From contig CAJQRK010000037.1 of assembly GCA_905612305.1 (NCBI GenBank), positions 1 through 46,097 of the forward strand: 46,097 nt of DNA, given 5' to 3'. The notes under the pieces were generated by a model. It was not told where the DNA came from. It worked only from the letters and a program-made list of their open reading frames with translations, and ran no database searches. Of this stretch, positions 1 to 46,097 are shown in pieces (position 1 is the first letter of the stretch; each line of letters starts with the position of its first letter). Both the position numbers and the translations under genes were made by a program. Source of the DNA: an uncultured Flavobacteriales bacterium (GTDB lineage: Bacteria; Bacteroidota; Bacteroidia; Flavobacteriales; BACL11).

Positions 1-1053
1 GTCATGCAGGTAGTAAAAGTAGATAATAAAGTCTTTGTTGGTAAGGATGTAATCCATTGTGCAGTATTTAAGAAGAAAGATGAGCGCACCATCTATAATA
101 TGATTTATAAAGATGGAAAGTCAGGAAATATTATGATGAAACGTTTTCCAGTAACATCTATTACAAGAGGAAAGGATTATAAGCTGACAAAATCAGACAC
201 AGGAAGTAAGGTGCTTTATTTTACAGCCAATCCTAATGGAGAGGCTGAAACAGTTTGTGTAAATTTGAAAAAATTACAAAAACTGAAAGTATTAAAAATA
301 GATATTAATTTTTCCGATTTATCCATTAAAGGAAAAGGTGCTGGAGGAAACATTGTTACTAAAAATCCAGTTCGAACAGTAGAGTTAAAATATACAGGTG
401 TTTCAACCTTATCAGCTCGTAAAATTTGGTTTGACGATAATGTACAAAGAATAAATGTTGAAGCAAGAGGAGAATTGCTAGGAGAGTTTTCTGCAGAAGA
501 TCAGATACTAACCATTAGTCAAAAAGCAATTATTGAACTTAAAAGTTTTGACATCAGCAATCATTTTGATGATGATATGATTACAATTGAAAAACTTAAT
601 CCTAAAAAAGCGGTAACTGCTATTTATTTTGATGGAGCAAAAAAAAAATATTTTGTAAAGCGTTTCCTTATTGAGCATAATACTGGTAAATTTAATTTTA
701 TAACAGAACATAAGGATAGTCTCTTAGAATTAGCTTCTACTGATTGGCGTCCTCAAGTTGAACTTGTATTTATAAAAGAAAAAGGAAAAGACAGGCAAAC
801 TAAAATTATTAATTTGGAAGAGTTTATTGCTGTAAAGGGCGTAAAAGCTATAGGCAATAGACTGTCTTCTAAGAAAATAAAAGAGATTAATTTGCTTGAA
901 CCTTTATCTTATACTGAGTCTATTGAAGCAGAAGAAGTAGAAGCGGAAGAATTTGCTACTGAGGTAATTGTAAGTAAGGAAATAGAACTTACTATTACAA
1001 ACGACAAATCTGATCAAGATAATTCAGAAGGCCAGATTACTCTTGAACTATAA
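1..1053 (+). CDS. parC: DNA topoisomerase IV subunit A, C-terminal part (5' partial)
   Basis: This is the C-terminal half of a type IIA topoisomerase A subunit; the reading frame is open through base 1, so the gene begins outside the window and the first ATG at 4 is internal. The catalytic tyrosine domain is missing from view. What remains is the DNA-wrapping beta-pinwheel type domain, with repeated blade-like segments and a GKGAGGNIVTKNPV motif near residue 112 that resembles the GyrA-box (GRGAGGN). An acidic Glu-rich tail (about residues 310-349) follows. Bacteroidota topoisomerase IV A subunits have this layout; GyrA is the alternative, but the divergent blades and the long linker favour ParC. 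The enzyme decatenates daughter chromosomes together with ParE. Confidence 0.85.
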   Translation, partial: VMQVVKVDNKVFVGKDVIHCAVFKKKDERTIYNMIYKDGKSGNIMMKRFPVTSITRGKDYKLTKSDTGSKVLYFTANPNGEAETVCVNLKKLQKLKVLKIDINFSDLSIKGKGAGGNIVTKNPVRTVELKYTGVSTLSARKIWFDDNVQRINVEARGELLGEFSAEDQILTISQKAIIELKSFDISNHFDDDMITIEKLNPKKAVTAIYFDGAKKKYFVKRFLIEHNTGKFNFITEHKDSLLELASTDWRPQVELVFIKEKGKDRQTKIINLEEFIAVKGVKAIGNRLSSKKIKEINLLEPLSYTESIEAEEVEAEEFATEVIVSKEIELTITNDKSDQDNSEGQITLEL

Positions 1054-1089
1054 TTTGATATACTAATCGCTAATAGCAGGTAATTTATT

Positions 1090-1097
1090 TATCTTTG
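1090..1097 (+). promoter_or_regulatory. Putative -7 element (TATCTTTG)
   Basis: TATCTTTG matches the Bacteroidota -7 consensus TAnnTTTG and lies 21 bp before the ATG at 1119. No TTG is found at the usual 17-23 bp upstream, so the call rests on one element. An earlier ATG at 1111 runs into a stop after three codons, which fixes the start at 1119. Confidence 0.45.
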
Positions 1098-1118
1098 TAA
1101 TATTAAAAAAATGAAAAA

Positions 1119-3422
1119 ATGAAAAAAATTATAATTGTATTATTTATGCCATTTATTATGTATGGGCAAACTAATTTTAATTTAGGATTAATTGGAAGTT
1201 ATGAGTGGCCAACTACTGAGGGGAGTGATATTTGGGGATGGGTAGATGGAAATGGAAATGAATATGCACTTGTGGGGCTTAATGATGGTTTCTCTTGTGT
1301 TAATCTATCAAACCCTTCTAATCCTTTAGAGGAATTTTATATTTCAGATATTAATTCCACTTGGAGAGATATAAAAACATGGGGTAATTATGCATATGTA
1401 ACCACTGAAGCTGATGCTGGCTTATTGATAGTTGATTTGACAGATATGACTGGAGGAACTTATTGGCATGTTTCTTCTTTTGTGCACCCTACAAATGGAA
1501 GTTCAGTAGAATTTACTGCAGCTCATAATATTTATATAGATGAAGATGGTATAGCTTATATCTTTGGAGCATCTTCTAACTTAGGAATTTCGCCTGCTGA
1601 TGGAGCAATCTTTTTGGATGTAGCCGCTAACGCTACTGCACCAGCTTATTTAGGAGAATGGGATGAACAATACATACATGATGGTATGGCAAGAGGAGAT
1701 ACTATGTATGCGGGTTGTATTTATACAGGAGAATTGTATGTGGTGGATGTAAGTAATAAGAGTAACCCTACTGTATTAGGAACCCATAGTACTCCAAATA
1801 ATTTTACTCACAATGCTTGGGTGAGTGATAATGGTAATTTTGTTTTTACAACTGATGAGCAATCAGATGCTTATTTAGCAGCATATGATATTCAAAATAT
1901 CAATAACATACAAGAAGTAGATAGAATTCAGTCTAATCCAGGAGAACTATCAATACCGCATAATACACATGTTGATGGAAACTTTTTGATTACTTCCTAC
2001 TATAGAGATGGAACTACAGTTCATGATATTACCTACCCAAATAATATGATACAAGTTGCGTATTATGATTCTTACTCAGGAGCTGGAAATGGTTTTGATG
2101 GTTGTTGGGGCACTTATCCTTTTTTACCGTCAGGATTAATTATTTCTTCTGAGATAAATAGTAGTGCAAATCAATCTGCTAAATTAATGATTTATGAAAG
2201 AGGATTTGTACAAGCATGTTATTTAGAAGGTAATGTAACGGATGCTTTAACTGGAAATGCTTTAACTGGCGCAAGTGTTGAAATTTTAAATACAACTCTT
2301 GCTAATAGCTCTTCTTCAAATTTATTAGGTGATTATATAAGTGGTACTGCTAATTCTGCTACTTATGATGTTGTTTTTTCAAAGCCAGGCTATTTGACTG
2401 ATACTTTATCAGCTAATTTAACTAATGGAGTAATTACAATCTTGGATGCTTTTTTACAGCCTTTAGTTTCATTTGTTGCAAACGGAATGGTAATTGATGT
2501 TGCTGGAAATGGTATTGCAAATGCTGATGTGGTGATTTATAATAATGATTTCACCTTTACTATGACTACTGATGCAAATGGAAACTTTAGTATTAACTCT
2601 ATGTATGAAGGAGGTTATGAGGTAATAGCAGGCAAGTGGGGATATATTACGTCTTGTGATAATGAATATATTGATGCTTCATCATCTATTACTATTACTT
2701 TGGAAGAAGGTTATTATGATGACTTTATTTTTGATTTTGGTTGGACGGTAAATGGAAACGCTTCAACAGGATTATGGGAAAGAGGAGAGCCAGAAGGAAC
2801 AATCCTTGCTGTATGGCAAGGGACTAGCTATGGAGCCTTAGAATTTAATCCTGAGCTTGATGTTAGTCTAGATTGTGGTGATTTTGCCTTTGTGACTGGA
2901 AACGGAGGTGGTAGTGCTGGTAATGATGATGTTGATGATGGGAATACAGTATTAACCTCACCAGTGTTTGATGCAATAAATAACTCAGCAAATTATCTTG
3001 AATATTATAAGTGGTTTGCTATAGGAGGAGGGAATGGTAATTCTAGTGACGAACTAACAGTAAGTATCTCTAACGGAATTACTACTGTCTTGTTAGAAAC
3101 GATAACGCTAAACTCATCCCCACTTAACAGTTGGACTTATAGTGTTTTTGATATGAGTCAATATATAACGCCTACTACAACAATGCAATTAATAATAGAA
3201 ACAGCAGATCTTGGAAGTGGAGATCTAATAGAGGCAGCTTTTGATAAGTTTGCAATTACAAATACAATACCTACTATAAATGAGCAAGAACTAACTACTG
3301 ATAAAGGAAAGTTAATTAAGGTGGTTGATGTATTGGGCAGAAGTTTAAATTCTACAGAAAAAACGCCATTGTTCTATATTTATGAGAATGGGGTAGTTGA
3401 AAAAAGAATAGTTATTCAATAA
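1119..3422 (+). CDS. Secreted choice-of-anchor B / LVIVD-type protein with carboxypeptidase-regulatory-like domains and a sorting-type C-terminus
   Basis: A signal peptide (residues 1-16, ending YGQ) is followed by a beta-propeller-like region of LVIVD-type repeats (about 20-365; LLIVDLTD, LYVVDVSN), matching the choice-of-anchor B family. Two carboxypeptidase regulatory-like beta-sandwich domains follow (about 368-455 and 457-530), then a beta-rich jelly-roll-like domain (about 535-715) and a conserved C-terminus (about 730-767; VVDVLGR, then GVVEKRIVIQ). That C-terminus is also on the next gene and resembles a short module I recall at the end of many secreted Flavobacteriia proteins, so Type IX secretion export is likely. 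The ligand or substrate is unknown. No catalytic residues are recognisable, so a structural or adhesive surface role is as likely as an enzymatic one. Confidence 0.75.
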   Translation: MKKIIIVLFMPFIMYGQTNFNLGLIGSYEWPTTEGSDIWGWVDGNGNEYALVGLNDGFSCVNLSNPSNPLEEFYISDINSTWRDIKTWGNYAYVTTEADAGLLIVDLTDMTGGTYWHVSSFVHPTNGSSVEFTAAHNIYIDEDGIAYIFGASSNLGISPADGAIFLDVAANATAPAYLGEWDEQYIHDGMARGDTMYAGCIYTGELYVVDVSNKSNPTVLGTHSTPNNFTHNAWVSDNGNFVFTTDEQSDAYLAAYDIQNINNIQEVDRIQSNPGELSIPHNTHVDGNFLITSYYRDGTTVHDITYPNNMIQVAYYDSYSGAGNGFDGCWGTYPFLPSGLIISSEINSSANQSAKLMIYERGFVQACYLEGNVTDALTGNALTGASVEILNTTLANSSSSNLLGDYISGTANSATYDVVFSKPGYLTDTLSANLTNGVITILDAFLQPLVSFVANGMVIDVAGNGIANADVVIYNNDFTFTMTTDANGNFSINSMYEGGYEVIAGKWGYITSCDNEYIDASSSITITLEEGYYDDFIFDFGWTVNGNASTGLWERGEPEGTILAVWQGTSYGALEFNPELDVSLDCGDFAFVTGNGGGSAGNDDVDDGNTVLTSPVFDAINNSANYLEYYKWFAIGGGNGNSSDELTVSISNGITTVLLETITLNSSPLNSWTYSVFDMSQYITPTTTMQLIIETADLGSGDLIEAAFDKFAITNTIPTINEQELTTDKGKLIKVVDVLGRSLNSTEKTPLFYIYENGVVEKRIVIQ

Positions 3423-3457
3423 TATAAAATATATTTACAATTCTATAATATTAAATC

Positions 3458-4597
3458 ATGAAAGAAGGTATTCTAATATGCGCTTTTCTTCCTTTATTAA
3501 TTATTGCTCAGCAAAGAAAAGAAGTGCTTTTTATAGGAAATTCATATACCTATTACAATAATATGCCACAATTAGTTGAGCAAATAGCCTTATCCTTTGG
3601 CGATTCACTTATTCACGATAGTAGTACCCCGGGCGGAGCAAACTTTAATACTCATACAAATAATACACAAACGCTTGCTAAAATTAATCAGCAACAATGG
3701 GATTATGTAGTATTGCAAGCGCAGAGTCAAGAACCTTCATTCTCTCCAGTACAAGTAGCAAATAATACATATCCCTATGCTGAAATTTTAGTAGATTTTA
3801 TTCACGTCAACTCAAGCTGTACAGAGCCTTTATTTTTTATGACTTGGGGTAGGAAGTATGGCGATCAGCAGAACTGTCAAGCTTACCCACCAATCTGCAC
3901 ATATTTAGGTATGCAGCAAAGGTTAAGGGAAAGTTATTTAGAAATGGCTTTTAACGATAGCGCATCTTGTGCTCCAGTGGGCATGGCTTGGAAGGCGTCA
4001 ATTGCAATAGATAGTACTATTAATTTATATTCTTCTGATAATAGCCACCCTAGTATTTATGGAAGTTATTTGGCAGCCTGCACGTTCTATGCCAGTATTT
4101 TCAAAAAGAGTCCGATAGGAAGTAGTTTTTGGCCTGCAGCTATTGATTCTAATACAGCTTATAGCTTACAGCAAATTGGGAGCAATACGGTATTGGATAG
4201 CTTAGCAGTTTGGAATATCTTGAATGCAGACTTTTCATTTATACAAACTAATGATAGTATAAGTTGTACAAACCTATCTTCTAATTATGAAAGTCTAATT
4301 TGGGATTTTGGAGATGGGACTTCTTCTTTTAATGAACATCCTACTCATGTTTATGGTAATAGTGGGGTGTATACCATTACTTTATCAGCCTTAACTAACG
4401 GGGGTTGTTTGTTGGACACCTTTTCCCTTAATATTACAGTTAATATCAGTACAGAAATTAATGAAGTTATCAGTAAAAGAAAATTAGTTGAAGTAATAGA
4501 TGTGTTGGGGAAAAAAGGAATTAAGCCAAAACCTAATGTGCCTTTATTTTACCGCTATGATGATGGAACAGTGGAAAAAAGAATTATTATAGAGTAA
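3458..4597 (+). CDS. Secreted SGNH/GDSL-like hydrolase with PKD domain and sorting-type C-terminus
   Basis: A short signal peptide (1-18) precedes an SGNH-hydrolase-like domain. Block I is FIGNSYTYY with Ser29 as the predicted nucleophile, a block with WDYVVLQAQSQ follows, and block V is DNSHP with Asp194 and His197 as the remaining catalytic residues. This resembles the DUF4886 subgroup of SGNH proteins, which act as esterases or lipases on undefined substrates. A PKD domain follows (about 255-330, WDFGDGT at about 282), then a C-terminal module (VIDVLGKKG, GTVEKRIIIE) nearly identical in pattern to that of the gene 35 bp upstream. The pair is probably co-transcribed and exported by the same system. 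The hydrolase activity is inferred from motifs; the substrate is not known. Confidence 0.75.
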   Translation: MKEGILICAFLPLLIIAQQRKEVLFIGNSYTYYNNMPQLVEQIALSFGDSLIHDSSTPGGANFNTHTNNTQTLAKINQQQWDYVVLQAQSQEPSFSPVQVANNTYPYAEILVDFIHVNSSCTEPLFFMTWGRKYGDQQNCQAYPPICTYLGMQQRLRESYLEMAFNDSASCAPVGMAWKASIAIDSTINLYSSDNSHPSIYGSYLAACTFYASIFKKSPIGSSFWPAAIDSNTAYSLQQIGSNTVLDSLAVWNILNADFSFIQTNDSISCTNLSSNYESLIWDFGDGTSSFNEHPTHVYGNSGVYTITLSALTNGGCLLDTFSLNITVNISTEINEVISKRKLVEVIDVLGKKGIKPKPNVPLFYRYDDGTVEKRIIIE

Positions 4598-4603
4598 ATA
4601 CAA

Positions 4604-5287
4604 CTATTGTTTCAAGATAGATTCTCCATTCAAGTTAGTGGTGAGTACATCACTCATGTAATTAAAGAATGGACGTACTGCTATAAAAGAATTAATTACA
4701 GTAGTATGAAAGTCTTTAGATAACACTTCTTTATTAGTAAACCTCCGGAGGAAAATAAAATCCTTCTTTTTAATCAATTCAATATTAGGATGATTTTTAT
4801 CGAAACCTGCAGGAGCAACCTTAAGTGCGTTTCTTATATAAAAACTGCCAAATGTATTTTTGATATTGGCTGTGTTTAGTATGTCTTCAATAATTGAACT
4901 GTCCATCTCAAATTCCTTCCTTATTCTGAATAGATCTTCTTTATTAGGTTGCCAGAATCCTGCCGCTAAGAATGAACCCTCATTAGTAATCTCTAAATGA
5001 TACCCTCCTCTTAAAGTTTCAGTAGCTCTTTTGTAGCCACAACTTCTATAAATCTTGTAAGGGGTTTTATCTTTTGAAAAACGAATATCTCTGTAAATTC
5101 TATAGACTTTCATTTCTGCTATATTATCAATAGCAGATAATTTCTCATTTATAGCAGTAAAGAAATTTTTTATTTGCCCTTCTTCCTTCTGGTAATATTC
5201 TTTGTTTTCAGCAAACCACTCTCTATCATTATTATGCTTTAGATCCATTAAGAATCTAAAAATTGAAGGATTCACGATTGCAGTCAT
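4604..5287 (-). CDS. DUF2461 family protein
   Basis: The whole 227-residue protein fits the DUF2461 (TIGR02453) family: FLMDLKHNNDREWFAENK near the N-terminus, KVYRIYRDIRFSKDKTPYK at about 60-80, and GGYHLEI followed by GFWQPNKEDL in the middle. The biochemical role of the family is not established. It starts 7 bp after the stop of hutU on the same strand, so it is the last gene of a DUF5522-hutU-DUF2461 group. It ends 6 bp from the stop of the convergent SGNH hydrolase gene, with no obvious terminator between them. Confidence 0.88.
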   Translation of the reverse strand: MTAIVNPSIFRFLMDLKHNNDREWFAENKEYYQKEEGQIKNFFTAINEKLSAIDNIAEMKVYRIYRDIRFSKDKTPYKIYRSCGYKRATETLRGGYHLEITNEGSFLAAGFWQPNKEDLFRIRKEFEMDSSIIEDILNTANIKNTFGSFYIRNALKVAPAGFDKNHPNIELIKKKDFIFLRRFTNKEVLSKDFHTTVINSFIAVRPFFNYMSDVLTTNLNGESILKQ

Positions 5288-5294
5288 TGTATTT

Positions 5295-7298
5295 TTATAA
5301 ATCTAATGAATCTATTAAGCCGTCATCAGCTGCATTAGGCATAGTAACCTTTAGGTCAGGATTCATTTGCATAGCTCTTTCAATCGCAAAGTTGGCTTCT
5401 TTGTTTCTTGCCCAACTTCTTCTAGAAATTCCATTATTTACATCCCAAAATAGCATAGATTTTAAGCGCCTATCCGCATCTTTAGTTCCATCTAGCAGCA
5501 TGCCAAAACCACCATTTATTACTTCTCCCCAACCAACTCCACCACCATTATGAATTGAAACCCAGGTAGCCCCTCTAAAACTATCACCTATTACATTCTG
5601 GATAGCCATATCAGCAGTAAACTGTGAGCCGTCATAAATATTAGAAGTTTCTCTGTATGGAGAATCTGTTCCAGAAACATCATGATGATCACGCCCTAAA
5701 ACTACAGGAGCGGAAAGTTCCCCATTAGCAATGGAATTGTTAAAAGCTTCAGCAATTTTCATTCTTCCCTCCGCATCAGCATATAAAATACGAGCTTGTG
5801 AGCCTACAACCATTTGATTGTCTCCTGCAGCTTTTATCCAATTAATGTTGTCTCTCATTTGTAATTTAATTTCAGCAGGGGAGTGTTGCATGATTTCTTC
5901 TAGCACATCACAGGTAATTTTATCAGTAATAGCCAAATCCTTAGCGTCATTTGAAGCGCATACCCACCTGAAAGGTCCAAAACCATAATCAAAACACATT
6001 GGACCCATAATATCCTGCACATAGGAAGGGTATTTAAATTCTCCTTTTTCATTTAAAATCTCAGCGCCAGCACGGCTAGCTTCTAGCAAAAAAGCGTTTC
6101 CATAATCAAAAAAGTACATACCTCTTTTGCTTAAAATGTTAATTGCATTTGTATGACGGATTAAAGTTTTTTGCACTTCCTTTTTAAATTGTTTTGGATT
6201 AGTAGCCATCATTTCATTAGCAGCTTCATAGCTCATGCTAACAGGGTAGTAGCCGCCTGCCCAAGGGTTGTGAAGTGAAGTTTGGTCAGAGCCTATTTCA
6301 ATATGAATGTTACGCTCTACAACTTTTTCCAAGAGGTCAACTATATTTCCGTCATAAGCGATTGAAACCGCTTCTTTATTTTTTCGTGCAGCAATAGCCC
6401 TATTTAGTAATTCGTCTAAATCTTTGTATACTTCATCTACCCATCCCTGCTGATGTCTTTTGTAAGTTGCTCGAGGGTTTACTTCTGCAACTATACATAC
6501 GCCTTTTGCAATTACACATGCTTTAGGTTGTGCGCCACTCATACCTCCTAATCCTGCAGTAACAAATATCTTCCCACTTAAATCTTCAGCAGTTGCATCA
6601 ATTTTTCGTGCTGCATTTAGTACTGTAATGGTTGTTCCGTGCACTATTCCTTGAGGGCCAATATACATGAACGAGCCTGCCGTCATTTGGCCATATTGGG
6701 TAACACCTAAAGCATTAAATTTCTCATAATCATCAGGTTTTGAGTAATTAGGAATCATCATTCCATTTGTAACCACAACTCTAGGCGCCTCTTTATGAGA
6801 AGGAAATAATCCCATAGGGTGCCCTGAATATAAAACAAGCGTTTGCTCATCATTCATTTCTGCTAAGTATTGCATACATAGTAGATATTGTGCCCAGTTT
6901 TGAAATACAGATCCATTTCCACCATAAGTAATGAGTTCTGCAGGATGTTGGGCAATAGAATCATCTAGATTGTTAGAGAGCATCATTTGTATGGCTGCTG
7001 CCTGTTTGCTTTTATGTGGAAAATCTTCTAGATGCCTTGCTTTAATCTCATAATTTGGCATAAAACGATACATGTAGATTCTTCCGTATTTTTTTAGTTC
7101 TTCTGCAAATTCAGGGGCTAATTCGGCATGCATATATTCAGGAAAATAACGCAGAGCATTACGTATTGCTAATTGTTTTTCTTCTTTGTTTAGTATATTC
7201 TTTCTGTTAGGGGCATGACTAATATTTACATTAATTTCTTTCTTATCAGGAAGTTCTGATGGAATTCCTTGTAAAATGGCTTGTTTAAGATTTGTCAT
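5295..7298 (-). CDS. hutU: Urocanate hydratase
   Basis: Urocanase converts urocanate to 4-imidazolone-5-propionate, the second step of histidine degradation, using tightly bound NAD+. The 667 residues match the long Bacteroidota form. Visible motifs are YGGNGSVFQNWAQY (about 125), SGHPMGLFPSH, GPQGIVHGTT, the glycine-rich GLGGMSGAQPKA (about 250), YGFGPFRWVCASND (about 455) and, near the C-terminus, GRDHHDVSGTDSPYRET and SIHNGGGVGWGEVINGG. All family blocks look present, so the enzyme should be active. No hutH, hutI or hutG is in the window, so the rest of the pathway lies elsewhere. Its start overlaps the small DUF5522 gene by 14 bp, implying translational coupling. Confidence 0.96.
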   Translation of the reverse strand: MTNLKQAILQGIPSELPDKKEINVNISHAPNRKNILNKEEKQLAIRNALRYFPEYMHAELAPEFAEELKKYGRIYMYRFMPNYEIKARHLEDFPHKSKQAAAIQMMLSNNLDDSIAQHPAELITYGGNGSVFQNWAQYLLCMQYLAEMNDEQTLVLYSGHPMGLFPSHKEAPRVVVTNGMMIPNYSKPDDYEKFNALGVTQYGQMTAGSFMYIGPQGIVHGTTITVLNAARKIDATAEDLSGKIFVTAGLGGMSGAQPKACVIAKGVCIVAEVNPRATYKRHQQGWVDEVYKDLDELLNRAIAARKNKEAVSIAYDGNIVDLLEKVVERNIHIEIGSDQTSLHNPWAGGYYPVSMSYEAANEMMATNPKQFKKEVQKTLIRHTNAINILSKRGMYFFDYGNAFLLEASRAGAEILNEKGEFKYPSYVQDIMGPMCFDYGFGPFRWVCASNDAKDLAITDKITCDVLEEIMQHSPAEIKLQMRDNINWIKAAGDNQMVVGSQARILYADAEGRMKIAEAFNNSIANGELSAPVVLGRDHHDVSGTDSPYRETSNIYDGSQFTADMAIQNVIGDSFRGATWVSIHNGGGVGWGEVINGGFGMLLDGTKDADRRLKSMLFWDVNNGISRRSWARNKEANFAIERAMQMNPDLKVTMPNAADDGLIDSLDL

Positions 7299-7458
7299 TT
7301 TTTTGCTTTAGTTCTTTTCTGTAAGGACAATGTTTGCAATTATTATTGCAGCAATAGCCTCTTTTCAAATGATATTTTTCTGTAAATACAATATAGCCTT
7401 CTTTAGAATGGTAATAATCCTCCTTATCTAGATGGTCTATTTTTGAAAATCCTTTCAT
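7285..7458 (-). CDS. Small Cys-rich DUF5522 family protein (57 aa)
   Basis: Reading the minus strand from the ATG at 7456-7458 gives an uninterrupted 57-codon gene ending in TAA at 7285-7287. The protein has VFTEKYHLKRGYCC, a run of three Asn, then CKHCPY, which is the DUF5522 pattern (YHLxRGYCCxxxCxHCPY). The four cysteines (CC, CxxC) suggest a small metal-binding or iron-sulfur site; the family function is unknown. It lies directly upstream of hutU and overlaps its first codons by 14 bp. It is too short for common ORF cut-offs and easily missed. Confidence 0.85.
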   Translation of the reverse strand: MKGFSKIDHLDKEDYYHSKEGYIVFTEKYHLKRGYCCNNNCKHCPYRKELKQKNDKS

Positions 7459-7488
7459 AGGCTGTGCTAAATTACGATATTTGCACGA

Positions 7489-8373
7489 ATGAAAATAGAA
7501 AGTCAGGAAATATCATTACCAATCTTAAAAGAGAAAGATATTCGCTTATTTGTAAAGCGTTTGGATAAAATACATCCTTTTATTTCAGGAAATAAATGGT
7601 TTAAATTAAAGTATAACTTAATTGAAGCCAAAAAGCTTGGTTATAAAACCTTATTGACTTTTGGTGGGGCTTATTCTAATCATATTGTTGCAACTGCTTT
7701 TGCAGCAAAAGAGAATTGTTTGAAGAGCATAGGTGTTATAAGAGGAGAGGAGCACTTGCCTTTAAATCCTACTTTGCGTTTTGCTAGAGAAAATGGAATG
7801 GAATTACATTATGTGAGTAGAGCGGATTATCGATTAAAAGCAACTCCTATATTTTTGGATAAACTAAAAGCACAATTTGGTGATTTCTATTTATTACCTG
7901 AAGGAGGGGCTAATGAATTAGCTATTAAAGGAGCTGAAGAAATTTTAGATGCAAGTGACACTCAAGATTATATTTGTTGCCCTGTAGGTACTGGAGGAAC
8001 AATTTCTGGCATTATAAATACTGCTAATTCTATGCAGCAAGTAATTGGTTTTCCTGCCATTAAAGGATCTGGCGACTTACTAAAAGATGTAATATGCTGG
8101 ACAAATGATAAATATTTTAAATTTATAAATAGTTATTCTTATGGTGGTTATGCAAAAGTATCTAAAGAGTTAATTCAATTTATAAATGAGTTTTATAAAA
8201 CACAAGATATCCCTTTGGATACAGTATATACTGGAAAAATGATGATGGGTGTTTTGGACTTAGTAGCTAAAGATTACTTCCCAAAAGGAAGTGCAGTTCT
8301 ATTTATACACACTGGTGGTTTGCAAGGAAATAAAGGAATGTCTGAACGATTGGGAGTTAAACTTCCCTCATAA
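7489..8373 (+). CDS. ACC deaminase / D-cysteine desulfhydrase-like PLP enzyme
   Basis: This is a fold-type II PLP enzyme of the 1-aminocyclopropane-1-carboxylate deaminase / D-cysteine desulfhydrase family. FISGNKWFKLKY contains Lys36, the predicted Schiff-base lysine; TFGGAYSNHIVATA is the substrate-carboxylate loop; PVGTGGTISG (about 165) is the phosphate-binding glycine loop. At 294 residues it is slightly shorter than the about 330 of characterised members, with a shortened middle. Sequence alone does not separate ACC deaminase from D-cysteine desulfhydrase or another D-amino acid lyase. It is divergent from the DUF5522-hutU group and its last 17 bp overlap the end of the convergent oxidoreductase gene. 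Confidence 0.82.
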   Translation: MKIESQEISLPILKEKDIRLFVKRLDKIHPFISGNKWFKLKYNLIEAKKLGYKTLLTFGGAYSNHIVATAFAAKENCLKSIGVIRGEEHLPLNPTLRFARENGMELHYVSRADYRLKATPIFLDKLKAQFGDFYLLPEGGANELAIKGAEEILDASDTQDYICCPVGTGGTISGIINTANSMQQVIGFPAIKGSGDLLKDVICWTNDKYFKFINSYSYGGYAKVSKELIQFINEFYKTQDIPLDTVYTGKMMMGVLDLVAKDYFPKGSAVLFIHTGGLQGNKGMSERLGVKLPS

Positions 8374-9748
8374 TCTCTAATGGATTTTCCTTTCTCCAAG
8401 TTCCTCCTGTGAAATCAGGAATAATAATGGATTGGCTATTGGCAGCCACTGAAAGTTCAGAAAGAGGGGTAATAGCGCTCCATAAAACACCGTCATACAC
8501 ATTTATATCTAGTGGTAATCCTAAATTTAAGCATCTTATTAAGCGGTAAATCATGATAAAATCCATACCACCATGACCTTGCTTAAACCCTTGGCTAACA
8601 GTTTTTAGTTTCTTAATGATTGGGTGTTGGTATTTACCTTTGTACTCGTTATAAGCTTCATCTTTTAGCCAATTATGTCCCCAATATTCAGGTTTTTCTC
8701 CTTCAATATACAATCGACTAGGGTAGCCATCATGTACCGCTTTTGTTCCTGTAATCTTATTAATCCTAGAGTATGGTCTTCCTGTATGAACATCAAATTG
8801 TAGTAATATTGTTTTTCCTTTTTCAGTTTTGATAAGTGTATTATTCATATCTCCACATTTGTAAGCCTGTATAGGGTGCTTATACTGTTTGGCGGCAATA
8901 CTAAGGCCTAATTCTCTACTACTCATAGAAGTAAGATGCGAAAAAGTATCCCCCCTTCCAATTCCTAAATAAAAAGCGATTGGCCCTAAGCCGTGAGTGG
9001 TATAGAAATTTCCATTTCTTTCAGCATGTTCGTGTAAGCGCCATTGCCCTTCATAATAAGTATCGTGTAGCATCAATGCTCTCAAATCATGGAGGTAAGC
9101 GCCTTCAGCGTGTGTTATATCGCCAAATACGCCTTCTTGTATCATATTCAGCACCCAGAGTTCTTCTTCATTGTAATTGCAGTTTTCCATCATCATGCAA
9201 TGTTTTTTGGTGCGTTCAGCAGTTTCAATAATTTTCCAACAATCCTCAATGGTGGAGGCAACTGGCACTTCACTTCCTACATGTTTTCCGTTTTCCATGC
9301 AGTAGATTGCCATAGGCGTGTGCAAGTCCCAAGGTGTAGCAATAATTACTAAATCAATATCAGCTCTTTTGGCTAATTTCTGCCATTCTATTTTTGATTT
9401 GTGATAAAGAGTTGGTTTTTTGCTTTGCCAAACTGCCAACTTTTCAGCAGATTTATTTACTTTTTCTACTTTAATATCAGATAAAGCAATGACTTCAGCC
9501 ATGTCATTTTTTATTAAATACTGAAGCATTTCTAGCAGGGTATTTCCTCTGTTTCCCAAACCAATAATTCCAACTCTCACTTTTGGAATAGGATCGGTAG
9601 AAAAGCCGAACATACTCCCTTCAATATCTCTTTTTGTATTGTTGATTAAATCCTGAATTGCAGTATTGTTAGGACCCAAAGAAGTAAATGATAAGCCGAA
9701 GAATGCACTAGCCCCTAAAACAGATTGCAGAAAATCTTTTCTTTTCAA
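8357..9748 (-). CDS. Gfo/Idh/MocA-type oxidoreductase, GH109-like
   Basis: The first 25 residues form a signal-like segment (MKRKDFLQSVLGASAFFGL), possibly a Tat-type leader although the twin arginine is degenerate. A Rossmann domain follows with VRVGIIGLGNRG (about 57-68) for NAD binding, then IIATPWDLHTPMA, GKHVGSEVP and THGLGPIAFYL. These blocks, including CMMMENCNYNEEE and HAEGAYLHDLRAL, closely match the GH109 family, whose characterised members are NAD-dependent alpha-N-acetylgalactosaminidases using a transient oxidation. The length (463) fits. Substrate specificity cannot be read from sequence. No other glycan-degradation genes are adjacent, so it appears as a single gene. Confidence 0.82.
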   Translation of the reverse strand: MKRKDFLQSVLGASAFFGLSFTSLGPNNTAIQDLINNTKRDIEGSMFGFSTDPIPKVRVGIIGLGNRGNTLLEMLQYLIKNDMAEVIALSDIKVEKVNKSAEKLAVWQSKKPTLYHKSKIEWQKLAKRADIDLVIIATPWDLHTPMAIYCMENGKHVGSEVPVASTIEDCWKIIETAERTKKHCMMMENCNYNEEELWVLNMIQEGVFGDITHAEGAYLHDLRALMLHDTYYEGQWRLHEHAERNGNFYTTHGLGPIAFYLGIGRGDTFSHLTSMSSRELGLSIAAKQYKHPIQAYKCGDMNNTLIKTEKGKTILLQFDVHTGRPYSRINKITGTKAVHDGYPSRLYIEGEKPEYWGHNWLKDEAYNEYKGKYQHPIIKKLKTVSQGFKQGHGGMDFIMIYRLIRCLNLGLPLDINVYDGVLWSAITPLSELSVAANSQSIIIPDFTGGTWRKENPLEIMREV

Positions 9749-9773
9749 AATTTATTTATTAAAAATTAATGTT

Positions 9774-9781
9774 CAAATATA
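9774..9781 (-). promoter_or_regulatory. Putative -7 element of the GH109-like gene
   Basis: On the minus strand the sequence reads TATATTTG, matching TAnnTTTG, 25 bp before the start codon at 9748. No clear upstream TTG partner at the ideal distance. Confidence 0.4.
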
Positions 9782-9829
9782 TATTCTTTGAGTGTAAATA
9801 AGTAGAATGGCTTTTTTTATTTTAGGACT

Positions 9830-10702
9830 ATGAAAAGAATAGGGTTTCTTTTTCTTAATTGTATAGTAATAATGCTTAGTGCACAAAATAATACTGAGCA
9901 GTACATTGCAAAGTATAATGGGATTGCTATAGATGAAATGAATAGATATGGAATTCCTGCATCCATTACTTTAGCGCAAGGAATATTAGAAAGTGGAAAT
10001 GGAGAAAGCCGATTGGCGACAGAGGGAAAAAATCATTTTGGAATAAAATGCCATAGTAATTGGAGTGGAAAAACAATAATTGAAGATGATGATAAAAAAG
10101 GTGAGTGTTTTAGGAAATACTCTAAAGTAGCCGATTCCTTTCGTGATCATTCGCTTTTTTTAACAGAAAGGGGTCGTTATTCTTTTTTATTTGAATACAA
10201 TAAAACAGATTATAAAAAGTGGGCTAAGGGGCTGAAAAAAGCAGGCTATGCTACTAACCCAAAATACCCAAGCTTACTTATTGATTTAATTGAGAAGTAT
10301 AATTTAAATCAATATGATAAAGGAAATACAAAAGATAAGCAATTGTATTTTTCGCATTCATACGGTTTTCCATATTTAGGTGGGGTAGGAGTTTATTATT
10401 TCAATAAGAAATCACTTTATTTTATTGAGGCAAATACTTCCTTTGTGTTCAGTAGTGCTAGTGTGGGGTATCATTATGAGTTACTGAATAAGTTTTATGC
10501 AGGCGCTAATTCAGGAGCCATCTATTTACCTACAAAGAAGGTTTCAATTGTACCTCAACTTTCAGCTGAGCTGATGTACAGGAAATCAAGCAAAAGCAAT
10601 ACCTATAAGTCAGTATTAATAAGAGGTGGAGTTCAATTCCCTTTAGCTAAAATGGACTATGAAGTTATTCCTTATTTACGCTTAACTTATTTACTGCCTT
10701 AA
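9830..10702 (+). CDS. Secreted glucosaminidase (GH73-like peptidoglycan hydrolase) with beta-rich C-terminal extension
   Basis: A signal peptide (1-18, ending LSAQ) is followed by a GH73 endo-beta-N-acetylglucosaminidase domain (about 22-165). The catalytic block ITLAQGILESGNGES contains Glu54 as the predicted acid, followed by NHFGIKCH and FRKYSKVADSFRDHSLFL, all typical of FlgJ/LytD-type glucosaminidases. It would cleave the glycan strands of peptidoglycan in the periplasm or at the outer surface. Residues about 168-290 are not part of the usual domain: they form alternating hydrophobic beta-strand segments ending YLRLTYLLP, resembling a partial outer-membrane barrel. Usual partners in Bacteroidota carry LysM domains here instead. 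The stop overlaps the stop of the convergent gene by 4 bp. Confidence 0.85.
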   Translation: MKRIGFLFLNCIVIMLSAQNNTEQYIAKYNGIAIDEMNRYGIPASITLAQGILESGNGESRLATEGKNHFGIKCHSNWSGKTIIEDDDKKGECFRKYSKVADSFRDHSLFLTERGRYSFLFEYNKTDYKKWAKGLKKAGYATNPKYPSLLIDLIEKYNLNQYDKGNTKDKQLYFSHSYGFPYLGGVGVYYFNKKSLYFIEANTSFVFSSASVGYHYELLNKFYAGANSGAIYLPTKKVSIVPQLSAELMYRKSSKSNTYKSVLIRGGVQFPLAKMDYEVIPYLRLTYLLP

Positions 10703-13311
10703 TCAGCTAGTTCGTAATTGTAAATAAACCCGTTTTTTGTGTTCAGGATATTTGTCTTTCCATTGTTGTCAATATCTGAAATATTAAAATAACCATCGGT
10801 AGAAATAGGGAAGCCTTCAGTGATTTCATTTGCATTCCAAAGGTATAATTCATTAGCTGTGGTAATTACTAGTCCTTTATTATCAATTACCAAATTAGTG
10901 ATATTATTAGCTACCTCAAAGGAATAAACTTCTTCAAAATCATTATTTACTATAAATACCGATTTTTTATTGGTGTATATGAATTGTTTTTCAGCTTCTT
11001 TTTCTTGGATGGCAAATAAAGAATGAGAAGTTAGATTTAGCAGGGAAAGTTGACTGCTATTTCCATCCAGAGCTCCCCTCCAAAGCCTTCCATCGCTAGT
11101 GATAGCATATAGTGTTCCTTGTTTGTCAATTTGAATTGGGTTGCCATTAAACTGTGTGTCTTCTTCAAACCCCACTCTTTTACTGCCATTAATTGCTAGC
11201 AATTGAGTGCTGCTGTTATTGCGTTCAGTAAGGATGTAATCCTTACTACCTACTCTGAAATATTGAGGGGTTTGTCTTATTCTGTTACTATCTTTTTTGT
11301 ATTTCCAGCCCTTAACTTTATTTCCTTTCTTATCTAAGTTATAGATATTATTATTATCACCAACAACAATAATACGATACTTTTTAGTGTTGTTGTAATC
11401 AAATAATGCATGGCCTACTTTCGTTTTGCTTGGTAATAATTGAGGGAATCTATCTACATGTTTGCCATTTCTATCAATTAAATATAACTTACTAGCCGTA
11501 TTGAATAGACACTGGTATTTGTTGTTTTTGTAGGTATCAATACTTGATATCTTTCCAAGAATTTTGGATTCAATTTGCAGGCTCCATATTTGTTCTCCTT
11601 TGGAGTTAATAGCAAATACTTTATGATCATCATTTTGCACTATTATCATTTTCTCCTTTGTAAAATGATTGTACGCGAATTGAGGTTGCATGCTAATACT
11701 AGTATCTAATTGTTTGAACCATTCTTCTTTTATATATTCTTTATAATCAGTATCGTAAAAGAGATTAATGTTGTTTAGTAGTAAATTTCTCTTGCTTGTC
11801 ATTTGCAGAGAAAAGCCAGTAAATTTTGCCATGGAATCAACATTAAAATTAATCCTTTTTCTGTAAGAGGTTTTTAATTTATCTTTTAAGGCAGTAGCTA
11901 TTTCCCCTGGGTTGATATAGAAAAACATATTTGATTTTGATGAAAAATAATTACTATAATTACTAAAGTACTGGCTATTGGCTAAGGTATTATTACTGTT
12001 GTAATTGTCAATTAGATATTCTAGTGCAGCTACAGTAGAGCCAAAAATAAAATAATCATTAATAATTGTAAAATAAGGAGTGCTTGTACTGAATAGATCT
12101 CCAAATAATTGAGCTGTAATATTAGCATCTTTTATGCTATTAATGCCGAATTGCGCATGCATTCTCCTGTCCAAGATTAATCCTTGTATTAAACTACTTG
12201 CAGTAATAGAATTTTTACTTTTGAAAAATGCATATTGTTGTTTGTCGTTTTGAGTTGCTGAGGTATTGAATATTCCAGCTTCACTTTCTAGTTCATTAAT
12301 AAATTCATTATAATCTACATTATTACTCTCTAGTATAAGTTTTCTGTGTTTATCCCAGCTCCAGAAATTATTTTGTTGTTGCAGTATTTTATTTTTGTGG
12401 TTGTATAGCTCTTTAGCATTATCAAAACCTATACTAAATAAAAGGGAGGTGCTTTCAGGAATAATATCTGTAATTCCAATATCCTCAGCAGCTTGATTGC
12501 TAAGTACATCCGTAAAATTAGTAGCCAAGTTATTAATTGCTCCAAATCCAGTAGCTATAATTAGCTGGTTTTTAAGACTAATATCAGTAGCTACCCATTC
12601 TGAAAAATTAGTGATAGTAAGGGGTTTTTTTGTCAGCAAATTAGTGAATTCAAATACTGAATTATAGTTGTAAAAAAGGTTAATAGATGCCGATTTACTA
12701 ATGGTATTGTAAGCAGTATTAAAAGACGGATTGAGCTTAAGTTTCCCTTCAGCAACACTAGCTCTTATAGCGTCTTCTACCAACATTTTTTTTTCTGAAA
12801 AGAATACGATATCACCTTTATAACTTACAAATAAAGTTTTGCTTTTGTATTGTAGTTCAAAAATGGATTGATTGTTGTATTCCGACTGAGTAACCAAACT
12901 CCCAAGCAAAGAATTAATATCCGTATTGCTAGTTATGCGTTTTCTCTCAAAATTACTACTGAATAGCAATCCGTAATTATTAACCCCTACTTTATGTAAG
13001 GAAATAAAAAGGGTATTGCTCTTAAAGATAAGTGTATGTTGATTGTAGAAATCACTAACATAGTGTATTTGATTATTGATGCTGTCCACTAAATCAATGT
13101 TGCGCATATACCCCCAAATATCAGCACTATTTAAGGTGGAATAGAGCTCATCAGCAGCATTGCATTGTAAAATTACAGCTGCATTGGTAGGGATTACGTT
13201 AAGTGGGCTTTCTGTATTTTCAGCAACTTTATTGTAGCTGTTATATCCTATCAATAGGATAATTAGGGTTAGAATTATCGGAATGGCAATCTTTAGTATT
13301 TTGGTAAGCAT
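10699..13311 (-). CDS. Large membrane-anchored protein, DUF3352-like N-terminus with propeller-like C-terminus
   Basis: I do not recognise this 870-residue protein with certainty. One N-terminal transmembrane segment (about 5-23) anchors a long extracytoplasmic portion. Residues about 35-530 are alpha/beta with a pattern (IPTNAAVILQC near 40, repeated short helix-strand segments) reminiscent of the DUF3352 family. Residues about 545-870 contain repeated four-stranded-like units (YNHFTKEKMIIVQNDDHK, IWSLQIESKI, LYLIDRNGKHVDRFPQ, IYNLDKKGNKVKGW) that read as a beta-propeller of PQQ/WD-like type. A scaffold or envelope sensor role is plausible but is inference. It precedes rnhB in the opposite order, with its own putative promoter. 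Confidence 0.55.
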   Translation of the reverse strand: MLTKILKIAIPIILTLIILLIGYNSYNKVAENTESPLNVIPTNAAVILQCNAADELYSTLNSADIWGYMRNIDLVDSINNQIHYVSDFYNQHTLIFKSNTLFISLHKVGVNNYGLLFSSNFERKRITSNTDINSLLGSLVTQSEYNNQSIFELQYKSKTLFVSYKGDIVFFSEKKMLVEDAIRASVAEGKLKLNPSFNTAYNTISKSASINLFYNYNSVFEFTNLLTKKPLTITNFSEWVATDISLKNQLIIATGFGAINNLATNFTDVLSNQAAEDIGITDIIPESTSLLFSIGFDNAKELYNHKNKILQQQNNFWSWDKHRKLILESNNVDYNEFINELESEAGIFNTSATQNDKQQYAFFKSKNSITASSLIQGLILDRRMHAQFGINSIKDANITAQLFGDLFSTSTPYFTIINDYFIFGSTVAALEYLIDNYNSNNTLANSQYFSNYSNYFSSKSNMFFYINPGEIATALKDKLKTSYRKRINFNVDSMAKFTGFSLQMTSKRNLLLNNINLFYDTDYKEYIKEEWFKQLDTSISMQPQFAYNHFTKEKMIIVQNDDHKVFAINSKGEQIWSLQIESKILGKISSIDTYKNNKYQCLFNTASKLYLIDRNGKHVDRFPQLLPSKTKVGHALFDYNNTKKYRIIVVGDNNNIYNLDKKGNKVKGWKYKKDSNRIRQTPQYFRVGSKDYILTERNNSSTQLLAINGSKRVGFEEDTQFNGNPIQIDKQGTLYAITSDGRLWRGALDGNSSQLSLLNLTSHSLFAIQEKEAEKQFIYTNKKSVFIVNNDFEEVYSFEVANNITNLVIDNKGLVITTANELYLWNANEITEGFPISTDGYFNISDIDNNGKTNILNTKNGFIYNYELAD

Positions 13312-13334
13312 AGTTGTGTTTGAAATCAGAACCC

Positions 13335-13342
13335 CAAAATTA
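13335..13342 (-). promoter_or_regulatory. Putative -7 element (TAATTTTG on minus strand)
   Basis: TAATTTTG on the minus strand fits TAnnTTTG and lies 23 bp before the start of the 870-residue gene at 13311. It sits in the 36-bp gap after the rnhB stop codon, so this gene may have its own promoter rather than relying only on read-through. Confidence 0.45.
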
Positions 13343-13347
13343 GTAAT

Positions 13348-13944
13348 TTAAAGAGATAAAGTGAGCTGACTAGCAAGTAGTTGAAAACTTTTTCTATGAT
13401 GACTATTTGGGCCAAATTCACCTATTGCTTTTCTATGCTTTTTAGTGGGGTATCCCTTGTTTTTTCCCCAGTGGTATTTTGGATGCTCTTTATCTAGTTT
13501 TTTCATAATATCATCCCGATAGGTCTTTGCTAATATAGATGCAGCAGCAATGGACATAAACTTAGCATCCCCTTTTATGATACATTCGTGTGAAATATTA
13601 GGGTAAGGATTAAATAGATTACCATCAATTAATAATAATCCGGCTTTAGTTTTAAGCTTATCTATAGCTCGGTGCATGGCTAAAAAGGAAGCATTAAGGA
13701 TATTAATTTTATCAATTTCAGCAGGAAAAACTACACCAACTGACCAAGCTACTGCCTCCTTTTGAATAATAGGACGTAGTAGGTCTCTTTTCTTTTCGGA
13801 AAGCAACTTGCTGTCATTCAACATTGTATTTTTAAATCCCTTTGGTAGAATTACGCAAGCAGCTACTACTGGTCCTGCTAGGCAGCCTCTACCAGCTTCG
13901 TCACAGCCAGCAATAATTTTTTTTGATGGAAAATGCTTTAACAT
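13348..13944 (-). CDS. rnhB: Ribonuclease HII
   Basis: RNase HII removes ribonucleotides misincorporated in DNA by cutting RNA in RNA/DNA hybrids. The signature block [16 protein letters not shown] holds Asp15 and Glu16 of the metal-binding DEDD centre; LLIDGNLF (about residue 109) supplies the third acid, and [21 protein letters not shown] (shown here only as a block at about 123-143) holds the conserved Lys/Asp and the Ser-Ile-Ala-Ala motif. The length of 198 is typical. The start codon directly abuts the stop of the upstream exported-protein gene (no gap), so the two are co-transcribed. Confidence 0.96.
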
Positions 13945-14829
13945 CTACCTTGGGATTAGTCCTCTTTTAGGTTTCTTAATTCTTTTAACTTTTTTATTAT
14001 TTCTAGCATCTACATCTTCTTGTAGCCACCATTTCCCTTTTCTATAATTGTAGGCATTAAAACTACCCTCAGGAATGTAATACTCTTCCAGTCCAGCTAA
14101 ATCTTTTCGGGCAGGCATTAAGTGATTAAATACTATTCTTTGCTCTTTTTCATGATACTTAACACTTACGGATGTTTTTGAATCATATTGCACTATAACT
14201 CTTTTTTGGCTTTCTTTTTTGTTTTGTTTAAAAATTGGGAGGCCGAACTTAATTTTGTTTTTGCCAGAAAAATACATTACATCTATTATCTTTTTGGTGC
14301 TGTAGCCATCATTCCCATCCCATGAAAGCAGAGTGTAATATTTTCTGCCTGCTTTTTTTATGTAAGCAATTTGGTAGTAAAGCCCTCCATACCAATTTTT
14401 TGCATCTAAATCCTCCCACTGCGGATTTCGGATATTGGCAGAATTATCCATAAGCGGAATAATCTCATAACGCTTACGTTTTTTGTTGTGGTAGTGAACT
14501 AGGGCATAATATTCATAAGAGCCATTGTCCTTTTTTAGTAGCCAATTAAAAATCCTAAAACTATTGTCAGGAGACATTATGCGAGCTATGGTAGGAAGGG
14601 AGTCAAAAGGGAATTTGAAGGATTTTTCATATTTCAGCACTTCCGTTAGGTTTGCTATAAACACTTGATTTGCTATGCGCTTTTCAGCTTCTTTTTCTGC
14701 ATTCATAATGTTATGTGCCATTACTTTTAGGGTGTCCTCATATTCAGCAATTAACTTATTGTTTCCTTTTTGAGCAAAGGATGAAAGGCAAATAAATGCA
14801 AGAATGTTAATTAGTATTATTTTTTTCAT
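13945..14829 (-). CDS. Conserved exported protein of unknown function
   Basis: A clear signal peptide (MKKIILINILAFICLSSFAQ) is followed by about 270 residues without a domain I can name. Recognisable features are PTIARIMSPDNSFRIFNW (about 85-105), LLSWDGNDGYSTKK (about 185) and FNHLMPARKDL near residue 235, with many aromatic and Lys residues and a basic tail. I recall similar exported proteins next to rnhB in Bacteroidota, but no function. The protein is likely periplasmic or attached to the envelope. It leads a two-gene unit with rnhB, zero bases between them. Confidence 0.7.
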   Translation of the reverse strand: MKKIILINILAFICLSSFAQKGNNKLIAEYEDTLKVMAHNIMNAEKEAEKRIANQVFIANLTEVLKYEKSFKFPFDSLPTIARIMSPDNSFRIFNWLLKKDNGSYEYYALVHYHNKKRKRYEIIPLMDNSANIRNPQWEDLDAKNWYGGLYYQIAYIKKAGRKYYTLLSWDGNDGYSTKKIIDVMYFSGKNKIKFGLPIFKQNKKESQKRVIVQYDSKTSVSVKYHEKEQRIVFNHLMPARKDLAGLEEYYIPEGSFNAYNYRKGKWWLQEDVDARNNKKVKRIKKPKRGLIPR

Positions 14830-14851
14830 TTATTGAGTAGCGTCAAAAAAT

Positions 14852-14859
14852 TACTTTTG
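14852..14859 (+). promoter_or_regulatory. Putative -7 element for the acyl-CoA reductase gene
   Basis: TACTTTTG fits TAnnTTTG, 17 bp before the ATG at 14877, with a TTG at 14833-14835 (spacing 16 bp, slightly short of 17-23). Confidence 0.5.
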
Positions 14860-14861
14860 CA

Positions 14862-14869
14862 CAAAGATA
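14862..14869 (-). promoter_or_regulatory. Putative -7 element for the exported-protein/rnhB unit
   Basis: Minus-strand TATCTTTG fits TAnnTTTG, 32 bp before the start at 14829. It lies 2 bp away from the plus-strand element at 14852-14859, so the two divergent promoters face each other and overlap, and polymerase at one would exclude the other. Confidence 0.45.
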
Positions 14870-14876
14870 ATGATTT

Positions 14877-15881
14877 ATGAATTTACAAGCAAGAATACAG
14901 GTGTTTACTAAGCTAGGTAAATATCTTAAAACTGATATATACCAAGAGGCAGAAGAGCAGTTGCATTTGGCAGAGGTGCTTAACCCTTGGTTTACCAAGG
15001 AAAATATTGCTAGTGCATTAAGCGCTTGGCAGGAGCAATTAAGTGCCGATATGCTAAGTGCTTGGCTGAGTCCTTATAAATTAAAGGAAGTAGTAAATCC
15101 CAAGAAAGTACTTGTCATCATGGCAGGGAATATTCCTTTGGTTGGTTTTCATGATCTTCTTACTGTGCTTATTTCAGGTCATAAAGTAGTTGTTAAAATG
15201 TCTAGTGCCGATAATGTGCTCTTAAAAGTAATTATTGTAAAGCTAATAAGTATCGCTCCTGAATTTAAAGATAGTATCTGCTTTGTTGATGAGGTGAAAA
15301 ACAGAAAATTTGATGCTGTAATTGCCACTGGAAGTGATAATTCAGCACAGTACTTTGAGTATTATTTTAAAGGAGCCAAAAAGATAATCCGTAAAAACAG
15401 AAGGTCAGTTGCTGTCTTAGATGGTGCTGAGTCAGCCATGGAGCTAAATGGTCTTGCTGATGATGTGTTTGCCTATTTTGGGCTAGGTTGTCGTAATGTA
15501 TCTAAGCTATTCTTACCAAAGAGATATGACTTAAATAAATTGTTTGAGGTATTCTTTCCTTATTCGCATGTTGTGGATCATAAAAAATACGGTAATAATT
15601 ACGATTACAATAAAGCAATTTTCCTAATGGGAAGTAATAAACTGGTTGAAAACGGATTTCTATTGATGAAAGAGGATAAATCATTGCTTTCTCCAACCGC
15701 TATGTTGTACTATGAATACTATGATGATATCGAAACTGTAGAGCAATTTATTGAAGAAAATGCTAAGCAATTGCAATGTGTGGTTTCAAAAAAAGATATT
15801 GCCTTTGGAAGCACTCAAAAGCCTAACCTTTGGGATTATTCGGATGGGGTGGATACCATAGAGTTTTTAAGAACCCTTTAG
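14877..15881 (+). CDS. Acyl-CoA reductase, LuxC-type
   Basis: This protein resembles the LuxC family of aldehyde-dehydrogenase-fold acyl-CoA reductases, which reduce acyl-CoA or acyl-enzyme to a fatty aldehyde with NADPH. The block VIMAGNIPLVGFHDLLTVL (about 80-98) and VVKMSSADN fit the nucleotide-binding part; ATGSDNSAQYFEYYF is the conserved middle block; FGLGCRNVSKLFLP contains Cys205 as the predicted acyl-accepting cysteine. The length of 334 is shorter than Vibrio LuxC (about 480), as is normal for the Bacteroidota acyl-CoA reductases I recall. No lux genes are adjacent, so a role in lipid or aldehyde metabolism is more likely than luminescence. Confidence 0.82.
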   Translation: MNLQARIQVFTKLGKYLKTDIYQEAEEQLHLAEVLNPWFTKENIASALSAWQEQLSADMLSAWLSPYKLKEVVNPKKVLVIMAGNIPLVGFHDLLTVLISGHKVVVKMSSADNVLLKVIIVKLISIAPEFKDSICFVDEVKNRKFDAVIATGSDNSAQYFEYYFKGAKKIIRKNRRSVAVLDGAESAMELNGLADDVFAYFGLGCRNVSKLFLPKRYDLNKLFEVFFPYSHVVDHKKYGNNYDYNKAIFLMGSNKLVENGFLLMKEDKSLLSPTAMLYYEYYDDIETVEQFIEENAKQLQCVVSKKDIAFGSTQKPNLWDYSDGVDTIEFLRTL

Positions 15882-17329
15882 TCTTGAAATTCAAAGGCTC
15901 CTAAGTCAGGATTATTCCTAGAGTTTTCTTCAATATCATCTATGATAGAAGTAATCTTTCCGGCATCAATAGCAGGGGAATCTTCTGTTAAATGAAAATC
16001 ACTTTCAGTATTGTCTACAAATTTTGGCGGTTGATTAATAATAACATTGTTATAATGTGAATTATCAGTACTAATTTTAGGATCTAGTTTTATAAGGCAA
16101 TGGTCAAAACTATAATTAAAAGCACCTAGCTCTTGCTCTTGAAAGCTAACTTCAGTAGAAAGAGAACCGTAAATAATACAATTAGTGAAAGTAGCTTCAT
16201 TTAAATCTCTAACGTAAATATTTCCATTAGCACCTTCATAGTAGTTGTTTATTAGGATAGAGGGGGTATTTCGGTGATTGTAGTTCCAGTAATTTGCAAA
16301 GGTACAATGGTTGAAATTATAAGTTCCGCCAATATTACAAGCAACAGCATATTGTCCGCATTTACTTACTACTGTATTAGTGGCGCTTATATTTGCGCCT
16401 TGTCCTAAAATTCCAATTGATGACATATTTTCAATAATGGTATTAGTAATACTTACTGTTGGATTACTGTTTGCAACAGTGTCAGCATGTATGCCAATAT
16501 TTCCATTACGGATAATGGCGTAATCTATTTCATTGTCAATGCTTCCTGGCATTAGCCAAATTCTATCCCATTGTCCAGGAATATCTTTGTACCAAGCATC
16601 AAGTCTGTCTCCTTGGAAGGTGACTTCATTTCCAAGTGTTCCGTTTACTTTTATACTACCGCCACTTGTATTTGAAAAAGGATTCCCTACAAGGATTCCT
16701 GAGTTTTTGTGAAGATAGATGTCGCAACCTTGAGGGATTATGAGAGTATTTCCTGGGTCAACTACTGCATACCCGTAAATAACATGAGGTTTGTCATTTG
16801 CCCAAGGTGTAGTGCAATCCAATAAGTGATAGTAGAAACGAGTAGTGTCAGTTCCATTAATGATGTTGCCATAGGTGTTTGCTGTATGGAAATATGCATC
16901 TTGCCCCCAAGCCACTACATCAACATCTTGTTGTTTGGTGCCAGTAGTAAAAACTAAAGAATCGGTAAGTATATAAGGAATGGTATTGTTAGATGGATCA
17001 ATAGTTACTTCTAAGAAAATAAAAATACTGTCCTCTGCAGGAATTTCAATGTTACTTTGGTTATTACCTTGAATCCCATCAATATTCATCCTGAAATGTG
17101 CTTGAGAATTTCCCCTGAGTTCAATGTTAGTTTTTACATTAAAACTATTGTGATTATAAACTGTAAGTGTTTTGGTAATAGAGCCAATAGATGCAAAGAC
17201 AGTGTCAAAAGCTAGGGTGTCATTCGAAAAATGTAAAGTAGCACTAGAATTACTAATACTGATATCTTCTTTTTTACAAGCAAATAGGATGGTTGTGAGA
17301 AGTAGGGGAAGAAGAAAGTGTTTTCTCAT
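15878..17329 (-). CDS. Lipoprotein with right-handed beta-helix-type repeats
   Basis: The N-terminus is a lipoprotein signal with the lipobox ending at Cys18 (LLTTILFAC). Residues about 30-130 form a beta-sandwich-like region; about 175-470 contain repeated short turns with IIPQGCDIYLHKNSGI, IIRNGNIGIHADTV, IIENMSSIGILGQG and VVSKCGQYAVAC, the pattern of a parallel beta-helix (PbH1/NosD-like). The end DDIEENSRNNPDLGAFEFQD is the 'DIGAFEF' finish that I know from secreted beta-helix proteins. Such proteins often bind or cleave polysaccharides, but no lyase residues are identifiable. The start overlaps the stop of smpB by one base (TAATG), and the stop overlaps the acyl-CoA reductase stop by 4 bp. 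Confidence 0.72.
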   Translation of the reverse strand: MRKHFLLPLLLTTILFACKKEDISISNSSATLHFSNDTLAFDTVFASIGSITKTLTVYNHNSFNVKTNIELRGNSQAHFRMNIDGIQGNNQSNIEIPAEDSIFIFLEVTIDPSNNTIPYILTDSLVFTTGTKQQDVDVVAWGQDAYFHTANTYGNIINGTDTTRFYYHLLDCTTPWANDKPHVIYGYAVVDPGNTLIIPQGCDIYLHKNSGILVGNPFSNTSGGSIKVNGTLGNEVTFQGDRLDAWYKDIPGQWDRIWLMPGSIDNEIDYAIIRNGNIGIHADTVANSNPTVSITNTIIENMSSIGILGQGANISATNTVVSKCGQYAVACNIGGTYNFNHCTFANYWNYNHRNTPSILINNYYEGANGNIYVRDLNEATFTNCIIYGSLSTEVSFQEQELGAFNYSFDHCLIKLDPKISTDNSHYNNVIINQPPKFVDNTESDFHLTEDSPAIDAGKITSIIDDIEENSRNNPDLGAFEFQD

Positions 17330-17781
17330 TATCTTATGTTTTTGATTCTGTCCATGTCTCGTTTTTGCTCTTTTTCTTTTATGCTTCCCCTCTTGTCGTA
17401 TATTTTTTTCCCTTTAGCTAAAGAAATTTCTAATTTTGCTTTCCCTTTTTCATTAACAAACAAACGAATAGGAATAATGGAATTTCCTTTTTCCTTCACT
17501 TTTCCTAGCATTTTATTAAGCTCTTGTCGGTTAAGGAGTAGTTTTCTTTCTCTTTTTGGCTCATGATTAATATAGCCTCCATTTGGATATTCAGCAATGT
17601 GTAGGTTTCGTACAAACAATTCGTTATCAATAAAAACGCAATGAGCATCTGAAATATTAGCTTTATTGTCGCGAATTGATTTAATTTCTGTTCCTAACAG
17701 AGATATTCCTGCAACAAAAGTAGCTATGAATTGATATTCAAAACTTGCTTTACGGTTCTTTATGTTGATCTTGCTTGACAT
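17329..17781 (-). CDS. smpB: SsrA-binding protein SmpB
   Basis: SmpB binds tmRNA and brings it to stalled ribosomes for trans-translation. IKNRKASFEYQFI, AGISLLGTEIKSIRDNKANI and HIAEYPNGGYINHEPKRERKLLL cover the beta-barrel core; the C-terminus (KKIYDKRGSIKEKEQKRD) carries the basic tail that enters the mRNA channel. The length of 150 is normal. The tmRNA gene itself is not seen in this window. Its last base is shared with the start codon of the downstream lipoprotein gene. Confidence 0.96.
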   Translation of the reverse strand: MSSKINIKNRKASFEYQFIATFVAGISLLGTEIKSIRDNKANISDAHCVFIDNELFVRNLHIAEYPNGGYINHEPKRERKLLLNRQELNKMLGKVKEKGNSIIPIRLFVNEKGKAKLEISLAKGKKIYDKRGSIKEKEQKRDMDRIKNIR

Positions 17782-17785
17782 ACGG

Positions 17786-17793
17786 CAAAGATA
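17786..17793 (-). promoter_or_regulatory. Putative -7 element of smpB
   Basis: Minus-strand TATCTTTG, a full match to TAnnTTTG, 4 bp before the smpB ATG at 17781, so the transcript would have little or no 5' leader. Confidence 0.45.
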
Positions 17794-17840
17794 GTAATTA
17801 GATGTGATAAACTAGATGTATCGATGCTCAGTGCTAAAAT

Positions 17841-18707
17841 CTATCCTAAGGCTACATCTAAGCACATCATTACAATAAATCCGGCTATTAATCCCATTGT
17901 AGCAAGGTCAGTGTTTCCTCCTCTCTGACTTTCAGGTATAACTTCTTCCACCACAATAAATATCATAGCGCCTGCTGCAAAGGCTAAGGCGTAGGGTAGA
18001 ATTGGTAGAACTGTCATTACTATTGCAGCACCTATTACCGCAAATATAGGCTCAACAATAGCTGATAATTGCCCCCATTTCCATGATTTCCATTTACTTA
18101 CACCCATTCTTCTTAATGGCATAGAGACCGCAAATCCTTCTGGGAAATTTTGAATACCTATTCCGATAGCTAAAGCAATTGCACCACCTATTGTAAATAC
18201 TGAATGACCGTCCATCCCTAATAGTTCAGGGTTTGCAAGAGCTCCAAACGCAACACCAACAGCTAATCCTTCTGGTATATTATGTAAAGCAATTGCTAAT
18301 ACTAATAATACCGTTTTTCGCCAGTTAGTTTCTATGCCTTCAGCTTCTTCTCTTTTTGCAAATATGTGTAGGTGGGGAATAATTTTATCTAAAATAAATA
18401 AGAATGATGCTCCTAGAAAAAATCCAATAGCAGGTGGTAGCCATACTGGCATTGTACTTAATCCCATTTCATTTTGCATTTCAACATAAGCTATTGAAGG
18501 AGAAAGAAGAGACCAAAAACTTGCAGCAATCATTACTCCTCCGGTAAATCCAAGTGCAGTATCTAAAACCTTACGATTTGATGAGTTAAATAAAAATACT
18601 AATGCTGCGCCGATTGCAGTTAATCCCCAAGTAAAAAGCCCAGCATAAAGTGCTTGTAGGATAGGCGGTTGAATAATAAACCATTTGTATAATTCGTAAT
18701 TTTCCAT
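17841..18707 (-). CDS. ZIP family metal transporter
   Basis: The 288-residue protein has about eight hydrophobic segments and the ZIP metal-binding motifs in two central helices: LHNIPEGLAVG (about 150) and IGIQNFPEGFAVSMPLRR (about 185), plus FAAGAMIFIVVEEVIPES near the end. These are the M1/M2 binding sites of the ZupT/GufA branch. It imports a divalent cation into the cytoplasm; whether the main substrate is Zn, Mn or Fe cannot be read from sequence. It begins 2 bp after the DtxR/MntR-type regulator and is almost certainly co-transcribed with it, so its expression should follow the operator at 19404-19419. Confidence 0.9.
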   Translation of the reverse strand: MENYELYKWFIIQPPILQALYAGLFTWGLTAIGAALVFLFNSSNRKVLDTALGFTGGVMIAASFWSLLSPSIAYVEMQNEMGLSTMPVWLPPAIGFFLGASFLFILDKIIPHLHIFAKREEAEGIETNWRKTVLLVLAIALHNIPEGLAVGVAFGALANPELLGMDGHSVFTIGGAIALAIGIGIQNFPEGFAVSMPLRRMGVSKWKSWKWGQLSAIVEPIFAVIGAAIVMTVLPILPYALAFAAGAMIFIVVEEVIPESQRGGNTDLATMGLIAGFIVMMCLDVALG

Positions 18708-18709
18708 TC

Positions 18710-19366
18710 TTATTTTATTTTAATTAAAAGATGTTTAGCTACATCATTACTGATATGCTGATTTGTATTTTCTATATTTATGCTTAATGATTGGTCAAAA
18801 CTAATTTTCTCTAAAAGCTCTATTTTAGTGCCAATCCTTATGTTGAGTTGTGTCAGATAATCTAAAAATGATTTTTCATCAAGTGTAACTCCCATAACTC
18901 TTCCTTTTGTAGCAGTTTGTAATTCGTTTAAAGGGATTGCATTAGTGGTTGGTATTTCTCCGTCTTTTGTTGGGATTGGTTCTCCATGAGGATCAAATTT
19001 AGGAAACCCTAAAAAGGAATCTAATTTATCCACTAGTTCATCTGATTTTATATGTTCTAATTGCTCAGCAACATCATGCACTTCTCCCCAATTAAAGGCC
19101 AATTTATTTACTAAAAATGTTTCCCATAATCTATGTTTTCTTATGATTGAGGTAGCAAGATTCCCGCCTTTTTCGCTTAGTTCTACTCCTTTATATTTTT
19201 CATACTTAATCAGTTCTTTTTCTTGCAGTTTTCTCAGCATGTCAGATACAGATGCTGCAGAAGTGCTAATTTCATCAGCAATTGCATTAGTAGAAGCTTT
19301 TTCATTAGTATTTAAGCTAATTGCCCAAATAGCCTTTAAATAGTTTTCTTCAGCTAAAGTGATCAT
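18710..19366 (-). CDS. DtxR/MntR-family metal-dependent transcriptional regulator
   Basis: The N-terminal winged helix (about 1-65; TLAEENYLKAIW, IADEISTSAASVSDMLRKLQ) is followed by the dimerisation and metal-binding helices (AEQLEHIKSDELVDKLD and FPKFDPHGEPIP, with the conserved His/Glu ligands) and a small FeoA/SH3-like domain (about 155-218). The start was taken at 19366 (MITLAEEN), not at an in-frame ATG 8 codons earlier at 19390: the earlier codon overlaps the -7 element at 19388-19395, and family members begin at this position. The protein would repress when loaded with metal (Mn, Fe or Zn). It lies directly upstream of the ZIP transporter gene. Confidence 0.88.
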   Translation of the reverse strand: MITLAEENYLKAIWAISLNTNEKASTNAIADEISTSAASVSDMLRKLQEKELIKYEKYKGVELSEKGGNLATSIIRKHRLWETFLVNKLAFNWGEVHDVAEQLEHIKSDELVDKLDSFLGFPKFDPHGEPIPTKDGEIPTTNAIPLNELQTATKGRVMGVTLDEKSFLDYLTQLNIRIGTKIELLEKISFDQSLSINIENTNQHISNDVAKHLLIKIK

Positions 19367-19387
19367 ATTGTAATGAATATTTTTTTG

Positions 19388-19395
19388 CAAATATA
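19388..19395 (-). promoter_or_regulatory. -7 element of the metal regulator / ZIP transporter unit
   Basis: Minus-strand TATATTTG matches TAnnTTTG and sits 21 bp before the start codon at 19366. The inverted repeat at 19404-19419 lies just upstream, where the polymerase sigma factor would bind. Confidence 0.6.
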
Positions 19396-19403
19396 AATAA
19401 AAA

Positions 19404-19419
19404 TTTAGACGAGTCTAAA
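19404..19419. promoter_or_regulatory. Perfect inverted repeat TTTAGAC-GA-GTCTAAA, predicted operator of the metal regulator
   Basis: TTTAGAC (19404-19410) and GTCTAAA (19413-19419) are exact reverse complements separated by 2 bp. The size and TTTAG/CTAAA ends resemble DtxR/MntR-family operators. It is placed between the -7 element (19388-19395) and the expected -33 region, so a dimer bound here would block transcription. Autoregulation of the regulator and ZIP transporter is inferred from position and symmetry. Confidence 0.7.
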
Positions 19420-19753
19420 GAAATAATGATTAATGTAATGTAAAAATAAAGGAGCTGATAGTAGTGATCTTAAGCTTGTTGAATTGACCGTTATTTAAAC
19501 TTTTAATTTGCTGGGAATTAGCTGTTTTATTAGGCCTTAAGATTGCTTTTCTCTCTCATAGAACGCAAGTCTTTTTTGTTAGGTATATTTAAATATAATT
19601 TACTTATGTAAACAAACAAATGTATATCTTTAGTGCTGACGTTAAATATAAGATATAATTCTGTGTATATAATTATAATTAATTTATAATCAATAAGATA
19701 TAATAATTACATGTAGTTAAGGTTCGGTTGTATATGAATAAACAATCGCAATA
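19420..19753. other. Long AT-rich intergenic region without a recognised gene
   Basis: The gap between the metal operator and the XRE gene is over 300 bp. It contains an AT-rich stretch (about 19580-19735) and a loose 8-bp inverted repeat (ATCTTAAG at 19467-19474, CTTAAGAT at 19536-19543). I see no open frame with protein character, no tRNA-like fold and no tandem repeats. It may be simply the two promoter regions, or hold a small RNA. Confidence 0.5.
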
Positions 19754-19786
19754 TTGTGTAAACTTAGAAAGTAATTTGTAGTTTTG
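19754..19786 (+). promoter_or_regulatory. Promoter of the XRE regulator (TTG - 22 bp - TAGTTTTG)
   Basis: TTG at 19754-19756 and TAGTTTTG at 19779-19786 are separated by 22 bp and match the Bacteroidota promoter layout (TTG, 17-23 bp, TAnnTTTG). The ATG at 19814 follows 27 bp later. Confidence 0.65.
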
Positions 19787-19813
19787 CTATTAACAATTGT
19801 AACTTTATAATTT

Positions 19814-20113
19814 ATGAACTTTCGTCTTAAAAATTGGATGGAATTAGAGGGGTTGAAATCTTCACATCTTGCTGACAATATTGGGGTGAATCGTGCTACA
19901 ATTTCACACGTGCTTTCTGGTCGTAATAAGCCAAGTATTGATTTTCTGGAAAGGCTATTGCATGTCTATCCTCAGTTAAATGCCAACTGGCTAATAACAG
20001 GAATTGGCTATATGACCACTAAAAAAGATGCCAAAGAAGTGAAGTCCTCAAAGAAAATAGGCAAAGTAGTTGTATTTTATGATGACAATTCTTTTGATGA
20101 AGTAAATCCGTAA
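19814..20113 (+). CDS. XRE-family helix-turn-helix transcriptional regulator
   Basis: A short DNA-binding protein of 99 residues. The Cro/C1-type HTH is at about 12-65: SSHLADNIGVNRATISHVLSG is the helix-turn-helix, followed by NKPSIDFLERLLHVYPQLNANWLITG, which completes the five-helix fold. The remaining 35 residues are Lys- and Asp-rich with a short strand (KVVVFYDD) and no known domain. The target is unknown. It is separated from the preceding gene by a long leader with a clear promoter, and pyrD follows 39 bp downstream, so it may be co-transcribed with pyrD. It could be an ordinary housekeeping regulator, as there is no phage or toxin partner beside it. Confidence 0.85.
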   Translation: MNFRLKNWMELEGLKSSHLADNIGVNRATISHVLSGRNKPSIDFLERLLHVYPQLNANWLITGIGYMTTKKDAKEVKSSKKIGKVVVFYDDNSFDEVNP

Positions 20114-20152
20114 ATTCTGACTTCATTTTCTATTTTTGCATAAAAATTCCAC

Positions 20153-21181
20153 ATGTATAAAATAGTGCGTTTCTTTTTATTCCTTTTCAATCCTGAATTT
20201 ATTCATCATATATCATTCAAATTAATCAAATTTGGAGCAGTAATACCTGGAAAAATGTGGGCTTGGCGCTTACTGTTTAAAGTTAGCAATTCTAGATTAG
20301 AAAGAGAAGTTTTTGGACTAAAATTTGAAAACCCTGTTGGCTTGGCGGCAGGATTTGATAAAGATGCCAAACTATTTGATGAGTTAGCTTCCTTTGGTTT
20401 TGGTTTTATAGAAATTGGTACAGTCACTCCTTTGCCACAAGAAGGGAATCCTAAGCCGAGGTTATTTCGCTTGAAAGAGGATGGCGGAATTATCAACCGT
20501 ATGGGCTTTAACAATAAGGGTATTGAAGCAGTAGTTGCTAGCTTAAGAAGAAAAAAATCAAATATTATTATTGGCGGAAATATTGGTAAGAATAAAGAAA
20601 CGCCAAATGATAAGGCAGTTGAGGATTATGAAATATGTTTTGAAAAACTTTTTCCTTTTGTGGATTATTTTGTAGTGAATGTAAGTTCGCCAAATACACC
20701 TGGTTTGCGTGATTTACAACAGAAAGCACCTCTTACAGCTTTATTAAATAGATTGCAAGAATTGAATAGCAAGAAAGAAAAAAGAAAACCAATTTTATTA
20801 AAGATTGCTCCTGACCTAAGCAATGAGCAATTGGATGATATTATAGAAATTGTATCTGACACCAAAATTGATGGCGTGGTAGCAACTAATACAACAATTG
20901 ACAGAAGTGGGCTTAAAACAGATAAAACTTTGGTTCAGGCTATTGGTAATGGTGGTTTAAGCGGAACACCTCTTAAAGTACGATCCACTCAAGTAATAAA
21001 GTATTTGTCGGATAAGTCCAACAGAGCATTTCCAATAATTGGTGTAGGGGGTATCCATTCAGCTGAAGATGCAATTGAAAAAATAGATGCTGGCGCTACT
21101 TTACTGCAAGTATACACAGGCTTTATTTATGAGGGTCCTTCACTAATAAAATGTATCAATAAAGCGATACTTAAAAGATGA
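20153..21181 (+). CDS. pyrD: Dihydroorotate dehydrogenase (quinone), class 2
   Basis: Oxidises dihydroorotate to orotate in pyrimidine synthesis, passing electrons from FMN to quinone. The class 2 form is indicated by an N-terminal membrane-associating segment (1-40) and the Ser of [14 protein letters not shown] (about residue 178) as catalytic base. FMN and phosphate-binding blocks are [39 protein letters not shown] and [13 protein letters not shown]. The 342-residue length is typical. The start codon is followed 1 kb later by a 4-bp overlap with the HMG-CoA lyase gene, so the two are coupled although their pathways are not related. Confidence 0.96.
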
Positions 21182-22026
21182 GTTCCACAATAAAAATAGT
21201 GGAATGCCCAAGAGATGCTATGCAGGGAATTAGTGAGTTTATTCCTACACAGCAAAAAATTGAATACATCAATCAGCTTTTAAAAGTAGTTTTTGATACA
21301 ATTGATTTTGGCAGTTTTGTTTCCCCTAAAGCAATGCCTCAATTAAAAGATACTGCTGAAGTATTAGCAGGTTTGGATTTAAGCAAAACCTCTAGTAGGC
21401 TGCTCTCTATTATTGCTAATAATAGAGGAGCGGAGACCGCTTGTACTTTTGAGCAGATAAACTATTTAGGCTTTCCGCTTTCTGTATCTGAACAATTTCA
21501 AAAGAGAAATACGAATAAAAGCATAGCAGAAGCCTTGCAAGTAGTAGGGGGAATTCAGAATTTATGCCTTAAAAATAATAAAGAGTTAGTGGTATATTTA
21601 TCCATGGCTTTTGGAAATCCTTATGGGGAAAATTATCACCCAGATATAGTTGCTGAATTGACCGAAAAACTACACAAGTTGGAGGTAAAAACCATTGCAT
21701 TATCTGATACTATCGGAGTTTCTGGCCCAACAAATATTGCACCACTTTTCAGTACTTTAATAGAGGAATATCCTACTGTTGAATTTGGCGCTCATTTCCA
21801 TACTACTGCAGATACTTGGGAGGAAAAAGTTGATGCTGCTTACCTGAATGGGTGCAGAAGATTTGATGCAGCTCTGAAAGGTTTTGGTGGTTGCCCAATG
21901 GCTAAGGATGATTTAGTAGGGAATATGCCTACTGAAAAGCTAATTACTTATTTTAATGAGGATTTAGGATTGAATCCAGTAGAGCTAGAGAAGAGTTTGG
22001 GCTTGAGTGCTGCAGTTTTTAAATAA
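21178..22026 (+). CDS. Hydroxymethylglutaryl-CoA lyase
   Basis: Splits HMG-CoA to acetoacetate and acetyl-CoA, the last step of leucine catabolism. The TIM-barrel motifs of the HMGL-like family are visible: [11 protein letters not shown] (metal-binding Asp), [15 protein letters not shown] (about 40-55), [38 protein letters not shown] (the HxH metal pair) and [21 protein letters not shown] (signature block; its Cys is the conserved active-site loop cysteine). The length of 282 is slightly shorter than the about 300 of characterised enzymes. It overlaps pyrD by 4 bp. No other leucine-degradation genes lie nearby. Confidence 0.93.
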
Positions 22027-22040
22027 AACCTTTCAGGTTA

Positions 22041-22072
22041 TTGCTGTAATATTTAAATTAGAAGTATCTTTA
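22041..22072 (+). promoter_or_regulatory. Promoter of the orphan gene (TTG - 21 bp - TATCTTTA)
   Basis: TTG at 22041-22043, then 21 bp, then TATCTTTA at 22065-22072 (one mismatch to TAnnTTTG). The element ends only 4 bp before the ATG at 22077, so the transcript would be nearly leaderless. Confidence 0.55.
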
Positions 22073-22076
22073 TAAA

Positions 22077-22847
22077 ATGAAACAAAAATTATTTAAAAAT
22101 AATTCCTATAAAGTTGAAAAAGATTTGGCAATATTATTAGGTAGCGTAAGCCATCACATACATCCTGAAATAATTAAATATATTACAAAAAAAAATGTCG
22201 ATTTCAAAAACGATTTTATCAAATACTGTCGTCCAAAATTAAATTGCGATAATTTCTTCTATGAAGGTTCTGACTGTATTTTCCCAGGAATTAGAAGACC
22301 AGTTAATTCTGAAAAGAAGAATTGGAAGAATTGGAAAAACAATATATATGAAATAGACGGAACAATATTTAATGATAACACTTATCCAAGGCACATATGG
22401 GCTTATTTATCATTAGGTAGGTGTTATTCAGGTGGACTAAAAGGAACTTGGAGGGAAAGCGGTTTAGATGAATTTGAATTAGCACATATATTTGGGCATA
22501 AAAAAGATGAAAAAGATTTAGAAAGAGATGTTTTTGATTGTTTCGATGGTACTGTTAAACCATATTCTCTTTTTACTTCTGCATCTAATGTTGTGTTAAT
22601 TCCAAAAGGACTAACCAAGCCAACTGATAAAATGGAAAGTATTAAAATCTGTTTTTATCAACGACATTTAGAGCTTTATGGAAATAACCTAAATGGAATG
22701 AATGAATTTAAAAAACAACGTGTTCCTGAATGGTATGACAAAATCATATGGTTACCACCAATTTTACCAACTGATTGGAAAGACAAAATTGATAGTTTAC
22801 TTAACTACAGAATAAAACATTTGAGAAATAAATATAGTAAGATTTAG
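22077..22847 (+). CDS. Orphan protein with an HNH-nuclease-like pattern
   Basis: I do not recognise the family. The 256 residues are basic and rich in aromatics, with no signal peptide or membrane segment. In the middle, DEFELAHIFGHKKDE (about 136-150) is followed, about 35 residues on, by SASNVVLIPKGLTKPTD (about 163-180) and then CFYQRHLELYG (about 191-200). This His ... Asn ... His order, with NVVL(I)P and KPTD, resembles HNH/beta-beta-alpha-metal endonucleases, but the first DH is AH here and the spacing is not classical. A restriction-type or defence nuclease is one possibility; an inactive relative is another. It stands alone with its own promoter, between pyrD/HMG-CoA lyase and the B12 locus. 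Confidence 0.5.
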   Translation: MKQKLFKNNSYKVEKDLAILLGSVSHHIHPEIIKYITKKNVDFKNDFIKYCRPKLNCDNFFYEGSDCIFPGIRRPVNSEKKNWKNWKNNIYEIDGTIFNDNTYPRHIWAYLSLGRCYSGGLKGTWRESGLDEFELAHIFGHKKDEKDLERDVFDCFDGTVKPYSLFTSASNVVLIPKGLTKPTDKMESIKICFYQRHLELYGNNLNGMNEFKKQRVPEWYDKIIWLPPILPTDWKDKIDSLLNYRIKHLRNKYSKI

Positions 22848-22954
22848 CCCTGTGTATAGATTATTGAGATATCTGATAAGGATTATTGAAAACAGAACTG
22901 CAAAATCTCTTTATAAATGTTAACAAGAAACAACCACCTTTTATCAGCTATTAT

Positions 22955-22962
22955 TATATTTG
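22955..22962 (+). promoter_or_regulatory. Putative -7 element of the riboswitch transcript
   Basis: TATATTTG, a full match to TAnnTTTG, ends 5 bp before the predicted start of the riboswitch fold. No TTG at the ideal upstream distance, so the -33 part is unclear. Confidence 0.55.
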
Positions 22963-22966
22963 TCCC

Positions 22967-23123
22967 AAGTTTAGTACACTATTTTAGTGTCAAAGGGAAT
23001 GAGGTGTAACTCCTCAACTTTACCAGAAGCTGTAAAGTCCGTATATTTTGAATACTGCACGCGCCACTGTTGCAAAATGGGAAGGCCTAATTCAAAAGGA
23101 TCAAGTCAGAAGACCTGCTAAAT
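22967..23123 (+). ncRNA. Cobalamin riboswitch
   Basis: The segment carries the ordered conserved blocks of the cobalamin aptamer: a P3-like stem (ACACTA/TAGTGT), AAAGGGAAT, GAGGTG...CTCCTC, AGCTGTAAAG, GCCACTG, TGGGAAGGCC and, at the end, the B12-box-like AAGTCAGAAGACCTGC. The closing stem P1 can form between AGTTTAG (22968-22974) and CTAAAT (23118-23123). It lies directly upstream of a btuB-type receptor. When adenosylcobalamin or another cobalamin binds, expression of the receptor should fall. The limits are approximate. Confidence 0.92.
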
Positions 23124-23135
23124 AAAACAAATCAA

Positions 23136-23156
23136 ATCGTTTCTGAATAAAACGAT
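23136..23156 (+). promoter_or_regulatory. Hairpin just before the btuB start codon, possible expression platform
   Basis: ATCGTTT (23136-23142) and AAACGAT (23150-23156) are exact reverse complements with a 7-nt loop. The hairpin lies between the riboswitch and the ATG at 23163 and ends 6 bases before it, so it would hide the initiation region. No U-tract follows, which argues for translational rather than transcriptional control. Confidence 0.55.
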
Positions 23157-23162
23157 AGAAAA

Positions 23163-25037
23163 ATGAAACACCTTTTAGCACACGTAATAATTCTAATTGC
23201 CTTTGTATATACTCTGCAAGGGCAAACCTCTATAGACACCATTAATCTTCCAGAAGTAAGGTTAGAGCAAAGTCGCTTGCGTACCCATTCAATTGCTACA
23301 CAAATGGAAATATTTACACCTGCTGATCTAGGAAATTTTCCATCCCAAAACCTAGCAGACTTCTTGTCCCTCAATTCTGCTTTATACTTTAGGCAATATG
23401 GAGCTTTGGCTACTCCATCTTTCAGAGGAACATCTAGCTCACACACCTTAGTGCTGTGGAATGGTATCCCACTCAATTCGGCAGCTAATGGGTTAATGGA
23501 TTTTTCTGTCCTACCTGTTAATATAGGGCATGAATTATCGGTAGTTCATGGTGGTGATGGTTCTGTATTTGGTTCTGGCGCTATAGGGGGGAGTGTGCAC
23601 TTTCATACCATTAGTAATTTTAAACCTAAAAAACAGATACAATTTACTTCAGAAATAGGCAGTTTTGGTCTTAGGAGCAATACCTTATCCTTGCAGCATA
23701 CTGAGGGTAAATTATCTATTAAGGCTTCTTTATTTTCTCTTAAGGATAATAATTCCTTTGAGTTTGTAAATACTACTCTAATAGGGCATCCTTCAGTTAT
23801 GAATGAATACGGAAAAATTGAAAGCAAACACCAGCAATTGGATTTGGCTTATCGGTACGATAATTACAATCAATTTGCCATTAACTTCTGGGCTGAAGAC
23901 AATGACAGGGAAGTACCTCAAAACATGACTATTCCTTCTTCAGATGCCAAGCAGTATGATGCAAGCAAGCGTTTGTTATTTTCATCCAGACATAGATTTG
24001 ATAACAGTAGTTTGCAGTTAAAACAAGCTTATTTGAAAGAAGATTTCCGCTATACTGAACCGCTATGGGATGTTGAAAGCTATTACCTAACTGAAAGTTA
24101 TATTACGGATGCAGACTTTAAATATTTTACAGGAAATTACCTATTTAATTTAGGAAGTGCTTATACCGACAAATCAGTTACCAATGCTAATTATTTGGCC
24201 GCAAAACAAGATGAAAAACAATTAGCCCTCTTTTCTGCTATTCAGTATAAGTCAGAATTTTTTGTAATAAATACAATATTAAGGAAAGAGTGGCAATCAG
24301 ATTTTGAAGTGCCTTTCATTCCTGCTTTGGGCTTTTCTGCTCAACTAAATAAGCATCTTAATTTCAGATTAAAATATAATAGAAACTTTCGTTCCCCTAG
24401 CTTTAACGATAGATTTTGGGCAGATCCATGGTCTAACGGTAATCCTGATTTGAAACCAGAAAATGCTTGGAATAAAGAGTTTGGTTTTGATATAAATACT
24501 CCTTATTTTACCTGCAGTGCTACCTCTTATACTTTGACTATATCGGATATGATTTTATGGCAAGAAATGGGCAATGGGAATTGGATGCCAGAGAACATAA
24601 AGCAAGTGTGGAGTAGAGGTATAGAGGCAAAATTGAAATTGAAAATAAAAAACTTGAGCATAGTTGGGAATTATGGGTTTACTAAGTCAACTAATGAATT
24701 AGCTACTGATAATTTGGATAACACAGTAGGGAAGCAATTGCGATATGTTCCGCTTCACAAAGGAAATCTGATGCTTGTTATTGCTAAAAATGATTTTCAA
24801 TTTAATATAAATCAGAGCTATACAGGACAAGTGATAGCTACTCATGGAACTCCGGAAAATGAAACTTTACCTGCTTTTTTATTGACAGATATTGGGCTTA
24901 GCTGGAAATCAACTCATTCTCCTTTTTCCTTTCAGGGGAAAGTAAAAAACCTAATGAATAAAAGTTATCAGACTTATCAGAATTACCCTAACGCAGGAAG
25001 AGGGTTGCAGTTAACAATAACTTATATTCTTAATTAA
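23163..25037 (+). CDS. btuB: TonB-dependent vitamin B12 receptor, BtuB-like
   Basis: An outer-membrane, energy-coupled receptor of 624 residues. After a signal peptide (1-21), the plug domain spans about 30-145, with the block RQYGALATPSFRGTSSSHT and HGGDGSVFGSGAIGGSVHF typical of plug domains. The beta-barrel follows, with aromatic strand ends, and finishes with LQLTITYILN. Size matches E. coli BtuB (about 600) rather than the larger SusC type. Substrate assignment as cobalamin rests mainly on the riboswitch upstream plus the BtuG-like lipoprotein downstream; the sequence alone would only say TonB-dependent receptor. Translation is probably controlled by the hairpin at 23136-23156. Confidence 0.88.
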   Translation: MKHLLAHVIILIAFVYTLQGQTSIDTINLPEVRLEQSRLRTHSIATQMEIFTPADLGNFPSQNLADFLSLNSALYFRQYGALATPSFRGTSSSHTLVLWNGIPLNSAANGLMDFSVLPVNIGHELSVVHGGDGSVFGSGAIGGSVHFHTISNFKPKKQIQFTSEIGSFGLRSNTLSLQHTEGKLSIKASLFSLKDNNSFEFVNTTLIGHPSVMNEYGKIESKHQQLDLAYRYDNYNQFAINFWAEDNDREVPQNMTIPSSDAKQYDASKRLLFSSRHRFDNSSLQLKQAYLKEDFRYTEPLWDVESYYLTESYITDADFKYFTGNYLFNLGSAYTDKSVTNANYLAAKQDEKQLALFSAIQYKSEFFVINTILRKEWQSDFEVPFIPALGFSAQLNKHLNFRLKYNRNFRSPSFNDRFWADPWSNGNPDLKPENAWNKEFGFDINTPYFTCSATSYTLTISDMILWQEMGNGNWMPENIKQVWSRGIEAKLKLKIKNLSIVGNYGFTKSTNELATDNLDNTVGKQLRYVPLHKGNLMLVIAKNDFQFNINQSYTGQVIATHGTPENETLPAFLLTDIGLSWKSTHSPFSFQGKVKNLMNKSYQTYQNYPNAGRGLQLTITYILN

Positions 25038-25117
25038 AAATAACCTTTAAGAACAAGCAATGAAGTTGAATAAATAAGATTTAAAATTAAAGATAGAGAC
25101 ACTTGCTTCCCTTTTTT

Positions 25118-25125
25118 TATATTTG
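25118..25125 (+). promoter_or_regulatory. Putative -7 element upstream of the BtuG-like gene
   Basis: TATATTTG, a full match to TAnnTTTG, 15 bp before the ATG at 25141. It would give the lipoprotein gene a promoter of its own, outside the riboswitch. It overlaps an in-frame TTG at 25123, which supports ATG 25141 as the true start. Confidence 0.45.
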
Positions 25126-25140
25126 CTAAAATTTAAAAAT

Positions 25141-26196
25141 ATGAAATTACTCAATTATTTATTAGTTGTTGTGTTATTCGTTTCAGCCTGTGAAGAGGAT
25201 GAAAAAGAGTCAGCTCCTGTACTTCCAGCTGATTATGGTAGTGGCATGTATATATTAACAGAAAATGGTATTAGTTTTTATGATGGTGAAGTAGTTGAGA
25301 ATCAAATTTATAAAAAAGTGAATGGCAGTTCAATACTGAATGGTAAAAGCATAAGAATAAATGGGAGCAACGGGTATGTTATTGGCAATAAACTCTACGT
25401 TGTAGATATTAATACTTTTGGTTTAGAGGCGGAGATAAGTGGGTTTAATAATGCTGTGCAATGTGATATTGTTAGTCATAATCGCGTATTAGTGCTTGAT
25501 AAAGGAGAATCTTTAGTGAAAGTTGTAGATCTAGATAATTTAAATATTACTTCCAAGATTGAAACAGGAGATAGCACTAAACCAGTATTTATAATTAGTA
25601 ATTCCTCTTCGTCATTTGTTTTAAATGGGGGAGGAATTCCTGAAAACAAAAAAGACTCTACAATTCTTGCGATTAAATATAGAGATGCACTTGTCCCACT
25701 TGCAGAGATTTCAAAGATATTAATACTTGGTGATAATCCTAATTCAGCCGTGATTTCTTCACATTTAAATGTATTATGTAGAGGGGTATATAATCCCTCC
25801 AATATAATAAATAATTCAGAATCTTCTTTCCATGTTATTAATCAATATAATCAAGAAATTTATAGTTCAAATGCACTTTCAGGTATCTATAATGCCCAAA
25901 ATTTAATAGAGAACTGGAATGGCAGTATATATTATTTTACTGCTATTGGCGGAATTTATCGTTTAAATCCAAATACTTATAATACAAGTCTTGTTTTAAA
26001 TGTAAATTCAGATGTTATCAAGGCAGTAGTTGAACAATATGCTAATACTGATACCACTACAATATCCTATCAGATGCTTTATATGAACGATTTGGATTCT
26101 CCAAATAAGATGTATAAATATAATATTGATTTATTGAGTTTTGAAGATACAATCGAAGTAAATGGAACTATTTTAGATATACAATTTAAGAATTAA
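25141..26196 (+). CDS. Propeller-like lipoprotein, BtuG-like (probable surface cobalamin binder)
   Basis: A lipoprotein signal ends at Cys17 (VVVLFVSAC), followed by acidic residues (EEDEKE), which in Bacteroidota often marks export to the cell surface. The rest (351 residues in total) is a series of short blade-like units: GMYILTENGISFYDGE, GYVIGNKLYVVDINT, NRVLVLDKGESLVKVVDL, YYFTAIGGIYRLNP and MYKYNIDLLSFEDTIEVNG. This matches YncE/DUF5074-type propellers, to which the Bacteroides surface B12-binding protein BtuG belongs. Placement directly downstream of btuB is the same as in Bacteroides. The start ATG at 25141 is preferred over an in-frame TTG at 25123, which lies inside a promoter-like element. 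The stop overlaps the next gene by one base. Confidence 0.72.
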   Translation: MKLLNYLLVVVLFVSACEEDEKESAPVLPADYGSGMYILTENGISFYDGEVVENQIYKKVNGSSILNGKSIRINGSNGYVIGNKLYVVDINTFGLEAEISGFNNAVQCDIVSHNRVLVLDKGESLVKVVDLDNLNITSKIETGDSTKPVFIISNSSSSFVLNGGGIPENKKDSTILAIKYRDALVPLAEISKILILGDNPNSAVISSHLNVLCRGVYNPSNIINNSESSFHVINQYNQEIYSSNALSGIYNAQNLIENWNGSIYYFTAIGGIYRLNPNTYNTSLVLNVNSDVIKAVVEQYANTDTTTISYQMLYMNDLDSPNKMYKYNIDLLSFEDTIEVNGTILDIQFKN

Positions 26197-26813
26197 TGAA
26201 ATATCTTAATGTTAAGTTGTTAAGAAGAGTCTATCTTATTTTCTGTATTCTTCTTGGAATCTTAGCCCCCATGTATTGTTGGTATTTGAATCCTGGATTT
26301 AATCCAATGGAAAAACCACTTTCTGATTTTGGAATACAAGAACCAACTTGGCTGCTATGGAATTCAGCCTTGGTTTTTTTGTCAATTGGGCTTTTTTTGA
26401 ATGCATATACCTCATTAAGATATTATTTTAAAAATAGGAGGTTTCGTTATCCTTTAAAAGTACTTCTGCTTGTTTCTTCATTTTCATTATTTTTTACGGC
26501 AACTATTGCTATGGATTATGAGATTTTTCATAAGATTCCAGCATTCCTTTTCTTTTTCTCTTATAATCTATTTGTCTTTTTATTTGGTTTGTTTCGATCT
26601 TTAAAATATTTAAGAACAGGAGTTTTTTCAATGCTTGTAGGCCTTTCAATGTTATGCTCCCTATTGTTATTATTGCCATTCAAATCATATGGAGTATTCG
26701 AAATTGTTTATTTTGCTTTAATACTTATTTGGAATATCTATTTCTTGTGTAACAGAATGAAAGAGGAGGGAAACAAAAGCGACCAAAATGGATTCTTAAA
26801 GTTCTTTCAATAA
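26196..26813 (+). CDS. DUF998-like polytopic membrane protein in the B12 locus
   Basis: A 205-residue protein with about six hydrophobic segments. The first loop reads NPMEKPLSDFGIQEPTWLLWN, the arrangement seen in the DUF998 family (a conserved Ser-Asp-Phe/Leu-Gly between helix 1 and 2). The family's function is unknown. The start codon shares its A with the last base of the lipoprotein stop codon (TAATG), so translation is coupled. Its 3' end overlaps by 18 bp the end of the convergent M42 peptidase gene. In this setting it could help cobalamin cross the inner membrane or act with the receptor, but that is an inference from position only. Confidence 0.6.
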   Translation: MKYLNVKLLRRVYLIFCILLGILAPMYCWYLNPGFNPMEKPLSDFGIQEPTWLLWNSALVFLSIGLFLNAYTSLRYYFKNRRFRYPLKVLLLVSSFSLFFTATIAMDYEIFHKIPAFLFFFSYNLFVFLFGLFRSLKYLRTGVFSMLVGLSMLCSLLLLLPFKSYGVFEIVYFALILIWNIYFLCNRMKEEGNKSDQNGFLKFFQ

Positions 26814-27704
26814 AACTTTGTATAAATCCACCATGCATTGTATGTCTGTTTTGTGTACTTTTTCATCAGGAGAATGTACATTGTTTTCAGGAGGACCAAC
26901 AAAACACCAATCCCAAGGATAATCACTCTTTTGTAAATCGTTTCCATCACTACCGCCTGCATTTTCAACCTCTAATTGAAAGGGTATATTGCTTTGTTTA
27001 GCAATTTCTACAATTCTATTAACATAGGATTTTCTAGGAATTCCACTATCTCTTAATGAAATAGCACACCCTTTACCGTGCTGCACTCCTTCAGTTACCC
27101 AAGTAATATCTGAAATAAGAGCTTGGTTGACCCCGTATTTTTCTTGTATAAATTTTCCTAAATAACCTACAGACCCACCTCCATGCTCTTCCCAGGAAGA
27201 GAATGCTATAATTCCATTCTCTAGTGTTTTTGCTACTTCTAATGCATTCCAAACGCCTAATCGGTTATCCATATAACAGCTTTGTACAAAATTCTTTGTA
27301 TCTCTGAAATTTACTTTAAAAGTTAGTGAAGTTCCCCTATCAATTTCTCTGTCAAAATCAATAAACAGTCCTTCTTCTTTTTTTATAATCTTTCCTTCAA
27401 TCTTTCCCTTGCTATCTTCTCCGACCAATTCTATTCCTTCTGTAGTTACAGGCCCTCCAATTTTTACAATTTCATTATTATATTTTACAGTAAACCCAAT
27501 AGAATCCAAATGCGAGAAAATGGCAGTTGTTGGAGTTCCAAAAACCATGATAATATTATCTTGAAAACCATCTCCATAATGCAAAGTAGGTTGAATCTTC
27601 CATTCCTTCTGATTTCTGCTTATGTAGTTTAGTAGAAATTCTGTCATTGCAAATTCTTCTCCTGATGGGGCGTGAACTTCACACATTTGTTGTAATAATT
27701 TCAT
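26796..27704 (-). CDS. M42-type metallo-aminopeptidase
   Basis: A cytoplasmic co-catalytic metallopeptidase related to the M42 (glutamyl aminopeptidase/endoglucanase M) family. The metal ligands and catalytic residues are in order: SHLDSIGF (His), CYMDNRLGVW (bridging Asp), WEEHGGGSVGY (catalytic Glu and neighbouring Glu), GSDGNDLQ (Asp) and NVHSPDEKVHKTD (His, near the C-terminus). The start HAPSGEE, at residues 10-16, is a signature of the family. It removes N-terminal residues from peptides. The gene is the last of a minus-strand run (ribD, EamA, yigZ, M42); only one base separates it from yigZ. Confidence 0.85.
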   Translation of the reverse strand: MKLLQQMCEVHAPSGEEFAMTEFLLNYISRNQKEWKIQPTLHYGDGFQDNIIMVFGTPTTAIFSHLDSIGFTVKYNNEIVKIGGPVTTEGIELVGEDSKGKIEGKIIKKEEGLFIDFDREIDRGTSLTFKVNFRDTKNFVQSCYMDNRLGVWNALEVAKTLENGIIAFSSWEEHGGGSVGYLGKFIQEKYGVNQALISDITWVTEGVQHGKGCAISLRDSGIPRKSYVNRIVEIAKQSNIPFQLEVENAGGSDGNDLQKSDYPWDWCFVGPPENNVHSPDEKVHKTDIQCMVDLYKVLLKEL

Positions 27705-28316
27705 TTATATCGTTTTAATATATTTTATACTTAATTCATGGTTTTCCTTAAAGGTATCCACTACATTAGTAGCTTTACTTTTTGGAGCTGCAAATATAAG
27801 TTTACAATCTATCATGAAGTCCGTATTTATAACTTCTAGGTCAAATTCTTTTACTAATCGCATTACATCATTCATTTGAGGATATTTGAAGCTTACCTCA
27901 TAATGTTTTTTTATGGTTTTTGTAAGGATTTCTGTATCAGATATTGCAAAAGCTGCGGCTGTTTTATAAGAACGGATTAAACCAGGAATACCTAGCTTTA
28001 CTCCTCCAAAATAACGAACTACAACAATTAGTATGTTGGTGAGGTCATTCGACTGTATTTGTCCTAAAATAGGCTTTCCTGCAGTCGAAGAAGGTTCTCC
28101 ATCATCATTAACTCTCCAAGCTGATTTGTCTGCATGCAGAATATAAGCATAGCAATGGTGACTAGCAGAATATTCTATTTTTTTTACTTCTTCCAATCTC
28201 TCTTTTGCTTCCTGTTCAGAGTAAATAGGGTAGGAGTATGCTATAAATTTACTGCCTTTCTCTTTGTAAATTCCTGTTGTATGGCTTTTAACCTCTTTAT
28301 ATGTATCGTCAAACAT
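27705..28316 (-). CDS. yigZ: YigZ/IMPACT family protein
   Basis: The N-terminal UPF0029/IMPACT domain is clear: SHHCYAYILH, NDDGEPSSTAGKPIL and IVVVRYFGGVKLGIPGLIRSY (about 90-110). A DUF1949-type C-terminal domain follows (about 125-203). The start was taken at 28316 (MFDDTYKE), not at an ATG 17 codons earlier: the chosen ATG overlaps the stop of the upstream transporter by one base (TAATG), and the extra residues do not match the family. The family has been linked to translational control in eukaryotes; the bacterial role is unknown. Confidence 0.9.
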   Translation of the reverse strand: MFDDTYKEVKSHTTGIYKEKGSKFIAYSYPIYSEQEAKERLEEVKKIEYSASHHCYAYILHADKSAWRVNDDGEPSSTAGKPILGQIQSNDLTNILIVVVRYFGGVKLGIPGLIRSYKTAAAFAISDTEILTKTIKKHYEVSFKYPQMNDVMRLVKEFDLEVINTDFMIDCKLIFAAPKSKATNVVDTFKENHELSIKYIKTI

Positions 28317-29188
28317 TAAAGTGAGAAGATATAAATTGCACAAATAGAAAGTATAATTCCAATCCAATTATTTCCACTTAGTTTCTCCTTAAAAATAAGC
28401 ATTCCAATAAAACTTGAACTCACAATAACACCCATGCTTACTAGTGGAAAAACTATCGAACTATTTAGGTTGGGATCACTTAAGGCTCTTAAAAAAAATA
28501 GCAGAGAGAAGAAGTTGGGAATGCCAAAAATAACTCCCCAGAAGATGCTTTTTAATTTCAATGGATTTCTTCCTGTAATTGATTTCCCTAATAGAATTAG
28601 AATTCCACTAATACTAGCAATAATAAATAATGCCATAAAGAATAAATAACTTTCTTTTTTTAACACTTGCTTAAAACTTTGAGCAAAATCATTAAAGATT
28701 GCATCTGAGACTCCTTGACCTACAAAAACTAAAATAATTAACCATAAATATTTCTTATCAAAACTTAGTTTTCCTGATTTGGTAGAGGATAAATAAATGC
28801 CAACAAGTGCTAAGCAAAATGCAATTCCTTTTAACTCATCAAAAGTGTTGTTTTCAGGATACAAAATAAGTGCTGCACAAACGGGTATAATTAAAGACAT
28901 TTTATTTGCAACTGTTGTTACTGCAATGCCTACTTTTTGTGTTCCGAATGCGTAAAAGTTAAATACAATTATAAATAATGTTCCTATAATCATTGCATGA
29001 TATATCCAGTCAGAATTTAACATATGATTTAATGAAAAATTTTGCTCTAAAAAGAAATAAGAACATCCTGCTGCGGTTAAGTAATTTACAATTAAAGCTT
29101 GCAAATTATCTACTTTGTATTTTTCAAACATCTTAAATGCAATTATTAAGATATTGAATAGTAGTACAGTGAAGATTATATTAATCAT
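28316..29188 (-). CDS. EamA/DMT-superfamily transporter
   Basis: Ten hydrophobic helices in 290 residues, arranged as two halves of five, fit the drug/metabolite transporter fold. Motifs include FNFYAFGTQKVGIAVTTVANKMS in the first half and FFSLLFFLRALSDPNLNSSIVFPLVSMG in the second (given by position, about 75-98 and 218-246). The substrate is unknown; as it lies between ribD and yigZ no metabolite can be inferred with confidence, though a riboflavin-related compound is an idea worth a test. It overlaps ribD by 8 bp and shares a TAATG with yigZ. Confidence 0.85.
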   Translation of the reverse strand: MINIIFTVLLFNILIIAFKMFEKYKVDNLQALIVNYLTAAGCSYFFLEQNFSLNHMLNSDWIYHAMIIGTLFIIVFNFYAFGTQKVGIAVTTVANKMSLIIPVCAALILYPENNTFDELKGIAFCLALVGIYLSSTKSGKLSFDKKYLWLIILVFVGQGVSDAIFNDFAQSFKQVLKKESYLFFMALFIIASISGILILLGKSITGRNPLKLKSIFWGVIFGIPNFFSLLFFLRALSDPNLNSSIVFPLVSMGVIVSSSFIGMLIFKEKLSGNNWIGIILSICAIYIFSL

Positions 29189-30209
29189 TTTTAATAATGT
29201 CTAATTTATCTCCTTCAAGCGCTGTTTCAAAAAGCATTTGACCTTCTATGTTTGGGGATTTTACTCCATCATTCAATTCTTTATTTGCAGTAAATATTCT
29301 TGCTTCATCCCATAGTTTTGCATCAATAAAGGATTGTAAAGTTGTTGCGCCTCCCTCAATGATTACAGATTGAATGTTTTGTTTATGTAATTCTTGTAAA
29401 ATATTTTTAATCAAGTAATTAAAATTAATTTTAATAAAGTAATTGTTGTCAATTTCTTTTGTTTTTAGGGTATTAAAAATAATGGTTTTTGCAGCACTAT
29501 CAAATAAGTTTAAGTCAGAAGATAGTTTTAAATCCTTATCGATTACAATTCGGATTGGGTTTTCTCCCTGAGTTTCTCTTGCTGTAAGGGAAGGGTTGTC
29601 TTTTTCAGCAGTTATTCTACCTACCAAAATAGCGTCTTCTTCTGCTCTCCATTTGTGTACTAATTCCTTTGATCTTCTAGAAGTCATCCAAAACGATTCT
29701 GTTTGATTTTTAGGAGCAATGTATCCATCTTTGCTTTCTGCCCATTTCAAAATGATATAAGGCTTATTTTTCTCATGAAAAGTGAAAAATCGTTTATTGA
29801 GTTCCCTGCTTTCTTTTTCTAGTATACCTACTATAACTTCAATGCCTTTATTTTTCATTTTCTCTATTCCTTTGCCAGCAACCTTAGAAAAAGAATCGAC
29901 ACACCCAATTACTACTTTTGGCATTTTATGTTCTATTATAAGGTTAGAGCAAGGGGGATTTTTACCAAAATGAGCACAAGGTTCCAGATTCACATAAAGA
30001 GTAGATTTATTTAGTAAACGTTTATCTTTTACACTAGAAATTGCATTTACTTCCGCATGTGCTTCTCTATATTTTTGATGAAAGCCTTCTCCAATAATCT
30101 TACCATCATAAACAATTACACAGCCCACCATAGGGTTGGGAGATACCGACCCCACTCCTTTTTGTGCTAGTTCTAAACACTTTTGCATAAAAAACTCCTG
30201 ATTTTGCAT
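29181..30209 (-). CDS. ribD: Bifunctional riboflavin biosynthesis deaminase/reductase
   Basis: Carries out the second and third steps of riboflavin synthesis (deamination of the pyrimidine ring, then reduction of the ribosyl side chain). The deaminase domain (about 1-140) holds the zinc site: His51 and Glu53 in HAEVNA, Cys78 in LEPCAH and Cys87 in PPCSN. The reductase domain (about 145-342) begins PYIILKWAESKDGYIAPKNQ and contains ILVGRITAEKDNPSLTAR and VIIEGGATTLQSFI, the last being the NADPH-related block. The 342 residues match bifunctional RibD. It is divergent from prmC with 34 bp between starts. Confidence 0.95.
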   Translation of the reverse strand: MQNQEFFMQKCLELAQKGVGSVSPNPMVGCVIVYDGKIIGEGFHQKYREAHAEVNAISSVKDKRLLNKSTLYVNLEPCAHFGKNPPCSNLIIEHKMPKVVIGCVDSFSKVAGKGIEKMKNKGIEVIVGILEKESRELNKRFFTFHEKNKPYIILKWAESKDGYIAPKNQTESFWMTSRRSKELVHKWRAEEDAILVGRITAEKDNPSLTARETQGENPIRIVIDKDLKLSSDLNLFDSAAKTIIFNTLKTKEIDNNYFIKINFNYLIKNILQELHKQNIQSVIIEGGATTLQSFIDAKLWDEARIFTANKELNDGVKSPNIEGQMLFETALEGDKLDIIKND

Positions 30210-30213
30210 GCCT

Positions 30214-30221
30214 CAAAAATA
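30214..30221 (-). promoter_or_regulatory. Putative -7 element of ribD
   Basis: Minus-strand TATTTTTG, a full match to TAnnTTTG, 4 bp upstream of the ATG at 30209. It would give a near-leaderless transcript. Confidence 0.45.
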
Positions 30222-30231
30222 GCAAAATGAA

Positions 30232-30239
30232 TACATTTG
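30232..30239 (+). promoter_or_regulatory. Putative -7 element of prmC
   Basis: TACATTTG, a full match to TAnnTTTG, 4 bp upstream of the prmC ATG at 30244. TTG at 30204-30206 lies 25 bp upstream, slightly beyond the usual spacing. It shares a 34-bp intergenic space with the ribD element. Confidence 0.45.
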
Positions 30240-30243
30240 TAGC

Positions 30244-31077
30244 ATGGAAAAAGCCAGCAATATCACCCCCTATTTTAAAGCAGAGCTTTTAGGTATTGCT
30301 AATGAAAGAGAAATTATTTCATGGGCATATATTGTGATTCAGCATTTGCTGGGTTATAATCGTTCGGATTGTATCATTAATGCGAATAAGGAAATAACCA
30401 TTAAAATGTCAGACGAAATCAAGCAAATTGTTATGGATTTAAAAACCCAAAAACCTTTACAGTACATACTGGGGGAATCAGAGTTTTACGGCATGAGGTT
30501 TCAAGTGAATGAGCATGTTTTAATACCAAGGCCAGAAACTGAGGAATTAGTGGACTGGGTATTGCAAGAAAAATTTGATTCTGCTTTAGACATAGGAACA
30601 GGCAGTGGCTGTATTTCTATTGCTTTGGCTAAGCATAGTAATGCTGCTATTTCTGCAATTGATATGTCAGAAATGGCTTTAAAGGTAGCTAAAGGAAATG
30701 CCGCTATAAATGAAGTAAAAATTGATTTTATTCAGCAAGATATCTTGCAAGCTCAGAGCTTACAAAAAGTTGATGTCATTATAAGTAACCCCCCTTATGT
30801 TTTAGAATCTGAAAAGCAGAAAATGAAAGCTAATGTATTGCAATATGAGCCACATTTAGCGCTTTTTACAGATGATAAAGAGCCTTTATTATTTTATAAA
30901 AAAATTGGAAATTTAGCAGCAAAATCCTTAAACTTTGGAGGTAAATTATATTTTGAAATTAATGAGCAATATGGATCTGAAATTTTAGAAATGCTAAGCA
31001 AGTTTGGCTTTGTTGATATAGCGTTAAAAAAAGATATAAATGACAAGGACAGAATGATAAAAGCCATGTGGAAATAG
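30244..31077 (+). CDS. prmC: Peptide chain release factor N5-glutamine methyltransferase
   Basis: Methylates the GGQ glutamine of release factors RF1 and RF2. An N-terminal helical domain (1-75) is followed by PLQYILGESEFYGMRF and the catalytic domain with VLIPRPETEELVDW (about 95), ALDIGTGSGCISIALA (SAM motif I, about 116) and ISNPPYVL with Asn182-Pro-Pro-Tyr185, the glutamine-binding NPPY motif. The length of 277 is typical. It is divergent from ribD and is followed by the PPC domain gene 31 bp downstream. Confidence 0.95.
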   Translation: MEKASNITPYFKAELLGIANEREIISWAYIVIQHLLGYNRSDCIINANKEITIKMSDEIKQIVMDLKTQKPLQYILGESEFYGMRFQVNEHVLIPRPETEELVDWVLQEKFDSALDIGTGSGCISIALAKHSNAAISAIDMSEMALKVAKGNAAINEVKIDFIQQDILQAQSLQKVDVIISNPPYVLESEKQKMKANVLQYEPHLALFTDDKEPLLFYKKIGNLAAKSLNFGGKLYFEINEQYGSEILEMLSKFGFVDIALKKDINDKDRMIKAMWK

Positions 31078-31108
31078 TTATTTTTGATTACTTTTTAAAA
31101 TTATAAAA

Positions 31109-33530
<2,422 letters not shown>

Positions 33531-33531
<1 letters not shown>

Positions 33532-34073
33532 TGCAATTTTTAGAAGACTTTAAGCATAAAATTGGGCAGTGGGTTTTTCAAAGAGATTTGAGAACAAACA
33601 AACGCTTAAAAGAAGTAAGTAATTTGGATGCTGCAAAATCCGTAGGAATTTTATATAATGCCACTTCAGAACAGCAAATACAACAAATCAAACCTTTTGT
33701 TGATTATTTCTTTGAATTAAAAAAGGACGTTAAAGCATTGGGTTATGTTAATGCCAAGCAACTTTCCTATTGTCATACCCCAAAATTACAATATGATTTT
33801 TTTTACCAGAAAGATTTGAATTGGTATTACAAACCTCAAAATTATATAATTGATAATTTTGTAAAAAAAGAATATGACATCTTGATTAATTTATGTGATA
33901 GTAGCTGTATTCCTATCAAGTATTTAGCAGCAAGTTCTATTGCTCATTTCAAAATTGGACAACATGAAGAAGGGTATGAAATTTATGATTTACTGATTGC
34001 CTTAACAGAAGATAAAAGCATGCAAAAACTTATGATCGAAATAAAACATTATATCAACTTAATAAATAAGTAA
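33531..34073 (+). CDS. DUF6913-like conserved protein between ligA and dapA
   Basis: The 180 residues show no signal, membrane or catalytic motif. It begins with a basic amphipathic stretch (EDFKHKIGQWVFQRDLRTNKR-type, about 5-25), followed by an alpha/beta body with GILYNATSEQQIQQIKPFVDYF (about 39-60), FYQKDLNWYYKP and YDILINLCDSSCIPIKYLAASS (about 118-139). This pattern and the ligA-dapA position match DUF6913, which I recall as conserved in this site in Flavobacteriia. Function unknown. Start and stop are tightly linked to its neighbours (1-bp overlap, then 1-bp gap). Confidence 0.75.
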
Positions 34074-34074
34074 A

Positions 34075-34947
34075 ATGGAGGAAATTAAAGGAACAGGAGT
34101 AGCTCTTATCACGCCTTTTAATGCAGATTTAAGTGTTGATTATTCAGGTTTAGAAAAATTATTAAATTATCAAATTGAAGGGGGTATTGATTATTTAGTA
34201 TTGATGGGTACTACTGGTGAAAGTGCTGTGCTTACCAAAATAGAAAAGGAAGAAATAATTACTTTCTGTAAAAAAATAAATGCGAGGAGATTGCCGATAG
34301 TATTAGGGATAGGAGGAAATAATACTTTAGCATTGATTGATGAAATAAAAACAACTGACTTTACAGGTGTTGATGCGGTGTTGTCGGTTTCTCCCTGTTA
34401 CAATAAACCAACACAAGAAGGGATTTATCAGCACTATAAGTTGATTGCTGCAGCCTGCCCTCTACAGATTATCCTTTATAATGTTCCTGGACGTACTGCT
34501 AGTAATATATCTGCCGGAACTACTTTGCGCTTGGCAAATGATTTTGAAAATATTATTGCAATAAAAGAAGCTTCAGGAGATATGGATCAAATCATGCAAA
34601 TCATAAAAAATAAACCATCTGATTTTTTAGTACTTTCAGGAGATGATGGTTTAGCCTTACCTATGATTTATATGGGAGCTGAGGGCGTAATTTCAGTTAT
34701 TGGTCAATCGAACCCAAAAGAGTATAGTACTATGGTTGCTGAAGCAAGAAAGGGAAATATTGCTAATGCTAATGCTTTGCATTATAGTATTTATGATTAT
34801 TACGGACCGCTTTATACAGAAGGAAATCCTGCAGGAGTAAAGGCTTGTTTGGAATTGTTAGGTATTTGCAAAGCAGTTGTTCGTCCGCCACTAGTTGAGG
34901 CAAGTTCCTCAATAAAAAATCAATTAAAAGTATTATTAAAATCATGA
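34075..34947 (+). CDS. dapA: 4-hydroxy-tetrahydrodipicolinate synthase
   Basis: Condenses pyruvate and aspartate semialdehyde at the branch point of lysine and meso-diaminopimelate synthesis. GVALITPFNADLSVD, MGTTGESAVLT (about 43-53, phosphate/aspartate semialdehyde loop), SVSPCYNKPTQEG, LYNVPGRTASN (Tyr of the proton relay) and AIKEASGDMDQ (Lys164, Schiff-base lysine) mark the complete TIM-barrel. The length of 290 is normal. The stop overlaps the start of the peroxidase-fusion gene by 4 bp (ATGA). Confidence 0.96.
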   Translation: MEEIKGTGVALITPFNADLSVDYSGLEKLLNYQIEGGIDYLVLMGTTGESAVLTKIEKEEIITFCKKINARRLPIVLGIGGNNTLALIDEIKTTDFTGVDAVLSVSPCYNKPTQEGIYQHYKLIAAACPLQIILYNVPGRTASNISAGTTLRLANDFENIIAIKEASGDMDQIMQIIKNKPSDFLVLSGDDGLALPMIYMGAEGVISVIGQSNPKEYSTMVAEARKGNIANANALHYSIYDYYGPLYTEGNPAGVKACLELLGICKAVVRPPLVEASSSIKNQLKVLLKS

Positions 34948-35663
34948 AACTACTAATATTAATTTTTCTGCCATTTATAGGTTTTGGGCACTGTATCTCA
35001 GGTGATTGTCAAAATGGTTATGGAACTTATACTTCTCAAGAAGGCACATACAAAGTTGATTGGAAGTATGGGGATCAACATGGAGAAGGAACTTTTATTG
35101 AAAAATCAGGTGGCAAATACGTAGGAGAGTGTAAGAATAGCAAAGAACACGGACTAGGAACTCATACTTTTTCTGCTAGCAATGCAAAAACATCAATTTA
35201 TGATATAGCAATAAATGATATTAGTGGTAAGTCTATTGATCTAGGAGCTTTTAGGGGTAAATATATCTTATTTGTCAATGTGGCTTCAGAATGCGGTTTT
35301 ACGCCACAATATGCTGGATTAGAAGAGTTGCATCAGCAGTATAAAAATGATTTAATTGTGATTGGCTTACCATGTAATCAGTTTGGAGAGCAAGAGCCAG
35401 AAGCAGAAGAAGAGATTCAGCAGTTTTGCACTAAAAACTTTGGGGTTAGCTTTTTAATGACCGAAAAAATTGAGGTGAAAGGAGATGGACAGCATCCGTT
35501 GTACACTTGGCTATGCTCAAAAGAGAAAAACGGAAAATTAAATTCTACTGTAAAATGGAATTTTCAAAAATATTTGACGGATGAGAAAGGGGAGTTTGTA
35601 GATTATTTCTACTCAACTACAAAACCAATGAGCATAAAAATCACTTCAATCCTTAAGCAATAA
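34944..35663 (+). CDS. Exported MORN-repeat / glutathione peroxidase fusion
   Basis: A signal peptide (1-16) is followed by two or three MORN-like repeats (about 17-75; GTYKVDWKYGDQHGEGTF, GKYVGECKNSKEHGLGTHTF) and then a glutathione-peroxidase domain (about 80-239). The peroxidatic cysteine is Cys117 in NVASECGFTPQY (a cysteine, not selenocysteine), with LPCNQFGEQEP (Gln and the possible resolving Cys) and VKWNFQKYL (Trp and Asn) completing the catalytic tetrad. Cys-type GPx enzymes generally use thioredoxin to reduce lipid or other peroxides. Most are single-domain at about 160 residues, so an exported MORN-fused form is unusual. It overlaps dapA by 4 bp. Confidence 0.85.
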   Translation: MKLLILIFLPFIGFGHCISGDCQNGYGTYTSQEGTYKVDWKYGDQHGEGTFIEKSGGKYVGECKNSKEHGLGTHTFSASNAKTSIYDIAINDISGKSIDLGAFRGKYILFVNVASECGFTPQYAGLEELHQQYKNDLIVIGLPCNQFGEQEPEAEEEIQQFCTKNFGVSFLMTEKIEVKGDGQHPLYTWLCSKEKNGKLNSTVKWNFQKYLTDEKGEFVDYFYSTTKPMSIKITSILKQ

Positions 35664-35724
35664 ATTTGAATTGGCACAGTTTACTAGATATGAAAATAAT
35701 TTAGGAATATCCAAATATAGGCAT

Positions 35725-35732
35725 TATCTTTG
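35725..35732 (+). promoter_or_regulatory. Putative -7 element of the bamD-rpoZ-coaBC operon
   Basis: TATCTTTG, a full match to TAnnTTTG, 15 bp before the ATG at 35748. An in-frame TTG at 35730 overlaps it and is therefore unlikely to be the start codon. Confidence 0.5.
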
Positions 35733-35747
35733 CCGCCCATTAAAATT

Positions 35748-36560
35748 ATGATAAAAAAAATAACAATTATAATCTTTCTCTCCTCTGTACTCTGTTCTTG
35801 TGGAGAATATCAAAAAGTTCTCAAGAGTGATGACTATAACTATAAGTACATAAAAGCGGTTGCTTATTATGAGGCTGAAGATTTTAATAGAGCCATGCCT
35901 TTGTTTAATGAGTTATCTTCAGTGCTTAGGGGGACTACAAAAATGGAAGAGGTAAGTTATTATTTCGCATATTGTCATTATTCCAATGGAGATAATTTAA
36001 TGGCAGCACATTTGTTTAAAAACTATGCTAATAATTATCCGAATAATAAACATGCTCAGGAATGTAGTTATATGGTTGCCTATTGCTATTATTTAGAGTC
36101 GCCTAACTACTCACTTGATGCTACTAATAATTATAAAGCAATTAAAGAATTACAAGCTTTTATTAATAACTATCCTTCTTCGGAGAGAGTAGAGCAATGC
36201 AATACTTTGATGGATGAGCTTAGGGATAAACTTTCTAAGAAATCTTTTGAAAACGCAAAACAATATTATACTACTGAAAATTATAAATCTTCAATTATAG
36301 CACTTGATAATGTCTTGATTGATTTTCCGTCATTTGAGAATAGAGAAGAAATACATTATTTAATTGTTCAATCATCTTATTTATTAGCGATTAATAGTAT
36401 CAGCACAAAGATGGAAAAACGCTTAAAAGCAACATTATATGCTTATGAACAATTTAAGGATAATTACAATGAAAGTAAATATTTAAAAGAATTAGAAAAC
36501 ACCTATAATAAAACAAACCAATCATTAGAAGAATTAAAATTAAAAAAAGATGAAATTTAA
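35748..36560 (+). CDS. bamD: Outer membrane assembly lipoprotein BamD
   Basis: BamD is the TPR lipoprotein of the BAM complex that inserts outer-membrane beta-barrel proteins. The lipobox ends at Cys18 (FLSSVLCSC), then five TPR-like repeats follow: YIKAVAYYEAEDFNRAMPLF, YYFAYCHYSNGDNLMAAHLF, ECSYMVAYCYYLE, ENAKQYYTTENYKSSIIAL and TLYAYEQFKDNY. The start was set at 35748 because a TTG upstream lies inside the promoter. The gene overlaps the next one by 11 bp, a sign of strong coupling. In Bacteroidota the bamD - rpoZ-like - coaBC - DUF4835 - recN order is widely conserved. Confidence 0.92.
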   Translation: MIKKITIIIFLSSVLCSCGEYQKVLKSDDYNYKYIKAVAYYEAEDFNRAMPLFNELSSVLRGTTKMEEVSYYFAYCHYSNGDNLMAAHLFKNYANNYPNNKHAQECSYMVAYCYYLESPNYSLDATNNYKAIKELQAFINNYPSSERVEQCNTLMDELRDKLSKKSFENAKQYYTTENYKSSIIALDNVLIDFPSFENREEIHYLIVQSSYLLAINSISTKMEKRLKATLYAYEQFKDNYNESKYLKELENTYNKTNQSLEELKLKKDEI

Positions 36561-36906
36561 AAATACCGGTGCACAAAAGTCAACAGTAACTAGGGATGTG
36601 AATGATTTTCTAGAAAAAACAGATAACATTTTTAAAGCGGTTTCTATAATGGCTAAAAGATCTTCTCAAATTAATGAAAAAATGAAAGATGAGTTGATGG
36701 AAAAATTAGAAGAATTTGCTTTAAGTCAGGATCAATTGGATGAAGTCTTTGAGAATCAAGAGCAAATTGCAGTTTCAAAATTTTATGAAAGTTTACCAAA
36801 ACCTTGGGCTATTGCAATGAAAGAATTGTTGAATGATGAAATCTATATTCGTGAACCAGATGCTGATCAGGAAGACGATATAGATGAATCAAAACAAGAT
36901 GCTTAA
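36550..36906 (+). CDS. rpoZ: RNA polymerase Rpb6/omega-like subunit
   Basis: A 118-residue protein matching the Bacteroidota Rpb6-type omega. FLEKTDNIFKAVSIMAKRSSQIN (about 20-42) contains the KAVSIMAKRSSQIN stretch that corresponds to the omega/Rpb6 pattern A-(x)-R-(x)-Q; the acidic tail DADQEDDIDESKQD is also typical. It stabilises the beta-prime subunit of RNA polymerase. It overlaps bamD by 11 bp and coaBC by 23 bp (or 8 bp if coaBC starts at the in-frame ATG at 36899). Confidence 0.85.
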   Translation: MKFKNTGAQKSTVTRDVNDFLEKTDNIFKAVSIMAKRSSQINEKMKDELMEKLEEFALSQDQLDEVFENQEQIAVSKFYESLPKPWAIAMKELLNDEIYIREPDADQEDDIDESKQDA

Positions 36907-38101
36907 AGGAAGAAAAGTATTACTAGGTATAACTGCTAGCATTGCTGCTTATAAATCAGCTGAACTAGTGCGTTTATTGAAAAAATCAGGAGCTTCAGTT
37001 ATAGTTATTCAAACTGAAGCTTCTTTACAATTTATTGCTCCATTAACACTTGCAACCTTATCAGAAAATCAAGTGTTGACTAAAATGATAAATTCAGAAA
37101 GTGGTGAGTGGACTAATCATGTTTCGTTAGGCTTATGGGCTGATTTAATGGTTATAGCACCATTAACAGCAAATACTTTATCAAAAATGGTTCACGGGGA
37201 GTGTGATAATTTATTATTAGCAACTTATCTTTCAGCTAAATGTCCAGTTTATTTTGCTCCTGCAATGGATTTAGATATGTATAGGCATCCTTCAACAAAA
37301 GCGAATATTAGTAAATTGGAGGAATATGAAAATATTTTAATTCCTTCAGGATTTGGTGAGTTAGCAAGCGGATTAGTTGGAGAAGGAAGAATGGCTGAGC
37401 CTAAAGAAATCATTGATCATATCTCATCTAATTTAAGTAAAGAATTGCCACTTTACAATAAAAGGGTTTTGATTACAGCTGGACCAACTTATGAAGCAAT
37501 TGATCCTGTACGTTTTATTGGTAATAGGTCTTCAGGTAAAATGGGCATTGCATTAGCTATTGAGGCTGCAAATTGTGGTGCTAAAGTTGATTTAGTTTTA
37601 GGACCTACAGCATTTAATTGTATGCATACAAATATTAAAGTGCATAAGGTGCAGTCTGCTAGAGATATGTTTACACAGGTAGATGGCTTATTCTCTGAGT
37701 CTGATATCTCTATTTTTGCTGCTGCTGTTGCTGATTATGCACCAAAAAGTAAAGAGCTCCAGAAAATAAAGAAGAGTAGTAATTCAATATCACTTGATCT
37801 TAAGAAAACAAAAGATATCTTATCCTTAATGAGTTCAAGAAAAAGGGCGTCTCAATTTGTTGTTGGTTTTTCCTTAGAAACCGAGAATGAAATTGAAAAT
37901 GCAAAGTTAAAATTAATTAGCAAGAAATTAGATATGATAGTAATGAACTCACTTAACAATAAAGGTGCTGGCTTTGAGTTTGATACTAATAAAATTACTA
38001 TTATTGACAAAACGAATGCTATCACTGATTTTAAGTTAAAAGATAAAAAAGAGGTAGCTAAAGATATAATTAAGATGATACTTAGCCAACGTAATGCGTA
38101 A
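36884..38101 (+). CDS. coaBC: Bifunctional phosphopantothenoylcysteine decarboxylase / synthetase
   Basis: Two steps of coenzyme A synthesis. The CoaC flavoprotein domain (about 6-180) has LLGITASIAAYKSAELV, TNHVSLGLWADLMVIAPLTA (His79, proton donor) and YFAPAMDLDMYRHP. The CoaB synthetase domain (about 190-400) has VLITAGPTYEAIDPVRFIGN, SSGKMGIALA and VVGFSLETEN. The length of 405 is typical. The start may be ATG 36884 or ATG 36899; both lie inside the preceding gene and I cannot separate them. The stop overlaps the next gene by 8 bp. Confidence 0.95.
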   Translation: MNQNKMLKGRKVLLGITASIAAYKSAELVRLLKKSGASVIVIQTEASLQFIAPLTLATLSENQVLTKMINSESGEWTNHVSLGLWADLMVIAPLTANTLSKMVHGECDNLLLATYLSAKCPVYFAPAMDLDMYRHPSTKANISKLEEYENILIPSGFGELASGLVGEGRMAEPKEIIDHISSNLSKELPLYNKRVLITAGPTYEAIDPVRFIGNRSSGKMGIALAIEAANCGAKVDLVLGPTAFNCMHTNIKVHKVQSARDMFTQVDGLFSESDISIFAAAVADYAPKSKELQKIKKSSNSISLDLKKTKDILSLMSSRKRASQFVVGFSLETENEIENAKLKLISKKLDMIVMNSLNNKGAGFEFDTNKITIIDKTNAITDFKLKDKKEVAKDIIKMILSQRNA

Positions 38102-39005
38102 AATTTCTTTTTTTCTTTTAGTTTGTTTGATAACTTCTTTAGTTAATGCTCAAGAATTACTTTGTACCGTAAGGGTTAATTCTTCGCAAGTTCAAACTAG
38201 CGATAGAAAGGTGTTTCAAACAATGCAGACATCTATTCATGAATTTGTAAATAACACAATATGGACAAGTGCTAATATTGAGAATGAGGAGAAAATAGAG
38301 TGCTCTATCTCAATTAATATTAGTAAAAAGATATCAAATGATGAGTTTGAGGGTTCTATTCAGATTCAGAGCACACGCCCTATTTATGGAACTTCTTATA
38401 AATCAACATTATTTAATTTTAGGGATAATAATTTTAGATTTAAGTATTTAGAATACCAGTCATTAGAATTTTCAGAAACTACTCATATGTCTAATCTTAC
38501 CTCTGTTTTAGCATTTTATATTAATATTATTCTAGGGCTTGATTTTTCCACTTTCTCTGAGGAAGGAGGTAATGAATATTTTAATATGGCACAAAGAATT
38601 GTAAATAATGCACAGAATGCCAATCAAATAGGCTGGAAAGCATTTGAAAGTGACAAAAATAGGTATTGGCTAGCTCACGATTTATTAGACTCAAGGTATG
38701 TAGATTATCATATGTGTATGTATAGATATCATAGAACAGGACTAGATATTCTGGCAGAGGAACCTGAAGATGCTAGATACGAGATTACTGAGGCATTGGA
38801 GAATTTAAAAAGCATCTATAGAGAGAATGCTTCTGCATTTATACTTAAATTATTTTTTGATGCAAAATCAGATGAGATTGTAAAAATTTACTCTGAAGCA
38901 TTTCCTAATGAGCAAGCTCGTATTATTAAAACTTTAGTTGAGATTGACCCTGCTCATTCCTCAAAATATCAAGCTATTACAAAACCAGAAGAAGGGGGTA
39001 GATGA
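38094..39005 (+). CDS. DUF4835 family exported protein
   Basis: A signal peptide (1-19, ending VNAQ) and the DUF4835 pattern ELLCTVRVNSSQVQTSDRKVF, followed by ECSISINISKKISNDEFEGS, QIQSTRPIYGTSYKS and FNMAQRIVNNAQNA. The family is restricted to Bacteroidota and found between coaBC and recN; its function is unknown, although a role in envelope or gliding/secretion has been proposed on the basis of genomic context only. It overlaps recN by 4 bp (ATGA). Confidence 0.9.
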   Translation: MRKISFFLLVCLITSLVNAQELLCTVRVNSSQVQTSDRKVFQTMQTSIHEFVNNTIWTSANIENEEKIECSISINISKKISNDEFEGSIQIQSTRPIYGTSYKSTLFNFRDNNFRFKYLEYQSLEFSETTHMSNLTSVLAFYINIILGLDFSTFSEEGGNEYFNMAQRIVNNAQNANQIGWKAFESDKNRYWLAHDLLDSRYVDYHMCMYRYHRTGLDILAEEPEDARYEITEALENLKSIYRENASAFILKLFFDAKSDEIVKIYSEAFPNEQARIIKTLVEIDPAHSSKYQAITKPEEGGR

Positions 39006-40639
39006 TCAAAAGTCTGCTCATATGTAATTATGCTTTATTAAAAAATGTTAGCATAAACTTTACAAATGGATTTACAGTAGTTTCTGGAGAAACCGGTGCA
39101 GGAAAATCAATTATGTTAGATGCTCTATCCTTATTGTTGGGAAAAAGAGTAGAACGATTTTCTGAAAATGAAAATATTCCAAAAAGTATTATTGAAGGAG
39201 TATTTACAATTGACAATTCTAAAAAACAATTTTTTACGGATAATGATTTAGATTTTGAAACAGAAACAGTAGTTAGAAGAGAAATAAATCAGAAAGGAAA
39301 AAGCAGGGCATTTATTAATGATACCCCAGTGCTACTTCAAGTGCTAACTGCTTTTGGAAAGCAAATACTTGAGATTTATGCTCAGCATCAATCAGTGTTA
39401 TTTAAAGATAAGGATGCTCAATTTAAGTTAATTGATCAATTGGCTAAATCAAAAAAAGAGCTAGCTAATTATCAGCAGGAATTAAAGTTTTATTCCACTT
39501 TAAAAATGGAATTAAGTGTAATTAAAAAATCAGGGAGCTTATCAGCAAGTGAATTAGAATTCCTGCAATTTCAGTATGATGAATTGGATGGCGCTAACTT
39601 AACATTAAATGAAATAGTAGAATTAGAGCAGCAAATAACATTATTAGACAATGTAGATGGTATTGCATTAGCAATTGCGGAAAGCAAACATCATTTTAAT
39701 AATGAACAAGGAGTTTTATCATCTTTATCCTTAGTACAAAGAAGGTTGTTAGAGTTTGATTCTTTTAATGATTTGTCTGAACGGGTGGGAGTTTTGATTA
39801 TTGAATCGAATGACATTACTGCCGAATTATCTGATATAAATAATAAATTAGAAGCTGATCCTGAGCAATTATTAAAATTGAATAACAGATTAGATTTGTT
39901 AAATAGTTTATTCCAGAAACACAGAAAACAATTTATCGAGGAATTAATTGATTGTAAAAATGAAATTGAAGGTAAAATTAATATCTCAGGATCATTCGAG
40001 TTGCAATTAGCTGCAAAGCAAAAAGAGATTACTGAGCAATTTGATGTGTTAAAAATAACATCAACAATACTAAATGAAAAACGAGTAAAAGTATTGCTGA
40101 AGCTAAAGTCCCAAATTCAGCAGCATTTACAGAATTTAGGTATGCCTTATGCTCAATTTAAAGTTGTGTTAACTAGTACAGATACTTATCATCAGTTTGG
40201 AAATACAGAAATTTCATTTTTGTTTTCAGCTAACAAAGGAAGTGCTTTACAAGAAGTTGATAAAGTGGCTTCTGGTGGTGAGCTTTCTCGCCTAATGTTA
40301 GCAATAAAGTACATTGCAGCACAGTCATCAAAGATAGATACGCTAGTTTTTGATGAAATAGATACTGGAGTAAGTGGTGAAATTGCGAGTTTGATGGGGG
40401 ATATGATGCTTGAAATTAGCAAAAAAAATCAGCTCATTGCTATATCGCATTTACCTCAAATAGCATCAAAAGCAAATACGCATTTAAAGGTAGTAAAAAC
40501 TGTCAATGATCTAAATACAACCTCTGATGTTGTAGCGCTAAATAAGCAGGAGAGAATAAAAGAAATAGCAAAACTATTAAGTGGTAAAAAATTAACTAAG
40601 GCAGCATTTGATAATGCTGTTGAGTTATTAAGTCAATAA
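39002..40639 (+). CDS. recN: DNA repair protein RecN
   Basis: RecN is an SMC-like ATPase acting early in double-strand break repair. GETGAGKSIMLDALSLLLG (Walker A at about residue 30), a central coiled-coil (about 150-370 with many Leu/Glu heptads), ASGGELSRLMLAIKYI (ABC signature at about 423) and LVFDEIDTGVSGEIA (Walker B at about 450) are all in order. The length of 545 is normal. The stop is followed, 29 bp later, by the fabI start, and the fabI promoter overlaps the 3' end of recN. Confidence 0.96.
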   Translation: MIKSLLICNYALLKNVSINFTNGFTVVSGETGAGKSIMLDALSLLLGKRVERFSENENIPKSIIEGVFTIDNSKKQFFTDNDLDFETETVVRREINQKGKSRAFINDTPVLLQVLTAFGKQILEIYAQHQSVLFKDKDAQFKLIDQLAKSKKELANYQQELKFYSTLKMELSVIKKSGSLSASELEFLQFQYDELDGANLTLNEIVELEQQITLLDNVDGIALAIAESKHHFNNEQGVLSSLSLVQRRLLEFDSFNDLSERVGVLIIESNDITAELSDINNKLEADPEQLLKLNNRLDLLNSLFQKHRKQFIEELIDCKNEIEGKINISGSFELQLAAKQKEITEQFDVLKITSTILNEKRVKVLLKLKSQIQQHLQNLGMPYAQFKVVLTSTDTYHQFGNTEISFLFSANKGSALQEVDKVASGGELSRLMLAIKYIAAQSSKIDTLVFDEIDTGVSGEIASLMGDMMLEISKKNQLIAISHLPQIASKANTHLKVVKTVNDLNTTSDVVALNKQERIKEIAKLLSGKKLTKAAFDNAVELLSQ

Positions 40640-40650
40640 TTTTATATTTG
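40620..40650 (+). promoter_or_regulatory. Promoter of fabI (TTG - 20 bp - TATATTTG) at the end of recN
   Basis: TTG at 40620-40622, then 20 bp, then TATATTTG at 40643-40650, fits the full Bacteroidota layout. The TTG lies within the last codons of recN. The fabI ATG follows 18 bp later, so fabI can be transcribed independently of the repair operon. Confidence 0.7.
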
Positions 40651-40668
40651 CAACTTAAATAAAATAAA

Positions 40669-41502
40669 ATGGCAAACAATATTTTAAAAGGAAAAAGAGG
40701 TGTTATTTTTGGAGCTTTAGATAATAAATCTATTGCTTGGAAAGTAGCAGAACATGCGCATGCAGAAGGTGCAAAATTTGTACTTACAAATGCGCCAATT
40801 GCTTTACGCATGGGTACGATTAATGAATTAGCTGAAAAAACGGGTTCAAAAGTTATTCCTGCTGATGCAACCTCAATGGAAGATTTGAAAGCGCTTTATA
40901 AGGAGGCTATGGATGAGTTAGGAGGGAAGATTGATTTTGTATTGCATTCTATTGGTATGTCGGTTAATGTGCGTAAAGGAAAAGCGTATTATGAACAGAA
41001 TTATGATTGGACAATGAAAGGTTATGATGTTTCTGCTTTATCTTTTCATAAAACTATGCAGGCTGCATGGGAGTTAGATGCTATTAATGAGTGGGGTTCA
41101 GTAGTTGGACTTTCATATATTGCTGCACAAAGAGTATTTCATACTTATAATGACATGGCTGATAATAAAGCTATTTTGGAATCTATTGCTAGAAGTTTTG
41201 GTTATCATTATGGTTTAAAAAATAAAGTAAGAGTAAATACTATTTCTCAATCTCCTACTGACACTACTGCTGGTAGTGGTGTTGCTGGGTTTGATGGTTT
41301 TTACAGATTTGCTAATGATTTATCTCCTTTAGGTAATGCCACAGCAGATGAATGTGCTGATTATTGTATCTCATTATTTTCAGATTACACACGAAAAGTA
41401 ACCATGCAAAATTTATTTCATGATGGAGGATTTTCATTTACAGGCATGAGTGAAACTGCTATGGATATGTATCTTAAGGTGATGGAAGATGAAAAGAAGT
41501 AA
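40669..41502 (+). CDS. fabI: Enoyl-[acyl-carrier-protein] reductase (NADH)
   Basis: Last step of each fatty acid elongation cycle, and the target of triclosan. GVIFGALDNKSIAWKVAEHA is the FabI-type N-terminal loop (G-A-x(5)-S-I-A-W); VLHSIGMSVN is the substrate-side block; VGLSYIAAQRVFHTYNDMADN corresponds to the active-site region, where the conserved Tyr and Lys of short-chain dehydrogenases sit (SYIAAQR and the MADNKA Lys). The length of 277 is normal. It is expressed from its own promoter at the end of recN. Confidence 0.93.
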   Translation: MANNILKGKRGVIFGALDNKSIAWKVAEHAHAEGAKFVLTNAPIALRMGTINELAEKTGSKVIPADATSMEDLKALYKEAMDELGGKIDFVLHSIGMSVNVRKGKAYYEQNYDWTMKGYDVSALSFHKTMQAAWELDAINEWGSVVGLSYIAAQRVFHTYNDMADNKAILESIARSFGYHYGLKNKVRVNTISQSPTDTTAGSGVAGFDGFYRFANDLSPLGNATADECADYCISLFSDYTRKVTMQNLFHDGGFSFTGMSETAMDMYLKVMEDEKK

Positions 41503-41509
41503 ATAACCA

Positions 41510-42316
41510 ATGCTTTATAAAATTACCTATTATATCTTTAAACTGTTTCCAAGATTAAAGAAATGGTTTTGGAAAAAGTGGTATACTATTTTTGCTAATA
41601 AAGTTTCAGATCCTGATTTGCGATTTATGAATTATGGTTATTATTCTGATGACTTAAATATAGAATTAAGCGCAGAAGATGAAAAAGATAGGTATTCTAT
41701 TCATTTATATCATTATGTTGCTTCTCAAATTAATTTAACAGGATTAAAAGTTTTAGAAGTTGGTTCTGGTAGAGGAGGTGGATGTTCGTATGTTACTAGA
41801 TATTTGAAGCCATCTGAAATGCATGGAATTGATATTTCCCCTTCAGCTGTAGATATATGTAATAAAATTTACAATATTGAAAATCTTAATTTTATGCAAG
41901 GGGATTCCGAAAATTTACCTTTTGAAGATAATAGTTTTGATGCAGTTATTAATGTAGAGTCTTCTCATTGTTATGCTTCAATGGATAAATTTATGAGAGA
42001 AGTTTCTAGAGTTTTAAAGCCTAAGGCTTATTTTCTTTTTTGTGATTTAAGAAGAGATATATATGTTCAAGAGATGTTAGATTCAATAGATTCAAATGGG
42101 TTTAACTTAATTTCAAAAACTGACATTTCTACTAATATTATTGATGCAACTATTCGTATGTCAGAAGATAGAAGAGAAGCAATTAATAAGTTAAAATCTG
42201 GCTGGTTTAGAAATGTATTAGAATCCTTTGCGGGCGTAAAAGGAAGTAAGGTTCACCAATCCTTTGAAGATGGATTTCTGCAATACATTAGTGCTTATTG
42301 TCAGAATGTAAAATAA
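41510..42316 (+). CDS. Class I SAM-dependent methyltransferase
   Basis: KVLEVGSGRGGGCSYVTRYL (about 76-95) is SAM motif I, followed by MHGIDISPSAVDIC, NFMQGDSENLPFEDNSFDAVINVESSH and VSRVLKPKAYFLFCDLRR, the order of class I methyltransferases. The long N-terminal part (1-70) with NYGYYSDDLNIE and YHYVA resembles enzymes acting on lipid-like substrates, such as the phthiotriolone methyltransferases, but the substrate cannot be named. It begins 7 bp after fabI and is probably co-transcribed with it. The sulfotransferase-like pair starts 47 bp downstream with its own -7-like element. Confidence 0.82.
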   Translation: MLYKITYYIFKLFPRLKKWFWKKWYTIFANKVSDPDLRFMNYGYYSDDLNIELSAEDEKDRYSIHLYHYVASQINLTGLKVLEVGSGRGGGCSYVTRYLKPSEMHGIDISPSAVDICNKIYNIENLNFMQGDSENLPFEDNSFDAVINVESSHCYASMDKFMREVSRVLKPKAYFLFCDLRRDIYVQEMLDSIDSNGFNLISKTDISTNIIDATIRMSEDRREAINKLKSGWFRNVLESFAGVKGSKVHQSFEDGFLQYISAYCQNVK

Positions 42317-42350
42317 AATAATAAAAGTAAGAGTTAACCTTCCTTTTATT

Positions 42351-42358
42351 TATTTTTG
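42351..42358 (+). promoter_or_regulatory. Putative -7 element of the sulfotransferase-aminotransferase pair
   Basis: TATTTTTG, a full match to TAnnTTTG, 5 bp before the ATG at 42364, with no clear TTG upstream partner. Suggests that the pair can be transcribed independently of the methyltransferase gene. Confidence 0.45.
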
Positions 42359-42363
42359 ACTTC

Positions 42364-43080
42364 ATGAATAAGATAATCTGTTTATGGTCTTGCCCAAGGA
42401 ATATATCTACTGCTTTAATGTATTCTTTCGCTCAAAGAGAGGATACTCAAGTTTTTGATGAGCCTCTATATGCTCATTATCTTAAAATAAGTGGAGCTAA
42501 CCACCCTTCAGGTGAAGAAGTATTACAATCTTTAGAAAATGATGGGAACAAAGTAGTTCAAAAAGTAATTCTTCAAAAAAGAAAAAAAGTATTATTTCAT
42601 AAATTAATGACTCATTTTTTGATTAATATTGACACGACTTTTCTTTCAAAAGTATCCAATATTATTCTTATTAGAAATCCTAAAGAAATCATTGCGTCTT
42701 ATTCTAAAGTAATTCCAAATCCTAAGCTAGAGGATATTGGCCTAAAAAAACAGTATGAGTTGTATTTATCACTAGAAAAGAAAGGTAATGTGCCAATTGT
42801 TTTGGATTCAAAATACTTGCTTCAAAATCCTGAATTAATACTCAATAAGTTATGTGCTATTTTAGAAATATCATTTGATAAAAAGATGTTGAAATGGAAA
42901 AAAGGATCGAGAAAAGAAGATGGAATTTGGGCAAATCATTGGTATACAAATGTGCATAATTCTACTGGATTCTTACCGTATACCGAAAAAGAGATAAGGC
43001 TTTCAGGAAGTAATGTAACGGTAGAAAAAAAATGCAAACCCTATTATGAATTTTTAAGAGCTAAATCAATACAATTATGA
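42364..43080 (+). CDS. Sulfotransferase-like protein, partner of the class IV aminotransferase
   Basis: A small P-loop sulfotransferase-like protein of 238 residues. The start WSCPRNISTALMYSFAQR (about 8-25) is a variant of the PAPS 5'-phosphosulfate loop; LIRNPKEIIASYSK with Arg104 and Ser112 is the 3'-phosphate-binding block. DEPLYAHYLKISG and GIWANHWYTNVHNSTGF are also highly marked. From memory these blocks match the N-terminal half of the plant 'branched-chain-amino-acid aminotransferase-like' proteins, whose C-terminal half is a class IV aminotransferase. Here the second half is the next gene, overlapping by 4 bp (ATGA). Whether it transfers sulfate is unknown. Confidence 0.8.
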   Translation: MNKIICLWSCPRNISTALMYSFAQREDTQVFDEPLYAHYLKISGANHPSGEEVLQSLENDGNKVVQKVILQKRKKVLFHKLMTHFLINIDTTFLSKVSNIILIRNPKEIIASYSKVIPNPKLEDIGLKKQYELYLSLEKKGNVPIVLDSKYLLQNPELILNKLCAILEISFDKKMLKWKKGSRKEDGIWANHWYTNVHNSTGFLPYTEKEIRLSGSNVTVEKKCKPYYEFLRAKSIQL

Positions 43081-43973
43081 TACAAGAATTTGATAACAAA
43101 AATAAAGACATTAAAATTTGGATAAATGGAGAGCTACTACATAGGGATAAAGCAAAAGTTTCAGTATTTGATAGTGTAGTTCAAGGAGGTGATGCGGTAT
43201 GGGAAGGCATAAGAGTATATGATAGAAGAATCTTTTGTTTTGATAAGCATTTGAATAGATTGATGGAGTCAGCAAAAAGCATGGATTTTCAAGATATCCC
43301 TACTTTGAACTACATAAAAAATGCTGTTTTTTCTACTTTGAAAGCAAATGACATGAAAGATGAAACCCATATTCGCTTAACATTAACAAGAGGAGAGAAG
43401 ATTACTTCAGGAATGAATCCTAAATTAAATCGGTTTGGATGCACTTTAATTGTTTTGGCTGAATGGAAGCCTTCAATTTACTCTGGAAAAAAGTTAAAAT
43501 TAGTAACTGCTAATATTCGTAGAAATTCACCCCTTTGTCTGGACTCAAAAATTCATCATAATAATTTAATGAATAATATCTTAGCTAAAATCGAAGCTAA
43601 TCATGCCGGAGTAGATGACGCAATAATGCTTGATTTGAATGGTTTTGTTGCAGAAACAAATGCTACAAATATCTTTATGATTAAAGGTGGGGCGGTATTC
43701 ACTCCTTTTCCAAAAGCTTGTTTGCCAGGTATTACTAGGGGCTTAATCATTGAGATTTGCAAGAACAATAATATTCAAATTTTAGAACAAGACATTTCAC
43801 TTACTGAGCTATATAATGCTGATGAGGTATTTACAACAGGAACTATGGGGGAATTAGCTCGTGTAATAGAGGTTGATAAAAGAAAAATAGAAAATAAGGG
43901 AGGGGTGTTAATGCAACTCCAGTCCTTATTTAGAAAATTAACTAAAATTGAAGGGGAGAAGCTAGCCTTCTAG
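43077..43973 (+). CDS. Class IV PLP-dependent aminotransferase
   Basis: A 298-residue branched-chain/D-amino acid aminotransferase-like enzyme. IWINGELLHRDKAKVSVFDS and GDAVWEGIRVYDRRIFCFDKH are the N-terminal blocks; SKIHHNNLMNNILAKIEA contains Lys158, the predicted PLP lysine; VAETNATNIFMIK and TTGTMGELARVIEVD are the cofactor phosphate and substrate-binding blocks. The precise donor cannot be read off; BCAT (IlvE), D-amino acid aminotransferase and aminodeoxychorismate lyase share these blocks. It forms an overlapping pair with the sulfotransferase-like gene. A terminator-like hairpin overlaps its stop codon. Confidence 0.85.
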   Translation: MIQEFDNKNKDIKIWINGELLHRDKAKVSVFDSVVQGGDAVWEGIRVYDRRIFCFDKHLNRLMESAKSMDFQDIPTLNYIKNAVFSTLKANDMKDETHIRLTLTRGEKITSGMNPKLNRFGCTLIVLAEWKPSIYSGKKLKLVTANIRRNSPLCLDSKIHHNNLMNNILAKIEANHAGVDDAIMLDLNGFVAETNATNIFMIKGGAVFTPFPKACLPGITRGLIIEICKNNNIQILEQDISLTELYNADEVFTTGTMGELARVIEVDKRKIENKGGVLMQLQSLFRKLTKIEGEKLAF

Positions 43974-43983
43974 CTTATTTTTT
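43959..43983 (+). terminator. Intrinsic terminator overlapping the aminotransferase stop codon
   Basis: AAGCTAG (43959-43965) and CTAGCTT (43970-43976) form a perfect 7-bp stem with a CCTT loop, followed by ATTTTTT (43977-43983). The stem covers the plus-strand stop (43971-43973) and reaches into the minus-strand clpC stop at 43975-43977. Only the plus orientation has a T-tract, so it terminates the aminotransferase transcript. Confidence 0.7.
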
Positions 43984-46097
43984 AGATTTCACTTTAGATT
44001 TAACTTTAGATTTAACTTTAGATTTCACTTTAGGCTTCACTTTAGGCTTAATAATTTTCATTTCTAGAGCAGATTTATCTTTTCTCAGACTCACTTTTAT
44101 AGCATCCCCTTCTTTTATTTGAGCATTAATGATTTCTTCAGATAAAGGGTCTTCAAAGTATTTTTGAATGGCACGCTTTAATGGTCTTGCGCCAAATTTG
44201 GCGTCAAAGCCTTTTTCTGCAATAAAATCTTTAGCTTCTTCTGATATTGTAACGCTATAACCCAAAGTGCCTATTCGTTTTAATAGATTTTTCATTTCAA
44301 TATCAATGATCTTATTTATATCTTCTTTGTCTAGGCTATTAAAGACAATAACATCATCAATTCTGTTCAAAAACTCAGGAGAAAATGCTTTCTTTAGGGC
44401 CTTTTCAATTACTCCTTTTGAGTGATTATCAACATTGTCTTTTTTTGCAGCTGTGTTAAAACCAATCCCTTGTCCAAAATCTTTTAACTGCCTTGCACCT
44501 ATATTAGAAGTCATAATAATGATTGTGTTTTTAAAGCTTATTTTTCTTCCTAAACTATCAGTCATTTGTCCGTCATCTAATACTTGTAATAAGATGTTAA
44601 ATATATCAGGATGTGCCTTTTCAATTTCATCTAATAGGATGACAGAGTAGGGCTTTCTTCTTACCTTTTCTGTTAATTGCCCTCCTTCTTCATAGCCAAC
44701 ATACCCCGGAGGAGCTCCAACTAAGCGGCTTACTGCAAATTTTTCCATATATTCACTCATATCTAAACGAATAAGAGCATCTTGTGAATCAAACATTTCT
44801 TCTGATAAGATTTTTGTAAGCTGGGTTTTTCCTACTCCAGTTGGTCCTAAGAAGATAAATGAGCCAATCGGTTTGTTTGGATCTTTTAATCCAACCCTAT
44901 TCCTTCTGATTGCCTTTACTATTTTCTCAACTGCTTCATTTTGTCCAATAATTTTAGCTTTTATACTGTCAGTCATTGATACAAGTTTTTTTCTTTCTTG
45001 TGAAGCAACTTTGTTTACTGGTATTCCTGTCATAAGAGAAACAACATCAGCAACATTTTCTTCTGATACTACTTCTTTATGGTTTTTTAATTCTTTCTCC
45101 CAAATATCTTTAGCATGTTCTAGTTGAGTAGTATGCTTCTTTTCCCTATCTCTTAGTCCAGCTGCAATTTCAAATTTTTGTTTTTTAATTGCATCTTTTT
45201 TTTTGATCGTTATTTCTTCCAGATTTCTTTCTAAGTCAGTAATATTCTTAGGCACTTTAATGTTAGTGATATGTACTCTTGAGCCAGCTTCATCTAAAGC
45301 ATCAATTGCTTTATCTGGCAAAAAACGATCATTCATATATCTATCAGTAAGGATAACACATGATTTTACAGCATCTTCAGTGTATATAACATTATGATGT
45401 TCCTCATACTTAACTTTAATATTGCTTAATATTTCAATAGTTTCTTCAATCGAAGTTGGTTCAATCATAACTTTTTGAAATCTTCTTTCAAGCGCCCCAT
45501 CTTTTTCAATATGCTGACGATACTCATCTAAAGTTGTTGCTCCTATACATTGTAGTTCGCCACTTGCAAGAGCAGGTTTAAACATGTTAGAAGCGTCTAA
45601 CGATCCTGAAGCGCCACCAGCGCCAACTAAAGTGTGTATCTCGTCAATAAATATAATAATATCCGGGTTTTTTTCTAACTCATTGATTATACCTTTCATT
45701 CTTTCTTCAAATTGCCCTCTGTATTTTGTGCCGGCAACTAAGGCTGCCAAATCAAGCATTACTATTCGTTTATTGAATAGAATTCTGGATACTTTTCTTT
45801 GAACTATCCTTAAAGCCAAGCCTTCGGCAATAGCGGATTTACCAACCCCAGGTTCTCCTACTAAAATAGGGTTATTCTTTTTTCTTCTGCTTAATATTTG
45901 TGATACTCGTTCAATTTCTTTATGTCTTCCAACAATAGGATCTAATCTTCCTTCAGATGCATATTTTGTTAAATCTCTTCCAAAATTATCTAAAACAGGA
46001 GTAGTGCTTTTTAAGTTTGACTTTGGTTTCTCTGGAATTGATGGGCCAAAAATTTCATCGTCATTTTCTTCATCAAATTCTTCATCATGTTTAGATA
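43975..46097 (-). CDS. clpC: ATP-dependent Clp protease ATP-binding subunit ClpC (5' partial)
   Basis: The AAA+ unfoldase ClpC, partner of ClpP. The gene runs off the window's end; the frame is open to base 46095, so the Clp-N double-repeat domain is not visible. An acidic linker (DEEFDEENDDEIFGP) and TTPVLDNFGRDLTKY precede the first AAA module (Walker A GEPGVGKS, sensor region IFIDEIHTLVGAG). The middle domain holds an UVR-like motif (KKQKFEIAAGLRDRE), then the second AAA module (FLGPTGVGKTQLT, LLDEIEKAHPDIFN) follows. The C-terminus ends in a Lys-rich repeat (KVKP/KVKS) over 43978-44052. An ATG at 45819 is internal and is not the true start. Confidence 0.95.
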   Translation of the reverse strand, partial: SKHDEEFDEENDDEIFGPSIPEKPKSNLKSTTPVLDNFGRDLTKYASEGRLDPIVGRHKEIERVSQILSRRKKNNPILVGEPGVGKSAIAEGLALRIVQRKVSRILFNKRIVMLDLAALVAGTKYRGQFEERMKGIINELEKNPDIIIFIDEIHTLVGAGGASGSLDASNMFKPALASGELQCIGATTLDEYRQHIEKDGALERRFQKVMIEPTSIEETIEILSNIKVKYEEHHNVIYTEDAVKSCVILTDRYMNDRFLPDKAIDALDEAGSRVHITNIKVPKNITDLERNLEEITIKKKDAIKKQKFEIAAGLRDREKKHTTQLEHAKDIWEKELKNHKEVVSEENVADVVSLMTGIPVNKVASQERKKLVSMTDSIKAKIIGQNEAVEKIVKAIRRNRVGLKDPNKPIGSFIFLGPTGVGKTQLTKILSEEMFDSQDALIRLDMSEYMEKFAVSRLVGAPPGYVGYEEGGQLTEKVRRKPYSVILLDEIEKAHPDIFNILLQVLDDGQMTDSLGRKISFKNTIIIMTSNIGARQLKDFGQGIGFNTAAKKDNVDNHSKGVIEKALKKAFSPEFLNRIDDVIVFNSLDKEDINKIIDIEMKNLLKRIGTLGYSVTISEEAKDFIAEKGFDAKFGARPLKRAIQKYFEDPLSEEIINAQIKEGDAIKVSLRKDKSALEMKIIKPKVKPKVKSKVKSKVKSKVKSKK
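43978..44052 (-). repeat. 12-bp tandem repeat encoding KVKP/KVKS at the end of clpC
   Basis: About six imperfect copies of a 12-bp unit encode alternating Lys-Val-Lys-Pro and Lys-Val-Lys-Ser, ending KK before the stop. The repeat is in frame and its copy number may vary by slippage. It gives a strongly basic tail not found on the ClpC proteins I recall. Confidence 0.85.

Follow-up and report, generated by a model that had tools for sequence, protein, structure and literature searches.

A predicted MntR-type autoregulatory operator upstream of a regulator–ZIP transporter gene pair in an uncultured Flavobacteriales bacterium, and its conservation among related regulators

The window analyzed here is a 46,097-nucleotide stretch of DNA from an uncultured Flavobacteriales bacterium. 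In the promoter of a gene pair encoding a DtxR/MntR-family regulator and a ZIP-family metal transporter, it carries a perfect palindrome. Is the palindrome the operator of the adjacent regulator, and if so, which metal does the regulator sense? We propose that it is, with high probability, the autoregulatory operator of this MntR-type regulator, through which the mntR-zip genes would be repressed when manganese is plentiful. From sequence comparisons, we infer binding by the regulator, co-transcription of the two genes, the sign of regulation, and the identity of the metal as manganese, not iron or zinc. The features concerned are as follows.

19404..19419, no strand: predicted MntR-type operator, TTTAGAC-GA-GTCTAAA; an exact site, kept 5′ of related regulators
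19388..19395, minus strand: −7 promoter box TATATTTG; a full TAnnTTTG match, 8 bp from the operator
19416..19419, minus strand: possible −33 element TTTA, weak, within the operator and 20 bp from the −7 box; a tentative assignment
18710..19366, minus strand: DtxR/MntR-family regulator with an FeoA domain, 218 aa from the ATG (PF01325, PF02742, PF04023)
19343–19345, minus strand: regulator residue 8 (Asn), at the position of an Asp metal ligand in the solved relatives
17841..18707, minus strand: ZIP-family metal transporter, 288 aa (PF02535; ORF table)

The two genes had been named in a preliminary description from their translations, and domain matches agree with both names. The regulator has an HTH domain (PF01325, 55.9 bits) and a metal-binding and dimerization domain (PF02742, 104.1 bits), both above cut-off, followed by the C-terminal FeoA/SH3-like domain of the long subgroup (PF04023, 41.6 bits; cut-off 23). 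The nearest NCBIfam model is the MntR equivalog NF047407, which scored 167.4 bits and did not pass its cut-off of 350, and the solved relatives of the protein include structures labelled SloR, ScaR, and MntR. The neighboring protein matches the ZIP family (PF02535) at 78.5 bits against a cut-off of 35.1. Its gene starts 2 bp past the regulator stop codon, and therefore the two genes very likely form a single operon.

The 16 bp at 19404–19419, TTTAGACGAGTCTAAA, match the inverted repeat without a mismatch, so that the perfect 7-2-7 structure with arms TTTAGAC and GTCTAAA, as first described, is borne out. On the minus strand, the order is operator, 8 bp (9 bp had been given), and TATATTTG (19395–19388), with 37 bp separating the operator from the regulator ATG at 19366. 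TAnnTTTG is the sigma-A −7 consensus in Flavobacterium psychrophilum, according to the available part of the source (PMC9723704). No clear copy of the −33 sequence TTTG was found at the operator promoter. The best −33 candidate is the operator’s own TTTA, so the repeat overlaps the −33 region and the spacer. That is, it lies in the promoter, as had been proposed, but not between the −7 and −33 elements. Ten simulated sequences average 7.1 perfect 7-2-7 palindromes, and the window has nine; by palindromy alone, the operator is ordinary. No other exact copy of the sequence occurs in the window or in the 1.33-Mb draft genome to which the window belongs. The case for an operator, as read from sequence, rests on conservation, not on palindromy.

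Relatives were picked by similarity of the regulator protein: 80 plus 30 loci, which after removal of six duplicates gave 104 upstream regions, the window itself (L096) among them, each scanned over 200 bp. The relaxed consensus TTTAGRYnnRYCTAAA is found exactly in 57 of these regions and with one mismatch in another 27, i.e., in 84 of 104, a count to be read with the caveat that the consensus was derived from the loci later counted and that related genomes are non-independent. At the same threshold of one mismatch or fewer, neither the pattern read backwards nor a stretch inside the gene gave any match (0/104 each). Among regulators linked to a ZIP gene, 45 of 46 have the operator. The record titles of the site-bearing loci include Flavobacteriales, Saprospiraceae, Cytophagales, and Chitinophagaceae. 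The exact pattern of the preliminary description is present in 10 of the 104 regions.

The lack of a good site at one mismatch or fewer in 20 regions goes in part with the placement of neighboring genes. Where a co-directional gene ends less than 200 bp upstream of the regulator, the site is lacking in 11 of 18 cases and present in 7; where a divergent gene lies less than 200 bp away, it is lacking in 2 of 45. Absence concentrated at co-directional neighbors is expected if the operator marks operon starts. Thus, site absence largely goes with a regulator that is not first in its operon, which explains only part of the cases: six of the 20 site-less regions have a divergent neighbor, and these stay unexplained.

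We suggest the following sequence of events for the window. With ample manganese in the cytoplasm, the regulator dimer would carry the metal and bind the palindrome. The bound dimer would cover the −33 and spacer part of the promoter and block the sigma factor, and mntR and the co-transcribed ZIP importer gene would be off. When manganese becomes scarce, the repressor would leave and the importer would be made. In 68 of the 84 regions with a good site, an exact −7 box lies within 60 bp, 40 of them at 22–28 bp and 23 at 3–10 bp; the window’s spacing belongs to the latter, minority class (23/68). Since the spacing varies, occlusion need not have the same geometry everywhere.

Because the relaxed consensus came from the loci in which it was counted, independent evidence has to come from the exact pattern, which in 196 genomes of the order gave 20 sites versus 6 for the backward control. 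Eleven of the sites lie before a regulator gene, five before Nramp, one before a TonB-receptor gene, and three inside unrelated ORFs; Pfam was applied to a single Nramp gene (L135), and the other four begin alike. With the relaxed pattern, 52 genomes of the family gave 50 sites versus 33 for the control. By a hand tally, 21 of the 50 are before a regulator, three before ZIP (with the regulator absent from the stretch examined), one before a TonB receptor, 21 inside other ORFs, and four before other genes.

Three further arrangements were seen among these sites. In Flavobacterium-like genomes, L135 has a Fur-family gene (1522–1911; PF01475, 28.8 bits) directly 5′ of the site and the Nramp gene, in the same direction, an arrangement that counts against the MntR reading. 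Two related genomes (L195, L196) have an operator-like site 16 bp 5′ of a peptidase-like gene, and another genome (L167, L191) has one 38 bp 5′ of an epimerase-like gene, both genes being named from sequence reading.

The repeat had been put forward as a motif with which to find the metal regulon. In relatives, this holds, in that 17 of the 20 exact sites precede regulator, Nramp, or TonB-receptor genes; in the draft genome that contains the window (1.33 Mb, 75% complete), it does not. There, the exact pattern with up to three mismatches gave 75 sites, fewer than the 137 of the control, and the relaxed pattern with one mismatch gave 8 versus 11. The 20 near-matches considered, comprising all of the two-mismatch and relaxed-fit sites and some with three mismatches, show no recognized metal gene, gene identities being judged here by reading the sequences without a family search. 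One near-match (L147) lies inside a TonB-receptor-like ORF. Around the genome’s second ZIP gene (C7), no site with fewer than three mismatches was found in the stretches examined. With no second site found at a recognized metal gene, the mntR-zip operon is all of the regulon that can be seen in this genome; an autoregulated single-operon regulon would equally give a lack of further sites.

Which metal does the regulator sense? The linked importers point to manganese. Among relatives, the neighbors of the regulator include ZIP, a ZnuA/ABC ATPase cluster, and Nramp; at loci that lack ZIP, the ZnuA/ABC ATPase cluster is found in at least 21 and the Nramp cluster in eight, the cluster names coming from Pfam on representatives. 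In the window’s genome, ZIP is the only such neighbor. From these linked genes, manganese is the best inference. Nramp matches were found in 7 of 52 family genomes, six of them above cut-off, and not in the window’s genome. Since Nramp is rare in the family, its members may depend mainly on ZIP at the inner membrane. An unusual Nramp gene was seen directly after the regulator in L075 (4645–6516), where Nramp is fused to a universal stress protein domain.

ZIP transporters are able to carry zinc or iron. The palindrome might thus be the same operator, with the regulator being a sensor of iron (or zinc) like DtxR/IdeR and ZIP importing iron or zinc; we consider this unlikely, though it is the most probable of the alternatives. 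The metal ligands, placed by motif spacing, are Asn8, Glu101, Glu104, and His105, compared with the Asp, Glu, Glu, and His of MntR manganese sensors. Of 105 aligned rows, in which the window’s protein is counted twice, 100 have Asn as residue 8; the five solved relatives shown all have Asp there, and this departure leaves room for a different metal. At Asn8 and Glu101, however, the corresponding DtxR ligands, again by motif spacing, are Met and Cys; the DtxR and MntR ligand residues used for comparison are those given in the available part of PMC4805248. The sole NCBIfam match of the ZIP protein, to the zinc transporter ZupT, also favors an iron or zinc sensor, but it is below cut-off, and relatives have Nramp and ZnuA-type ABC systems among their linked importers.

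The iron sensor reading would also gain if this lineage were devoid of Fur, and no Fur-family match was found in the window’s draft genome. However, 49 of 52 family genomes have Fur-family matches, so the absence here is probably an assembly gap. For the same reason, we dropped the notion that the lineage has no metalloregulator besides MntR.

An operator of the regulator, with manganese as the likely metal, must also be weighed against an operator that belongs to some other protein, e.g., the divergently encoded HTH protein at 19814–20113. A similar small HTH gene is likewise found across the site in five other loci (L161, L172, L173, L203, L204). In these five, the HTH start is 228–309 bp from the site, and in the window it is 394 bp; in ZIP-linked loci, the site is 33–56 bp from the regulator match. 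Moreover, the site is kept in loci with a TonB receptor gene or some other gene in the divergent position, and in loci with no HTH match. Ownership by the HTH protein is thus highly improbable and was rejected, the site persisting without the HTH gene and sitting nearer the regulator. Some loci with an HTH neighbor have the site directly before ZIP. Finally, a chance palindrome in AT-rich DNA, a view to which the nine repeats versus about seven expected and the unenriched near-matches of the draft genome would lend themselves, is contradicted by a sequence and place conserved in 84 of 104 upstream regions against 0 of 104 for the controls, and was rejected as having next to no probability.

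The predicted operator appears to serve a second gene in many relatives, in which a TonB-dependent receptor gene diverges from the regulator gene and the site, located between the two, is common to both. The receptors were taken from loci chosen by the regulator alone. From 31 rows, L097, L101, and L110 were removed, being the same contigs as L017, L024, and L042; L098, the plug of which is uncovered, and L091, which has no divergent receptor, are outside the tally. By the aligned column, a plug cysteine pair (CxxC) is present in all 28 distinct divergent receptors with the plug covered: 10 CQTC, 2 CQNC, 2 CNVC, 3 CSVC, and 11 CGVC. Examples divergent from the regulator include those of L017, L053, L034, L038, and L113. 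The aligned column was used in place of a stricter regular expression demanding extra flanking residues, which matched 31 of 51 loci and missed 20; most of the latter have CNVC, CSVC, or CGVC, and the rest are without cover, divergent receptor, or regulator. In a small control, the regular expression found no such cysteine pair in seven receptor-like ORFs of the window’s own genome.

A back-translated CQ(N/T)C search of the family and order gave 32 places, an undercount, since the pattern allowed only some codons; two of the places were, by reading, not such receptors. Of the remaining 30, 17 adjoin the regulator; each of these has the operator with one mismatch or fewer, namely the shared intergenic site. 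The other 13 are away from the regulator, and three of these have the operator at that threshold, one of them at a contig end. The best match of the backward control at CQ(N/T)C receptors had two mismatches and occurred once.

The divergent gene is not always an intact receptor gene. In two genomes of the window’s genus (L130, L132), the receptor gene beside the site has an early in-frame stop, similarity to full-length receptors starting before it; the single exact site of the order-wide search that precedes a TonB-receptor gene is that of L132. In seven loci (L020, L023, L156, L176, L041, L049, L063), a small outer-membrane-like protein replaces the TonB receptor; the two tested, L176 and L049, both match PF13557.

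In the window’s own incomplete genome, no close copy of the receptor was found, the best-scoring match having 24% identity and a shorter one 37%, and the CQ(N/T)C pattern gave no match. The window does hold a TonB-receptor-like ORF (23163–25037), just 5′ of which is a Cobalamin riboswitch (22955–23136; RF00174, 86.1 bits). This ORF probably encodes a vitamin B12 receptor.

These observations permit a broader proposal, which we hold to have about an even chance of being correct: that TTTAGRYnnRYCTAAA is the common MntR box of much of Bacteroidota, recognized by an Asn8-type MntR and controlling inner-membrane importers (ZIP, Nramp, ABC) together with a manganese-importing outer-membrane CxxC TonB receptor. 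If this is true, the plug cysteine pair would be a sign of manganese receptors even in phyla far apart.

How does the window’s site compare with known systems? Operators of DtxR/MntR regulators are palindromes placed over the promoter of the regulator and importer genes, as at the window’s site. The predicted operator is therefore of a known kind, a DtxR/MntR-type autoregulatory operator with an ordinary mechanism, well supported by conservation. ScaR (3hrs), SloR (5cvi), and 5zr4, which is labelled metal-dependent transcriptional regulator, are of the same protein family and length as the window’s regulator. The window differs from them in having Asn at the first metal ligand position, a ZIP importer, and the operator TTTAGRYnnRYCTAAA. 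We found no report of this sequence as a Bacteroidota operator in the open-access literature, surveyed largely by listings.

The studied parallel that we found within the phylum is PgMntR of Porphyromonas gingivalis, an MntR-type regulator that also has an importer in its own operon. As described in the available part of PMC4805248, PgMntR binds the promoter region of an operon that contains its own gene and the FB2 manganese transporter gene; in tests with a 385-bp fragment, manganese tightened the binding, and the apo-protein bound too. The same part of the source describes two FeoA domains, Asp19 and Cys108 as ligands, and the FB2 transporter, features in which PgMntR is unlike the window’s regulator. 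Compared with a 385-bp fragment, the operator proposed here gives manganese control in Bacteroidota a DNA signature that can be tested.

In Stenotrophomonas, TonB receptors of the class to which this signature is linked have recently been proposed to serve for manganese. A 2026 study of Stenotrophomonas maltophilia describes, in the part available, a TonB receptor that is controlled by MntR and has CQNC in its plug, which, as suggested by modelling, may help in holding manganese (PMC13217887). According to the same text, sequences related to this receptor occur sparsely over diverse taxa, and locus and partner are found together in Lysobacterales, Sphingomonadales, and Opitutales. The S. maltophilia module belongs to another phylum and has MntH, MntP, and a thioredoxin-fold partner; a further difference is that no such receptor was found in the window’s own draft genome. 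In common with the window’s relatives, as far as that text goes, the S. maltophilia module has an MntR site at a TonB receptor with a plug cysteine pair. A manganese route across the outer membrane of these Bacteroidota thereby becomes directly testable.
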